A program made the translations under genes and the position numbers. From positions 194,430 through 258,429 of the forward strand of contig NZ_RCVZ01000003.1 of assembly GCF_003668575.1 (NCBI RefSeq): a stretch of 64,000 nucleotides of DNA, given 5' to 3'. This document shows positions 1-64,000 of this stretch, piece after piece; positions within the stretch are counted from its first letter, which is position 1; the number at the start of each line of letters is the position of its first letter. The DNA comes from Falsibacillus albus (GTDB taxonomy: Bacteria > Bacillota > Bacilli > Bacillales > DSM-25281). The notes beneath the pieces are model-generated. The model was not told the origin of the DNA, did no database searches, and was given only the letters and a program-made list of their open reading frames with translations.

Positions 1-1
1 G

Positions 2-1291
2 GAATACTTGTTGGCAATGATGGTTGGCCTTTGTTTCACCATTCCCTTCATTGCATCTGCCCTTCCAATTTTGAAGGCAGCCAAAAAGCCGATTATTCAT
101 GGACTTAATGGCATATCGAGTTTAAGTGAGTCTTCCAAAAAGAAAAAGAAGAAGGCTTTGTTTTTTCATTACAGTCTTTTATCTTTCAGAAATGCTTTTT
201 CGAAAAAGACACAGGTCATCACAAATATTGTCATGCTTTCTTTCGGTGGTGCCATCATCGTTGCATGTATGGCCTTGAATCAATCATTGGGCACCATCAT
301 GAATGATATGAACAAAGTTTGGAAATACGATATCGAATGGGATGTAAAAAGTTCATTAAATAAAGACGATCTTTTATCATTGACGAAAAAGATTGACGGT
401 GTAAAAAATGTGGAAGGATGGACTACGAGGAATACAGAAGTTGTTTCCGCATCAGGCGAAAATAATAATGCCCTTCTTTACGCCCTTCCTCATGACACAG
501 TGTTTATTAAGCCTAAGCTCTTAAAAGGGGAATGGCTCAATCGAAAAAACACAGATTCAATCGTTGTGAATTCGGATTTCGCCGCTACCGCAGGCAATTT
601 ACAGCCAGGAGAATCCGTGACATTGAAGATAGGGAACAATCAAAAAAAGGTAAAAGTACGTGGGATCATATCAAGCGATTTAAAAGGACCTGCTGTTTAT
701 ATGGATGAAGGTGCGTATAGCGAGTGGCTTTCAGCCCAATCCTTCAATCGGCTCCTGGTGGGAGTTAAGGACCATTCCTCCCCTTCTAAAGTCCTGACAG
801 ATGGAGAAACTTTTTTACAGAAGAATGATATTTATATCGAAGGTTCAGATACTGTGAAGGAAATGAATTCGAGGCCGAGAGAAATCATTGCATTAATCGT
901 TAGAACGTTAACCATCAGCGGAGCTATATTCGGCATTGTCGGGGTCTTTAATTTAATGACTGCGATGAGTGTGAGTGTGTATGAAAGAATTCAGGAAATC
1001 GGAATCATCCGCAGCCTTGGCGGAACAAACCGAAAGATTGTGCAGTTATTCATGGGGGAAAGCATTATCATATCCCTGATTAGCTGGATGCTGGCAGCAG
1101 CCATGTCTTATCCGTTGGACATGATATTGGGATGGAAGATTGGAGAGGCTTTAATACACACAAGGATTCCACCGATCTTATCTACAAGAGGGTGCATTGT
1201 GTGGTTGTTAATCAGCTTATTCATTGGAGTATGTTCTAGTATTCTTCCGGTCATGAAAGCAGCCAAACATAATCTTCGGGATATCCTTTGA
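2..1291 (+). CDS. ABC transporter permease, FtsX family (5' end cut by window)
   Basis: C-terminal part of a FtsX/MacB-type permease, the membrane subunit of an ABC exporter or lipoprotein-type transporter. The reading frame is open to the first base of the window, so the start lies outside; the TTG at position 8 is only the first possible internal start. About 430 residues are visible: a hydrophobic segment, a Lys-rich linker, a second transmembrane segment (around residues 70-90), a periplasmic-type MacB core domain of about 180 residues, then the three-helix FtsX domain at the end with the typical 'YERIQEIGIIRSLGG' signature near residue 325. The cognate ATPase is expected upstream, outside the window. 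No terminator with a clean U-run follows. The family is clear; the substrate is unknown. Confidence 0.85.
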   Translation, partial: EYLLAMMVGLCFTIPFIASALPILKAAKKPIIHGLNGISSLSESSKKKKKKALFFHYSLLSFRNAFSKKTQVITNIVMLSFGGAIIVACMALNQSLGTIMNDMNKVWKYDIEWDVKSSLNKDDLLSLTKKIDGVKNVEGWTTRNTEVVSASGENNNALLYALPHDTVFIKPKLLKGEWLNRKNTDSIVVNSDFAATAGNLQPGESVTLKIGNNQKKVKVRGIISSDLKGPAVYMDEGAYSEWLSAQSFNRLLVGVKDHSSPSKVLTDGETFLQKNDIYIEGSDTVKEMNSRPREIIALIVRTLTISGAIFGIVGVFNLMTAMSVSVYERIQEIGIIRSLGGTNRKIVQLFMGESIIISLISWMLAAAMSYPLDMILGWKIGEALIHTRIPPILSTRGCIVWLLISLFIGVCSSILPVMKAAKHNLRDIL

Positions 1292-1739
1292 TCATTTCAG
1301 TTATGATATCCATCAGTTTTTTTTTGGCGCTTGAAAACATGATAATAAATAAATGATGTTGTAACTGTCAGGACACCAATGTGCATCCATGTAAAAATTG
1401 ATTTGCAAATATCCATAATCGCGGACATGCTATTCACTCACTTTCATTTTAATTAATCTTGCCTCTTCCATATAGGTTCGTATCCATATGCCTCATTCCG
1501 ACCATAGATTCATTGACCCTTCTTTCCTTCAAAGGGAATAAAAGGGGAATGAGGCGGATTTCGAACTGAACAGTTTGGACTATTTTGCTCGATTAATATT
1601 AATATCGGTAAAAACGTACTATGTTTAATAGCCTATTTTTAATTAAATGAATAATATGCTTTCTAACACGACCTTAATCAGAATATTGCTAATGTTCAAG
1701 GGGTAATATTATCCTTTTCCCTCATTCGGGAAAAGGTTT
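1292..1739. other. gene-poor gap between permease and mobB
   Basis: No substantial gene. It holds a possible 43-codon minus-strand ORF (1297-1428, listed separately), a 9-bp inverted repeat (CCTCATTCC near 1490 with GGAATGAGG near 1545) around a smaller AAAGGG hairpin, and the hairpin next to the mobB stop. Short open pieces on the minus strand around 1430-1510 end in all frames within about 20 codons and I do not recognise them. Confidence 0.5.
1297..1428 (-). CDS. possible small membrane peptide (43 aa)
   Basis: Unrecognised. The ATG at 1428 is preceded by AAAGTGAG at a spacing of about 8, a fair ribosome site. The peptide has a short polar start, one hydrophobic stretch (IFTWMHIGVLTVTTSFIYY) long enough to span the membrane, and a basic tail (KRQKK). 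This matches the look of small single-pass membrane proteins, but the region is AT-rich and chance is possible. It lies between a permease and a molybdenum cofactor gene, which gives no hint to a role. Confidence 0.2.
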   Translation of the reverse strand: MSAIMDICKSIFTWMHIGVLTVTTSFIYYHVFKRQKKTDGYHN

Positions 1740-1740
1740 T
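1713..1740. terminator. hairpin at mobB 3' end
   Basis: A 9-bp perfect stem, CCTTTTCCC / GGGAAAAGG, with a 6-nt loop directly abuts the mobB stop codon. The clean T-run (TTTTCATTTT) lies on the plus-strand side, so it fits a plus-strand terminator best and a minus-strand one only weakly; it may serve in both directions. Confidence 0.45.
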
Positions 1741-2261
1741 CATTTTGTTATTTCCCTCCAGATATATTCGAAAAACTTCTTTTCTTCTTTTCTTGAGAAT
1801 ATGGGGGCAAAAGAAATATCATCTTCGGAGATAGGCACTTCACTGATGATGCACATAATATTTTTTAATGTTTTCAATAGGTGAAAATCTCCATCGTTTC
1901 TTATCAAAACAACCTTTGGATAAGATGCATTTTTATACCCTTCAATGAAAATGAGATCCGGTAAGAAGAATCGATATAATTCAATGATGTCATCAAGGCC
2001 CCATTGCTCGATTCTGGCAGATAGCTGTAAGACTCCCTCTCCGTTGACGCTTGAAACCAAAGCTCCTGCTTGGAAATGCAAGGAACTGTCCTTGGAAGAG
2101 CCACTATTTTCCAGCCCACTGCCATGTCCGTGATGTTTTATAGAAGCGGCGGAGAGACCCTTTTCTTTTGCATGTACGATCAGCTTTTGCATCAGTGTGG
2201 TCTTTCCGCTGTTTTGATATCCAACTATTTGTAAGATGGGACAATATTCCCCCATGGCCAT
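1740..2261 (-). CDS. mobB: molybdopterin-guanine dinucleotide biosynthesis adapter MobB
   Basis: MobB is a P-loop GTP-binding adapter that assists MobA in adding GMP to molybdopterin, giving the MGD cofactor used by formate dehydrogenases. The Walker A motif GYQNSGKTTL sits at residues 14-23, and the 173-residue length is usual for the family. Its start overlaps the end of moeA by 37 bases, so the two are translated together. A start two codons later (second Met, MGEYCP) is equally plausible because it has a better distance to AAGGAAG. Last gene of the fdhD-moeA-mobB unit; no mobA is present in the window, so MobA must be encoded elsewhere. Confidence 0.93.
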   Translation of the reverse strand: MAMGEYCPILQIVGYQNSGKTTLMQKLIVHAKEKGLSAASIKHHGHGSGLENSGSSKDSSLHFQAGALVSSVNGEGVLQLSARIEQWGLDDIIELYRFFLPDLIFIEGYKNASYPKVVLIRNDGDFHLLKTLKNIMCIISEVPISEDDISFAPIFSRKEEKKFFEYIWREITK

Positions 2262-3517
2262 TCACTTCCTTGCTGATCATCCAGTAATAAGATATCTACA
2301 AGCATGCCCTTCTGATAACCCCTTGTCCCACCAGGAAGGACTAGGAACACATCCGTATCCGCCAATGATGAAACGGCGCTTGATTTATTGAATCCAGTAG
2401 GTGAGGCAACGAGTGTCCCATTATCATCTATCTCTATTTTGCCCCTTACAAACCGAGTAAACGGGTTTGCTTTTGTAAAATCTTCTCCAAGAACCCCTTT
2501 GACCTTGCGAAGATGCGGCCGCTCGCTGAGTAAGGTCGAACGGACTATCGGACGTACAAAGAGCTCGAACCCTACATAACATGCTGACGGATTTCCAGAT
2601 AATCCAAATAGGAGTTTCTTGCCCATTCTCGCTACGGTCGTGACGCTTCCTGGCCTCATCGCAACCTTATTGAATAATACCTCAGCGCCCATTTCTTTAT
2701 AAATTTCCGGCAGATAATCATAGTCCCCTACGGAAACGCCGCCGGTTGTGATCAAATGGTCAACATCGGAAAGAGCATTTTGGACAGCTTCAAGGCACTT
2801 CTCCTTATCATCGTTAAGCTTACCGAGATAGACTCCTCTGCCTCCCGCCCTTTCAATTTGGGCTATGATCATATAAGCGTTACTGTTCCGGATTTTCCCT
2901 GGCTCCAGCGGTTCTTCCACTTCAACCAGTTCACTGCCTGTCGCGAGAACCCCGATGACAGGCTTGGAAACCACGGGGACATCACGGGAGCCGAACGTTG
3001 CGAGTAAAGCCGTGATTCCTGCATTTATATATGCACCCTTTTGAGCTAATATAGTGCCTTTTTTCGTGTCTTCTCCTTGAAAAGAAATGTTTTCGCCTGC
3101 TTTTAACGAGCGTTTTATTTCAATGAATGTTTGGCTGTCCTTGGTTATTTCCTTTGTTAATTCGAGCATGATGACGGCGTCGCACCCATCCGGTATCGGG
3201 GCCCCGGTCATGATCCTGACCGTCTGAAATGGACCTGCCTTTATGGGAAATACCGTTCCTGCCCCGATTTCTCCTATGACTTCCAAAGTTACCCCATTCC
3301 CGGATCGTGCATCAGCTGTATCAATCGAACGGATGGCAAAACCATCATACGGGGATCGGTCAAACAGCGGAATATCATGATCGGCGATGATGTCCTTAGC
3401 CAATACCCTTCCATGTGAAGCCAATATGGACACGGTTTCTACAGTCCCTGTTCCTGCAGCCTCCATTACCAAGCTAACTGCCCGGCTGACGGGGATCGGA
3501 TTTCTTTTTTCAAGCAT
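2225..3517 (-). CDS. moeA: molybdopterin molybdenumtransferase MoeA
   Basis: MoeA inserts molybdate into adenylated molybdopterin, the metal-insertion step of molybdenum cofactor synthesis. The 430 residues show the family landmarks: FDRSPYDGFA near residue 55, the MoCF/MogA-like domain with TTGGVSVGDYD near residue 255, and LSGNPSACYVGFE followed by the C-terminal beta domain. The gene begins 4 bases after the fdhD stop and overlaps mobB, so the three genes form one tight translational unit. Start supported by AAAAGGAGTGAGAGG upstream. Confidence 0.96.
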   Translation of the reverse strand: MLEKRNPIPVSRAVSLVMEAAGTGTVETVSILASHGRVLAKDIIADHDIPLFDRSPYDGFAIRSIDTADARSGNGVTLEVIGEIGAGTVFPIKAGPFQTVRIMTGAPIPDGCDAVIMLELTKEITKDSQTFIEIKRSLKAGENISFQGEDTKKGTILAQKGAYINAGITALLATFGSRDVPVVSKPVIGVLATGSELVEVEEPLEPGKIRNSNAYMIIAQIERAGGRGVYLGKLNDDKEKCLEAVQNALSDVDHLITTGGVSVGDYDYLPEIYKEMGAEVLFNKVAMRPGSVTTVARMGKKLLFGLSGNPSACYVGFELFVRPIVRSTLLSERPHLRKVKGVLGEDFTKANPFTRFVRGKIEIDDNGTLVASPTGFNKSSAVSSLADTDVFLVLPGGTRGYQKGMLVDILLLDDQQGSEWPWGNIVPSYK

Positions 3518-3521
3518 CCTC

Positions 3522-4322
3522 TCACTCCTTTTCTAGTTGTATTCTTTGTGGATGTGTGTATATGTTCAAGGATCGATGGCGGATGAATCCAACCGTGGTA
3601 ATACCGAGTTCGTCCGCCAATTCCAACGCAAGCTGGGTCGGGGCAGATTTGGAAAGGACGACCTCACAGCCTATTTTAGCTACCTTCAATAATATTTCTG
3701 AAGAGATCCGTCCACTGAACGCAATGATTTTATCATCGACTGGAATGCCGTTCTTCAGGCAATATCCATAGATTTTGTCCAATGCATTATGCCTTCCGAT
3801 ATCCATCCGGCTAACGAAGATATCATTCTGTGTACATAAGGCTGCATTATGCACTCCGCCTGTGTTTTGAAATGTAACCGCAGATTGCTGAAGCTTTTTC
3901 ATCAAAGTCAAACAATCCTCCGGTGTAAGGATTACTGTTTTCTCCGTCATTTTCTTAGCAGTCAATTTATCATTGATAAATACAAAACCTTGACGGCTCC
4001 CTCCACAACAGGAAGTGATGTATCGCTTATTTTGGAACTGCTGATAAAACGGGTTCGGTTTATCGGTTTTCACGTGGATATATCCGTCTTTTTCCTGTAC
4101 CCACATGTCTTTGATTTCATCATAATGGCGAATGATTCCTTCCGATGCCAAATATCCGATCACCATATCTTCTATGTACTCCGGCGTACAGACCATCGTC
4201 ACGAACTCTTCTCCATTGATTTTCACCGTTATCGGATATTCGGTGACAATCACGTCCTCGACGGGCTCACTGATTCCATCTTCCACGCGGATAATTTCTC
4301 TCTTTATTTCAACCGGTTTCAT
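3522..4322 (-). CDS. fdhD: formate dehydrogenase accessory sulfurtransferase FdhD
   Basis: FdhD transfers sulfur (from an IscS-type desulfurase) to the Mo-bisMGD cofactor and is needed for active formate dehydrogenase. The 266-residue protein has the conserved cysteine loop (TSCCGGSRQ, near residue 105) where the mobile catalytic Cys resides, and the C-terminal nucleotide-type domain with FSGRISSEI and SKSAPT. AAGGAGA precedes the ATG. First gene of a three-gene unit with moeA and mobB. A terminator-like hairpin at 4424-4456 separates it from the catalytic genes, so it probably has its own promoter between 4323 and 4420. Confidence 0.96.
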   Translation of the reverse strand: MKPVEIKREIIRVEDGISEPVEDVIVTEYPITVKINGEEFVTMVCTPEYIEDMVIGYLASEGIIRHYDEIKDMWVQEKDGYIHVKTDKPNPFYQQFQNKRYITSCCGGSRQGFVFINDKLTAKKMTEKTVILTPEDCLTLMKKLQQSAVTFQNTGGVHNAALCTQNDIFVSRMDIGRHNALDKIYGYCLKNGIPVDDKIIAFSGRISSEILLKVAKIGCEVVLSKSAPTQLALELADELGITTVGFIRHRSLNIYTHPQRIQLEKE

Positions 4323-4423
4323 CGCTATGTCTCCTTCAACTTCCTACTCATTAAGCTTGTTTCCTCAGAAAGGTTTGAGGAAAGGAACGATCTTTAAGAA
4401 ATCCTTTCAAGAATCATCCCTGA

Positions 4424-4456
4424 TAAAAAACAGACTTACCGCAGCCGGCAAGTCCG
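4424..4456 (-). terminator. terminator after fdh/DUF1641 unit
   Basis: On the minus strand GGACTTGCC pairs with GGTAAGTC (one G-U/mismatch position) around GGCTGC, followed by TGTTTTTTATC. It lies about 20 bases after the DUF1641 stop. Confidence 0.7.
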
Positions 4457-4476
4457 TTGTTTCAGTTTGATCGGAA

Positions 4477-5019
4477 TTAATCCCCGGATTCTTCCCTGTT
4501 TCTAATATGGTCCACAGGATGTTGTGTGTTCCGTTCGAACGGTTCTGTATCCGCACCCATTCCCTTTAAGAAGTTAAGTATAAGTGTAACCGAACGATTC
4601 ACTTCCGGGTCCTTTAAGGCCTTTACCATATCAAAATAACCTGTCTTCTGATTGTCTTCCTCACCATGCTCATAAACACGTTCAATTCCTGCATTCACCT
4701 TAAGCAAGATTGGCTCGAGATGCTTGACATCAAGCTTCCCTAAAACGCCAACGAGCAGCAGGAGATTTTTGATCGTGTTCGTATTTTCTGGTTTGTCAAC
4801 TGCCTTTACCAGAACGTCGAGCACCTTATCTCCTTGGCCGAAAAGTCCGCTCAGCAAGGAAAGGATTCCTCTTTCCTGCATGTGATTGATAATCTGGAGG
4901 GACTCCATGATCGCCTGCTTATTGTCGAGCAAAGCATTTTCAATTTCGAGCAGATCTTTCTTCCGCTTTTCCTCATCTGTCATTTGTTTTTTATGGACTT
5001 GGGTAATGGCTTTAGCCAT
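4477..5019 (-). CDS. DUF1641 protein, formate dehydrogenase partner
   Basis: A 180-residue DUF1641 protein like B. subtilis YjgD/YrhD, which are always found beside a YjgC/YrhE-type formate dehydrogenase. The first third is charged and likely coiled-coil (KKQMTDEEKRKKDLLEIENALLDNKQ); the rest is helical with the DUF1641 core (GLFGQGDKVLDVLVKAVDKPEN; LNFLKGMGAD). Its ATG lies inside the 3' end of the catalytic gene (8-base overlap), indicating translational coupling and a 1:1 complex. The biochemical role is not established; a subunit or scaffold is the usual inference. Confidence 0.88.
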   Translation of the reverse strand: MAKAITQVHKKQMTDEEKRKKDLLEIENALLDNKQAIMESLQIINHMQERGILSLLSGLFGQGDKVLDVLVKAVDKPENTNTIKNLLLLVGVLGKLDVKHLEPILLKVNAGIERVYEHGEEDNQKTGYFDMVKALKDPEVNRSVTLILNFLKGMGADTEPFERNTQHPVDHIRNREESGD

Positions 5020-7969
5020 GCTGCTTCCGCTCCTTTTTCACCAATTCACCTGGAAATACATAATCAAGACGCTCCCATTTACGTTGTACCTCCACACCTT
5101 TTTGCGGCTGCGGGTTGCCGTATCGATGATTAATCTTAGGAAGCGGATTGACGCCCTCTTGACTCAATATCTCTAACTTGGCCTTTACTTCCTTATAGGC
5201 TGGTGTATCGGTATCTTTATCCGCATGGCTGCTTGTCAGCAGGTTGATTGCCCCTTCACCTGAATCATTCATTGGCAAATATACTTCTTTCCCTTTTACA
5301 CGATCGGTTATGTGGCACTTTACCTTCACATTTCCATACGGAGTGGAGAGGCGGACGAGGGTACCATCCTTCAGCCCTCTCTCTTCTGCAAGTTCCGGTG
5401 AAACTTCCAGGAAGGTGCTTGGCGTTTTCGATTTGATCCCTTCAGACTTATAAGTCAAATTCCCTTCATGGAAATGCTCGAGCAAACGTCCATTGTTTAC
5501 ATGTATATCATATTCTTCCGCATATTCCAGCGGTTCGGTCCAATCGACCGGATAGAGCTTCGCCTTTCCATCATCAAATGGGAACTCTTCTTTAAAGAGC
5601 AATGGAGAATCAGAACCATCCGCGTCGACTGGCCAGCATAAGCTTTTATACCCTTCCAGCCTCTCGTAATTGACCCCTGCAAAAAGAGGGGCAAGCTGAG
5701 CGGCTTCTGCCATGATGTCGCTTGGATGGCTATAATCCCATTCCGCCCCCAGCTGATTTGCGATTGCCATGATGATCTCCCAGTCCGGTTTTGAGTCTCC
5801 AAGCGGCTCGAAAACTTTATACAACCGCTGAATCCTCCTCTCGGTATTTGTAAAGGTTCCTTCCTTTTCCAAGCTTGGGCTTGCTGGAAGGACGACATCT
5901 GCAAATTGAGCGGTCCGAGAAAAGAAAATATCCTGCACGACGAAAAAATCAAGTTTTTCAAAGGCTTCATGGACAAAGTTGATGTTTGAGTCGACAACCC
6001 CCATTTCTTCTCCTTTCACATACATCGCCTTCACATTTCCATCATGGATTCCCTTGATCATTTCATGATTGTTCAACCCTGGCTCAGCCGGGATTTTCAC
6101 GCCCCATGCCTGTTCGTATTTAGCACGCACTTTATCATCTTTCACCTTTTCATAGGAAGGAAACTGGTTTGGCATGCTCCCGAAATCACTTGCTCCTTGA
6201 ACATTATTATGTCCGCGTAATGGATAGGCGCCGGAACCAGGTTTCCCGTAGTTTCCTGTGACCAGCAGCAAATTGGAGATGGCCGTGCTCGTATCGCTTC
6301 CACCCAAATGCTGGGTGACACCCATCGCCCAGAGGATGACGGCGCTTTTCGCTCCATGTATCATTTCGGCGATTTTGATCAATGTTTCTTTGCTGATCCC
6401 TGTTGTTTCTTCTGCATATTCCAATGTGAATTTTTGAAGGTTTTCTACGTATTCTTCCATCCCGTTCACTCTGTCTCTCAGGAACTGCTCGTCTGCCCAG
6501 CCTTGGTCAATGATATATTTCGTTACTGCTGAGAGCCATACAATGTCAGAACCCGGGCGAGGTTGGATGAACAAGTCAGATCTTTCCGCCATTTCATGCT
6601 TCCGGATATCCGCGACGATCAGCTTTTGTCCCTTCAATTTATGTGAACGTTTTACTCTCGTCGCCAGGACCGGATGTGATTCAGCTGTATTGGAGCCAAC
6701 GATCAATACAAGCCCTGCTGTTTCTATATCCTTGATCGTCCCGGCATCGCCTCCATATCCGACGGTGCGGGACAATCCCATCGTCGCAGGTGTTTGGCAA
6801 TAGCGGGAACAGTTGTCGATGTTATTCGTTCCGATGACTCCCCTGGCAAGCTTTTGCATTAAATAAGATTCTTCATTCGTACATTTGGAAGAACTGATAA
6901 AGGTCAGTGCATCCGGACCATGTTCTTCTTTTATTTCCTTGAACTTCCGTGATACAAGGCTCAACGCTTCTTCCCATTCAGCTTCCCGGAAGGTGTCACC
7001 TTCACGGATCAAAGGTTTTGTCAGTCGCTCCTCGCTATTGACGAAATCCCAGCCGAATTTCCCCTTCACACAGGTGGAAATTCCGTTGGCAGGCGATTCG
7101 AGCTGCGGCTCCACCTTGAGGATTTCCCTTCCCTTTGTCCAAATATTAAAGCTGCAGCCTACACCGCAGAACGTACACACCGTCTTCGTTTTCTTGATTT
7201 TTTCTTCACGCATGACCGATTCCATATCGGAAATCGTCAGGATCGAACCATAGCCTGTCTCGACGTTTTTCGTAATTTCAATCATGGGGCGCAGCGTCTT
7301 CTGTTCGATGCCGGTCAGATAACCTGCTTCTCCCTCCATCCCCTTTTCCATCATTGCATTGCACGGGCATACCGTGGAACAATGACCGCAGGAAACACAA
7401 GAAGATTCGTTGATTGGGACATCCTTATCCCAGATGACCCTTGGCTTCTCCCTCTCCCAGTCAATCGTGAGGGTCTCGGTCACCTGGACATCCTGGCAAG
7501 CCTCTACACATCTGCCGCACAGGATGCATTGATCCGGATCATATCGATAGAACGGATTCGAATCATCCACTTCATATGGCTTCTGCTCAAACGGTATCGT
7601 CTGATGATTGATATTCATTTCTTTTACAGCATTATGTACTTCACACGATCCGTTATTGTAATCGCAGACGGTGCAATATAACTCATGATTCCCTAGTATT
7701 CTATTCATCCCGATTGCTTGGGCTTCCTTTACATGGGGAGATTCTGTATCGATGACATCTCCATCCTTCAATGTAGTGGAGCAGGATCTCACGAGCTCGC
7801 CATTCACATTGATGAGGCAAGTATCACACGTTTCTATTGGCCCCAAGCTTGGGTGGTAGCATACATTTGGAACCTCGATTGAACGGTTCAGAAGCATTTC
7901 GAGAATCGTTTGCTCACCGTCCGCTTCCATCTCATGGCCATTAATTTTTATGTGCAGTTTATCTGACAC
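5012..7969 (-). CDS. formate dehydrogenase catalytic subunit (YjgC/YrhE type)
   Basis: A 985-residue cytosolic Mo-bisMGD formate dehydrogenase that oxidises formate to CO2. Domains in order: [2Fe-2S] plant-type ferredoxin (C37, C48, C51, C63); His-Cys NuoG-type cluster (H95, C99, C102, C109); two 4Fe-4S sites (C148/151/154/158 and C191/194/197/201); molybdopterin Fe4S4 domain (C265/268/272/300); molybdopterin oxidoreductase domain; and dinucleotide-binding domain at the C-terminus. C391 in NCSRYCQTP aligns with the active-site selenocysteine of E. coli FdhF, so this is a Cys enzyme. There is no Tat signal. The electron acceptor is not shown by the sequence. Confidence 0.95.
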   Translation of the reverse strand: MSDKLHIKINGHEMEADGEQTILEMLLNRSIEVPNVCYHPSLGPIETCDTCLINVNGELVRSCSTTLKDGDVIDTESPHVKEAQAIGMNRILGNHELYCTVCDYNNGSCEVHNAVKEMNINHQTIPFEQKPYEVDDSNPFYRYDPDQCILCGRCVEACQDVQVTETLTIDWEREKPRVIWDKDVPINESSCVSCGHCSTVCPCNAMMEKGMEGEAGYLTGIEQKTLRPMIEITKNVETGYGSILTISDMESVMREEKIKKTKTVCTFCGVGCSFNIWTKGREILKVEPQLESPANGISTCVKGKFGWDFVNSEERLTKPLIREGDTFREAEWEEALSLVSRKFKEIKEEHGPDALTFISSSKCTNEESYLMQKLARGVIGTNNIDNCSRYCQTPATMGLSRTVGYGGDAGTIKDIETAGLVLIVGSNTAESHPVLATRVKRSHKLKGQKLIVADIRKHEMAERSDLFIQPRPGSDIVWLSAVTKYIIDQGWADEQFLRDRVNGMEEYVENLQKFTLEYAEETTGISKETLIKIAEMIHGAKSAVILWAMGVTQHLGGSDTSTAISNLLLVTGNYGKPGSGAYPLRGHNNVQGASDFGSMPNQFPSYEKVKDDKVRAKYEQAWGVKIPAEPGLNNHEMIKGIHDGNVKAMYVKGEEMGVVDSNINFVHEAFEKLDFFVVQDIFFSRTAQFADVVLPASPSLEKEGTFTNTERRIQRLYKVFEPLGDSKPDWEIIMAIANQLGAEWDYSHPSDIMAEAAQLAPLFAGVNYERLEGYKSLCWPVDADGSDSPLLFKEEFPFDDGKAKLYPVDWTEPLEYAEEYDIHVNNGRLLEHFHEGNLTYKSEGIKSKTPSTFLEVSPELAEERGLKDGTLVRLSTPYGNVKVKCHITDRVKGKEVYLPMNDSGEGAINLLTSSHADKDTDTPAYKEVKAKLEILSQEGVNPLPKINHRYGNPQPQKGVEVQRKWERLDYVFPGELVKKERKQHG

Positions 7970-8422
7970 ATTGACAACCCCTCTCTATTGAAAAAATTTC
8001 AGAAAATCGAGACCGCTTTCTATAAAATACCCCTGCAGATCAGCAATAAAACATTATTAAGCGTATCTATTTTCGTATAGATTTATTCAATTCTTTAAGA
8101 GTTTCCAATGAAATTGATTGCATGATTCTGCTCGGGAGAAATTAAGGGGTAAGTAAGTTTATTCGCGTTTGAGCTTAAATTTCCTTTTTATCGAAGGGTT
8201 TTATGAGCTTTATTAAGATGTTTTCTCGAAATTTGCTGCTATTCACAATAGGATAACGTTGATTTCCGCTTCAGGATGCTCGCTTTCCGAGTGGCGCGCG
8301 TTGAGCCCTCCAAAGTCTCGCTTCTTCCACTCCCACCAACACCAAGAATTAATTCCCACTATCTCGATTTAATCAATACATACCAATGAAAAAGTTCACC
8401 TATACAGCCACGATTTGATACA
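7970..8422. other. intergenic region upstream of the fdh unit
   Basis: AT-rich region that must hold the promoter of the formate dehydrogenase unit (minus strand); I cannot pick a -35/-10 pair with confidence. The right half contains a deleted copy of the dispersed palindromic repeat (8258-8341). Confidence 0.5.
8258..8341 (-). repeat. dispersed palindromic repeat, internally deleted copy
   Basis: Both ends of the family are recognisable (GTTGATTTCCGC at the left, CTTCCACTCCCACCAAC at the right), with CAGGATGCTCGCTTTCCGAG in between, but the central GTTCGAT...ATCGAAC dyad is missing. Confidence 0.6.
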
Positions 8423-8809
8423 TCAACTTTCATACAATTCTATCGGAAGTCCATCGGGGTCGGCTAGGAAGGTAAATCTTTTTTCCGTAAAAGGGTCCAC
8501 TCTTATCGGCTCGGTTTCAATCCCTTTTTGAACGAGCTCCTCAACTGCATCAATCAGGTCATCGACTTCAAATGCCAAATGGCGCAGGCCCGCCGCCTCA
8601 GGATAGCTCTTTCTTTCCGGTGGATCCGGGAAAGAAAAGAGCTCGATTTGGTATTCCCCTCCAACAGAGAGATCGAGCTTATAAGACTTTCTGTCCTGCC
8701 GGTACACTTCCTTTTTAATCTTCAAGCCTAGAACTTCCACATAAAATTCCTTTGAAGATTTGTAATCGGAACAAATGATGGCTACATGGTGTATTTTCTT
8801 TAAGTTCAT
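8423..8809 (-). CDS. VOC family protein, YaeR-like glyoxalase fold
   Basis: A 128-residue vicinal oxygen chelate (glyoxalase/bleomycin-resistance) protein with two beta-alpha-beta-beta-beta repeats. Likely metal ligands are visible: His in IHHVAI near the start, His in GLRHLAFEVDD at mid-length, and Glu in the terminal DPDGLPIELYES. It resembles the YaeR/GloA2 subgroup, whose substrates are undefined. I place the start at MNLKK because GAGGAGG lies 6 bases before it; an upstream ATG six codons earlier would overlap that site. Monocistronic, facing the repeat-bearing gap. Confidence 0.85.
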   Translation of the reverse strand: MNLKKIHHVAIICSDYKSSKEFYVEVLGLKIKKEVYRQDRKSYKLDLSVGGEYQIELFSFPDPPERKSYPEAAGLRHLAFEVDDLIDAVEELVQKGIETEPIRVDPFTEKRFTFLADPDGLPIELYES

Positions 8810-8855
8810 TTTTTTCCTCCTCAACAATTCGGATCATAGTCCCGATAAGCTGAAA

Positions 8856-8883
8856 GGAACCTGCATGACATTGTGCAGGTTCC
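8856..8883 (-). terminator. terminator after PH-domain gene
   Basis: Perfect 10-bp stem GGAACCTGCA / TGCAGGTTCC, just after the stop of the minus-strand gene ending at 8895, followed on that strand by TTTCAGCTT, a weak U-run. Confidence 0.55.
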
Positions 8884-8894
8884 GAGTCTAAAAA

Positions 8895-9509
8895 TTAGTT
8901 ATTTATATATTTTTCAAAGACTTCCCCAAAATCCTTTTCATGGTACTGCTCCCTCACGGAAGTCATCCATGTGAAACCGAAATCCGTCAGCTCCTTGTAG
9001 GTATTGGCCAAGTTGATGTCTTCGGTTCTGGAATTATGAAGAACTGCAGCGGCTTTATCAAGACTTTGGGAGGCCATATCCATGAAAATGCCATTTTCAT
9101 GTGTGATTTCCGCAATACGCAATAGGGATTTATATAAATCTTTCAACTGCTCGATTTGATCCTTTCTCACATCAATATCGAAGCTTTCGTTCCCTAGTTT
9201 GAATTTGATTTCAACGTCCATATCGATTTTGCCGGCAGTCTCAAGGAACACGCTGGAGATTTTATGCTGTGAATATGGATAGCGCTTAAGCGTTCTTTTG
9301 GATGAAATCGCATTTTCACCGTCCACATGGATAACTGCTAGATTCGTAAAGCAGTATTCATCTGCTTTCGTTTTAATCAAAAAGTAGATTTTTTCATCAT
9401 CTTCATGCATCACATAGTCATCCGCATCGGTTTTATCGTAGTCTGACGGGCTTATGATAGTCCCGATATCTGATAATCCGAGAGCGTCAGAAGCAATTTT
9501 CTTAAACAT
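8895..9509 (-). CDS. bacterial PH-domain protein, YvbH-like
   Basis: A protein of 204 residues (from MFKKIASD) with an N-terminal bacterial pleckstrin-homology domain (about residues 1-120) and a YvbH-type C-terminal helical extension with a basic-acidic pattern. It resembles B. subtilis YvbH, whose function is unknown. No signal peptide or transmembrane segment is seen. A start four codons upstream (MRGYMFKK) is possible, but its ATG is almost fused to the GAAAGG site, so I prefer the inner one. Single gene between terminators. Confidence 0.75.
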   Translation of the reverse strand: MFKKIASDALGLSDIGTIISPSDYDKTDADDYVMHEDDEKIYFLIKTKADEYCFTNLAVIHVDGENAISSKRTLKRYPYSQHKISSVFLETAGKIDMDVEIKFKLGNESFDIDVRKDQIEQLKDLYKSLLRIAEITHENGIFMDMASQSLDKAAAVLHNSRTEDINLANTYKELTDFGFTWMTSVREQYHEKDFGEVFEKYINN

Positions 9510-9774
9510 GTATCCTCTCATCCTTTCGTTTTCACTTCACCTACATAATTTTAACAAAATTCACAACAGCATATAAACTGATTATTCACTATTTTATTTC
9601 CTTTTTACTCCATGCAGCTGACTTGAAACGTGCATAATTACTCACCTTCTGAATCTATACCCAGAATTTACTAGTATAATCTTCATCATTTTTTCTCTTT
9701 TTTTGTAAATATAGGTATAAAGAAACCGATACTAAAGTAGTAAATTAAAATTTCATCAAAAGAAGGGAAGCTTT

Positions 9775-10998
9775 ATGAGTACAAAAAAGGGCGTTATACT
9801 ATTTCTTATGTCGATACTATTGTTTTTTGGACTATCCAATACAATTTCTGCAGATAATCGGATTCTTAACGTGAAAGATTTTGGAGCTGTGGGAGATGGA
9901 GCTACAGATGACACTGTCGCCATTAAGAAAGCACTCTACCACGGAAAAGGACATAAAGTCTTTTTTCCTGAAGGAACCTATTTAATATCAAGTGCCATTA
10001 TTGTTAAAGAAAACACAGAAGTATATGGCACAAATGCCGTCATCAAAGCAAAGACGGATGGCGATACGATGTTCAGGGTTTTAGGGGATCAAATCAGCAT
10101 CCACGACCTGACCATCGATGGGGGCCATACATTTTTACGGGGTATGACGATCATGGACGGAACAAAAGATCTGGCACTCAGCTCCACGGTTTTCAAAAAC
10201 TTTGGACAGCCTGATTCAAAGACCCTCGCCTATTCCACACCGATTGCCATCAGAATCGAGGGAGGCGTGGAAAATGTAATGATGGACAAACTGACAATTC
10301 ATAATGTATTCGCGAAAAATGTTTCTTCCAAAGTTGGATGGTATCATAAGGTGGCAAGGGGGATTTTAATCAGTCCCGCATTGGATACACAAACGGGCAG
10401 TAAAAATATCACGATTCAAAACTCCTCCATATCGGACATAGGCCCAAAGGATGATGGAGATGGGATCGTGGTCCAAGGCTTCAATGAAGACGTCGGTTTG
10501 AGCATTATCAACAATACATTTTCAAAAACTTATAAAAGAGCCATTAAAATCCAATCCCCAGGAGCCGTCATCCAGAACAATCATATTTTTAATAGCTTTC
10601 ATGGAAACAATCATTACGAAACGTATAAAGAGAACGGCCAATACGATATGTGGTCAGCCATCTCGGTCTATGCAGACAATGTAAAAGTTGAAGACAATAC
10701 CATCGGCGGGATCGGGACATACTCGGCGGCCATCGACATTGCGGGCGGAAATGACGTTTATGTTTCAGGGAACGCCATCTCAAACCCGGAAAACTCTGCA
10801 GATTCCACATTAGATTTGATCAGGATCAACAAAGGCTACGACGGTACGAGTCAATTCCAAAACATTACTGTCATCAATAATTCTTTGATGAATGGCCGAT
10901 ATGGCGTGAATATGGTCGCTCATGTTCAGGGATTGAAGGTGTCTGGAAATCACTTCTCGAAAATCAAAAGCCTGACGAGTTCAAATATCCCGCAATAG
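9775..10998 (+). CDS. secreted right-handed beta-helix protein, pectate-lyase-3/GH28-like
   Basis: A 407-residue exported protein. Residues 1-26 form a Sec signal peptide (KKG, hydrophobic core ILFLMSILLFFGLSNT, cleavage likely after ISA). The mature protein starts with NVKDFGAVGDGATDDTVAIKKAL, the hallmark of the pectate lyase 3 / pectin-type superfamily, and then has repeated NNTFSK-, IQNNHIF-, VEDNTIGG- and VSGNAIS-like coils of a parallel beta-helix. It probably binds or cleaves a polyuronide or similar polysaccharide; catalytic residues cannot be fixed by eye. AAGAAGGG precedes the ATG. A PL8 lyase lies 1.5 kb downstream on the same strand. Confidence 0.8.
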   Translation: MSTKKGVILFLMSILLFFGLSNTISADNRILNVKDFGAVGDGATDDTVAIKKALYHGKGHKVFFPEGTYLISSAIIVKENTEVYGTNAVIKAKTDGDTMFRVLGDQISIHDLTIDGGHTFLRGMTIMDGTKDLALSSTVFKNFGQPDSKTLAYSTPIAIRIEGGVENVMMDKLTIHNVFAKNVSSKVGWYHKVARGILISPALDTQTGSKNITIQNSSISDIGPKDDGDGIVVQGFNEDVGLSIINNTFSKTYKRAIKIQSPGAVIQNNHIFNSFHGNNHYETYKENGQYDMWSAISVYADNVKVEDNTIGGIGTYSAAIDIAGGNDVYVSGNAISNPENSADSTLDLIRINKGYDGTSQFQNITVINNSLMNGRYGVNMVAHVQGLKVSGNHFSKIKSLTSSNIPQ

Positions 10999-11028
10999 AA
11001 GCGATCGATTTCAATTAGGGGGGATACG

Positions 11029-11448
11029 ATGGAATATGAACTAGACCCTATCGGGATTGCGGTGCGCAGAATTGAAGATAGCATATCGTTTTATACTACG
11101 GTATTAGGCGGAAGATTGCTTGACCGCTATCGAAGCGAAGCACCGGGAGTCGAAAGCGAGATTGCGATTATAGAAGTAAACGGCAGCAGGATTGAATTAT
11201 TGTCACCGACCAATAACACAACTTCGCCGATCGCCCGCTTCATCAAGCAAAAAGGAAAAGGCGTGCACCACATCGCCTACCATGTACATGACCTCGATGC
11301 CGCCCTTTCTGAATTGAAATCAAAAGGCATCCGGACACTCGAGGACACACTGCGGATCAACAAGCACGGCAGACGTTTGATTTATTTAAATCCTGCTGAC
11401 ACAGACGGAACCATCATCGAATACTGCGACTATCCGGAAACAAAATAA
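11029..11448 (+). CDS. methylmalonyl-CoA epimerase-like VOC protein
   Basis: A 139-residue VOC protein most like methylmalonyl-CoA epimerases, with SRIELLSP, GVHHIAYHV and DGTIIEYCDY in the right places for metal ligands. The first expected ligand is absent: the usual D-H-I-G-I-A-V reads DPIGIAV, with proline in place of histidine. It may thus use another metal set or another reaction, and I do not give a gene symbol. AGGGGGGATACG precedes the ATG, 30 bases after the beta-helix gene, so the two are probably co-transcribed. A strong terminator follows. Confidence 0.7.
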   Translation: MEYELDPIGIAVRRIEDSISFYTTVLGGRLLDRYRSEAPGVESEIAIIEVNGSRIELLSPTNNTTSPIARFIKQKGKGVHHIAYHVHDLDAALSELKSKGIRTLEDTLRINKHGRRLIYLNPADTDGTIIEYCDYPETK

Positions 11449-11460
11449 ATTAAAAAAAGA

Positions 11461-11499
11461 ACGAGTATGAATCATGGCGATTTCATACTCGTTTTTTTT
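11461..11499 (+). terminator. terminator after VOC gene
   Basis: Stem ACGAGTATGAA / TTCATACTCGT with a 9-nt loop, followed by a run of 8 T, and preceded by an A-run, so it can act in both directions. Confidence 0.85.
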
Positions 11500-11562
11500 G
11501 AATGGCTGTTTTCACCAAAATTGTTGTTATTCAAACGGTTTTTAAAGTTATCGATCATTGAT

Positions 11563-11746
11563 GTTGGTTGGAGCGGAAGGTGCGAGACTCCGGAGGGATT
11601 AGCGGGCAAGGTGAGACCCCGCAGCGGAGCGAGGAGATGTATCGGGCAGATGTTCGATTAAGTTCGGCTCCTCGTGTGCCAACATCGAACGACCTCACTT
11701 CCTGTGAGTCCCCTCGGAAAGCGAGCATCCTGCAGCGGAAACCAAC
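11563..11746 (+). repeat. dispersed palindromic repeat, short full copy
   Basis: About 184 bp with imperfect terminal inverted repeats (GTTGGTT...AACCAAC) and a central dyad (GTTCGAT...ATCGAAC). It includes GGTGAGACCCCGCAGCGGAG and TCGTGTGCCAACATCGAACG. It sits between convergent genes. Open frames through it on both strands are shadows of the palindrome. Confidence 0.85.
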
Positions 11747-11803
11747 ATTACTCAACTTTTATTATTACTAATAAACTTTTGTAAAACACCCTTGTCAATA
11801 TTT

Positions 11804-12244
11804 TTACCTTAAATTAAACATACCCTTTCCGGTTTCCATATCGATCGGCAATGATGAATGTTCATGTGTGATGCACCAGGAATCGTTTTCTTTTTTTAAA
11901 CAGAATGTGAATCTATTTGTCATCTGGCGAAGCTTCTCCCCCGTTTCTTCACTGTGGGCTGCAAATGTAACCGCACAATGAACGAAGGCGATATCCAAGT
12001 TTTCTTCGACAACTGAATCAGCAAAGTCTACTTTCAGCAGCACACCATCTTCTCTTAAACTATTAAACCAACCAATCACCGATTCCTTCCATTGTGAAAC
12101 CCCTTTGCTTTCCCAGCTTCCCCAGCAGTCATAAATATGAATATCAGGTGAGTAAGAAGATAGGAATTTCTCAACATCCTGTTCGTAAATGGAAGATCTG
12201 TAATTTCCCAAAACGTCCTGGACTTTATTAAAATGAGTCTTCAT
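11804..12244 (-). CDS. SnoaL-like / NTF2-fold protein
   Basis: A 146-residue protein with the layout of SnoaL/DUF4440-type NTF2-fold proteins: N-terminal helices ending in DVEKFLSSYSPDIHIYD, a WKESVIGWFNSL helix, and sheet strands ending in the HEHSSLPIDM signature typical of this group (often 'ITHEHSS'). Such proteins are small-molecule binding or ketosteroid-isomerase-like; no substrate can be named. No signal peptide. Single gene, reading away from the PL8 lyase gene. Confidence 0.75.
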   Translation of the reverse strand: MKTHFNKVQDVLGNYRSSIYEQDVEKFLSSYSPDIHIYDCWGSWESKGVSQWKESVIGWFNSLREDGVLLKVDFADSVVEENLDIAFVHCAVTFAAHSEETGEKLRQMTNRFTFCLKKENDSWCITHEHSSLPIDMETGKGMFNLR

Positions 12245-12501
12245 GCGTTCATCCCCTTTGTTTTAAATGGCAACCTATTATAGTTTCGATATTCCACATA
12301 TATTTCCTTCTATACGTTTTGGCAAATTGGGCCTTCAGCTGTTAAAGCGAATCATTCTCTTTACTACCAAGTTTCAATGCTAATAATCCATTAAATTCTC
12401 TTTTCAATTTCATCACAGCAATCAGCTGACCTCAAAATTATGATAGGTTATTAACAAGCTGCGTACATAAATACAACTTAGACAACTAGGGTGAACAATC
12501 A

Positions 12502-14637
12502 TTGAATAAAAAACGGAAAAAAATCCTTATTTTCTTAACGGCACTTTCACTTGCAATAATCTGCATCTTCAAACTGCAGCACAAGGAAGAACCTAAAGAA
12601 CCTAAGAAAAAACGTCATCCGCAGGAACATGTCATCGAAGATATCCAAAAGCGGCTTGACAGTCAATTGACAGAATCAGCCAAGACGATCAAAGTCCAGT
12701 CTTTTTTGCAAAAAATGAAGGAAGACGGTCAGTTCAGTGATATTTCCTATCATGGAAACAAAAGTAATCCACGCAGCGTGGTCGGCCACCTGCAGAGGCT
12801 TGAAACGATGGCAAAGGCATATAGTACAAAAGAAAACCCAGATTATCACAATAAAAAATTGCTTTATGATATTGAATCGGGACTAAAATACTGGGACTCC
12901 CTTGATGTCGAGGCTGAAAACTGGTGGTGGAACAGACTGCGGATCCCGATGCTGATGAGCAATATCCTTTTCCTGATGGATGATCATCTGACTGATGAGA
13001 CAAAATCGGGAACCGTCAAAGAAATCAATCATTATATCCATTCCGACGCCCCCGTATTGGAAGGGGTCAACCTCGTTCAGGCCGACAAGATCGACTTGAC
13101 GATGGCGTTGGTAGAAAAGAATAAAAAGCAAGTCCACCAAGCAGCCCAATCGGTAAGAAGCAATATTAAAGTGAGCAGCATCGGAATCCAGCCCGATATG
13201 ACCTTCCACCAGCATCAAGACGCTGTTCAGGTCGGGACATATGGCATTCGCTACGCGCTTGAAACGGCAAGAATGGCACAATTGCTTAACGGCACATCCT
13301 ATGCGTTTACGCACGATGAGGAAAACCTTTTATCCCATTTTATCCTGGATGGCATTCAATGGTTTACGCAAGGTCAAACGATCGACTATACAACTCTCGG
13401 CCGCGGTATCACCAGGAAGAGCAATGAAATGGGCGACTTGATGCAAACTGCCAAAATCATGGAGGGGCTGCCGACGACCAGGAAGGATGATTACAGGCGG
13501 CTCATCGAACGGCTTGATGGAAAGCTCCCTCCTTTCAGCGGGAATCGATATTATGGCACCTCCGGACTGATGGTGCACCATCAACTGAACTACTATACAT
13601 CCGTCCGCATGCTGCCGAAAGGAATGAACTCAAGCGAGCCTTATTATAACGGAGAAGGCGTGAACAACCGTCATTTGGCAGACGGAGCAAATCTCTTCTA
13701 CCTTCACGGAAGCGGCTACGCCGATATTTTCCCTGTGTGGGATTGGAGAAAGATTCCCGGTACCACAGTCGTGCACAGCGGCAAGGTAACGACACCTGCT
13801 TCCGGCAAGGAAAATACAACCTTCGGAAACAGCGATGGGAAGTACGGCATGTCAGCCATGTATATCAATTACAAAAACCTGAAGGCTAAAAAATCATGGT
13901 TCTTTTTCAAAGACACAGTGGTCGCCCTGGGTGCAGGCATCCATTCAAATAGCAGCAGCCCGATCGTCACAACGCTTGATCAGAGATTATGGAAAGAACC
14001 TGTCCAAACCTCCGATAATGGAACATTGGACAAAGATGTTCATGAAACAGTCGACAAGCCAAGCTGGGCATTTCATAATCACATCGGCTATATCCTGCCT
14101 GGCAAAAACGACCGGCTCCACATCCTGCTGAACAAGCGAAAATCAAGCTGGAGCGCCATCAATCACCGCTATGAAAAAAGCTCTACGGTCGATAAAAAAG
14201 TGCTTGAACTATGGATCAACCATGGCAGAAAACCGAAAAATTCCAGCTATGAATATATTGTCGTACCAGGCGTCTCAAAGGAAAAATTCGATCAAATCAA
14301 AAACCATAATCCGATCAATATTCTAAAAAATACAAAGGATATCCAAGCGGTCGAAAACAACAACCTTCATTATATACAGGCTATATTCTGGAAAGAAGGA
14401 ACATTAAAAACCGGGGACGGACTTGCAATACATGTAAATTCCCCCTGCTCCATTTTATTAAAACGAGAAAACAATAATTGGACCATCAAAACGGTCGAAG
14501 CAAAGAATGATAAATCTCCTGTTAAAGTATCGGTCAACCGTCACCTAGAGGGCACCAACGCCAACTGGCTGGACAAACGGGGGATTACCGAAATTCAAGG
14601 ATCGCAGAGCAACACACATTTTAAATTGATTAACTAA
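12502..14637 (+). CDS. polysaccharide lyase family 8 (hyaluronate/chondroitin/xanthan lyase type)
   Basis: A 711-residue protein with an N-terminal hydrophobic signal or anchor ([16 protein letters not shown], residues 9-24), an alpha/alpha-toroid domain (about 40-370) and a beta-sandwich (about 380-700). The segment [14 protein letters not shown], near residue 235, has His and Tyr nine residues apart, the spacing of the catalytic His399/Tyr408 pair in pneumococcal hyaluronate lyase; WWWNRLRIP supplies the aromatic patch. PL8 enzymes cleave uronic-acid polysaccharides by beta-elimination outside the cell. The start is TTG, placed 7 bases after AGGGTGA. No cell-wall anchor is seen. The exact substrate is uncertain. 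Confidence 0.85.
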
Positions 14638-14649
14638 AACACAAACGGG

Positions 14650-14721
14650 GTAGATGCTGCGGTGATGCTCCTCAATTCCCTCCCGTTGGAAAGAGAGCAT
14701 CCTGCAGTGGATACCAATCTA
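14650..14721 (+). repeat. truncated dispersed palindromic repeat
   Basis: Short remnant: GTAGATGCTGCGG at the left and GAGCATCCTGCAGTGGATACC at the right form an imperfect inverted pair; the centre is lost. Lies directly after the PL8 stop. Confidence 0.5.
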
Positions 14722-14736
14722 CTCCTCTCTTTGGAA

Positions 14737-14765
14737 GAAGCAAGTGAAAAACTTGCTTCTTTTTG
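14737..14765 (+). terminator. terminator after PL8 lyase gene
   Basis: Perfect 9-bp stem GAAGCAAGT / ACTTGCTTC with loop GAAAA, followed by TTTTTG. Confidence 0.85.
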
Positions 14766-14798
14766 TTGGCGGTTTTCTGAAAGAATTCATCTTTTAGT

Positions 14799-14981
14799 GT
14801 TGATTGCAGCGGAAGGGACGAGGCTCCAGAGGGAACAGCGAGTCGGATAAGAACCCGCAGCGGAGCGAGGAGATGTAAGGCGGATGTTCGATTAAGTTCG
14901 GCACATCGTGTGCCAACACCGAACGACCTCACTTCGTGTAAGGTCCCTCGGATAGCGAGCAGCCTGCAGCGCAAATCAACC
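14799..14981 (+). repeat. dispersed palindromic repeat, short full copy
   Basis: Same layout as the copy at 11563: GTTGATTGCAGCGGAAGG at the left, central GTTCGATTAAGTTCGGCAC and its partner GTGCCAACACCGAAC, and CTGCAGCGCAAATCAAC at the right. Lies between convergent genes. Confidence 0.85.
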
Positions 14982-15025
14982 TAGCTCACGCTTTGATATA
15001 TAGCAGCACACTACGAAAAAAACCA

Positions 15026-15064
15026 ACAAAAAAGAGGCTGTTCCATTTCGGAACAACCTCTTTT
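15026..15064 (-). terminator. terminator after acyltransferase gene
   Basis: Stem AAAGAGGcTGTTCC / GGAACAaCCTCTTT just past the stop codon, followed on the minus strand by TTTTTTGTTGGTTTTTTT. Confidence 0.85.
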
Positions 15065-15067
15065 CCG

Positions 15068-16192
15068 TTATGCAGATTGTTTGATCGGTTCTGGTGCTTG
15101 TTTCTTAACACCGCTCCGTTTCATTTTCTTCACTTTCGGAACCGGTATGATGAATGTGCTGAATGGGATGAATTGAATGATTCGGATGAAAATCATCGCG
15201 ATCACCATCACTGCCGCGAACATGACAAGAATGGCACGCGTATCCCAGTATGGTTCAGGCAAATGCCTAGCCATCAAATATAGGATCAATGGATGGACAA
15301 GATAGATCCCCATTGAATATTTTCCGATCAAAACCATTGGCTGCTTGATGAAATTCCATTTGCTAAGAAGTGGAAAAGTACCGATGATCGCAATCGAAAG
15401 CAAAGGAATATTCGCCAAGTTTGTTAAACGACGGTTCGATACGTACCCATGCATCGTATATTCAACAACGGCGCCTGCCGAAATGATCAATGCGAGCAGC
15501 AGCATCCTCCATGGTCTGCTTGTCGCATACTTAACGATTCCCTCCCAGAAGTAAGCAAGGAACGCACCGAAAGCAAAATAAGCGATCCAGATCGGCATAA
15601 ACGATTTGCTTGCTAAAAATGCGCCAAGCCCGCCTTTGATATCCGGGTGGAACCCATATAGATTGTAGCTGATGATGAACGAAATCACGGTGAAAATAAG
15701 CACGAGCGACTGCGTCCGCAGAACTTTTTGCAGTAATGGAAAAATCAAATAAAATTGCGCAACTATAAGAACAAAATAAAGGTGATAGAACGAATTACCT
15801 GTAATCACCTTTTCAGCTTCCGGCCAGAAATTCCCGAATGCCTGGTGATCGTAGTAATAAAGTAAAAATCTATAAACCAAACTCCATATGAAAAATGGAA
15901 TAATTACCTTGGCCATTCTTGATTTGAAGAAATAACCCAAATCAAAATTATTTCTCATACGCAGCTGATAAAACAGCAGGAAACCGCTGATCACTGCAAA
16001 AATCGGTGTACCGAAACGACCGATTTGATTAAGAAAATACGTGAACCATGTGTATTTCTCTCCGTTCATGAAATAGTTGGTCGCCGATACATGCACGCCT
16101 ACGACCAACAGGCAAGCAAATGCACGAAGGAAGTGAATTTCAAACAAATAAGTCTTTTCTTTTTTCGTGTTTGCTGTAGGTAACTTTTCCAA
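15068..16192 (-). CDS. membrane acyltransferase, acyltransferase 3 family
   Basis: A 374-residue integral membrane protein of the acyltransferase-3 (OafA/OatA/YrhL) family, which O-acylates extracellular carbohydrates. The signature EIHFLRAFACLLVVGVHVSA, with the conserved R and catalytic-type H, is at residues 18-37, followed by about ten hydrophobic helices and VHPLILY near the end. The C-terminus is a short basic tail; there is no SGNH domain, so it is the membrane part only, as in WecH or capsule-modifying types. Its neighbours are polysaccharide enzymes, but it is transcribed separately. AAAGGAGGA precedes the start. Confidence 0.85.
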   Translation of the reverse strand: MEKLPTANTKKEKTYLFEIHFLRAFACLLVVGVHVSATNYFMNGEKYTWFTYFLNQIGRFGTPIFAVISGFLLFYQLRMRNNFDLGYFFKSRMAKVIIPFFIWSLVYRFLLYYYDHQAFGNFWPEAEKVITGNSFYHLYFVLIVAQFYLIFPLLQKVLRTQSLVLIFTVISFIISYNLYGFHPDIKGGLGAFLASKSFMPIWIAYFAFGAFLAYFWEGIVKYATSRPWRMLLLALIISAGAVVEYTMHGYVSNRRLTNLANIPLLSIAIIGTFPLLSKWNFIKQPMVLIGKYSMGIYLVHPLILYLMARHLPEPYWDTRAILVMFAAVMVIAMIFIRIIQFIPFSTFIIPVPKVKKMKRSGVKKQAPEPIKQSA

Positions 16193-16458
16193 TGAATTTT
16201 CCTCCTTTTATTGGATTCCTCCTTTATTTTAATCGCCTCAGGACAGGCTGTGTGCACTTATCGGCAAATATAGCCTAACGTCCCGATTTCCAGTTGGGGA
16301 CATTTGTCGGAAATGCAACAATTGTAAACGGAAACATCCGTAAGCCTCGGGATGCGTCAATAGAGCTAGAAATTGCCGAACATTAAAATTTGATTAGAAA
16401 GTCCTTTTTGTTTTTTCATTTATGGGGAGCAGCCGGGTGGACACTTACTTTTAAATCC

Positions 16459-16982
16459 TTTTTTGCGAGCAATTCCGGTTTTTGCGCCATTCTCCACTTT
16501 TTTTGCGCGTAACTCTGATTTTTTGCGTCATTCCCCAATTTTTTGCGCGTAACTCTGATTTTTTGCGTCATTCCCCAATTTTTTGCGCGTAACTCCAGTT
16601 TTTTGCGCCATTCTCCACTTTTTTTGCGCGCAATTCCTGTTTTTTGCGCCATTCTCTACTTTTTTGCGCGCAACTCGGGTTTTTGCGCCATTCTCCACTT
16701 TTTTTGCGCGCAATTCCGGGTTTTTGCGCCATTCTCCACTTTTTTTGCGCGTAACTCTGATTTTTTGCGTCATTCCCCAATTTTTTGCGCGTAACTCTAA
16801 TTTTTTGCGCCATTCTACACTTTTTTTGCGCGTAACTCCGGTTTTTGCGCCATTCTCTACTTTTTTGCGCGTAACTCCGGTTTTTGCGCCATTCTCTACT
16901 TTTTTTGCGCGCAACTCGGGTTTTTGCGCCATTCTCCACTTTTTTTGCGCGTAACTCTGATTTTTTGCGCCATTCCCGAGTT
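16459..16982. repeat. tandem array: 13 copies of a 40-bp dimeric unit
   Basis: Twenty-six consecutive 20-bp (19-22) half-units alternate strictly between type A (T5-7 GCGCGTAACTCYGR) and type B (T5-6 GCGYCATTCYCYAN). GCG trinucleotides fall at 16465, 16484, 16505, 16525, 16545 and so on, ending near 16966. Four A-units carry the palindrome TTGCGCGCAA. Because 40 is not a multiple of 3 and few stops arise, several frames on both strands stay open; these are artefacts. T-tracts recur about every two helical turns, which predicts curved DNA. Confidence 0.95.
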
Positions 16983-17033
16983 TTTAGCGTGATAGACGAT
17001 TTCCTCCACAATCTCGATCCTCACTCTCCCCCA

Positions 17034-17064
17034 TCAAAAATGACCTGCCAACCTGGCAGGTCAT
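17034..17064. terminator. bidirectional terminator after alcohol dehydrogenase gene
   Basis: Perfect stem TGACCTGCC / GGCAGGTCA with a 5-nt loop, flanked by an A-run on the left and a T-run on the right; 20 bases past the minus-strand stop. Confidence 0.85.
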
Positions 17065-17082
17065 TTTTCCACAAATATATGA

Positions 17083-18063
17083 TTACTTTAATTTCGCAAC
17101 GATTTTTCCTTTTACATGGCGTTCTGATAGACGTACTAAAGCTTCAGGTGCTTCTTCCAACGAGATGACTTCCTTCAGCATGGAGTCTAGTTTTCCTTCA
17201 GCCATCAACGAGAGCATTTCGTCTCCCATGACGGCAAGATCTTGTTCCGCCCTCATATCACCTGATTGATAAGCGGCAGCGAGCGCAATTTCATGGTACG
17301 ACACAACTTTCGTGAATGATTTGATTTTCGTAAAGTCCGGTGCTCCTGCAATGTAAACGATGTGCCCCATGTAAGCAAGGCAGTCAAGCGAATCTGTTGC
17401 GCTCTGTCTGCTGACGGCGTCCACGACTGCATCGACTCCGCGTCCATCTGTAATTTCCATAACGCAGGCTCTAACGTCTTCTTCGCGATAATCGATCACA
17501 TAATCTGCACCAAGCGACTTCACATAATCATGGTTATGGGCAGAAGCGGTTGAGATGACGGTTTTACCCGCCAGCTTTGCCAATTGGATGCCGAACCCTC
17601 CGACGCCGCCTGCACCTCCGTGAATCAAGATGGTTTCTATTTGGTCGAACGGCAGCTTACGGAATAAGGATTGATAAGCGGTGTACCCGGCAGTCGGGAT
17701 AGCAGCAGCATCTTCGAAGGATACAGAATCAGGGATTTCCGAAACCATATGAGCCTTCGTAATGGCAAATTCCGCGTATGCACCTTTCTTCGTTAGGTCG
17801 CCATGATACACGACTCGATCTCCTTTTTTCCATTGGGTCACGCCTTCACCAACTTCAGCCACAACTCCCGCTGCATCCAAACCTATAATATGTGGATACG
17901 ACCAATTGGGATTTCCTCCGGTTGCTGTTTTATAGTCAACCGGATTCAGACCGACTGCATGGACTTCGATGAGGATTTCCCCTTCATTCGGCTTCGGCGC
18001 TTCGATTTCCTCCACCTTCATTTCCTTCCAAAGTCCTTTATCATTAAGCAATAGTGCTTTCAT
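17083..18063 (-). CDS. zinc-type alcohol dehydrogenase / quinone oxidoreductase family protein
   Basis: A 326-residue medium-chain dehydrogenase/reductase. The N-terminal GroES-like domain has GLNPVDYKTA and PHIIGLDAAGVVAEVGEGV; the Rossmann domain has IHGGAGGVGGFGIQLAK (about residues 147-163) for NADPH binding. It lacks the catalytic-zinc Cys at the usual first position (GLNPVDYK instead of G-C-CxxD), so it groups with quinone-oxidoreductase/YogA-like enzymes. It is divergent from an HxlR regulator gene, with palindromes between them, so it is probably induced by a reactive electrophile or carbonyl compound. Confidence 0.85.
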   Translation of the reverse strand: MKALLLNDKGLWKEMKVEEIEAPKPNEGEILIEVHAVGLNPVDYKTATGGNPNWSYPHIIGLDAAGVVAEVGEGVTQWKKGDRVVYHGDLTKKGAYAEFAITKAHMVSEIPDSVSFEDAAAIPTAGYTAYQSLFRKLPFDQIETILIHGGAGGVGGFGIQLAKLAGKTVISTASAHNHDYVKSLGADYVIDYREEDVRACVMEITDGRGVDAVVDAVSRQSATDSLDCLAYMGHIVYIAGAPDFTKIKSFTKVVSYHEIALAAAYQSGDMRAEQDLAVMGDEMLSLMAEGKLDSMLKEVISLEEAPEALVRLSERHVKGKIVAKLK

Positions 18064-18096
18064 TTATAACAGCTCCTATTAATTGATTTTCTTTAT

Positions 18097-18117
18097 ACGG
18101 TATATAATATATACTGT
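18097..18117. promoter_or_regulatory. probable HxlR operator 1 (dyad in divergent promoter)
   Basis: ACGGTATATA, one central base, then TATATACTGT: 9 of 10 positions are palindromic. TATAAT-like hexamers lie inside it on both strands, so a bound regulator would block both divergent promoters. Confidence 0.55.
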
Positions 18118-18135
18118 AACTGTTTCATACAAGAA

Positions 18136-18178
18136 GGCACTATTTTGTGCCCTAGTCACCGTTTGGAAACCTGGTGAC
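18136..18178. promoter_or_regulatory. two further dyads before the HxlR gene
   Basis: GGCAC-TATTTT-GTGCC (18136-18151) and GTCACC-N12-GGTGAC (18155-18178) lie in the untranslated leader just before the ribosome site AGGAGG of the HxlR gene; either may be an autoregulatory site. Confidence 0.4.
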
Positions 18179-18196
18179 CTACAGGAGGAATAAATA

Positions 18197-18565
18197 ATGA
18201 AGGAATTAAAATCAGATTACCAATGTGCAATCGACCTCGTCATTGACGTCATCGGCGGAAAATGGAAGGTCTTGATATTGTGGAATTTAAATGAAGGGGT
18301 CAAACGATTCAATGAACTGAAGCGCTCATTGCCAAATATCACGCAAAAAATGCTCACGCAGCAGCTGCGTGAATTGGAGGAGCACGGATTGGTCGAACGG
18401 ACCGTTTATCAGGAAGTTCCCCCAAGAGTGGAATATGCAACCACGGAAATGGGAAAAAAACTGCAATCCACCCTATTTGAAATGTGTAAATGGGGAGACG
18501 AGTATGCACAGACGCAAGGGATCACGATGAATCGCTGCTGGACGACCTATAATTTCATGGACTAA
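18197..18565 (+). CDS. HxlR-family transcriptional regulator
   Basis: A 122-residue winged-helix regulator. It has the family hallmarks: a Cys near the start (YQCAIDLVIDVIGGKWKVLILW), the recognition segment RFNELKRSLPNITQKMLTQQLRELEEHGLV, and the wing R-x-Y-x-x-V-P-P-R-V-E-Y. The early Cys is the redox or electrophile-sensing residue in HypR/YodB relatives; here it is Cys11. ACAGGAGGAATAAATA precedes the ATG. Divergent from the dehydrogenase gene, which is its likely target. Confidence 0.9.
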   Translation: MKELKSDYQCAIDLVIDVIGGKWKVLILWNLNEGVKRFNELKRSLPNITQKMLTQQLRELEEHGLVERTVYQEVPPRVEYATTEMGKKLQSTLFEMCKWGDEYAQTQGITMNRCWTTYNFMD

Positions 18566-18590
18566 ATGATAGGAATTTGTTGACCAACGC

Positions 18591-18965
18591 TTATTTTGCC
18601 CCTCTGCTGTTTTCCATCAGAAAATTTTTATAGGACGAAATTTTATCCTCAAGCATTTTTTCAGTGGAGATCAAGTTTTCGATTTGGGATTGGATGGCTT
18701 GCTGATGCTTTTCCAACAGCTCCAGACGCTCTTGTGAAGTATGGTCACCCTCTTTTACCAACCGGGCATATTCCCTTATTTGAGCAATGGGCATATGAGT
18801 CTCTTTAAGCTTCATGACAAAGCGCAGCCACTTTACATCTGTATCATTGTATACACGTTCCCCATACTCATTTCTCCCAGGAGCCAATATCTCTTCTTTT
18901 TCATAGTATCGAAGCGTATGTGCACTGACATTCAACATGTTGGAAACATCCCTGATGGCGTACAT
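18591..18965 (-). CDS. MerR-family transcriptional regulator
   Basis: A 124-residue regulator with a MerR HTH (YAIRDVSNMLNVSAHTLRYYEKEEIL, residues 2-27), the wing, and a C-terminal dimerisation helix (about 78-116). It has no effector domain and no cysteine cluster, so it belongs to the short MerR class such as those sensing aldehydes or other small electrophiles. It is divergent from a short-chain dehydrogenase gene whose promoter carries an exact MerR-type operator. Confidence 0.9.
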   Translation of the reverse strand: MYAIRDVSNMLNVSAHTLRYYEKEEILAPGRNEYGERVYNDTDVKWLRFVMKLKETHMPIAQIREYARLVKEGDHTSQERLELLEKHQQAIQSQIENLISTEKMLEDKISSYKNFLMENSRGAK

Positions 18966-19011
18966 AAATCGATCTCCTTTTTCAAATGATACATTTATTA
19001 TAAGTTAATAG

Positions 19012-19042
19012 TTGACTTAGAGTAAACTCTAAGCCTTATACT
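19012..19042 (+). promoter_or_regulatory. MerR-type promoter of the SDR gene with operator in the spacer
   Basis: -35 TTGACT (19012-19017) and -10 TATACT (19037-19042) are 19 bp apart, the over-long spacing typical of MerR-activated promoters. The perfect 18-bp palindrome CTTAGAGTAAACTCTAAG (19016-19033) fills the spacer. The ribosome site TAGGAGGCG follows before the ATG at 19087. Confidence 0.88.
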
Positions 19043-19086
19043 CACCATATAGAATTAAATCATTCATTATTTTAGGAGGCGTTCAT

Positions 19087-19848
19087 ATGAAATACACTGT
19101 GATTACAGGAGCAAGCTCAGGGATCGGATATGAAACGGCATTGGCATTTGCGGCGCGCGGAAAGAATTTGATCATTGCCGCCAGGAGAGAAGAGAAGCTT
19201 GAGGAATTGAAAGCAAAAATCGCCGAGTTGAATGCTGATTTGGATATAATCGTCCGAACAGTCGATTTATCGAACATGGACCAGGTCCATCAGTTTTATG
19301 ATGATTTGAAGGAATATGACATTGAGACTTGGATCAACAACGCTGGTTTCGGCAACTTCGACCCAGTGGGAGAACAAAATTTGAACAAAATTCAAACGAT
19401 GCTTCATTTAAATATCGAGGCACTGACCGTCCTATCCTCACTATATGTCCGCGATTATGCACAAGTTGAGGGTACTCAGCTGGTCAACGTTTCATCCGGA
19501 GGCGGCTATACGATCGTCGCCAATGCCGTCACATACTGTGCAACGAAATTCTATGTGAGTGCATTTACTGAAGGTTTGGCAAATGAACTCAAAGCTCAAG
19601 GGGCAAAGATGCAGGCGAAAGTATTGGCTCCTGCTGCTACTGAAACGGAATTTGCCGAACGATCCATGGACTTGGACGAGTTTAAATACGAAGGTACTAT
19701 TCCTCAATACCACACTGCAAAAGAAATGGCCGGCTTCATGCTCGACCTTTATGACAGCGATAAGGTAGTGGGCATCGTGGATGGATACTCGTATGAGTTC
19801 AGCCTGAAAGATCCAATTTATCCTTATGTCGATAGAGCAACCAGATAA
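19087..19848 (+). CDS. short-chain dehydrogenase/reductase (SDR)
   Basis: A 253-residue classical SDR. It has the cofactor motif TGASSGIG (residues 7-14) followed by AARREEKL, which points to NADP(H); NNAG (90-93); the Ser of NVSSGGG; and the catalytic YxxxK in YCATK. The C-terminus has the PAATETEF loop. The substrate is unknown. Likely activated by the divergent MerR regulator, so it probably detoxifies an aldehyde or ketone. Confidence 0.9.
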   Translation: MKYTVITGASSGIGYETALAFAARGKNLIIAARREEKLEELKAKIAELNADLDIIVRTVDLSNMDQVHQFYDDLKEYDIETWINNAGFGNFDPVGEQNLNKIQTMLHLNIEALTVLSSLYVRDYAQVEGTQLVNVSSGGGYTIVANAVTYCATKFYVSAFTEGLANELKAQGAKMQAKVLAPAATETEFAERSMDLDEFKYEGTIPQYHTAKEMAGFMLDLYDSDKVVGIVDGYSYEFSLKDPIYPYVDRATR

Positions 19849-19869
19849 GATACAGAATAATCCATGAGA

Positions 19870-19908
19870 AAGCCCTTTAAGCTAAAAATTTGCTTGAAGG
19901 GCTTTTTA
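19870..19908 (+). terminator. terminator after SDR gene
   Basis: Stem AAGCCCTTTAAGC / GCTTGAAGGGCTT (one mismatch) followed by TTTTTAG. Confidence 0.85.
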
Positions 19909-19987
19909 GCGTTATCAGTCCTCATTCTGATGCTTATCTTTCCATCTGTTCAATTTTGCAAAAATGAACCATACAAACTCTGCACAC

Positions 19988-20001
19988 TGAAACCCCTTTC
20001 A
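19988..20001 (+). promoter_or_regulatory. possible cre-like site upstream of PTS operon
   Basis: TGAAACCCCTTTCA is a perfect-armed dyad resembling the CcpA site consensus TGWAANCGNTNWCA, but it lacks the central CG. It lies about 100 bp before the activator gene. Confidence 0.3.
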
Positions 20002-20106
20002 ATGCTTTCAAATAGCCTATATACTAGACTCATAAGATGATCATCAAATTAACAATGATATAAAGATGCAAAAATGCACTGACGAGATAAAACAAGGAGG
20101 ATCCTC

Positions 20107-22218
20107 ATGGTACTGGATAAAAGACGTGCACACTTATTATCCATCATTCAGCATTCGACTGTTCCGGTCCCAACGAAAGATCTAGCTGCGAAAATGCACT
20201 TGTCGCAACGGACTATTTATTACGATCTCGATCAAATCAATAGTTGGTTGCGAAATCAGAAATTAGAACCGATTGAAAGTAAACATGGAGATGGATTATA
20301 TTTGCCTCCTGCATCGAAAGAGAAGCTGATCGATTATCGGGATCAAAGTTTTGAAGATTGGCAGTATCAATTATCGAAGCAGGAACGTGAAGTTTTGATT
20401 AAAGCAAATATCCTATTAGAAGAAAAAGACGCTTCCATGCAAAGATTCATGGAACTAACGAGCATGAGCCGAGGGACGATTGCGCAGGTGATTAAAGTAA
20501 TCAAGCAAGAGTTCAACGAAGCTGGATTACAGTTGTACTACAAGAAAGGATCAGGATACTGCTTGAGCGGTCCGGAGGATGCAAAAAGAACGATGCTCTC
20601 TAATATACTGGCCACCATCTTCTCTCATCCGGATTGGCAAAACGTTCGGAATGAAGTTTATAAGATGATCCAGCCGGAAGCTTCCACGTGGTCACATGAA
20701 ACGGCTCAAAGAAGCTTGGTTAGAGAGATTCTTTTTGAAGCTGAGAACGAATTAGGATTAACATTGACAGATGAAATGGTAGCGATTCTGTCCCTGCAAA
20801 TTTTGATGATCCTGAAGCGTATAGAGCTGCACAAGTATATTCTTGTTCCGGAAGAAGAAAAGCAGGTCCTTCAGCAAACAGAAGCATACAAAGCAGCCCT
20901 CCATATCACAAATAAACTTAAAAATGTAAAGAACGTCTCTTTTCCTGATGATGAAGTTTGTTTCATAACCATGAATCTGTTGGGATCCAAAGTCCAACAT
21001 GATAACTTTACCCGCTATACCGAAAGAGAACTATCAGGCCTGAAAGAAGTCGTTCAACGGATGATTGATGATTTTCAATTATATTCCTGTATAGTGTTCG
21101 ATGATAAAAATGGGCTGGAAGAAAATCTGATTTCCCACATTAAACCGACGTTTTATCGGCTCAAATACGGATTGCACATCGCGAATGACCTTGCAGACAG
21201 CATTCAAAGGAACTATCCAGACATCTTCCATTTGACAAAACGGGTGATGACCCATTTGGAACTGTATGTCGGGAAGGCCATTCCCGATGAAGAAGTTGCC
21301 TATATCACCATGCACTTCGGAGGCTGGTTATCGAAAGAGAAAAAGAAGGTTGAGACGAAGTTCAAAGCCATCATTGTTTGTGAAAACGGCATCGGGACTT
21401 CCAATATGCTCCGAACCCAATTAGAAAACTTGATTGCTGGGTTAAGTGTCATCACCACGCTATCAATGAGGGAATATCGAAAAACTGATTACGAGGCAGA
21501 TGTCATCTTTTCCACCAATTATATAAAAGAAAAGGACATTCCAGTTATCCATGTGCCAGCCATCTTGACCAACCATGAAAAGGAACGGGTCATACAAAGG
21601 ATGAATGAGCTTTTCGACTCTAAGCCATCGAAAAAGAATATGACCGATCACCTAATGGATGTGATCAAAAGCCATGCGACCATCCATCATGAAGATGCAC
21701 TGAAAAAAGAATTGATCCATCTATTAGAACAAAATACTTCCCGGATAAAGGAGCGCAGAAAGCCTATGCTCAACGAACTTTTGACAGAAGAAACGATACA
21801 GCTCAAAGATCAGGTAACCAATTGGGAGGAAGCGATCAAGGTAGCCAGCCAGCCCTTGATCGACCAGCAATCGATCCGGCAGGATTACGTGGCGGCCATG
21901 ATTGATAACGTCAAGGAGTTGGGGCCTTATATTGTCATCGCCCCAAACATCGCCATCCCCCATGCCCGTCCAGAGGCTGGTGTCGAACAGCTGGGTATGA
22001 GTTTCTTACGACTCAAAGAACCCGTATTTTTCTCAGAAAAAGATAAACATCGCGCTCAGTTAATCATCGTGCTGGCGGCGATTGATAATCAAACCCATTT
22101 AAAAGCATTGGCACAGCTTACAGAACTGCTATCAAATGAAAACAATGTGGAGCAGTTAATCTCAGCAAGTGATCGTACAACCGTAATTGAATTAATCAAC
22201 CAAACAATAGAAGTTTAA
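20107..22218 (+). CDS. BglG/MtlR-type PTS-regulated transcriptional activator
   Basis: A 703-residue multidomain regulator. In order: HTH_11 (about 5-60: STVPVPTKDLAAKMHLSQRTIYYDL), an Mga-type HTH (about 85-165), two PRDs (about 185-285 and 295-405) whose His residues are phosphorylated by HPr and EII proteins, a IIB-like domain with CENGIGTSNML (Cys near residue 423), and a IIA-type domain with NIAIPHARPEAG (His near residue 618). This architecture is that of MtlR/LicR/UlaR-like activators. It leads an operon with the IIB and IIC genes that it presumably controls. AAGGAGGATCCTC precedes the start. Confidence 0.92.
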   Translation: MVLDKRRAHLLSIIQHSTVPVPTKDLAAKMHLSQRTIYYDLDQINSWLRNQKLEPIESKHGDGLYLPPASKEKLIDYRDQSFEDWQYQLSKQEREVLIKANILLEEKDASMQRFMELTSMSRGTIAQVIKVIKQEFNEAGLQLYYKKGSGYCLSGPEDAKRTMLSNILATIFSHPDWQNVRNEVYKMIQPEASTWSHETAQRSLVREILFEAENELGLTLTDEMVAILSLQILMILKRIELHKYILVPEEEKQVLQQTEAYKAALHITNKLKNVKNVSFPDDEVCFITMNLLGSKVQHDNFTRYTERELSGLKEVVQRMIDDFQLYSCIVFDDKNGLEENLISHIKPTFYRLKYGLHIANDLADSIQRNYPDIFHLTKRVMTHLELYVGKAIPDEEVAYITMHFGGWLSKEKKKVETKFKAIIVCENGIGTSNMLRTQLENLIAGLSVITTLSMREYRKTDYEADVIFSTNYIKEKDIPVIHVPAILTNHEKERVIQRMNELFDSKPSKKNMTDHLMDVIKSHATIHHEDALKKELIHLLEQNTSRIKERRKPMLNELLTEETIQLKDQVTNWEEAIKVASQPLIDQQSIRQDYVAAMIDNVKELGPYIVIAPNIAIPHARPEAGVEQLGMSFLRLKEPVFFSEKDKHRAQLIIVLAAIDNQTHLKALAQLTELLSNENNVEQLISASDRTTVIELINQTIEV

Positions 22219-22237
22219 AATTGAGGAGGAAAAAATA

Positions 22238-22504
22238 ATGAAAAAAGTATTAGTTGTATGCGGTAATGGTCTAGGCAGCAGCATGATTGTAGAAATGAAT
22301 GTGAAAGCGGCACTGAAAGAAATGGGGAAAGAAGCCGAGGTTTCCCACACCGATTTGACAACAGCCAAAACAGAACAGGCGGACCTCTTCATCGGTTCAG
22401 AGGATATTGTAGGCAGTCTGGAAGATGGCCGCAAACAAATTGTGAAATTGAAGAACTTAGTGGATAAAAACGAACTCCGTGAAGCATTAGAACAAAATAT
22501 GTAG
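22238..22504 (+). CDS. PTS IIB component, ascorbate (Ula/Sga) type
   Basis: An 88-residue IIB protein with the phosphoryl Cys in VVCGNGLGSS (Cys9), matching UlaB/SgaB. It accepts phosphate from a IIA domain and passes it to the sugar bound by IIC. The only IIA-type domain in view is that fused to the upstream regulator; a free ulaC-type IIA is absent, so phosphate may come from another IIA in trans or from the fused domain. TGAGGAGGA precedes the start. Confidence 0.9.
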   Translation: MKKVLVVCGNGLGSSMIVEMNVKAALKEMGKEAEVSHTDLTTAKTEQADLFIGSEDIVGSLEDGRKQIVKLKNLVDKNELREALEQNM

Positions 22505-22531
22505 TCCACTTAAAAGGAAGGAGCGATACAA

Positions 22532-23899
22532 ATGATTGATATCATTATGAAGGACATCCTAGGTACACCCGCAATCCTTGTCGGTCTATTCGCCTTAATC
22601 GGGCTCCTTGTACAACGTAAAAATTCAGGAGATGTCGTGTCCGGAACCCTTAAAACAGTAATGGGGTTCGTGATCCTAGGGGCAGGTGCGAATGTCCTTG
22701 TCCAATCGCTTGGGCAATTCAGCAGCATGTTCAATAAAGCCTTTGAAGTGGACGGAGTGATTCCGAACAATGAAGCGATCGTCGCCCTTGCACAAAAAAG
22801 CTTTGGAACAGAGACTGCGATGATCATGCTGTTCGGTATGATCGTCAATATTCTCATTGCACGATTCAGTCCTTTTAAGTATATCTTTTTAACCGGACAT
22901 CATACCATGTTCATGGCCTGTTTAATCGCTGTAATCTTAACCACTGGAGGGTTTTCCGGAATATCGTTGATCATTTTGGGCTCGATTATCCTTGGTGCCT
23001 TAATGGTCCTTTCTCCCGCGATGCTCCAGCCTTTCACACGAAAAGTCACCGGGTCGGATGATTTTGCCATCGGTCACTTCGGTTCGATTGGTTATTTGAC
23101 TTCTGCGCTGGTCGCTAAAGCGGTCGGCAAGGGATCAAAATCAACAGAAGAAATCAAAGTTCCGAAATCACTCAGTTTTCTCAGGGACACATCCGTCTCT
23201 GTATCGCTGACCATGGTCATCCTATTCTTTGTCGTTGCATGTGCGGCAGGTCCTGCCTTCGTTGAAAGCAAGTTAAGCGGTGGACAGAACTTCCTGGTCT
23301 TTGCATTTATGCAAGGAATTACATTTGCCGCTGGTGTTTATATCATATTGGCAGGGGTCCGTATGCTCCTTGGTGAAATTGTCCCTGCATTCAAGGGAAT
23401 CGCCGATAAAATCGTCCCGAATGCCAAACCGGCACTTGACTGCCCGGCCATTTTCCCTTTCGCAGGTAACGCAGTGATCATCGGATTTTTATTCAGCTTT
23501 ATCGCCGGTCTTGTGAGCATGCTCTTTTTACCTTTATTAGGATTGAAAGTAATCGTACCTGGCTTAGTCCCCCACTTCTTCACAGGTGCAGCAGCTGGAG
23601 TCTTCGGCAATGCAAACGGCGGTCGAAGAGGGGCGATCTTCGGCTCAATGGCGAATGGGGTAATTATCAGCTTCCTGCCTGCTCTCTTGCTGCCCGTTTT
23701 AGGCTCATTGGGGTTCCAGGGAACAACGTTTGGAGATGCAGACTTCGGTGTGGTTGGAATATTACTGGGTAATCTTGTCCACATAGTCAAATCCAATATG
23801 ACCGTTTTCGCAGCCGTCATTCTCATCTTGGGCTTCCTGTTTTTCATCAGCTTTAAATCAAAAGCTGCCGAACCGAAAAAAGAAACGAAATCAGCTTAA
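22532..23899 (+). CDS. PTS IIC component, ascorbate transporter UlaA/SgaT type
   Basis: A 455-residue polytopic permease of the L-Asc PTS family, with about 11 hydrophobic helices. Typical segments are ILGTPAILVGLFALIGLL at the N-terminus, HHTMFMACLI, PALDCPAIFPFAGNAVIIGF and GAAAGVFGNANGGRRGAIFG. It takes up and phosphorylates ascorbate or a related acidic sugar together with the IIB protein just upstream (27-base spacing). No ascorbate-6-phosphate catabolic genes (ulaG, ulaD-F) follow, so the substrate is inferred only from family. Confidence 0.92.
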   Translation: MIDIIMKDILGTPAILVGLFALIGLLVQRKNSGDVVSGTLKTVMGFVILGAGANVLVQSLGQFSSMFNKAFEVDGVIPNNEAIVALAQKSFGTETAMIMLFGMIVNILIARFSPFKYIFLTGHHTMFMACLIAVILTTGGFSGISLIILGSIILGALMVLSPAMLQPFTRKVTGSDDFAIGHFGSIGYLTSALVAKAVGKGSKSTEEIKVPKSLSFLRDTSVSVSLTMVILFFVVACAAGPAFVESKLSGGQNFLVFAFMQGITFAAGVYIILAGVRMLLGEIVPAFKGIADKIVPNAKPALDCPAIFPFAGNAVIIGFLFSFIAGLVSMLFLPLLGLKVIVPGLVPHFFTGAAAGVFGNANGGRRGAIFGSMANGVIISFLPALLLPVLGSLGFQGTTFGDADFGVVGILLGNLVHIVKSNMTVFAAVILILGFLFFISFKSKAAEPKKETKSA

Positions 23900-23996
23900 T
23901 CAACAGCTGGATACAGCAAATCCGATATTTCAACGCGCTAAACATTATTTACGCGTTAAAACCGGCAGTAAGATTTTAACCATAATCTTTACGAAA

Positions 23997-24024
23997 ACAG
24001 CCTCCATGACAACATGGAGGCTGT
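23997..24024. terminator. terminator between PTS operon and XRE gene
   Basis: Perfect 12-bp stem ACAGCCTCCATG / CATGGAGGCTGT with loop ACAA; T-rich flank (TTTTCGT) is on the minus-strand side and ATCTGTAT on the plus side. It probably serves the two convergent transcripts. Confidence 0.65.
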
Positions 24025-24090
24025 ATCTGTATGAAGCGGCAAAAAGTTAGAGCGGCAGTCCCGCCTCCAACAGTTCAAGGGAATTGACTA

Positions 24091-25062
24091 TCACGTCAAC
24101 GATATTGATGTACTCACAGACATTGTTATTAATTCCTTGGAGATAACACCCTCAAGCAAATTTTTATCAATAAACGGAGCAATCGGCATTATTTCTTTGA
24201 TACCCTTTTTGGAAATAGCGTCCAACGCCAGTTCATTAATGAGCTCTGTCTTGATAAACGGGGCGACAGGAGCAATGGAATGGATTCCTTTTGATTCATA
24301 GCTTTTTTTCGTACAACTACTCAATACATCTTCACTAATAAATGGCGCCATCGATGATAAAGCTTGCAAACCGTTTGTCTCGAATTCCTTTTCTGCGAAC
24401 AAGTCTAAGATATCTTGACTGATAAACGGCGACATGGATGTCAGCCCTTCGATGCCATTTGCTTCAGCCTCTATTTTTGCACTTTCATCGATGACCTCTT
24501 GGCTGATAAAAGGCGCAACAGCCGTCAAACCCTTCAAACCGTTTGTTTCAAACTCCATTCGTGCGCATTGATCGATCACATGCTGACCGATGAACGAGGC
24601 TATGGATGATAATCCTTCTAGACCACTCGATTCAAATTCCTTCCGTGCCAAGGAATCGAATAACTCTTGGCTGATGAAAGGGGCGATCATCGAGAGCTCT
24701 TTTGAAGATATTTCTCCCTGTATATTTTGATAGACTCTGTCTGCCTGATCGATTGTAATAATTGGTGCTGCATTTATAAATTCATCTACATCAATCGGCT
24801 CTGACTCCATCAATGTCTCATTTTCAATAAGCCCCTTGACGATTCGCGTTCCTTTTCCTTCATCCAAAATATCATCAATACTGACTTCGAATATTCTTGC
24901 AAGGTCAGGGAGCTTAGAAATATCCGGCATCGTTTCGCCTCGTTCCCAATTGCTTATAGCTTGAAAGCTAACCCCTAATTGATCTGCAAGCGCCATCTGT
25001 GTTATCTTTTGTCCCTTTCTAAGCATCGCAATTTGCTTCCCTACTTTTTTCATATCGAACAT
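24091..25062 (-). CDS. XRE-family regulator with seven 28-residue repeats
   Basis: A protein of about 323 residues. Residues 4-57 are a Cro/cI HTH (KQIAMLRKGQKITQMALADQ; FQAISNWERG). A linker follows, then about 200 residues made of seven tandem copies of a 28-residue motif, consensus APFISQEVIDxxAxKEFExNGLxGLSSM, the last cut short. The repeats are predicted to be paired helices. No enzymatic motif is seen; an effector- or protein-binding solenoid is an inference. The start at MFDMKK is chosen because AAAGAGGTGAT is 6-9 bases before it. Convergent with the PTS operon. Confidence 0.85.
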   Translation of the reverse strand: MFDMKKVGKQIAMLRKGQKITQMALADQLGVSFQAISNWERGETMPDISKLPDLARIFEVSIDDILDEGKGTRIVKGLIENETLMESEPIDVDEFINAAPIITIDQADRVYQNIQGEISSKELSMIAPFISQELFDSLARKEFESSGLEGLSSIASFIGQHVIDQCARMEFETNGLKGLTAVAPFISQEVIDESAKIEAEANGIEGLTSMSPFISQDILDLFAEKEFETNGLQALSSMAPFISEDVLSSCTKKSYESKGIHSIAPVAPFIKTELINELALDAISKKGIKEIMPIAPFIDKNLLEGVISKELITMSVSTSISLT

Positions 25063-25165
25063 GCCCATCACCTCTTTCATTAGTATAAATTAAATGTAAC
25101 TAATCGTTGGTGGTTTTCCTATCAAGTGATGCTTGAATATTGGAATTTACCATTCAAGTATGAAT

Positions 25166-25206
25166 AGAAAAAAGCCATATTACTGCAAAATTGCAATAAT
25201 ATGGCC
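25166..25206 (-). terminator. terminator after the gerAC-like remnant
   Basis: Minus-strand stem GCCATATTA-TTGCAA / TTGCA-TAATATGGC (15 bp with one bulge), followed by TTTTTTCT. It has no intact minus-strand gene immediately before it, only the decayed fragment. Confidence 0.8.
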
Positions 25207-25259
25207 TGACAATAAAACCATAGAGCAATCCTATCCAAGCCCCATTATGTGGTTTCGCT

Positions 25260-25433
25260 TTACCTTGACGTTGCTGGTTTTTCACGCAGTTTTCCTGTGT
25301 TCTTAATGTTTACTTTTACATTTATTTTACGAATCGACTTTTCACTCAAAGCAATTTGCCCATTGTGCTCTTGCTTTTTCCAAGCAGGATAATCCATTTT
25401 ATAAAATACTTTTATAAGCGGTATTTGTCCAAG
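25260..25433 (-). pseudogene. C-terminal remnant of a Ger(x)C-family spore germination protein
   Basis: A 57-codon open stretch without a proper start. Its end reads FYKMDYPAWKKQ, then about 15 residues, then KINVKVNIKNTGKL. This matches the closing segment of GerAC-type lipoproteins (aromatic-x-P-x-W-K-K, then V-x-V-x-V-x-I-x-x-x-G). Upstream the frame is broken by stops. A terminator sits about 55 bp downstream, as at the end of a real operon. The match is from memory of the family, not a search, so the call is moderate. Confidence 0.45.
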
Positions 25434-25710
25434 TTAATCTTTAAACCATCTCGATAAGAGGATAACCTATTTACGAATCATTGCTTCTGCATAGCTGGAT
25501 AAAACACCGATTGATGCCTTTTTAAGGAGTGCAAATATCATAGGGTGGCCCTCTCTACATCCCGTTTTTTATAATAGGTTTTCCAGCCGGTAGAACTATT
25601 TGCACTATATATGCATATTAATTATCAATACATGAATGAGTCTCAACCATATACACCCCGGGTCCTCCTCACCCGAGAGGTTCGCTGCGGGAGTGAATTC
25701 CTGTAATGAA

Positions 25711-25765
25711 TTATTTAATAAAGCACATGTGGTTTTTAAGACTCCACATGTGCTTTATTAAATAA
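25711..25765. repeat. perfect 22-bp inverted repeat
   Basis: Arms of 22 bp (ending AAAGCACATGTGG / CCACATGTGCTTT) with an 11-nt loop TTTTTAAGACT. Could be a bidirectional terminator or relic of a mobile element; no gene ends next to it. Confidence 0.9.
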
Positions 25766-25877
25766 CAATTAAATGAACAGTGAAATTGGAAGATGAATAG
25801 ATTAAATGTATCCTGATTTTTCTGTTAGGTGAATTTTGCACTTATTGATTGATATACAGAAAATGTGAGGTGTGAAA

Positions 25878-26726
25878 ATGGATCATTTTATAGAAACACA
25901 ATCACTTTGTCACTCGTTTGCATCCATCATTGGGGGCTACACAATTCTCCCCATTTCGCCGCAATTTCCCTTCTGCACAATCGGGCTATCCCAATGCATT
26001 GAGGTAAATATGCTAGGGAGATCGGCAGCTGATTCCACTATGGTAACGGATGCATATTTTGACTTTGGGAATTTCGATGCGCAAGGGAGAGCACTTATTA
26101 TTGGACGCATCCCAGTAGAAATCCGCCAAATCCCCACAGTCACAGGGATTTTGGCAAGACAAGGCATTTTATACAAAGTTGTAAATGGATATTCATTTAG
26201 TGAACCAGATCTTCCAATCATTTATGTGGCTAGTATTGAGTGCCCTATTTCCTTTGCCCATAGATTGTTACCTGTTCTGAACACATTGCCGACTATTCCA
26301 GTCCATCAGTCAAATAAGCCAACTACTATATATATGCATGAGACATGTAATCAAGTAAGTAACATCCTCGGTGGTTTTTTAATACCTTATCCCCCCCAGC
26401 AGAGTTTCTGTAGTATCGCATTATCCCAATACCATCCCATAACAATATTAGGTCGATGCGCCACCCAATCGCCTACGGTGACGGATGGAATCTTTAGTTT
26501 TGTCAGTATGGATTCACAAGGGTGCGCGCTTAATATTGGACGCATACCTGTTCAGCTTAAAGATGCAAATGAGGTAATGTTGAAATTAACACGAGAAGGA
26601 CTCTACAGTAATTTTGTCGAGGGATTTCCTTGCAGTCAGCCAATGCTTTCTTATATTTATGTTCAGCAAATCGAGAAGCCAGTTGTTTTTGCTGAGAAAA
26701 TTCGTGGTGTTCTTTATGGTGCATGA
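25878..26726 (+). CDS. DUF1259-family protein, two internal repeats
   Basis: A 282-residue protein made of two homologous halves. Each runs: a helix with (S/N)xxASIIGGY or SNILGGF, CTIGLSQ or CSIALSQ, (M/I)LGR, TVTD, ALxIGRIPV, and a terminal FAxx(I/V/L). This is the DUF1259 pattern of LppY/LpqO-like proteins. The HNHW-type histidine motif of many DUF1259 members is replaced (YSNFVEGFPCSQP; YKVVNGYSFSEP), so a metal site is doubtful. No signal peptide. Start at ATG 25878, 5 bases after GAGGTG; the upstream GTG overlaps that site. Function unknown. Confidence 0.7.
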   Translation: MDHFIETQSLCHSFASIIGGYTILPISPQFPFCTIGLSQCIEVNMLGRSAADSTMVTDAYFDFGNFDAQGRALIIGRIPVEIRQIPTVTGILARQGILYKVVNGYSFSEPDLPIIYVASIECPISFAHRLLPVLNTLPTIPVHQSNKPTTIYMHETCNQVSNILGGFLIPYPPQQSFCSIALSQYHPITILGRCATQSPTVTDGIFSFVSMDSQGCALNIGRIPVQLKDANEVMLKLTREGLYSNFVEGFPCSQPMLSYIYVQQIEKPVVFAEKIRGVLYGA

Positions 26727-26774
26727 ATGAGGATCATCTATAAATTATAACCAAATAATGCAAAAAATTCGCAT

Positions 26775-26808
26775 AAAAATAAAAAACCACCAAATATGTA
26801 TTTGGTGG
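26775..26808 (-). terminator. tmRNA terminator
   Basis: Minus-strand stem CCACCAAATA / TATTTGGTGG overlapping the 3' CCA end of the tmRNA, followed by TTTTTTATTTTT. Confidence 0.85.
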
Positions 26809-27168
26809 AGACGGTGGGAATCGAACCCACGTCCAGAAATAACGCCGCTTAAGCATCTACGAGTGTAGTCGGCATATTAGCGTTTCGCTGCTCCTTTTGC
26901 CTACCGACAGGCGGCCGGGCAGCTAGCCTGGTTGTTCTCTTCCTTCATCCTCAGGCGGTGGAATCCGGCGTAGCCCACTAAGAGTGAGACCCTTACCCTA
27001 CCACATGGGCGATGGAGGGAGGATCCGCTTTAGGCCTTAATTAGGCAGCAAAAGCGAGGTTATTGTTAGTTTTGCCAGTTATTATTGGCGTTGACGTTGA
27101 TGACGGAGCCGATCCCTCCGACTCGCAACCTAAGCTCGAACTATCCCTGTCGAATCCGTAACGTCCCC
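26803..27168 (-). ncRNA. ssrA: transfer-messenger RNA (tmRNA, ssrA)
   Basis: A 366-nt tmRNA. The 5' end reads GGGGACGTTACGGATTCGAC and the 3' end carries the T-arm GGTTCGATTCCCACC and an encoded CCA, forming the alanine-tRNA-like domain. The mRNA-like part reads GKTNNNLAFAA then TAA, an 11-residue degradation tag with the usual C-terminal AA recognised by ClpXP. With SmpB it frees stalled ribosomes. It lies downstream of smpB and rnr as in B. subtilis. Confidence 0.97.
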
Positions 27169-27255
27169 ATTGTGAAAAAATCGGCGGCGAATCTCGGCGT
27201 CAGCTTGCTTGATCGCATCCTCACGTATTAAAATACGCTCCGGTGCACTCAGCAT
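27130..27255 (-). other. tmRNA leader with an open 41-codon frame and a direct repeat
   Basis: From 27255 a frame MLSAPERILIRED... runs for 41 codons and stops inside the tmRNA 5' domain. Just before and inside it, two near-identical 17-nt pieces (CAAGCTGATGCTGAAAT and CAAGCTGACGCCGAGAT) occur about 60 nt apart. It is most likely the pre-tmRNA leader, not a gene, because it overlaps a structured RNA and has no clear ribosome site. Confidence 0.3.
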
Positions 27256-27385
27256 TATTTCAGCATCAGCTTGTCCGCGCTATCTGACGTTAGGAAAGCT
27301 TAGATAGATAAGCTTTAAGTTACTTTGTTGCTACGTTTATTATTATAACACATAAGCGTAATTTTTCAATTGTAAATAACTGTAA

Positions 27386-27853
27386 TCAGTCTTGCTGCCT
27401 GGCTTTGAAGGCTCTCTCGATGTCGCGTTTGGCTTCTTTCTTTTTGAGGTCTTCGCGCTTGTCGTATTTCTTTTTCCCTTTAGCCAAGCCGATGAGTACT
27501 TTCGCAACACCATTTTTGATGTAGAGCTTCAATGGAATCAAAGAATAGCCTGCTTCCTTTGTCTCGCCGATCAGCTTGCTGATTTGTTTTTTATGCAATA
27601 ATAGCTTTCTTGTACGAAGTGGATCATGGTTATGGATGTTTCCCTGCTCGTACGGACTGACATGCATATTGTAAAGAAATACTTCACCCTTTTGGATGCG
27701 GGCAAAAGAATCCTTTAGATTGACACGGCTGTTGCGGATCGACTTGATTTCTGTACCTTTCAACACCATGCCTGCTTCGTATGTTTCTTCTATTGAAAAA
27801 TCATGCCTTGCTTTTTTATTTTGTGCTATGAGTTTTCCTTCCCCTTTTGGCAT
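27386..27853 (-). CDS. smpB: SsrA-binding protein SmpB
   Basis: A 155-residue OB-fold protein that binds tmRNA and brings it to stalled ribosomes. It opens with [33 protein letters not shown], has [19 protein letters not shown], and ends in the basic [20 protein letters not shown] tail that enters the mRNA channel. GGGGGAG precedes the ATG. It lies between rnr and ssrA, 93 bp after rnr, in the conserved trans-translation cluster. Confidence 0.98.
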
Positions 27854-27903
27854 GCGGACTCCCCCTTCTGTCTCTCTGAATCACTATTATACAAGGAGTT
27901 GAG

Positions 27904-27934
27904 CGAGGTGAAAAGTATAAGCCTTTTCACCTCG
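27904..27934. other. hairpin between rnr and smpB
   Basis: Perfect 12-bp stem CGAGGTGAAAAG / CTTTTCACCTCG with a 7-nt loop, without a T-run on the minus side. It is likely an RNA stability or processing element within the secG-est-rnr-smpB transcript. Confidence 0.6.
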
Positions 27935-27945
27935 ACGCCATTCCT

Positions 27946-30312
27946 TTATCTTTTTTTACGGCGTTTTTTGTTTGGCTTTCCTCCATTTGGGGCGCCTTCG
28001 TAAAATTTTCGGCCTTTCTTCTTGGCCTTTGGCGGACGTGTTGACCATCCATCTGAAGTTCCTTCTGATTGCGGCCCCTTCGCCTTGCCTTGTTTTTCCC
28101 TAGGCTTACGCGCTCTTGTCTTTGCTTTTAAGACCTTTGCTTCTCCACCGCGTTCCCGGCGCTTCGTATTTTTCATGCCGACGATTTCAAAGTCGATCGA
28201 GTATTCATCCTTGTTTACGTTAATGACGCGGACCGTGATTTCATCGCCGATTCGGAAGACGTTGCCAGTTCTTTCCCCGATCATCGCAAATTGTCGTTCA
28301 TCGTAGCGGTAGTAGTCATCAGTCATATAGCTGACATGGACAAGGCCTTCAATCGTATTCGGAAGCTCGACGAACATCCCGAAGTTTGTGACGGAGCTGA
28401 TGATGGCATCGTACTCCTCACCGATTTTGTCTTCCATGTATTCAGCCTTTTTCAAATCGTCCGTTTCACGCTCTGCATCTACTGCCCTTCTTTCCATTTT
28501 AGAAGAATGGTCAGCAATTTCAGGCAGGTGGGAATCCCATTTTGCCCTTGTCGATTCATCGAGCTTGCCTTCGATTAGATATGTTCGAATCAATCGATGG
28601 ACGATCAAATCGGGATATCTTCGGATCGGCGACGTGAAATGTGTATAGAATTCCGTTGAAAGCCCGAAGTGTCCTAATGAATCAGGATCGTATTTTGCCT
28701 GCTGCATCGATCTCAGCATCACGGTTGAAACGACCATTTCTTCCGGCTGCCCTTGAACCGACTCAATGATTTCCTGAAGTGCACGAGGATGGACAGCATT
28801 AGCGGTACCTTTGACAATCAGCCCGAAATTCGTAATGAATTCAAAGAACCGCTGGAGCTTATCTTCCTTTGGATCTTCATGAATACGGTAGATAAATGGG
28901 ACATCCATCCAATGGAAATGCTCAGCCACGGTTTCGTTGGCTGCCAGCATGAATTCCTCGATCAGCTTTTCCGCAACGGAACGCTCACGTAGCACGACAT
29001 CAGAAGGCTTCCCTTCATCATCCACCAACACTTTTGCTTCTTTGAAATCAAAATCGATGGCGCCGCGGTTCATCCGCTTGCGGCGAAGGATGGCAGCGAG
29101 CTCTTCCATTTTTTCAAACATCGGTACAAGAGGCTTGTAGCGATCGATCAGTTCTTCATCCTTATCGACCAATATTTTATTTACATCGGAATATGTCATC
29201 CGTTCGGTCGTTTTGATGACACTTTGGAAAATTTCGTGATGGACGACGTCGCCTTGTTCTGTGATTTCCATTTCACACGATAACGTCAATCGATTGACCT
29301 TTGGATTCAATGAACAAATCCCGTTGGATAACCGGTGCGGGATCATCGGTATGACACGGTCGACAAGATAGACGCTCGTTCCTCTCTCGGCCGCTTCCTG
29401 ATCGATCGGTGAACCTTCTTGAACGTAATAGCTGACATCCGCGATATGTACACCCAATTTGTAATTTCCGTTATCCAGTTTTGTCACCGTGACGGCATCA
29501 TCAAGATCCTTTGCGTCTGCACCGTCAATGGTTACGATCGTTTGATCGCGAAGGTCCCTGCGATTTTTTATTTCAGACTCATCGATTGAGTCTGGTGTTT
29601 GAATCGCCTGGTCCATGACTTCATCAGGGAATTCCTGCGGCAGGCCGTGCTTATGGATGATCGATAATATATCGACACCAGGATCATTTTTATGTCCAAG
29701 GATCTGTATGATTTCCCCTTCTGCATTTTTGCGGCCTTCCGGATAGGAGGTGATTTTGACGACTACTTTATGTCCTTCCACAGCTCCCATGCTGGCATTC
29801 TTCGGGATGAAAATATCATTGCCGAATTTTTTATCATCAGGCACGACAAAGCCAAAATGCTTACTTTCCGTATAAGTTCCAACCGTCTCTTCAACACCGC
29901 GCTCCACGATGCGGACAACTTCGCCTTCTCTTCTCGCTCCTGAACTCTCAGACGAGACACGGGCAAGGACGATATCCCCATGCATGGCATTGTTCGTATG
30001 ATTCGGCGGGATGAAAATATCATCCATTCCAGGCTCATCCGGTATGACAAACGCAAATCCCTTCGCATGTCCAGTCAGCTTTCCGCGGACCAAATTCATT
30101 TTTTGAGGAAGCCCGTAGCGGTTGCTGCGAGTCCGGACGACAAGTCCTTTTTCCTCCATATGGACCAATGCTTTCACAAAGTCCTTGAATGCGCTGGAAT
30201 CCTTGATCCCAAATGCCTCTTCCAGCTCTTGGACGGTAAGCGGCTTATATGCCTCGTCCTTCATATAGGTAAGCAGTCTTTCTACATGCTTTTCAATGTT
30301 TTCTTCCATCAT
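27946..30312 (-). CDS. rnr: ribonuclease R
   Basis: A 788-residue 3'-5' exoribonuclease of the RNB family. In order: N-terminal winged helix, two cold-shock OB folds, the RNB catalytic domain with the acidic signature [14 protein letters not shown] (near residue 270), the S1 domain (about 630-710), and a Lys/Arg-rich C-terminal tail. It degrades structured RNA, including messages freed by tmRNA. I use the internal ATG at 30312 (MMEENIEK) because AAAGGAGGGATT directly precedes it; the upstream ATG would overlap the est gene. Forms one unit with est and smpB. Confidence 0.97.
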
Positions 30313-30332
30313 AATCCCTCCTTTGAATAGGG

Positions 30333-31079
30333 CTACACAGTCCAATCAAGTTTTTCTAAAAATTGATATACGTCCTCATGCAGTTGTTCTTTTTCTTTAT
30401 CAAGCGTAATGACATGACCGGATTCTTCATACCATTTGAGCTCTTTCTCATCTGATTCCACTTGATTATAAATGATATTGGCACTATCGGTATTGATCAT
30501 ATGGTCATGCCTTGCCTGTACCACAAAAGTTGGGGAGTAAATCATATCGACATTATCCCGCACCTCTGAGATCAGGCCTTGAAGTGCTTCGAGCGTATTC
30601 ATTGGCGTCTTCTTGAATTCATTGATTTCTTCTTCTATATGTTCAGGGCTTTTCCCTTCAAATTTTTTATATTCTTTTGCGTATTCAACGACCCCGTCAT
30701 ACATGACTTTTTCACTTTTGATATACATCGGTGCACACATCGGTACAATACCCTTTACAGGTACAGTGTAACCTAATTTCAAGGAAAATACCCCGCCTAG
30801 CGACAGTCCTGCGACCGCAATTTCATTGTGCCCTTTGCTTTTGAGGAATTCATAGCCTTCCATGACGTCCTTCCACCAATCCTCAGGACCTGTATGAACG
30901 AGTTCCTCCGGCGGCACCCCATGCCCTTTATATTGAGGGGCATGGCATGTATACCCTTTTTTCTCCAAAAATCTGCCGATCATCCTGACATCGGCAGAGC
31001 TTCCTGTAAATCCGTGAAGCAGCAGGACGGCCCTCTCTCCGCCCTCAAATGTAAATGGTTTTGGTGTGACTTTTTTCAT
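30333..31079 (-). CDS. est: carboxylesterase Est/YvaK family (alpha/beta hydrolase)
   Basis: A 248-residue alpha/beta-hydrolase like Est30 of Geobacillus and YvaK of B. subtilis. The oxyanion segment [14 protein letters not shown] is near residue 22, the nucleophile Ser lies in GLSLGG (near 93), and Asp and His follow in QARHDHM and [12 protein letters not shown]. It hydrolyses short-chain acyl esters. The start at MKKVTPKP is chosen for AAGGAGAGG about 9 bases upstream. It lies between secG and rnr, as in other Bacilli. Confidence 0.93.
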
Positions 31080-31219
31080 GATGTAAAACCTCTCCTTGCC
31101 TTTTAAAATTAATCGATATGTATGAAGATTAGAAATTGAAATCGGACGAACCACTCTTAACTTATTTTTAACAGAGTGTAAGAAAACATTCCACCAATCC
31201 GCTTAATGGTGGTGGATAG

Positions 31220-31328
31220 AAAAAACGGCCGACTCAAAAACAAAGAGCCGGACACACCGCTTGTCTCTCCATGGATCATGTCCATGATGAGAAATGGCAA
31301 GAGGGTGCCAGGCACTTTTGAGTCAGCC
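31220..31328 (-). terminator. large hairpin element acting as secG terminator
   Basis: GGCCGACTCAAAA (31227-31239) pairs with TTTTGAGTCAGCC (31316-31328), 12 of 13 positions. The 76-nt loop holds two further hairpins, CATGGA...TCCATG and GTGCC-A-GGCAC. On the minus strand the outer stem is followed by GTTTTTTC. It looks like a repeat element recruited as a terminator. Confidence 0.75.
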
Positions 31329-31349
31329 TTATTTTAAATCGCGTAAACC

Positions 31350-31583
31350 TTACAATCCAAAGTATGCAACTGCAATGGTCAAAACGAAAAATAACACAGA
31401 AAGTACAACGGTCACTCGATGAAGGACCAAATCAAGACCACGAGCTTTTTGCTTGCCGAAAAGCTGTTCCGCCCCACCGGAAATGGCGCCGGACAATCCT
31501 GCACTCTTTCCAGATTGCAATAGAACAACGACAATTAAACTGATTGCATCAATAACCAATAATACCGTTAATAAAGTATGCAC
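31350..31583 (-). CDS. secG: preprotein translocase subunit SecG
   Basis: A 77-residue membrane protein of the SecYEG channel, with two transmembrane helices (about 3-22 and 56-75) and the SecG loop [27 protein letters not shown]. The start is a GTG at 31583, placed 7 bases after AGGAGGAGT. Head of the secG-est-rnr-smpB group; the long stem-loop at 31220-31328 lies just past its stop, so part of the transcripts end there. Confidence 0.97.
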
Positions 31584-31852
31584 GAGTTACTCCTCCTGAA
31601 ACGAACATAATGATAGTCTAATCTTAACATACAGATAATTCTAGTACAATAACAAAAGCGAAGGCAGAACATTATGCAAGTCCTTTGGTGAAGTTGTGTG
31701 CGAAATCTGTAGTTTGAAGTCTTTCTCCTTAGAGAGATTATTTAGATTTGCGAGCGATTCTCTTATTTTGTGCATGAAGCGATTGAGGGCACAATATTAT
31801 TAAAACTGCCGTGGCGAGCCGCGGCAGACGGACAAATTGGCTGCCGCCTCCT

Positions 31853-31975
31853 TAATTGCGCGCAATTTTGATTTTTTGCGCCTAAATCAGGATTATTGCG
31901 CGTAACTTTCGTTTTTTGCGCCTAAATCCTATTTTTTGCGTCCTTTTCATCCTTTATTGCGCAATGTTCCCTTTC
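31853..31975. repeat. second short array of the 20-bp T-tract/GCG units
   Basis: Six units with GCG at 31858, 31878, 31898, 31918, 31938 and 31959, i.e. exact 20-bp steps apart from the last. A-type units read TTGCGCGCAATT and TTGCGCGTAACTTTC; B-type units read TTTTTTGCGCCTAAATC. The design matches the big array at 16459-16982. The first unit is in a perfect 14-bp palindrome AATTGCGCGCAATT. Confidence 0.85.
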
Positions 31976-32001
31976 TTATACTTCCCGCATCTTCCCAGCA
32001 A

Positions 32002-32034
32002 AACAAAAAACCAATCCCCGGGCCCAGGGATTGG
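32002..32034 (-). terminator. eno terminator
   Basis: Stem CCAATCCCtGGG / CCgGGGATTGG around a CCC/GGG centre, then TTTTTTG on the minus strand, 20 bases past the eno stop. Confidence 0.9.
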
Positions 32035-32054
32035 TCTATTTAAGTTCAATCTTA

Positions 32055-33347
<1,293 letters not shown>

Positions 33348-33375
33348 TTAAATTCTCTCCTTTGATTTTTAAAAT

Positions 33376-36879
<3,504 letters not shown>

Positions 36880-36921
36880 TGCTGAAGGACCTCCTTATAC
36901 GGGGGCTTTCCCCTGATTAAA

Positions 36922-36960
36922 TGAGAAAAAGGAGAGAGGGGAATCCTCCCCGCTCCCCTT
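36922..36960 (-). terminator. partial terminator between gapA and pgk
   Basis: Minus-strand stem GGAGcGGGGA / TCCCCtCTCC followed by TTTTTCTC, about 100 bases after the gapA stop. It probably lets a fraction of polymerase through to pgk. Confidence 0.75.
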
Positions 36961-37061
36961 TTATCCCTTTCATTATAGATGTTGGGATAGCTTTTATCCA
37001 ACAAAAACCCTAAAATGGTGTCACATTCGTGAGATTAGGATAACACTTTGAAAGTCGTTTC

Positions 37062-38084
<1,023 letters not shown>

Positions 38085-38130
38085 TCAAATGTTTAAGGAT
38101 GTATTTTGTTTAAATCTATTTCAAAAGGGA

Positions 38131-39153
38131 TTACCCTTTTAAAAGCTCTCTTGCCGCTCCTTCATCGGTGATCAGCACCGAAGCATGTGGAGCACTTCTT
38201 AAGTATGAACGAATTGCCTTTGCTTTAGAGGCGCCGCCCGCTACAGCAATGACATGCTCTGTCTTGGCTAAATCCTTGAGTTGGAGCCCGATCGTCTTCA
38301 CTTTGTGGACGACTTCCCCTTCTTCATTGAAATAATAGCCAAACGCTTCTCCAACAGCTTTTGCTTCGATAATCTTGTTCATGTTCTCCTGGTTGGTTTT
38401 CCTTCTTTCAGCCATAGTGATAGCATCACCAATTCCATGTAAAACCATGTTGGCCGATGAAATTAAATTCAGGACGTCCTTGATGGCCGGCTCTCTCATA
38501 AATGACTGATAGACTTCCTTGCTGACCTCATCCGGTACATAGAGCACCCGATGTTTGGCGCCAGTCTGCTCTGCCATCTTGGCGCAGATCGTATTGGCCT
38601 GGTTTTTGACATCCTCGCCGATCCCGCCTCTTGCAGGAACAAACAGGACTTCTTTTTGAGTGAAGTCAGGAGTCAATGTTTCGGCGACCGCCGCCATTGT
38701 CGTCCCGCCTGTTACAGCGATGATATTTTTTCCAATCAACCGTTTTTTCATACTTACTGCACAAGCTCTTCCTAATTCTTCTTTCACCCATGGCGTGGAA
38801 TCACTATTACCGGGAACGATGACAACATCTTGAAGCTGCATCCGTTTTTTGATTTGAGCTTCCATTTCGTTAATACCCGAAATTTCCCTCATTATGTCTT
38901 CCATTTTCTCCAAAATCATCAATCCATCTGGTGTCATTGACATTCCTGATGTTTTCACTTCGATAAGATTTTGATCTTTGAGAAAATCAACTTCGGACCT
39001 TAGCACCCTTTCAGTCAGGCTAAGCGTTTGAGCCAAGCTCCTTCTTCCGACCGGGGCCATGAAATGGATGGTCCTTAAAATTTGATAGCGTTTTTGCATA
39101 GTTGAGAGCAGGTCAGGCAATAATCTTTTTTGAATGTCAATGATTTGATACAT
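38131..39153 (-). CDS. cggR: central glycolytic genes regulator CggR
   Basis: A 340-residue SorC/DeoR-type repressor: an N-terminal HTH (about residues 22-75: RTIHFMAPVGRRSLAQTLSLTERVLRSEVDFLK) and a sugar-phosphate-binding domain (about 90-340) with GNSDSTPWVKEELG, TGGTTMAAVAE and GGASKAKAIRSYL. It represses the gapA operon, and fructose-1,6-bisphosphate relieves this. The operator lies directly upstream and the gene is autoregulated as first gene of the operon. AAAGGAG precedes the ATG. Confidence 0.98.
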   Translation of the reverse strand: MYQIIDIQKRLLPDLLSTMQKRYQILRTIHFMAPVGRRSLAQTLSLTERVLRSEVDFLKDQNLIEVKTSGMSMTPDGLMILEKMEDIMREISGINEMEAQIKKRMQLQDVVIVPGNSDSTPWVKEELGRACAVSMKKRLIGKNIIAVTGGTTMAAVAETLTPDFTQKEVLFVPARGGIGEDVKNQANTICAKMAEQTGAKHRVLYVPDEVSKEVYQSFMREPAIKDVLNLISSANMVLHGIGDAITMAERRKTNQENMNKIIEAKAVGEAFGYYFNEEGEVVHKVKTIGLQLKDLAKTEHVIAVAGGASKAKAIRSYLRSAPHASVLITDEGAARELLKG

Positions 39154-39181
39154 GCAAAAACTCCTTTAATATTTCCTGTTG

Positions 39182-39217
39182 GACTAAAAAAGTCCCAGCA
39201 AGACATATTATGTCCCG
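39182..39217 (-). promoter_or_regulatory. CggR operator
   Basis: On the minus strand: CGGGAC-N6-TGTC-N4-TGGGAC-N6-AGTC, matching the known CggR consensus CGGGACN6TGTCN4CGGGACN6TGTC except for single bases in the second half. It lies about 35 bp before the cggR ribosome site. Confidence 0.9.
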
Positions 39218-39293
39218 CTTACTGCAAAAAAAATTTATCCCTGCTTCAATTCTTATTCTAGCAAGGATAAAAACGTAATTCAACTAAGAAATA

Positions 39294-39548
39294 TCAACAT
39301 TTCTGATGTAAACGGTTACTTATAACAATTGGGTCAATTTGGCCATACTGGATAATTTCCCCTTCGATTTCCACTACAGGGATCAACAACCCGAATCGTT
39401 CTGTCAAGTCATCGCTTCCTTCGATATCCACTTCATTTATATTGAAATCATGGTGATCTTTCAAAAGCTCCAAAATCACTTTTGCATCCCTGCATAAAGA
39501 GCATTGTTCCCTTGTATAAAAAGTAATCTCCTGCTTCAACCCATACAC
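39294..39548 (-). CDS. glutaredoxin-like thioredoxin-fold protein
   Basis: An 84-residue protein with the redox motif CSLC (YTREQCSLCRDAK, near residue 17), a cis-Pro in GLLIPVVEIEG, and a C-terminal Cys. It resembles the short glutaredoxin-family proteins often found between sigL and cggR in Bacilli. It starts 4 bases after the end of the sigL gene, so it is probably co-transcribed with it. Target unknown. Confidence 0.85.
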   Translation of the reverse strand: MYGLKQEITFYTREQCSLCRDAKVILELLKDHHDFNINEVDIEGSDDLTERFGLLIPVVEIEGEIIQYGQIDPIVISNRLHQKC

Positions 39549-39551
39549 CTT

Positions 39552-40886
39552 CTATTCATCGAATCTTTTTCGTTTGGAGGAAGAAAGGATCCCAAGCTGA
39601 TCACGGTACTTTGCAACCGTCCGGCGGGAGACCCTTATTCCTTCCCGCTTCAATTGATCGGCAATCATTTGATCTGAAATTGGCTTGCCTTTATCCTCTT
39701 GATCAATCCATTCGGATATCAAGTTTTTAACCGTGTTGGATGAGGTTTGGTCAGCATCTGTCTCAAGCGCTGCAGAGAAAAAGTATTTTAATTCAAATGT
39801 CCCGAATGGCGTCTGAATATATTTTTCTCTTACTGCCCGGCTGACTGTCGATTCGTGAACTTGAATTTCCTCCGACATTTGCTTCATTGTCAGCGGCTTC
39901 AAATACTTCGATCCTTTCAAGAAGAATTCGCTCTGAAATTCGACCAGTGCCATTCCGACCTTCATCATTGTCTCATGCCGTTGCCGAAGACTTTTCATTA
40001 AAAATCGAAAATCCTGTGATTTTTCTTTGATGAAGGATTTCAGCTGCGGATCGCGTATTTTGGATAACTCATGGTAGTATTCTTTTTGAAATTGAATGGC
40101 GGGGATTGTCCCATCATTCATCCTCAATTCTATCGAACCGCCAATGACTTGGACTATCAATTCAGGTATGACATAAGGGGAAGGTTCCGTTGAATATTCT
40201 GCCCCTGGTCTTGGCGACAACGTCCGAATATAATCTGAAACTTCCTGAATGGACGCCATACTGCAAGAAAGCTTTTTGCTCAAAGGTTTCCACTTCTTTT
40301 CGGCGAATTCCTGGAAATGATCCTCGATGATGGCTGCCGCTAAAGGCGGGACGTCCCCTTTCCTTTCAAGCTGCAGCATCAGGCATTCCTGGAGACTTCT
40401 TGCCCCCACCCCTGCCGGCTCTAATTGCTGAATCATCCTTAAGCACTGGTTCACTTCCGCAGGCGCTGCATCAGCTGCCCTTTCAATTTCATCCAAGCTA
40501 GCGGCCAAATATCCATTCGAATCTAAATTATACAGTAATTGGTTAATGATCATCTTTTGTTTATTTGACAACGCTTTCATTATTAATTGTGAAGAAAGGT
40601 AATCTTGTATGGAGGTAGTTTTCCTGGCTACTTGCTCAAGCCATTCTTGTTTTGTTTTATCAGGTTTATGAATTCTGGTTTTGCGAAGGCGGTCGTGGCG
40701 CGGGTCCATCAATTGGATATTAGGTGCCTCCATTTGAATGAACGGATTTTCAAGAGCCTTTTGTTCAAGGAACGAAACGAGCTCCTGTGTGGAATATTGT
40801 AAAAGTGCAATGGCTTGTGAGAGCTCTTGCGTCATGCTTAATTTCAATGTTTGCTGCTGCCATAAGCCTGCTTTCAAATTCATCAT
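39552..40886 (-). CDS. sigL: RNA polymerase sigma-54 factor (SigL)
   Basis: A 444-residue sigma-54. Region I is Gln/Leu-rich (GLWQQQTLKLSMTQELSQAIALLQ), followed by an acidic linker, the core-binding domain, an HTH (HESTVSRAVREKYIQTPFG) and the C-terminal RpoN box, read here as VSRRTVAKYRDQLGI, close to the ARRTVAKYRE hallmark that binds the -24 element. It needs AAA+ activators; none is in the window. In B. subtilis SigL serves levanase, acetoin, arginine and branched-chain amino acid genes. Confidence 0.97.
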   Translation of the reverse strand: MMNLKAGLWQQQTLKLSMTQELSQAIALLQYSTQELVSFLEQKALENPFIQMEAPNIQLMDPRHDRLRKTRIHKPDKTKQEWLEQVARKTTSIQDYLSSQLIMKALSNKQKMIINQLLYNLDSNGYLAASLDEIERAADAAPAEVNQCLRMIQQLEPAGVGARSLQECLMLQLERKGDVPPLAAAIIEDHFQEFAEKKWKPLSKKLSCSMASIQEVSDYIRTLSPRPGAEYSTEPSPYVIPELIVQVIGGSIELRMNDGTIPAIQFQKEYYHELSKIRDPQLKSFIKEKSQDFRFLMKSLRQRHETMMKVGMALVEFQSEFFLKGSKYLKPLTMKQMSEEIQVHESTVSRAVREKYIQTPFGTFELKYFFSAALETDADQTSSNTVKNLISEWIDQEDKGKPISDQMIADQLKREGIRVSRRTVAKYRDQLGILSSSKRKRFDE

Positions 40887-40982
40887 TTTTCACCCCTTTC
40901 ACCATTTTACAACAGTTTATGCCTTTCGGGTATGGAAATAAATTGTTCCAGGAAACAGTTTCTGTTCTTCACAAGTTGTGCG

Positions 40983-41229
40983 ATGTCGATTTCCGCTGCA
41001 GGATGCTCGCTTTCCGAGGGGCCTCACACGAAGTGAGGTCGTTCGATGTTGGCACAGGACAAGGAAAGCTTCGACAGCGACACATCGCACGAAGAAAAAT
41101 ACCTGGCATTTTTCGAGGACGTGCCGACCTTAATCGGACATCCGCCTAATTCATCCTCGCTCCGCTGCGAGGTCTCACCCTGCCCGCTAATCCCTCCGGA
41201 GTCTCGCACCTTCCACTCCAATCGTCAAC
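40983..41229 (-). repeat. dispersed palindromic repeat, long full copy
   Basis: About 247 bp. Ends read GATTTCCGCTGCAGGATGC and CACTCCAATCGTC; the central dyad is GTTCGATGTTGGCAC / GTGCCGACCTTAATCGGAC. Between the dyad arms lies an extra ~65-bp segment (AGGACAAGGAAAGCTTCGAC... to ...TTCGAGGACGTGCC) not found in the short copies and shared with the copy at 63513. Confidence 0.85.
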
Positions 41230-41354
41230 AATAAATATATGGCGTGCAAGATAAACTTTCTGACTCCTCTATTCCTCACTGAAGTTTGCAATATCGACTT
41301 GAAACAAACCGCAGTTCATCAATTAGTAAACCATTACCCTCCCTTTTAAAAATG

Positions 41355-41403
41355 CAAAAAACTGGCTCCATATATGCAGATACTGCAAAATATGGAGCCA
41401 GTT
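41355..41403. terminator. strong bidirectional terminator after tRNA-Arg
   Basis: AACTGGCTCCATAT / ATATGGAGCCAGTT with an inner TGCAGATACTGCA hairpin; TTTTTTGC follows on the minus strand and TGATGTTTT on the plus. Confidence 0.85.
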
Positions 41404-41426
41404 GATGTTTTAGAACCGTTTTTTAA

Positions 41427-41498
41427 CGCCCTCGGAGGGAATCGAACCCCCATTTCAAGAACCGGAATCTTACGTGCTATCCATTACACCACGAGGGC
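41427..41498 (-). tRNA. tRNA-Arg (anticodon CCG)
   Basis: Seventy-two nt on the minus strand: acceptor GCCCTCG / CGAGGGC, D-arm GTGTAATGGATAGCAC, anticodon loop TTCCGGT giving anticodon CCG (codon CGG), T-loop GGTTCGATTCC, discriminator G. CCA is not encoded; a T-rich terminator follows. Confidence 0.95.
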
Positions 41499-41641
41499 AC
41501 GCGGGAAAGTGTCGTACGATAAATCATTATAATTGAGAATCGGTGCGTTTGCAACAACTTTTCTTGTTTAATTTGGGTATGATTGGGTATGATGGATAGG
41601 GGAGAAGCAAAGAAACTGTCGAAAAAAACATAAGTGTTTCG

Positions 41642-41671
41642 TTTGACCTTTATTGACCATCAGTGTATGAT
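41642..41671 (+). promoter_or_regulatory. clpP promoter with CtsR operator
   Basis: TTTGACCTTTATTGACC (41642-41658) matches the CtsR heptad repeat (complement of RGGTCAAANANRGGTCAAA) with one mismatch. It overlaps the -35 TTGACC (41643-41648), which is 17 bp from the -10 TATGAT (41666-41671), so CtsR would block this sigma-A promoter until heat or protein stress. Confidence 0.9.
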
Positions 41672-41747
41672 TACAGTACATAAGTTTCACCATTGAAGCT
41701 TTTGCTTCTAATAGTACATGAACATTTATATCAAAGGAGGAACAAGG

Positions 41748-42350
41748 ATGAATTTAATTCCTACGGTTATTGAACAAACAAACCGCGGTGAGCGTGCATA
41801 TGACATCTATTCACGTCTTTTGAAAGACCGCATCATTATGCTGGGAAGCGCAATCGATGATAATGTGGCAAACTCAATCGTTGCCCAGCTTTTATTCTTG
41901 GAAGCGGAAAATCCTGAAAAAGACATCTCCATTTACATTAACAGCCCTGGCGGAAGCATCACTGCGGGTATGGCAATCTATGACACGATGCAATTCATCA
42001 AGCCTAAAGTATCAACAATCTGTATCGGAATGGCAGCATCAATGGGTGCATTCCTATTGGCAGCCGGTGAAAAAGGCAAGCGCTATGCCCTTCCAAATTC
42101 AGAAGTCATGATCCATCAGCCGCTCGGCGGAGCACAAGGCCAAGCGACGGAAATCGAAATCGCGGCAAAACGCATTCTATTCCTTCGTGAAAAACTAAAT
42201 CAGATCCTTGCCGACCGCACAGGCCAATCGCTTGAAGTAATCGCGAAAGACACAGACCGCGACAACTTCATGACAGCTGAAAGAGCCAAAGAATACGGTT
42301 TGATCGATCAAATCATCCAAAAGAACGAACTTGAAAATAATAATAAGTAA
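41748..42350 (+). CDS. clpP: ATP-dependent Clp protease proteolytic subunit ClpP
   Basis: The 200-residue serine peptidase of the ClpXP/ClpCP machines. Catalytic Ser is in [14 protein letters not shown] (near residue 98), His in [15 protein letters not shown] (near 123), and Asp in DTDRDNFM (near 172). The start is the inner ATG (MNLIPTV), 8 bases after AAAGGAGGA, and ten codons inside a longer frame. Regulated by CtsR as shown by the operator upstream. It degrades tmRNA-tagged proteins among others. The only plus-strand core gene in this part. Confidence 0.99.
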
Positions 42351-42359
42351 GAATATCCG

Positions 42360-42389
42360 AAACCTCCCTTTAACCGGGGAGGTTTTTTT
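42360..42389 (+). terminator. clpP terminator
   Basis: AACCTCCC / GGGGAGGTT with a 7-nt loop, followed by TTTTTTG. Confidence 0.9.
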
Positions 42390-42436
42390 GCTGTTTGCTT
42401 TTCCTGCAAAACCTTAAAAGAAAAAATGGAATGTTT

Positions 42437-42525
42437 GTTAATGGGGCGTGAAGTACGAGACTCCGGAGGCATCAGCAGATCAGTGAGTCCCTCGAATAGC
42501 GAGCAACTTGCAACGGAAATAAACT
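42437..42525 (+). repeat. dispersed palindromic repeat, internally deleted copy
   Basis: GAAGTACGAGACTCCGGAGG at the left is joined to GTCCCTCGAATAGCGAGC and CTTGCAACGGAAATAAAC at the right; the central GTTCGAT dyad is lost, as in the copy at 8258. Confidence 0.7.
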
Positions 42526-42592
42526 ATATACAATCCTTTATCAATCGATTGAAAATGTTTGTTATCCTTTTTTAAGACTATTCATCATTTGT

Positions 42593-42775
42593 GGTTGATT
42601 GTAGCGAAAGGTGCGAGACTCCTGAGGGATCAGCGGGCTAGGTGAGACCCCGCAGCGAAGCGAGGAGATATTTGGCCGATGTTCGATTAAGTTCGGCACT
42701 TCGTGTGCCAACATCGAACGACCTCACTTCCTGTGAGGCCCCTCGGAATGCGAGCATCCTTCCGCTACAATCAAC
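42593..42775 (+). repeat. dispersed palindromic repeat, short full copy
   Basis: GGTTGATTGTAGCGAAAGG at the left, GATGTTCGATTAAGTTCGGC and GTGCCAACATCGAACG in the middle, CTTCCGCTACAATCAAC at the right. Confidence 0.85.
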
Positions 42776-42870
42776 TTTGCACATCCTTTGATAAATGCCA
42801 ATGCCTAATTACGAAAATGCCTTATTAGATTGCAGCGCAAAGAAACGGACACTGTATTCTCCTTAGACAA

Positions 42871-42906
42871 ACAAAAAAACCCTTCACATAAATGAAAGGG
42901 TTTTCC
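42871..42906 (-). terminator. crh terminator
   Basis: Minus-strand stem AACCCTTTCA / TGAAGGGTT (one bulge) followed by TTTTTTTGT, just past the crh stop. Confidence 0.85.
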
Positions 42907-42919
42907 AAATTATCATTGA

Positions 42920-43177
42920 TTAATTTTCTTCTTCCACGAAAGCTGCCAATTTATCGATTGCTTCCTGTTCATCATTGCCATCGGCAATAAGTATGATATT
43001 GGAGCCTGCATTTACAGCAAGGCTCATCAAGCCCATGATGCTTTTGGCATTCACTTTTTTCTGATCTTTCTCCAAGAAGATTTCAGAAGAAAAACGATTT
43101 GCCTCTTGTACGAACAAGGCAGCAGGTCTTGCCTGCAAGCCGGATTTCAGTTTTACTTCAACCTTTTTCTCAACCAT
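42920..43177 (-). CDS. crh: HPr-like protein Crh (catabolite repression)
   Basis: An 85-residue HPr paralogue. The HPr catalytic His15 is replaced by Gln (SGLQARPAALFV), so it cannot carry sugar-transport phosphate, but Ser46 is kept (KVNAKSIMG), the target of HPr kinase/phosphorylase; P-Ser-Crh is a CcpA co-repressor in Bacilli. The hprK gene is in this window at 60380. Start at MVEKKVEV, after GGGAGGAATAATC. It lies 35 bases after the whiA stop in the classic yvcI-rapZ-yvcK-whiA-crh cluster. Confidence 0.97.
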   Translation of the reverse strand: MVEKKVEVKLKSGLQARPAALFVQEANRFSSEIFLEKDQKKVNAKSIMGLMSLAVNAGSNIILIADGNDEQEAIDKLAAFVEEEN

Positions 43178-43211
43178 GATTATTCCTCCCATTATTCCCT
43201 TTATATTTATT

Positions 43212-44165
43212 TTAAGAGTGCGAAGTGATGGATTCCCCTGCTCTCAGCTTTTCAGCCAATTGGTCTATCTTCCTCAGGCGGTGGTTGATGCCTGATTTGC
43301 TGATTGTTCCACCGGACACCATTTCCCCTAATTCTTTTAATGTGACATCTTGATAACTCACTCGAAGCTCGGCAATCTCCCTCAATTTATCCGGCAGTAC
43401 ATGCAACCCGACGGTCCGATCAATGAATTTGATGTTTTCTACCTGTCTCAGTGCAGCCCCGATGGTTTTATTCAAGTTAGCTGTTTCACAATTGACAAGT
43501 CGATTGACGGAATTTCGCATATCGCGGACGATGCGGACATCTTCAAAACGAAGGAGCGCGTTGTGTGCACCGATGACGTTGAGGAACTCGGTGATTTTTT
43601 CTGCTTCCTTCAAGTAAGTGATATACCCTTTTTTTCTCTCCAATGTCTTGCTGTTCAAACCAAAGCTATTCATTAATTGGCTCAATGATTCATTATGTTC
43701 GATATAAAGGGAGAAAATTTCGAGGTGATAGGATGAAGTTTCCGGATTATTGACAGAACCCCCGGCCAAAAACGCCCCTCTTAAGTAAGACCGTTTACAG
43801 CACTTCTTCTTCACTAATTCCGATGAAATATCATGGACAAATGAAAATCCTTCACCCAAAATTTTCAGGTCCTCAAGGATGCCCTTTGCTCCCTCTTTGA
43901 TGCGGACGATATAGACGTTATTTTTCTTCAGCCTCATTTTTTTGCGGACGAGCAATTCAACGGGCAAATCGTAATTCTTCTTGATTAACGTATATATCCT
44001 TCTGGCGATGGCGGCATTTTCCGTTTGGATATTCAATACCAGCGTACGATTGGAAAAGGACAATGAGCCATTCATGCGGATCAGCGCCGATAGTTCTGCT
44101 TTAGCACAGCAGTCCTTTACCTCCAGATTGGTCAATTCTTTTTTTGTCTCAGATGCAAATGACAT
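43212..44165 (-). CDS. whiA: DNA-binding protein WhiA
   Basis: A 317-residue protein with a degenerate LAGLIDADG homing-endonuclease fold (about 1-215; the segment [22 protein letters not shown] near 125) fused to a C-terminal HTH (about 235-310, with [18 protein letters not shown]). In Bacilli it binds DNA and influences cell division and chromosome segregation; no nuclease activity is expected. The start at MSFASETKK is chosen because GGGAGGTGAAGAG precedes it; an ORF extension upstream overlaps the yvcK end. Confidence 0.96.
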
Positions 44166-44225
44166 CTCTTCACCTCCCGTTCCAAAAACAACCGTTTGCA
44201 CAACTTTTTAAAAATTCAATCATTT

Positions 44226-45209
44226 CTATAATTGGGCATAAGGTTTTCGTTTTTCCTCCAGCAAGGAAACAATGATCTTCGCGACTTTATCCGTATCATG
44301 CCGAATAACATCGTCTTTATACGTTATAATGCGATCATATATGACATTCAAGCCCATTTTCATCAATTTTTCCACATCATACACAACGGGCTTTGCAAGC
44401 TCTTCTTTATATTTATTCTGGATAAACGCCGGGATTTCCTCATTATTGACGAGGATCGTATCCATGAAGGCGCAGTCCATATGATCATAAATAGCTTTTA
44501 CATGGTCGCTTGCAGTGAAATTCAACGTTTCCCCTGCTTGTGTCATTAAGTTGCATATATAAACCTTCCTCGCTCTTGAACGGCATACTTCTTCTCCCAG
44601 CCCCGGCACAAGTAGGTTCGGCAGGATGCTTGTATACAGGCTGCCGGGACCAATGACAATGATATCCGCTTTTCGGATCGCATCGATGGTTTCAGAAAGC
44701 GGCATAACAAGCTCAGGCGTCAAAAAGACCCTTTTGATCCGTTTCCCTGAATAGGGAATCTTGGACTCACCGGAAACGATCGTTCCATCTTCCATTTCAG
44801 CATGGAGAACGACGCTCTGATTGGCAGCAGGCAATACCTTTCCGCTGACATTGAGCACTTTGCTCATTTCCTGGATGGCATGAACAAAGTCACCTGTTAT
44901 GGATGTCAGCGCAGCAATGATTAAATTGCCGAGAGAATGCCCAGCCAATTCATTTGAAGTTTTAAAGCGATGCTGAAACATCTGCTCAATCAACGGTTCA
45001 ACATCCGATAGAGCTGCCAAGACATTGCGGATATCTCCAGGAGGAGGGATTTCCAGGTCCTGACGAAGCCTGCCCGAACTTCCTCCATCATCCGCAACGG
45101 TTACTACGGCGGTTATATCGATGGGATGCTGCTTCAATCCCCTCAAAAGCACAGGCAAGCCAGTGCCACCACCGATGATAACCACTTTAGGATTGTCATG
45201 TTTTCTCAT
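44226..45209 (-). CDS. yvcK: gluconeogenesis factor YvcK (CofD-like)
   Basis: A 327-residue member of the CofD-like family. It has [17 protein letters not shown] near residue 10, [32 protein letters not shown] near 37-68, and [15 protein letters not shown] near 197. It is needed for growth on gluconeogenic carbon and for cell shape, and binds UDP-sugars in B. subtilis. The first four bases overlap rapZ, so the two are translationally coupled. Confidence 0.96.
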
Positions 45210-46099
45210 GTAGTCTTACCCTTTCTCTTGTCGATATCACGATGCGAGATTCTTGTATGATAGTCGTCTTCAAAGTGTTTCCCGATATATTCCGCCAGTG
45301 CCACGGACCGATGCTGGCCGCCCGTACAGCCGATGCCGATTACGAGCTGCGCTTTTCCTTCCCTTTTGTATTGAGGGAGCATGAATCCTAATAAATCCGT
45401 CACCTTTTCAAGGAATTTCTGCGTTTCATTCCATTTTAGGACGTAGCTGGAAACCTCCTGCTCGAGTCCGGTTTTTGGCCGCATATGTTCAATGTAATGG
45501 GGATTGGGCAGGAACCGCACGTCAAACACCAAATCGGCATCTATCGGAAGCCCATGCTTAAATCCAAATGACATGACATTGACCGTGAATATCGTCTGTT
45601 TATTTACAGAGAACTCCGTTAGGATCTTTTCACGCAGCTCTCTCGGTTTCATCACAGAGGTGTTATAGATCGTTTGTGCACGACCTTTAAGCTCTTCCAG
45701 CAGACTTCTTTCCTGCCGGATCCCTTCAAGCGGCAAGCCTGACGGAGCCAATGGATGTGATCTGCGCGTTTCCTTATACCGGCGTACAAGCGAAGAGTCA
45801 TCTGCATCCAAGAAAAGAATTTGCGGTGTCACCCAAGAGGTTTCCGCTAAATCATCCAATGCCTTGAACAAATGATCGAAGAACTCCCGCCCGCGCAGGT
45901 CCATGACGAGAGCGACTTTATTCATTTTATTACCCGACTCTTTCATGAGTTCCAAAAATTTTGGAAGCAGTGTGGGGGGCAAATTATCGACACAGAAAAA
46001 ACCAAGGTCTTCAAAGCTTTGAATCGCGACTGTTTTCCCTGCCCCGGACATCCCCGTAATAATGACTAACTGAACATCATTAGTTGCTCCTGTACTCAT
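45206..46099 (-). CDS. rapZ: RNase adapter / nucleotide-binding protein RapZ (YvcJ)
   Basis: A 297-residue P-loop protein with [10 protein letters not shown] (Walker A, residues 15-24), [17 protein letters not shown], and the C-terminal region [20 protein letters not shown]. In B. subtilis the homologue binds and hydrolyses GTP and affects competence; in E. coli RapZ controls GlmS by guiding RNase E. Which activity holds here cannot be told. Begins after GGGGAGCAGAATATT. Confidence 0.96.
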
Positions 46100-46138
46100 A
46101 ATATTCTGCTCCCCTCGAAGATCTTTTTCTATATATTT

Positions 46139-46597
46139 TTAGTTAGGATCAAGACGATAAGATAATAACTTGAAATCAGGAGTATATGTAAACCTTCCGT
46201 AGATGACTCCCTGCCCATGAATGACATAGTCGAGAATATGGTAATCCCCCTCCGCCATCGGAAGCTCCTTGATATCGTCGATGCTGTGCCATTCCAAAGT
46301 GCCTTCTTCAGATTGCTTGACATTGACACCATCGCTTTCTTTCGCTAAAAACGTAAACATCATCCATTCAGAAACGACTTCATCTCCGTCCTTGATGATG
46401 AAGGTAAAAATCCCTTTAATGGCAGGACTGCGCAAATAAATGCCCGTCTCTTCGCGAAATTCACGTACGACAGAATCCTTGATGGTTTCACCAGGCTCCA
46501 TTTTTCCACCGGGAGCAACCCACCAGCCTCTACTAGGTTTATTCAATAATAAAACTTGATCTCCTTTTAAGAGAACACAATTCGTCACTCGTTGCAC
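46139..46597 (-). CDS. yvcI: NUDIX hydrolase YvcI (8-oxo-dGTP-type)
   Basis: A 152-residue Nudix hydrolase. The Nudix box reads GKMEPGETIKDSVVREFREETGI, with the conserved G-x5-E-x7-REUxEE pattern. I choose the GTG start two codons into the longer frame (reading MQRVTNCVLLKGDQ) since GAGGTGA is then 7 bases upstream, while it is nearly fused to the outer ATG; this is also how relatives begin. First gene of the yvcI-rapZ-yvcK-whiA-crh run; rapZ follows 39 bases later. Confidence 0.93.
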   Translation of the reverse strand: MQRVTNCVLLKGDQVLLLNKPSRGWWVAPGGKMEPGETIKDSVVREFREETGIYLRSPAIKGIFTFIIKDGDEVVSEWMMFTFLAKESDGVNVKQSEEGTLEWHSIDDIKELPMAEGDYHILDYVIHGQGVIYGRFTYTPDFKLLSYRLDPN

Positions 46598-46895
46598 TGG
46601 CATTCACCTCAAAACCTATATAAAATGCATCAACCAAGACACACAATCTGCCTCATTATCAGTCCTCCTAATTATACTATGTTTCGTTGCCAGGCACAAA
46701 AGCACATGGCTGGAAGAATGAAAAAACGATTGGCTGAAAAGGATTAATTCAAAGAAGTTGGCTCGCTTACATATTTTCTGGAGTATAAAGAGTCAAAGCT
46801 TTAATCCCCTATAAATAAAAGGTTGTTTTCGTAAAGCTCTTTTCTCAAAGATTGTCGTTTTTAACAGTTTTCCTTAAAAAACTCATCATATGAAG

Positions 46896-46988
46896 GTGAT
46901 TGGAGCGGAAGTTGTGAGGCCCCGCAACGAAGCGAGGAAGCTCACGGCACGTCCCTCTGAAAGGGAGCATCCTGCAGCGGAAACCAAC
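46896..46988 (+). repeat. dispersed palindromic repeat, compact copy
   Basis: GTGATTGGAGCGGAAGTTGTG at the left, GAAGCGAGGAAGCTCACGG in the middle, GAGCATCCTGCAGCGGAAAC at the right; about 93 bp with the central dyad deleted. Confidence 0.75.
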
Positions 46989-47029
46989 CTTACACAACCT
47001 TTAATGAATAGCAAAAACTATTCGAAACA

Positions 47030-47061
47030 TAAAAAAAAGAGCACAAGGAAAATCCTTGTGC
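47030..47061 (-). terminator. terminator downstream of trxB
   Basis: Perfect stem GCACAAGGA / TCCTTGTGC, followed on the minus strand by TCTTTTTTTT. It is 125 bases past the trxB stop. Confidence 0.8.
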
Positions 47062-47185
47062 GAAAAAGGGATATATTAAAAAGGGGGTCAATTTCATCTG
47101 TAAACAGTATAACTCTTTATTGTTTCACTACTGTTACAAATGGGTTAAAACCCAGTGACGTTTTTGTTAAAATCCGGACAAGAAA

Positions 47186-48151
<966 letters not shown>

Positions 48152-48245
48152 TCATGTATCGCAATAGTTCACTAATAGTCGTAGATAGTATTTCCTGCCT
48201 ATAGCTATCCTATAAGAGGACATGGCCATTCGTCCAAAAATATGC

Positions 48246-49763
48246 TCAACGCAAGAAATCCTCAAGCATTTTTACATATTTGCGCAGTGTAGAAATTGAG
48301 ATGCAGTTCATTTCTGCAAGCTCCTTTTGTGATTTCTTTTCATGTCTCAACTTATACCATAAGTATTCAATCCCGGCCGCAAATGCATTCACATTGGGAG
48401 CGAATGCATCCTTTTCGAGCATCGCCTGAACAACAGAGAACCACATCAAAAATAACCCGGATTCAACAGGGCCAATCGGCTGGTAACGTTGAAATAGGAC
48501 CATGGCCGTTTCATGGCCAGCAGATATCCTGTCGGGGATCCTGATCGGCTGATTATTTTTTTCTGAAGCCATTATCGCTGATGCATACTGCTGTTCAGCT
48601 TCAGAAAACTTATCCAAGCTAGGGAAATCTTCATGCGAAAGGATTGCGGCCTTTTTCTCAGAAACGGACAATAAAAAGAGCCCAAACCATCTTTCCTCCG
48701 GATATTTGCTTCCAAGCTTTTTTAAAAGCGAGCTAAGATGATTTTCATATCCTACCTCATCTTGCCTGTCTTCATTCCACGGTTCCAATCCTTCTTTTTC
48801 AGGATTGAACTCCAGTACAACTTCCCAAGCCTGCTTGGCTGTTTTCATATGCCCCATCTGATATGCCGATTGGGAAAGCCAATAATAGAATCCTGGATCT
48901 CCATCAAAGCCGATCTTTTGCAATTTCTTCAACCAGTAGTAGGATTCCTCATATTTCCCGATCAACGCAAACGTTGCACCAAGTTTATATTGATGCTCCT
49001 GAAGCATCGGCTTTACTTTAAATAAGCCGTCCAGAATGTTTTCCAGATCCCGCTTCCTTTTTTGATAGAATAGGAAGACGGCCAAATTGCATAACGCATG
49101 CAGATTTCCTGGACTTTTTTCCAGTACTTCCTCCAGCACATCCGCTGTCTTTTCCATTTCACCCAAATAAAAATAAGCAAGTGCGAGATTATTGTAGGCA
49201 GACCAAAATTCAGGATAATTCTTGACGATATCCTGTAAAAGCTCCACAGCTTTTTGAAAATTGCCTTTTTCCAAAAGGTCTCTCGCTTCTTCCTGTTTCA
49301 GGATGAGTTCGTCCTGCTCACTGAGGGAATCGATCACTTCCTCTGCATCCAAGCTGATTAACTCGATCAGATCTTCAGCATCCTCCATGAACTCACCATC
49401 TATATCATCCTCGATATATATACTTGCATGCTTATAGGCTTCCTTGAAAAAACCGATATGGGCATAGTTATTGGCCAAAAAATAATGACATTCCGTCATG
49501 TCAGGATCCAATTCATCTATGATTTTATGAAGAAGCTCATTCGATTCTTGGTATTCCCCGATTTCAGTACAAACCATCGCCAGTTGGCAAAGGATCATCG
49601 GTTCTTGCGGCTCAAGCTGAACAGCCCGCAACAAATATTTTTTGGAAAGCGGCAGATCCCTCCGGTGGTATGCTTTGATGCCCTTATTAAAATAATACTC
49701 ACCAGTCGGAATAAAGTTTAATATTTTTGATTTTTCTTTTCTTGCCTTCGAGTCTTTTCTCAT
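48246..49763 (-). CDS. tetratricopeptide repeat protein YvcD-like
   Basis: A 505-residue soluble protein with about eight TPR-type helical repeats (residues 20-330), for example YFNKGIKAYHRRDLPLSKKYLLRAVQLEP and AVELLQDIVKNYPEFWSAYNNLALAYFYLGE. Its C-terminal part (about 430-505) ends in a helical segment KSQKELAEMNCISISTLRKYVKMLEDFLR that looks like an HTH, so it may bind DNA or a partner. It resembles YvcD of B. subtilis, whose role is unknown. Its position between trxB and hisI is conserved. Confidence 0.85.
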   Translation of the reverse strand: MRKDSKARKEKSKILNFIPTGEYYFNKGIKAYHRRDLPLSKKYLLRAVQLEPQEPMILCQLAMVCTEIGEYQESNELLHKIIDELDPDMTECHYFLANNYAHIGFFKEAYKHASIYIEDDIDGEFMEDAEDLIELISLDAEEVIDSLSEQDELILKQEEARDLLEKGNFQKAVELLQDIVKNYPEFWSAYNNLALAYFYLGEMEKTADVLEEVLEKSPGNLHALCNLAVFLFYQKRKRDLENILDGLFKVKPMLQEHQYKLGATFALIGKYEESYYWLKKLQKIGFDGDPGFYYWLSQSAYQMGHMKTAKQAWEVVLEFNPEKEGLEPWNEDRQDEVGYENHLSSLLKKLGSKYPEERWFGLFLLSVSEKKAAILSHEDFPSLDKFSEAEQQYASAIMASEKNNQPIRIPDRISAGHETAMVLFQRYQPIGPVESGLFLMWFSVVQAMLEKDAFAPNVNAFAAGIEYLWYKLRHEKKSQKELAEMNCISISTLRKYVKMLEDFLR

Positions 49764-50258
49764 GAAAGTCCCCCAGAACCGTACATATTAACTTATGTAG
49801 TATATCACAGAACAAAATGCACTTTAACAGCCAATTGCATCTTTTTACAAATAAAAAGATAGAAAATAATGTAAACACCCTATCATGTAGAGCAGATTAG
49901 TAAAAAAGCTATTGAATGGAACTTCATTGAGCATTTTGGAAAATTATGTAGAGAAATTGATTTAGTGAATATTTGAAAATATATTAAGCAAATTCGCAAA
50001 TATAACGAAACATGAATCGCAGCGATTGAAGGAATATGCTTCTGTTGGGCATAATTTGGATGACGATCTAAGTTTACCGGGGCTTTTCTTCTCATTTTGC
50101 TGCCGTTTCGGCATACCACATCCAGCAACTGGCGCTAGTCACACCCTTTTGATGCCGCTTTGACCAAGCACATCCGAAAACTGGCGCAATAAACGCTCTT
50201 TCTTTGCCTTTTCCCACTGCCCTCGAAACAACAAAAAAACACCCTAAAGTCAGGGTGC
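49764..50258. other. intergenic region between TPR gene and hisIE
   Basis: Holds the TPR gene promoter, a short plus-strand frame at about 49888-49968 that reads like protein (ISKKAIEWNFIEHFGKLC) but ends in stops and has no start, a diverged 52-bp direct duplication (50101-50190, ACATCC...AACTGGCGC), and the his terminator. No real gene; the 81-codon minus-strand frame there is judged a chance ORF. Confidence 0.5.
50231..50257 (-). terminator. his operon terminator
   Basis: Stem CACCCT / AGGGTG with a 6-nt loop, followed by GTTTTTTTGTTG on the minus strand; it begins right at the hisIE stop. Confidence 0.85.
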
Positions 50259-50921
50259 TCATGATTCTTTCGTTTTTTCCTTATGGCGCTTCTCTAAAAC
50301 GTGGAGTACATCTGCAAATGGCAGCTTTTGTTCCCTCAGCAGGACCATCAGATGATACAGAAGGTCCGCCGCCTCCCATTTCAATTCTTCCCGATCGCGA
50401 TTTTTTGCCGCGATGATGACCTCAGATGCTTCTTCTCCCACTTTTTTCAGGATTTTATCGACGCCTTTTTGAAATAAGTAGGTGGTGTAAGTCCCTTCAG
50501 GCCTCTTCAAATCCCGCTCCTCGATCACTTGCTCAAGCAGGGAGAGGATTTCCGTAGAGCCACTCTTCTTTTTCTCTTCCGGCAGCGGTCTATTATAAAA
50601 CGATTCTTCAAAACAGCTCACCGTTCCATTATGGCAGGCAGGACCATTCGGCAATACGAGGACGACAAGGGCATCTTTGTCACAGTCATACTTCATCTCA
50701 ACGATTTTCTGTGTATGTCCGCTCGTCTCCCCCTTGTGCCACAGCTGTTGGCGTGAGCGGCTGTAAAACCATGTCTCGCCTTTGTCCATTGACAATCTGA
50801 GAGATTCTTTATTCATATATGCCAATGTCAATACTTCTTTCGTTTCGGCATCCTGTACGATTGCCGGAACGAGGCCATTGTCATCAAACCGGATTGAATC
50901 GATTGTAAATTCCGTTGTCAT
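50259..50921 (-). CDS. hisI: bifunctional phosphoribosyl-AMP cyclohydrolase / phosphoribosyl-ATP pyrophosphatase HisIE
   Basis: A 220-residue fused enzyme for steps 2 and 3 of histidine synthesis. The HisI half (about 1-110) has the metal-site Cys/His residues in [24 protein letters not shown] and the [18 protein letters not shown] signature; the HisE half (about 120-205) has [12 protein letters not shown] and [17 protein letters not shown]. Last gene of the his operon; its start overlaps the hisF stop by 4 bases. Confidence 0.98.
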
Positions 50922-51676
50922 CGCACAAGCACTCCTTTCGATTTCAAATATTGCTTCACTTCCATGACGCTCGTTTCTTTATAGTGAAAAATCGAAGCTG
51001 CGAGGGCCGCATCTGCTTTTCCTTGTTCAAAAGCTTCCTGAAAGTCAGAGGCATTCCCTGCGCCTCCAGAAGCAATGACAGGCACCGTGACCGCTTCGCT
51101 GACTGCCTTCGTCAAAGGAAGATTGAACCCTTTCTTTTCTCCATCTGCATCCATACTGGTAAGAAGGATTTCCCCTGCTCCCCTCGACACGGCCTCCGTT
51201 GCCCAATCGATGACTTCCCATTCTGTTGGCTTCCGGCCGCCATGTGTGTATACACGCCATGAACCGAGAGAATCATCATACTTGGCATCGATGGCGACCA
51301 CGATACATTGCTTGCCGAAATAATTCGCACCTTCCGTAATCAATGCCGGAGTCAATACTGCAGCCGTATTCAGCGATACTTTATCCGCACCAGCACGTAA
51401 AATCCGCTTCATGTCCTCAAGCGAATTGATGCCTCCGCCTACGGTAAATGGTATCGCCAATTCTGACGCAACTTCACGAACAACTTCGACCATCGTTTTC
51501 CGTCCTTCATGGGATGCAGAGATGTCCAGAAATACAAGCTCGTCCGCGCCCTGTTCATCGTATGCCTTTGCCAATTCGACCGGATCGCCTGCATCACGCA
51601 GCTCGAGAAATTGAATTCCCTTCACGACGCGCCCTTCCTTTACATCGAGACAAGGGATGATTCTCTTTGTGATCAT
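50918..51676 (-). CDS. hisF: imidazole glycerol phosphate synthase subunit HisF
   Basis: The 252-residue cyclase subunit, a TIM barrel that joins PRFAR with ammonia to give imidazole-glycerol-phosphate and AICAR. It has [14 protein letters not shown] with catalytic Asp near residue 11, [27 protein letters not shown] (second catalytic Asp) and [12 protein letters not shown]. Partner of HisH. Overlaps hisA by 4 bases and hisI by 4. Confidence 0.98.
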
Positions 51677-52407
51677 ACGGATTCCACCTCTTTGATTGCC
51701 TCTTCAAGATTAATCTTGTCGGTGTAGATCGCTTTACCCACAATCGAGCCGCTCACTCCATCTTGTTCATACTTCTTCAAATCCTTCAAATCTTGGAGTG
51801 AGCTTACGCCTCCAGAAGCAATGATTTGTTTCCCCGTCGCCTTGGCAAGCCCTGCGATGGCATCTATATTTGGTCCAGACAGCATTCCGTCTGTTGCGAT
51901 GTCCGTGAAAATGAACGTTTCTGCACCTGCATCCGCAAGTTCTTTTGCGATATCCACTGCTTTGACGGTAGAAGTTTCGATCCAGCCATGCGTCGCAACC
52001 ATTCCATCCTTTGCGTCCAACCCAATGGCAATCCGATTGCCGTATTTTCCAAGCCACTTCTTCACCAATTCAGGCTGAGTGACTGCCAAGCTCCCAATGA
52101 TTACCCGATCGACACCATTTTCCAGATAATATTGGACATCATCTTCGGTCCGGATTCCACCGCCGATCTGCACCTTTGCATTCAGCTCCTTGGCAGCCTG
52201 TATGACATATTGGCTGTTCACCCTGCTGCCGCTTTTGGCACCGTCAAGGTCTACCATATGAATCCATTGTGCACCTTGATCCACGAAAGTTTTCGCCATT
52301 GCAAAGGGTGAATCGCCGTATACAGTTTCTCTATTATAGTCGCCTTGGACAAGGCGGACGCATTTTCCATTTCTCATATCGATGGCAGGATAAATTGTAT
52401 AGCTCAT
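51673..52407 (-). CDS. hisA: ProFAR isomerase HisA
   Basis: The 244-residue TIM-barrel isomerase for step 4 of histidine synthesis. It opens with [25 protein letters not shown] (catalytic Asp near residue 8), has IQIGGGI-type [36 protein letters not shown] (Asp near 130) and [10 protein letters not shown]. Overlaps hisH and hisF by 4 bases each, giving strict translational coupling. Confidence 0.98.
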
Positions 52408-53042
52408 CGCAGACTCTCCTTCTCATAAACCATGCCGGTGAAATTTTTTAATAGTGACATACCAAGTCGGCTGCTTTTCTCTGGGTGGAATTGCATGCCA
52501 TAAACATTTCCCTTGGAAACTACTGCCGGAATTTCAACGTTATACTCCGCACTTGCCGCCAGATCTTCCCTTTCCATCTCATCGACAAAATAAGAATGGA
52601 CGAAGTAAACGTGATCCTCTTCCAAGCCATCCAAAAGGACCGAACGTTTTTGGAATCTTAGCTTATTCCAGCCCATGTGAGGGACCTTATATGATTCCCC
52701 TCCCTTTCCTTGAGGGGGGATCGCCTTGACCTTTCCCTTTAGAAGTCCGAGTCCTTCGGAAAAGCCGTTTTCCTCACTTGCATCAAACAAAAGCTGCATC
52801 CCAAGGCAGATGCCTAAAAGCGGCCTATCCGACTTAGCATAATCCAGGATCAAATCCAGCAGTCCTTTTTCGCGAAGGAGGGCCATAGCGTCATAAAACG
52901 AACCCACACCAGGTAGGATCAATCCATCTGCCTGCTTCAATGTGTCTGGATCATCGCTTATTAAATAAGGAACGTTCAGTCTCTCGAGTGCTTTTCCCAC
53001 ACTGAAAAGATTCCCCATTCCGTAATCTATGATGCCGATCAT
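52404..53042 (-). CDS. hisH: imidazole glycerol phosphate synthase glutaminase subunit HisH
   Basis: The 212-residue class-I glutamine amidotransferase supplying ammonia to HisF. It has [24 protein letters not shown], the nucleophile Cys in [13 protein letters not shown] (near residue 79), and the His-x-Glu in [11 protein letters not shown] (near 185). It starts immediately after the hisB stop (no gap) and overlaps hisA. Confidence 0.98.
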
Positions 53043-53627
53043 CTATAACATTCCTTTCGTAGATGGGACTCCTTTTATTCTCGGATCGATGATCGTCGCT
53101 TCATCCAAAGCCCTCGCCAGCGCCTTGAATACCGCCTCGATCATGTGATGCGTATTGCTGCCGTAATGAACGATGACGTGTAGATTCATCCTTGCTTCCA
53201 ATGCAAGTTTCCACAAGAACTCATGAACGAGCTCGGTATCGAATGTACCGACCTTCTGACTTGGAAACTCGCCGCGAAATTCAAGGTGAGGACGGTTACT
53301 CAAGTCAATGACGACTTGTGCAAGTGCTTCATCCATCGGAACGAATGCATTGCCATATCGTTTAATCCCTTTTTTATCACCGAGCGACTCCCGCAGAACC
53401 TGTCCCAGACAAATGCCGATATCCTCGGTTGTGTGATGGTCGTCGACATCGGTATCTCCATTTGCATGAACGGTTAAATCGAATTGGCCATGCTTTGTAA
53501 AAAGATCAAGCATATGTGTTAAAAATGGAACTCCTGTTGTAATATCCGCTTTTCCTTCTCCATCTATTTGAAGCTTTAATGATATGTCTGTTTCATTTGT
53601 TTTTCTTTCGACTGATGCTGTTCTCAT
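53043..53627 (-). CDS. hisB: imidazoleglycerol-phosphate dehydratase HisB
   Basis: A 194-residue Mn-dependent dehydratase. The metal-binding sets HHTTEDIGICLG (near residue 72) and HMIEAVFKALARAL (near 165) are clear, with FLTHMLDLFTKHGQFDL near 40. The start at MRTASVERKTNET is chosen because AGGAGGCGTACC precedes it, rather than the longer frame that would overlap hisD. No phosphatase domain, as usual in Gram-positives. Confidence 0.98.
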   Translation of the reverse strand: MRTASVERKTNETDISLKLQIDGEGKADITTGVPFLTHMLDLFTKHGQFDLTVHANGDTDVDDHHTTEDIGICLGQVLRESLGDKKGIKRYGNAFVPMDEALAQVVIDLSNRPHLEFRGEFPSQKVGTFDTELVHEFLWKLALEARMNLHVIVHYGSNTHHMIEAVFKALARALDEATIIDPRIKGVPSTKGML

Positions 53628-53637
53628 GGTACGCCTC

Positions 53638-54906
53638 CTATTTTTTAAACCGTTCTTCGACTGCCCTTGCGTGGGCTTCCAGTCCTTCCAATCGGGCAAA
53701 GGCGGCAATTTTGGACGCGTTTTGTTCCAGTGCCTGCCTGCTATAGGAAATGATGCTTGATTTTTTCATAAAATCGTCGACATTCAACGGGCTTGAAAAC
53801 CTTGCCGTACCGTTTGTGGGCAGTACATGGTTCGGTCCTGCAAAATAGTCGCCGACAGGTTCAGAGCTGTACCTTCCGACAAAGATCGCACCTGCGTGGC
53901 GGATTTGTCCAACGAGCTCCATCGCATTTTCCGTGACGATTTCCAAATGCTCCGGCGCCAGTCGATTGATGACATCGACTGATTCCACCAAGCTGTTTGT
54001 TGTATAGATGACTCCATAATCCTCAATGGCCTTTTCAGCAATTTCCTTTCGCGGGAGCAAAGACAACTGGCGATCGACTTCACCGGAAACTTCCTCAGCA
54101 AGTGATCGGGAGTGTGTTACCAGGACACTGCAGGCCCTCGTGTCATGTTCCGCCTGTGACAAAAGATCGGCGGCAATTTCGTTCGCGTGCGCGGTTTCAT
54201 CAGCCAAAACGGCGATTTCACTTGGCCCCGCGATCATATCAATGTCGACATCTCCATAAACTTCACGCTTTGCCAATGCTACATAAAGATTCCCCGGACC
54301 GACGATCTTGTCCACGGGCTGTATGGACTCCGATCCATAAGCAAGTGCAGCAATCGCCTGGGCACCCCCTACCTTCCAAATTTCCTGAACACCCGCTTCC
54401 TTCGCAGCCACAAGCACGGCTGGAGGCACTTTGCCCTCCCTGTTCGGCGGGGTGGCCATGACGATGCGAGCGACCCCTGCTGTTTTCGCCGGCATGACAT
54501 TCATCAGTACGGAGGAAGGATATGCAGCCGTCCCCCCAGGAACATAGACCCCCACCGAGTCGAGGGGTGTAAGCTTTTGACCAAGGATAGTCCCGTTCTC
54601 TTCCATAGTCATCCATGACTGCCGTTTTTGCTTATCATGAAAGGCACCGATATTGGCCGCTGCTTCCTGAATGATCTCAATCATTTCGGGTTCGACAGAT
54701 TGATAGGCCGCTTGAATTTCTTCTTCTTTTACCTGAAGATCTTCAAGATCGATCCCGTCAAATTTGGCTGTGAAATATTTAAGGGCTTGATCACCGTTTT
54801 CCTGTACTTCCGCAATGATTTTCTTCACTGAATTCCGCTGTAAATCCGTTCCGGTGTCGATCGAACGTTTAATTGAAATATTTTTATCCACCTGAATGAT
54901 TTTCAT
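53638..54906 (-). CDS. hisD: histidinol dehydrogenase
   Basis: A 422-residue Zn- and NAD-dependent enzyme for the last two oxidation steps to histidine. It has [23 protein letters not shown] near residue 120, [29 protein letters not shown], and the zinc/catalytic segments LLSQAEHD and [10 protein letters not shown], with [11 protein letters not shown] near the end. It follows hisG by 27 bases. AAGAAGGTGAAAAA precedes the ATG. Confidence 0.98.
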
Positions 54907-54933
54907 TTTTTCACCTTCTTAAGAGAAACTGAT

Positions 54934-55569
54934 TCAATTCGCATCCTGCTGGACGATGCCTTCCAGCCTTTCCACCAGTTCCTGGATGCGGTCGTCCTTT
55001 ATTCGATAGCTTACGGGATTGACAATCAACCTCGAGGTGATCGATACGATTTTTTCATATTCCACAAGGCCATTTTCCTTCAATGTCCTGCCGGATGAAA
55101 CGATATCGACAATTCGATCGGCGAGTCCGATCAATGGAGCAAGCTCGATAGATCCATTCAACTTGATGATTTCAACTTGCTCGCCCTGCTCCCTAAAATA
55201 GGATGAGGCCACATTCGGATACTTGGTGGCGATTTTTGGCGCCACATCATTCATTTTTGTACCGGGAAGACCTGCCACCGCGAGATAGCAAAGACTGATT
55301 TTGAGGTCGAGCAGCTCATAAACCTCCCGTTCCTCCTCCAGCATGACATCTTTTCCGGCTATTCCTAAATCCGCGACTCCATGTTCTACATAGGTCGGGA
55401 CATCCATCGGCTTTGCTAGAATGAATCGCAAGTTTTCCTCCGGCACTTCTATGATCAATTTCCGTGATTCATCAAATTCCGGCGGAAGTTTATATCCCGC
55501 TTTTCTTAATAAATGAAGTGCTTCATCAAAGATCCTGCCCTTCGGCATGGCAATCGTCAGTAAGCTCAT
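54934..55569 (-). CDS. hisG: ATP phosphoribosyltransferase, short form HisG
   Basis: The 211-residue catalytic subunit of the short-form enzyme for step 1 of histidine synthesis. It has [16 protein letters not shown] at the start, [12 protein letters not shown] (near 70) and the PRPP-binding signature [21 protein letters not shown] (near 155). It lacks the C-terminal regulatory ACT-like domain and therefore needs HisZ, which is encoded directly upstream (4-base overlap). Confidence 0.98.
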
Positions 55570-56756
55570 GAGCGAATCCCCTCCCTGTCAGGAGCAGCAC
55601 CGATCAAATACGTGACATCTGAGAATGACTTTGTAAACCGATCAACGTCCTGGACACCTGCAATATCCTGTGCTAATACATATTTCCCTTGCAATCTCAT
55701 ATCCCTGGCTTGTTGGAATGCCTCTTTCCTTCGTTCCGCACTGAACAAAATGCAATGTGTGGAAGATGGCTTTTCAAGAACCTCAATTGCTTCAATCAAA
55801 TAATCCAGACGAAGTCCAAAGCCCGTCGCGACAGTATCCTTTCCAAATTTTCCGAGAAGCTTGTCATATCTTCCGCCGTTGCCGATCGGGGAGCCTACTT
55901 TTTCGGCGTACACTTCAAACAAGATGCCAGTATAGTAGCTTAAATGACTGACAAGAGATAAATCCAATTTCACATATTCGGAAATCCCATACTCTTCAAG
56001 CTGGTTCCATAGTTCTTCCAGCTGAATGAGCGCCTGTTTTCCCTGATTGTTTTCAATCAGATCATAGGCTTGCTCAATGACTTCATGTGTTCCTCGAATC
56101 TGCAAAAATTTCATGAGGCGTTCTTTATCGATCGAAGAAAGGCCAAGAGAAGAGACATGCTGGCGATAGCCGACGAAATTTTTATCGAAAAGGAACCCGC
56201 TTAATTCATTTGCTCTTTCCTTATTTCCGAGTATTTGAATGAACAAGTCCTGTACAAAGCCGATATGCCCGATTGAAATTTGAAAATTTTCTAAACCTGC
56301 ATCTCGAAGCACAGAGACCATCAAGGCGATGACTTCCGCATCGGCACTGATCGTAGGATCGCCAATCAACTCAATTCCTGCCTGCTCGAATTCAGCCGGC
56401 CTTCCCCCTTCATTCTGCTGGGCCCTAAATACATTGGCTGAATAGGCAAGCCTGAGAGGGATCTGGTCATTCAAAAGCTTGGAAGAAGCCACACGGGCAA
56501 TGGGAGCTGTCATATCCGGCCTGAGGACCAATGTGTGCCCCTGTTGGTCGAGAAGTTTGAATAGCTGCTGATCCATCGTGGAGGAAGCAGCCCCGACTGT
56601 TTCATAGAACTCCAAAGTAGGGGTTTCAAGAAAGCGGTAGCCCCACATTTCCATCGTTTTATTTATTCTTTTTTTCATGGACTGCTTTGTTTCATAAATT
56701 ATAGGAAAGGTATCTCTCATACCCAATGGTTTTTCGAACATAAATCGTTTTGACAT
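55566..56756 (-). CDS. hisZ: ATP phosphoribosyltransferase regulatory subunit HisZ
   Basis: A 396-residue HisRS-like paralogue without tRNA-charging activity. It has class-II synthetase motif 2-like [28 protein letters not shown] and QAGIELIG, and [14 protein letters not shown] near residue 295, but lacks the anticodon-binding domain. It binds HisG and gives the regulated octamer. First gene of the his operon. I see no T-box or other riboswitch in the leader, so control is not visible. Confidence 0.97.
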
Positions 56757-56811
56757 CTTAAACCACCTGCACTATTTCTTATTTAATGGTTGGTTCTTTA
56801 CAATATCTGCA

Positions 56812-56912
56812 GTCTGAATACACTTCGCTTTCCGCGGGTGACCTTTCTCGGTCGTTCTTCCCTGCGGGGTCTCACATTGGCCCCTATTCCCGCGGGAGTG
56901 TACGTGTATTCA
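56812..56912. repeat. palindromic element with 5-8 bp GC arms
   Basis: CTGAATACAC...TTTCCGCGGG at the left mirrors CCCGCGGGAGTGTACGTGTATTCAG-type sequence at the right (about 100 bp, imperfect). It is related in style (ends and TTTCCG) to the main dispersed family but has its own centre (GACCTTTCTCGGTCG). Confidence 0.6.
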
Positions 56913-57129
56913 GGTTCTTCCGTATTTCGTAACAATATATTGGCAACATCCTATTTAATCAAACGTTTGATTAAAAATTGCTTAATGGCATATTTAATTT
57001 TCAAAATACTTTAGTTTGCTAATGTGGTAACAAGATAAAGAAGTTAGTAACTAGTTTATCCATCATTACCATTCCCGTCAACCCCAAACTTTTAAACAAG
57101 TTTGGAAGCCATGCACCTTGGTGCCAGGT

Positions 57130-57310
57130 TTCAGACTGTTGACAAACGCTCGCATTCTTTGTTGCTCGACCTCTTCGGATGCTCATTACCCGGGCGCATT
57201 TGAACTTCAAAGCGCCTTTAAGGCAACATTCGCAAAGCGAATATGCCCAGGTAACTCCGCTCCTCATCGGCCTCGCGCTTGGAATGACAAGCGTTATCAT
57301 TCAGTCTGAA
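57130..57310. repeat. second palindromic element (TTCAGACTG ends)
   Basis: TTCAGACTG at 57130-57138 is inverted as CAGTCTGAA at 57302-57310. The interior is GC-richer than its flanks and includes GTGCCAGG next to the left end. Origin unknown. Confidence 0.45.
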
Positions 57311-57340
57311 TCCATTTAATAATCGATTTTATCTATAAAC

Positions 57341-57368
57341 TAAAAGCCTGATGCTTTTAGCATCAGGC
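57341..57368 (-). terminator. terminator at yvoF end
   Basis: Perfect 9-bp stem GCCTGATGC / GCATCAGGC with a 5-nt loop, overlapping the stop codon region, followed by TTTTAG on the minus strand. Confidence 0.75.
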
Positions 57369-57899
57369 TTTATCTTTTCCGTATATCGGGTCGTTTAGCC
57401 AACGGGTTGCCATTTCTTCCTTCGTATAGATGACCCGCATCGGGTTGCCCCCAACGAAGGTGCCAGGCTCCACATCCTTGTGGACCAAAGTTCCAGCCGA
57501 GACAATCGCGCCATCCCCGATTTTCACTCCTGGGAGAATGGTCGTGTTTGCCCCGATCATGACCCTGCTTCCTATTTCCACTTGACCTAGTCGGTATTCC
57601 TTGATCAAATATTCATGGGCAAGAATGGTCGTATTGTAGCCAATGACCGTATTTTCACCCACTGAAATTTTTTCAGGGAACATGATATCCAGCATCACCA
57701 TAAGGGCAAAGGATGCCTTTGGACCGACTTCCATGCGCAGAAACGTGCGATACAGCCAACTTTTCATCCCGAGAAACGGTGTATAGCGCGCCAGCTGTAT
57801 CACAACGAAATTTTTGACAACCTTCCAAAATGGAACGGTCTTATAAACGTGCCAGAGGGAGTTTCCACCTGAAACGGGAAAACGCTCTGTTCTCCTCAT
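57363..57899 (-). CDS. yvoF: acyltransferase YvoF, left-handed beta-helix type
   Basis: A 178-residue hexapeptide-repeat acetyltransferase of the LbH superfamily, like B. subtilis YvoF. Repeats read [59 protein letters not shown] and end in [13 protein letters not shown]. The likely catalytic His is in LAHEYLI. The acceptor is unknown, and a cell-surface sugar is the usual guess. It overlaps ppaX by 4 bases and is last in the hprK-lgt-yvoD-ppaX-yvoF run. Confidence 0.9.
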
Positions 57900-58549
57900 C
57901 CTTGCTGCTCTCCCACGATTTGAAGCAGATCTGTCATTTCATCGAGCATGAAGTCCGGCTCATACTGTTCCAAATGCTCTCTTCCTTTTGCCGTCCAAGC
58001 AACACCAGCGGTATAGGTGCCGGCATTCTTGCCGCCTAAAATATCATGATGGTTATCACCGACCATGATAGCCTCTTCAGGAGTGGAATTCAATTGAGAT
58101 AATGCCAGGAGAAGTGGCTCTGGATCAGGCTTTGGTGCTTTTACTTCATCCAAAGAAACGATCACATCGAAAAATTGATCCAGCTTTGTCAACTTCAAGC
58201 CTTTGATGACAGTAGTCCTTACCTTAGTAGACACGATAGCAAGCTTATATCCCGATTCCTTCAACTGCTTGACCGTTTCAAAAACCCCGGTAAATTCCGT
58301 AACCAAATCGTCATGATGGGTCAAGTTATAGTCTCTATAGTGCTTCACCATTTCTTCCAGTTTCTCGGGGTTGATCTTTTCAAATGTCTCCTGAAGAGTC
58401 GGTCCCATGAAAGGCAGGACATCCTTTCGTTCATACTGACCAGGGTAATAATGGTTTAACGTATGTAAAAATGAAGAAATAATCAATTCATTCGTATCGA
58501 TTAACGTTCCATCTAAATCAAATAATAAAGTCGTAATTCGTTGTTTCAT
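57896..58549 (-). CDS. ppaX: pyrophosphatase PpaX
   Basis: A 217-residue HAD-type phosphatase. It has the nucleophile motif [15 protein letters not shown] (residues 9-23), the Ser/Thr motif VSTKVRTT (near 107), and the acidic motif [15 protein letters not shown] (near 172). In Bacilli it removes the pyrophosphate made when HprK dephosphorylates P-Ser-HPr. That link fits its place close to hprK. Overlaps yvoD and yvoF by 4 bases each. Confidence 0.95.
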
Positions 58550-59490
58550 AATTTCAATCCACTTCCTTCTATAACCTTAGACTTTTTGCGCTTCCAAAAA
58601 AATCCGACAATGAGAGTCAAAACTGTAGCTGTGGACAAACGGATAAGAAGCAGCGGCAGTACATTGATCCCGAGCGGGGCGAAAATAATCGTATCCTCCA
58701 CAACCGCATGGCAAGCAACAAGAAAGATAAAGGCCAATGTGACATCTTTTTGGCTCACTCCATCTTCTTCAACCGCTTGGATCATCACACCTGCACCATA
58801 TGCGAGGCCAAAAAGCAATCCGGCTGCGAGAGTGGTAGAGGTGTTTTCCCTCATCCCCAGCATCTTTGTAAAAGGTGCCATCCATCTCGAAAAGACGTCA
58901 ATCCATTTCAAATCCTTTAAAATCTGAATGCCTATCATCAGCGGCATGACAATCAATGCCAATTTCCAGATGCCCATGATGGCCTTTTCAAAGCCCAGCA
59001 ATAGTATATCCCAAAAGCCATGGACTCCAACCTCGGCAGCTGCAGAAAAGCCGTACTGCGCCTGCTCGTTCCCTCCATGCCAAACCAGCTGGATGATGAA
59101 TGCCGAAAGCAGGGCAAGTCCGAGCCTGACAAAGAGGACCACCCATGACTTCACGCCTGCCTTTACCGCAACGCTGGACTCTATCCACAAATTATGTGCA
59201 AATGAAAGCATCACTGCAATGATAAAAACTTCCTTAACAGTCAAGGTCAATGACAGCACTCCTGCAATCCCTGCATACAAATTCAAAAATATCCCCAGGA
59301 CGATAGGGATGGCTGCATTTCCACTGAGACCCAGCCACCCCATCACTGGGGAAACAAATTGTATGATCCAAGGCAAAAATGGAGTGTATTGCAGAATAAC
59401 GACGATCAACGTAATCGGGAAAATTATTTTCCCCAACGACCATGTCGTTTTCAAGCCTGCCATCAATCCTGCTTTGATGGACGATGCCAT
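58546..59490 (-). CDS. yvoD: nucleoside recognition (gate) domain membrane protein YvoD
   Basis: A 314-residue polytopic protein with about eight transmembrane segments and two Gate/nucleoside-recognition domains (for example [19 protein letters not shown] and [25 protein letters not shown]). Members of this family appear with transport or envelope genes; YvoD's substrate is unknown. Position between lgt and ppaX matches B. subtilis. GCGAGGGGATAAC precedes the start. Confidence 0.9.
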
Positions 59491-59504
59491 GTTATCCCCT
59501 CGCC

Positions 59505-60323
59505 TTAATCTTTAGCTAAATATCTTTTATGAGCCATGCCCGTCTTTCTTCTGACCACCCACAAAATAAGGCAAACCGCCACTAATACAATGGAAATGAC
59601 CTGTGCCATCCTCAACGTATTCGTCAGCATCAAGCTGTCAGTTCTCATTCCCTCGACGAAGAACCTGCCGATGGAATACCAGATTACATAACTGAGAAAC
59701 ACTTCCCCGCGCATTAAGTTCACTCTTCTCAATGACATGAGGAGGATGAATCCAAGGAAATCCCAGATGGATTCATATAAAAAGGTAGGATGATAATAGT
59801 GCCCATCAATATACATTTGATTAATGATAAATTGAGGGAGATGAAGGCTTTCCAAAAAGTGTCTGCTCACTTCCCCACCATGTGCCTCCTGGTTCATGAA
59901 ATTTCCCCAGCGGCCGATCGCCTGTCCAATGATGATGCTTGGTGCTGCAATATCTGCCAGCTTCCAAAAGGAAACATTTTTGATCCTAGAGTAGATAAGG
60001 GTTGTTGCAATGGCACCGATGAGCGCCCCGTGTATGGCGATGCCGCCATGCCAAATCTGGACGATTTCGTTCGGATGCTTGGCATAATAACCCCATTCGA
60101 ATAAAACATAGTAGGCCCTGGCGCAAATGATCGATATAGGAATCGCCCATATCAATAAATCAGCGTATGTATCTTTTGGCAATCCACGTCTTTCTCCTTC
60201 TCGGATGACCAAATATAATCCTAATGCTATTCCGCACCCAATGATAATTCCATACCAGTGCACTTCCAATGGCCCTAAATGAAAAGCAATCGGATTAAGC
60301 GGTTGAATTGTTGAATTCATCAC
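59505..60323 (-). CDS. lgt: prolipoprotein diacylglyceryl transferase
   Basis: A 272-residue integral membrane enzyme that adds diacylglycerol from phosphatidylglycerol to the lipobox Cys, the first step of lipoprotein making. It has seven helices, [20 protein letters not shown] at the N-terminus, the conserved HGALIG segment ([10 protein letters not shown]), and the signature [18 protein letters not shown] (near residue 136). Between hprK and yvoD as in related genomes. Confidence 0.98.
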
Positions 60324-60379
60324 ATCTGCTCCTTAATAATTAGTATAAAAGCAGCCCTATAACTCCCAATATTTTCTCT

Positions 60380-61318
60380 CTATAATTCTTCGTTTTCATC
60401 TCCGTCTTCAATGACATCCGAAAGACGGTTTGTAAATTGCTCTGCGGCATTGACACCCATTCGTTTCAATCGGAAGTTCATTGCTGCCACCTCAATGATA
60501 ACCGCAAGGTTTCGGCCAGGCCGAACAGGAATCGTCAGCTTCGTAATATCGGTATCGATGATTTTCATCTTCTCTTCTTCCAGACCCAACCGATCGTAAT
60601 GCTTGTTTTGATCCCAAAGTTCGAGGTTCACTACCAAGGTAATCCGTTTATGCGTCCGAACTGCGCCTGCACCAAATAACGTCATGACGTTAATGATTCC
60701 CAGTCCCCTGATTTCAAGCAAGTGTTCAATTAGTTCAGGTGAACTGCCGATTAATGTATCTGTATCTTCTTGACGAATTTCGACGCAATCATCTGCGACG
60801 AGGCGATGTCCTCGCTTTACGAGCTCAAGCGCCGTTTCACTTTTACCGACACCACTTTTTCCCGTAATCAACACACCGACGCCATAAATGTCAACAAGCA
60901 CACCGTGGACGGCTGTGGTCGGAGCCAATTTTCCTTCCAGAAAATTCGTGAGTCTGCTTGAAAGCCTGGTCGTCTTCATCGTAGAGGTCATGACAGGTAC
61001 GGAATTGCGTTCTGATGCCTCGATCAACTCCGGCGGAACCTGCAAGTCCCTGGAAATGATGATAGCCGGTGTGACATCCGTACACAGTTTTTCCATCCGG
61101 ATCTTCCGTTCGGCATCATCCAATCTTTCAAAAAAAGACAGCTCGGTTTTTCCCAATAGCTGAACGCGTTCCGATGGATAATAATTAAAGAACCCTGCCA
61201 CTTCCAGACCTGGACGTGATAAATCGCTTGTCACGATTGGACGATGGATCCCTTCTTCTCCACTCACTAATTCTAAATCAAATTTGTCGATAATATCTTT
61301 TGTTCGAACTTTAGCCAC
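60380..61318 (-). CDS. hprK: HPr kinase/phosphorylase
   Basis: A 312-residue bifunctional enzyme that phosphorylates or dephosphorylates Ser46 of HPr and Crh in response to ATP, fructose-1,6-bisphosphate and phosphate. It has an N-terminal MurF-like domain (1-125), Walker [11 protein letters not shown] (near 153-162), VADDCVEIR, and the HprK signature [20 protein letters not shown] (near residue 205). The start is GTG, 7 bases after AAAGGAGG. First of a run with lgt, yvoD, ppaX and yvoF. Confidence 0.98.
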
Positions 61319-61481
61319 CTTGGCATCCTCCTTTAATCCTGCAGCAAATTAAGATACCCAGCAAAAAACTGTACACCTTTTCTATTTTAGCATTTTACCA
61401 CAAGGTCAAGCCACCAAAGTTTTTTCTGAATCATTATTTTCCATAGATGTTTCAATACTGAATGTTGAAAAGTAGTCTTTC

Positions 61482-61523
61482 AAAAAAATAAAGCTATTTC
61501 CACAAATGTGAAAACAGCTTTAT
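61482..61523 (-). terminator. terminator after yvlD
   Basis: ATAAAGCTgTTTTCAC / GTGgAAAtAGCTTTAT (minus strand) overlapping the yvlD stop region, followed by TTTTTTTG. Confidence 0.8.
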
Positions 61524-61876
61524 CGCTCCTTCCATGGATCAAGGACTGCTTTGTGAATGATCACATTGGCAATAGACATGATGATCGACACGAGAAACGC
61601 CATGCCAAACCCATCGATTTCAAGTGCACCGCCCATGATCTGCTCTGTGATGATGAGCGTGATCGCATTGATGACGAATAAGAACAATCCTAGCGTTAAT
61701 ATGGTCACAGGCAATGTCAAAATGATCAGGATCGGCCTCACCAGTACATTCAAAATGGATAATATGAAGCTTGCTGTGACGGCAGCTCCAAATCCTGACA
61801 CATGAAAACCGTCAAAGAATCCTGCTATGGCGATAAATAAAACTGCATTCAATAAAATTCCAATCAGCCATCTCAT
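61520..61876 (-). CDS. yvlD: phage holin family 4-like membrane protein YvlD
   Basis: A 118-residue membrane protein with four hydrophobic segments (about 3-20, 27-50, 53-78, 85-110) and the Mycobacterial/phage holin family 4 pattern. It matches YvlD, the last gene of the yvlABCD group of B. subtilis, which is part of the sigma-W type envelope stress regulon. The start overlaps the yvlC stop (TAATG-type one-base overlap), so the genes are coupled. Not evidence for a prophage. Confidence 0.88.
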   Translation of the reverse strand: MRWLIGILLNAVLFIAIAGFFDGFHVSGFGAAVTASFILSILNVLVRPILIILTLPVTILTLGLFLFVINAITLIITEQIMGGALEIDGFGMAFLVSIIMSIANVIIHKAVLDPWKER

Positions 61877-62076
61877 TACGTAATAACATCCTCTTCATTA
61901 GGTAATACGAACAAAAGCAAGCCGTATGTGATAAGCAAAGGGAACACGCCCGTTGGAAACAGGAGGATGATGAACAATACTCTCAAGATATTTGCATCGA
62001 TTCCAATCGAATTGGAAATCCCTCCTAATACTCCTGCAATCTTTCGGTTCGAACGTGAACGCGCTAGCTTTTTCAT
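61876..62076 (-). CDS. yvlC: PspC-domain protein YvlC
   Basis: A 66-residue membrane protein with the PspC motif: KLARSRSNRKIAGVLGGISNSIGIDANILRVLFIILL, then a second hydrophobic stretch ending in PNEED. PspC domains sense membrane stress and in Bacilli are found with DUF4097/YvlB and YvlD proteins. Overlaps yvlD by one base. GGAGAGATACC precedes the ATG. Follows yvlB in the usual order, but with a 275-bp gap holding a repeat remnant. Confidence 0.9.
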   Translation of the reverse strand: MKKLARSRSNRKIAGVLGGISNSIGIDANILRVLFIILLFPTGVFPLLITYGLLLFVLPNEEDVIT

Positions 62077-62179
62077 GATGGTATCTCTCCTTCATCCTAT
62101 GCTTAGTTTTTATTAAGATTCGTCATTTCCCTCTTTTTTATGAGGTTCTCTTTTCATGTTGATCATTAAAGATTGTGTA

Positions 62180-62243
62180 TGGCTGGTTTCGCCTGCAGGA
62201 TGCCCGTTAATGGAGGGGGGCCCCGGTTGGCGCTCCAATCATC
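62180..62243. repeat. truncated dispersed repeat
   Basis: GGTTTCGCCTGCAGGATGCCC at the left and GTTGGCGCTCCAATCATC at the right are the two family ends joined by a GC-rich piece; only about 64 bp remain. It sits between yvlB and yvlC. Confidence 0.45.
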
Positions 62244-62350
62244 TTAGTTATGAAAATAGCCTTAGAAAAAAGAACATATTTGAGGGATATGACTTTTATA
62301 GAAGAAAAGATGATGCCTGCTCATATGTCCCCATTGCCGGATCAAGCTGC

Positions 62351-63463
62351 CTACGAAAGCTTCTTAATGAAGATGGAGCCGGTTTTCGTATCCGCAAACA
62401 CATGCATCGGCGATTCAGTGGTGCCTTTTCGCTGGAATTTCAACTGCTTCTGGGCGATTTCACTCTTTTCTTCTAGTACATTCATTCCCTCGAGCTCAAG
62501 CTTGAAACCACCTAAATTCGTCTTCAATTCCCCTTCCATGGCAACATTCTCATGTACATAAACATCGACATTCCCGGTTACCGCTTTAACATGAAGGGAG
62601 TCGACGGTATCATTTTTAAATTGACAAACCACATTTCCATTAAATGATTGAAGGTCGACTTTTTCAAAAGAACCATCGATCTTCAGTGCACCATTGATCG
62701 TTTCCGCTTCAAGCTTTTCAGCAGAACTATCATGGATGGTAATATGACCATTTGCAGTCTCCGCTTCAAGTTTCTTTGTCCTGAGTCCGCTCATATTCAT
62801 TTTGCCATTTGCAGATTTGGCGGTGAAATCATCGACATCAAGCTCATTCGAGTGAAAGGCGCCATTGAAAATACGAACATTCAATTTTTCATAATGATCC
62901 CTTGGCACGAAAATCGTGGTGTCCACCTTCATCCATTTTAGCTGTGTAGAAAAGCGCATCTTGCCATTATCCAGAGTATATAAAGTGTTCTTTAAGAACG
63001 TGTCTTGCGCTTCTTCAGGGTCTTCTGTGCGGTATACTTTCGCATGGCAATCGATAAGGAGGTCATTTCGATCCCATGACTTCACATCTACTTTTCCATT
63101 TGCGACATCAATATCCATATGCGAAAGGAATACATCTGCCTCTTCGAAGGCGTGAGTGATTTCAACCGACTGACCGAACTGAAAATCAAATTCGAAATCT
63201 TTGATTTTTTGAAGGGTGGTGTTGACGAAATCCATTACCTTATCTTTCGTATCCGAAAATTGTTGGGAGTACTTATGGTACCTTTCATTGCTTTCTCGAT
63301 CCTTTTTCTCTACTTCACGTGAAATTTCATTAAAGATGTCTTTTTCCTTTTGATCCTTGATTGTTTCAGCTTCTTCGAGGGCTTCGAGCAATGTCAATGC
63401 TTCTTTTGCGGATAGTGTCCCCTTTTCAACCATATCTAAAATTCGTTTACGTTCATTTTGCAT
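62351..63463 (-). CDS. yvlB: DUF4097 protein YvlB
   Basis: A 370-residue protein with an N-terminal SHOCT-like helical segment (RILDMVEKGTLSAKEALTLLEALEEAE, residues 6-32), a charged coiled-coil linker (about 33-95), and a DUF4097 beta-helix region (about 125-340) with repeats such as ANGKMNMSGLRTKKLEAETANGHITI and EAETINGALKIDGS. It resembles YvlB, an envelope-stress protein of unknown action thought to bind at the membrane with YvlC. AAGGAGGAAATACG precedes the ATG. Confidence 0.9.
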   Translation of the reverse strand: MQNERKRILDMVEKGTLSAKEALTLLEALEEAETIKDQKEKDIFNEISREVEKKDRESNERYHKYSQQFSDTKDKVMDFVNTTLQKIKDFEFDFQFGQSVEITHAFEEADVFLSHMDIDVANGKVDVKSWDRNDLLIDCHAKVYRTEDPEEAQDTFLKNTLYTLDNGKMRFSTQLKWMKVDTTIFVPRDHYEKLNVRIFNGAFHSNELDVDDFTAKSANGKMNMSGLRTKKLEAETANGHITIHDSSAEKLEAETINGALKIDGSFEKVDLQSFNGNVVCQFKNDTVDSLHVKAVTGNVDVYVHENVAMEGELKTNLGGFKLELEGMNVLEEKSEIAQKQLKFQRKGTTESPMHVFADTKTGSIFIKKLS

Positions 63464-63512
63464 CGTATTTCCTCCTTCAGGATATGTTTTTTATAAGGCT
63501 CTGTTAAGCACC

Positions 63513-63755
63513 GCTGTTGATTTCCACGCAGGTCCTCGTTTTCCGCGGGACTCACTCGAAGTGAGGTCGTTCGATGTTGGCACAGGACAAGGAACTCTTC
63601 GACAGCGACACATCGCACGAAGAAAAATGCCTGCCATTTTTCAAGGACGTGCCGAACTTAATCGAACATCCGCCTTACCTCTCCTGGCTTCGCTGCGGGA
63701 TCTCCCTGACTCCGCATTTCCCGCTGGAGTCTCCGGCTTGTGCTCCAATCAACAG
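63513..63755 (-). repeat. dispersed palindromic repeat, long full copy
   Basis: About 243 bp. It carries GTTGATTTCCACGCAGGTCC at the left, the GAAGTGAGGTCGTTCGATG dyad arm, the extra segment with CGACAGCGACACATCGCACG and GCCATTTTTCAAGGACGTGCC as in the copy at 40983, the second dyad arm GAACTTAATCGAACATCCGCC, and GCTCCAATCAAC at the right. Confidence 0.85.
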
Positions 63756-63798
63756 CTTGAAACAGGCTAAAATCAATAATAAGCTTTAACATAGCCTT

Positions 63799-63999
63799 TT
63801 ATAAAAGCACTTTGATCCCTTTGTAAACATTCCAGATGACGACTATGAGCGATAAAAGAATCGAAAGGACGATGGCGATGATGAAAAACCCGGGAATTCC
63901 GGTTCCGGACGAAAATGTCCCTATGTCCATGAATACAGCCCCGATAATAAACGGAATGGTGATGACGGGGATGATATGTGAGATCAATGCGCTTTTTGC
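63799..63999 (-). CDS. membrane protein, C-terminal part (5' end cut by window)
   Basis: About 66 residues of a minus-strand frame that stays open to the window edge, so the true start lies outside; the TTG at 63987 is not the real start. It has two hydrophobic stretches (HIIPVITIPFIIGAVFMDIG and FFIIAIVLSILLSLIVVIW) and a short basic end. By position, upstream of yvlB, it could be a yvlA-like gene, but I do not recognise the sequence. Confidence 0.6.
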   Translation of the reverse strand, partial: AKSALISHIIPVITIPFIIGAVFMDIGTFSSGTGIPGFFIIAIVLSILLSLIVVIWNVYKGIKVLL

Positions 64000-64000
64000 A

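Follow-up and report, generated by a model that had tools for sequence, protein, structure and literature searches.

The window analyzed here, a stretch of 64,000 nucleotides of Falsibacillus albus DNA, carries between the enolase gene eno and secG six head-to-tail units of a repeat family that we call F1 (core TTTTTTGCGC), which follow one another at core-to-core steps of 20, 20, 20, 20, and 21 bp and start just past the terminator-like site of eno (table 1). A first-pass annotation had described six units in a 20-bp register at this place, opening with a 14-bp palindrome, and both features are indeed present, with steps of 20–21 bp and the palindrome lying inside the first unit. It had also sorted the units into the A and B types of the larger array of the window, which suits units 1 and 3 (type A, GCGCGYAA) and units 2, 4, and 5 (B-like), but not unit 6, which is of an end type. 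Tandem Repeats Finder recovers the inner stretch only (31871–31940, 3.5 copies of 20 bp, 68% matches), and the core TTTTTTGCGC occurs 18 times in the 64-kb window, 16 times in the large array and twice in the eno–secG array, whereas 100 shuffled versions average 0.5 occurrences. The composite pattern of the adjoining hairpin and ACGGACAAA has six matches in the genome, every one of them adjoining an F1 array.

Table 1. Repeat arrays and flanking features, in window positions or, for the F1 loci of the genome, in kb on the contig named.
Feature	Position	Strand	Remark
secG, flanking gene	31350–31583	−	PF03840, E 5.5e-23 over 31353–31583
Hairpin CTGCCGTGGCGAGCCGCGGCAG then ACGGACAAA	31806–31836		Adjoins the eno–secG array, side away from eno
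F1 array, six 20–21-bp units	31852–31972	+	T-runs on the + strand, antisense to both flanking genes
Units of the eno–secG array	31852–31871, 31872–31891, 31892–31911, 31912–31931, 31932–31952, 31953–31972		
Start-type unit TTAATTGCGCGCAATTTTGA	31852–31871	+	Contains the 14-bp palindrome
14-bp palindrome AATTGCGCGCAATT	31854–31867		Inside the first unit
End-type units TTTTTTGCGTCC-N6-TCC-TTTATTGCGCAA	31932–31972	+	Order and form as in locus L061
Terminator-like site 3' of eno	32008–32037	−	Consensus match only
eno (enolase), flanking gene	32055–33347	−	Enolase_N and Enolase_C
Large F1 array, 26–27 units	16459–16990	+	A and B tail types alternating; between acyltransferase and zinc dehydrogenase genes
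F1 loci, contig C3	185.2, 187.1, 210.9, 226.3, 335.4, 375.5 kb		226.3 kb is the eno–secG array
F1 loci, contig C9	3.1, 32.7, 41.2, 182.2 kb		
F1 loci, contigs C17 and C18	C17 64.1 kb; C18 53.0 kb		

The genome to which the window belongs (labeled G000; 4,485,249 bases in 37 unordered contigs) holds 55 matches to the spaced pair TTGCGC-N10-16-TTGCGC versus 1 with a reversed control, and all 55 pairs are spaced at 19–21 bp, though the pattern permitted 16–22. F1, a dispersed intergenic element, comprises about 12 loci, including one on C17 that is a motif-blind match near the threshold (score 18.5) assigned by eye, and its arrays range from 3 to 26–27 units. The first-pass annotation had proposed a genome-wide family as opposed to a single slippage event, and had named a whole-genome scan yielding only chance matches as what would speak against it; the 55 pairs versus 1 and the dozen or so loci bear this proposal out. 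Its companion idea, that the arrays expand at each site from a 20-bp seed, finds no support where it can be judged, as the eno–secG array and locus L061 have in common their first unit (TTGCGCGCAAW) and their last two units (TTTTTTGCGTCC-N6-TCC-TTTNTTGCGCAA), and whole arrays have therefore been copied. More generally, first units with GCGCGCAA, which yields the palindrome, are found in the eno–secG array and at L061, L062, and L066, and the first unit of the large array has GCGAGCAA. Local growth is seen too, namely in the array of 26–27 units and in block copies of 195–197 bp (array plus flank) that stand four-fold at C3:185.2 kb and C9:41.2 kb. The F1 loci fall on four contigs amounting to 18% of the genome, these unordered contigs being chosen post hoc; a confinement of F1 to three contigs was considered and dropped, since the family also occurs on C17, near three others.

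Across the order, the strict F1 pair was found in 8 of 397 genomes (36 in G000, five in G221, and one in each of six others). A scan of named genomes for three F1 units returned 30 stretches, including some in Scopulibacillus darangshiensis, Alkalicoccobacillus murimartini, and Halobacillus dabanensis, and most of the stretches outside Bacillales and Oscillibacter resemble short near-identical tandem repeats. In S. darangshiensis, about 18 units of roughly 20 bp apiece approximate TTTTTTGCGCTCCCATCGGG (L042:1366–1769). One uncultured Oscillibacter metagenome-assembled genome bears, on contigs L040, L041, L044, L048, and L049, T-run-GCGC arrays with units of about 17–19 bp and tails that vary by locus, which amounts to an F1-like design in Clostridia. 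Viral contigs L234 and L235 bear triple TATCGGTC arrays. Finally, Bacillaceae-1 RNAs (RF01690) are found on two F1-bearing contigs (L064:8538–8604, minus strand; L067:9958–10025, plus strand).

Within the arrays, core words and total length are retained and spacers drift. The mean information of F1 units is 1.42 bits over positions 1–10 and 0.38 bits over positions 11–20 (53 of 56 units from 10 arrays, excluding three 19-nt units and the large array). F1 units, like those of the sibling genome G001 described below, were gathered with core-containing patterns, which biases core conservation upward, and the column tests on paralogous arrays and block copies are the ones that partly avoid this bias. 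Six paralogous arrays at G001:C8:32.3–34.4 kb are all exactly 117 bp long, and with the finding anchors excluded, their variable columns number 12 of 47 in the core versus 21 of 32 in the spacer (P = 5e-4). Likewise, the block copies of G000, which were found via their flank, have no variable column among 30 in the core versus 6 of 30 in the spacer (P = 0.02). Point-changed spacers alongside kept cores and kept length suggest a continuing constraint.

The sole other genome returned for the taxonomic family is G001, that of the sibling species. The strict F1 pair has no match in G001 (strict pattern only), and its eno–secG gap holds a different array, in the same orientation as in G000, made of 21-bp units of the form ACTTT-N8-ACC-N5. 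Matches to a pattern of this type number 133 in G001 versus 23 for the control, and 3 versus 26 in G000. Eighteen distinct G001 arrays of at least four units start with TTTGCTC in 16 cases and end with RCTNTCC in 11. Synteny also holds for a second interval, 5' of the 6-phosphogluconate dehydrogenase gene, where both species have arrays in several block copies and with differing cores; since in G000 this interval also includes a glucose-6-phosphate dehydrogenase gene that is absent from the G001 stretches examined, it is the same interval but not the same point. At four other syntenic places, one sibling alone has an array (G000 at C3:276.6 kb and C11:170.6 kb; G001 at C3:424.6 kb and C6:88.4 kb). 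We do not take the overlap of array places between siblings as significant, the eno–secG gap having been chosen because of its F1 array. Overall, whole arrays have been copied to new sites, and replaced or lost between siblings. As a separate observation, the flanks of G001 arrays (L072, L105, L109) recurrently show CGCCGATATTC or TATCGGCGCAGCC near CAAATTGTC, and GACAAATT takes a comparable place beside several G000 arrays, so that flanks may belong to the element.

The two-turn spacing extends well beyond F1. We ran a motif-blind scan for intergenic self-similarity at lags of 10–45 bp with a threshold of 18, which none of 211 Markov-resampled pieces reached (maximum 14.5). In stretches that had not been picked for arrays, 9 of 18 distinct matches fall at lags of 19–21 or 39–42 bp (P = 0.003 versus uniform lags), two of the nine being barely at the threshold and G221 and G040 having been sampled more after arrays were seen there. 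G000 itself has at least four families with differing core words and a common spacing of 20–21 bp, that is, two helical turns. Besides F1, spaced pairs of WATCRGYC (F2) number 55 versus 0 in the reversed control, those of TGATGGA (F5) 88 versus 0, and those of TTCGNAGATA (F6) 54 versus 0; pairs of ATCRRYC number 88 versus 2. All 54 F6 pairs are at 20 or 21 bp (19–22 permitted), and the listed F5 pairs of G000 are at 21 bp except one (19–21 permitted). On contig C17, four families stand close together within 16 kb. It is also interesting to note that GATAWAT is common to the reverse strand of F2 (GACCGATATAT) and to F6 (GCAGATAWAT), so that these families may be related and their single spacing could be plain inheritance.

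The distribution of these other cores is uneven. G001 has two F5 pairs and no F6 pair, and nine other genomes have 0–2 TGATGGA pairs and no TTCGNAGATA pair. Of 394 genomes in the order, 121 have WATCRGYC pairs, in many cases a single one that may be due to chance, and the remaining 273 have none. At 20–21 bp, 21 of the 394 genomes, from 10 families, have at least 10 matches (11 to 477), with at most 4 per genome in the reversed control. The three genomes of genus g9 have 126, 32, and 0 matches. In these other genomes the WATCRGYC core is constant and the spacer genome-specific, and arrays can exceed 20 units (G072). Samples of 60–100 kb per genome from G002, G005, G007, G010, and G029 yielded no clear two-turn array; they gave one lag-20 match at the threshold score in G010 and two matches at other lags in G005. 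Further cores were noticed in G221 (AAATCAGTRAAGAGAG, 20 bp) and G040 (AATCAGTCGCGAATCC and AATCCGGCC, 20–21 bp), at L143:10322–10446, L141:31–165, and L164:1529–1686. A near-perfect 23-bp tandem repeat of about four copies at G000:C2:327992–328090 (L150) is more homogeneous than the two-turn arrays.

With regard to placement, we considered gaps of 150–2,500 bp between naive ORFs in both siblings. Arrays occupy 37 of 409 such gaps (4 of 106 divergent, 22 of 232 co-directional, and 11 of 71 convergent), in a sample where many stretches had been chosen for arrays and where 2 of the 37 (C1:117 kb and C2:328 kb) are other tandem repeats that get through the lag filter. Divergent gaps are underrepresented, at 4 of 37 array-bearing gaps versus 102 of 372 others (P = 0.03, one of three uncorrected tests), and the share of convergent gaps, 11 of 37 versus 60 of 372, does not differ significantly (P = 0.065). 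Most arrays lie downstream of at least one neighboring gene. A fixed direction of the arrays relative to genes was looked for and not seen, both orientations occurring.

On this basis, we tentatively read the arrays as DNA-level rows in which predicted protein-binding sites all face the same side of the helix, a reading to which we give a probability of roughly 0.48. The conserved 10-bp core of F1 would be bound by a protein and the 10-bp tail or spacer would be free to drift; the two-turn spacing would set neighboring sites on one face of the duplex, where bound molecules could touch and thus form a row; and such a row, lying past gene ends, could insulate adjoining transcription units or organize the chromosome. 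Either a dedicated reader for every core would then be required, or a single reader family of shifting specificity. Several lines of evidence lead us to this reading: the fixed spacing in F1, F5, and F6 despite the wider ranges permitted; the keeping of cores while spacers vary, in paralogous arrays, in block copies, and in F1 information; the recurrence across 10 families of the WATCRGYC core with genome-specific spacers; the coexistence of four families in G000 and the motif-blind excess at lags of 19–21 and 39–42 bp; and, finally, the scarcity of arrays between divergent genes and a fold that is independent of unit order.

This last point bears on whether the arrays could instead act as RNA, a transcribed array folding into one long rod or into successive hairpins, which we regard as very unlikely. 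The eno–secG array does fold better than dinucleotide shuffles (z of −4.7 and −4.8 on its two strands), as does its G001 counterpart (−3.9 and −2.6), and when the tails alone are shuffled, z is negative in 14 (T strand) and 11 (opposite strand) of 15 F1 segments (eno–secG array, −3.1 and −4.7). However, when unit order is permuted, the eno–secG array alone retains a z of −2.7, on the A strand, and the combined z over 11 arrays is −1.3 with units reordered and 0.15 with units from other loci on the T strand, and 0.4 and 0.5, respectively, on the other strand. A whole-array hairpin was accordingly rejected, as reordered or other-locus units fold equally over the 11 arrays, and the fold derives mostly from self-complementary units. 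Folds are moreover weak in the G001 array of L113 (z of −0.6 and 0.2) and the F2 array of L127 (−0.7 and 0.3), and the arrays are oriented either way to genes. A within-unit dyad was also sought through covariation in G001, with none clear among 49 units, and no Rfam family falls on the arrays of the window or of 12 loci (F1, G001, and one F2 array). Given a fold independent of unit order, no clear covariation, and no Rfam match, we treat the arrays as DNA features. At that level, T-runs phased at 20 bp could bend the DNA so that shape alone would matter; F1 does have T6 runs two turns apart, but WATCRGYC and TGATGGA keep the spacing with no long T-run in the core, which leaves intrinsic curvature a slender chance as the general explanation. 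That the arrays are relics of plasmid iterons or partition sites is, to us, hardly credible. Direct-repeat rows two turns apart are typical of iterons, but F1 has about 12 chromosomal loci, and ten flanking or nearby genes are ordinary ones (enolase, SecG, a hydrolase, an acyltransferase, a zinc dehydrogenase, glucose-6-phosphate dehydrogenase, release factor domains, PTS, fumarase, and HxlR). The large F1 array has no match in 72,556 plasmid records, in a search made for F1 only whose low-complexity filter may hide some matches, and triple-unit patterns occur in viral contigs in five stretches for F1 and two for F2. A plasmid origin was thus considered and found unsupported, no replication initiator gene being present among the ten genes scanned.

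The main rival is that the arrays are parasitic or neutral repeats akin to BOX elements: non-autonomous elements that have a tandem module inside, owe their spread to a transposase or to recombination, and are tolerated downstream of genes. The core would then be the target of the spreading enzyme, and the spacing would come from one ancestor, or from the enzyme or replication machinery that duplicates the DNA. This is a serious contender, if on the whole a doubtful one. It accounts well for the patchiness within a genus (126, 32, and 0 matches in g9), for arrays found in only one sibling at four syntenic places, for block duplications, and for the distinct start and end units of F1 and of G001 (16 of 18 starts and 11 of 18 ends). 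The paucity of arrays in divergent gaps and the convergent excess (P = 0.065) are also in line with it, pneumococcal BOX elements being similarly placed (PMC3049150), and the GATAWAT of F2 and F6 may mark one diverging lineage. Yet sites with and without an array in G000 and G001, when compared by eye, are too diverged to define ends, and neither terminal inverted repeats nor target-site duplications were established. Arrays of equal core differ, furthermore, by spacer point changes with core and length kept, which suggests constraint.

Several observations count, in turn, against the reading of the arrays as protein-bound rows. No WATCRGYC pair exists in 273 of 394 genomes; F5 and F6 are nearly absent from G001, which would demand a reader just as species-bound; four cores in one genome call for several specificities; the GATAWAT common to F2 and F6 means that one spacing could be inheritance; a vital function would not permit the lack of an array in one sibling at several syntenic places; and placement past gene ends fits mere tolerance as well. 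The relation of F2 to F6, together with the fact that the second common place is an interval and not a point, led us to lower slightly our estimate for protein-bound rows and to raise that for BOX-like repeats. These two readings are not mutually exclusive.

A bolder version of the protein-bound row, which strikes us as speculative and rather unlikely, would make of these repeats chromosomal address arrays of Bacillales, rows of protein-read words two turns apart with a fast-evolving reader of its own for each word family. Siblings would then keep an array site, as in the eno–secG gap and the 6-phosphogluconate dehydrogenase gap, and write different words there. The common spacing rule suggests that the families share a reader, a builder, an ancestor, or a physical constraint. 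Arrays read by protein would form a layer of chromosomal or gene-end organization with a turnover faster than that of species, and parasitic arrays would reveal a builder of repeats that advances in fixed two-turn steps.

How do these arrays compare with known systems? Their conserved part of 7–13 bp, and paralogous spacers that are related by point changes, set them apart from the near-identical repeats of more than 20 nt and unrelated spacers of CRISPR, and the absence of any Rfam match (F1, G001, and one F2 array) and of clear covariation sets them apart from structured noncoding RNAs. A description of these arrays was not among the matches listed in a search of open-access full-text literature, whose scope left most subscription journals outside and some of whose queries were aimed at RemA and BOX. 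In the iterons of theta plasmids, too, several direct repeats, each partly conserved and partly variable, follow one another at two helical turns; unlike iterons, the present arrays lie at many chromosomal places, with no replication gene among the ten scanned neighbors. The TAACTGA direct repeats of Beggiatoaceae and cyanobacteria (PMC4679880) form many intergenic sets of undetermined role that are patchy across taxa, with 7-bp units that in one genome mostly lie just upstream of start codons, whereas the units here are of 20–21 bp with variable spacers. In Bacillus, the regions bound by RemA are weakly conserved, periodic, AT-rich direct repeats that serve as a platform, protected upstream of a promoter in 7-bp stretches with 3-bp gaps, that is, at a 10-bp period (PMC8481266); they differ from our arrays, which have a 20–21-bp period, strict cores, and few representatives between divergent genes. 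The BOX elements of Streptococcus (boxA-boxB(n)-boxC) are dispersed, intergenic, found in few species, and favored between convergent genes (PMC3049150). As in BOX, distinct outer modules surround a variable number of tandem inner modules in F1 and G001 arrays. Unlike BOX, the arrays here are made of 20–21-bp units, shorter than the box modules, belong to several families that coexist at one spacing but with different cores, and have a fold that is not order-specific over 11 arrays. BOX, the RemA regions, and TAACTGA repeats are thus the nearest in design, none of them fitting unit length, spacing, and number of cores together. Small interspersed repeats are usually described family by family, whereas here one spacing rule joins different cores, both within a genome and across genera.
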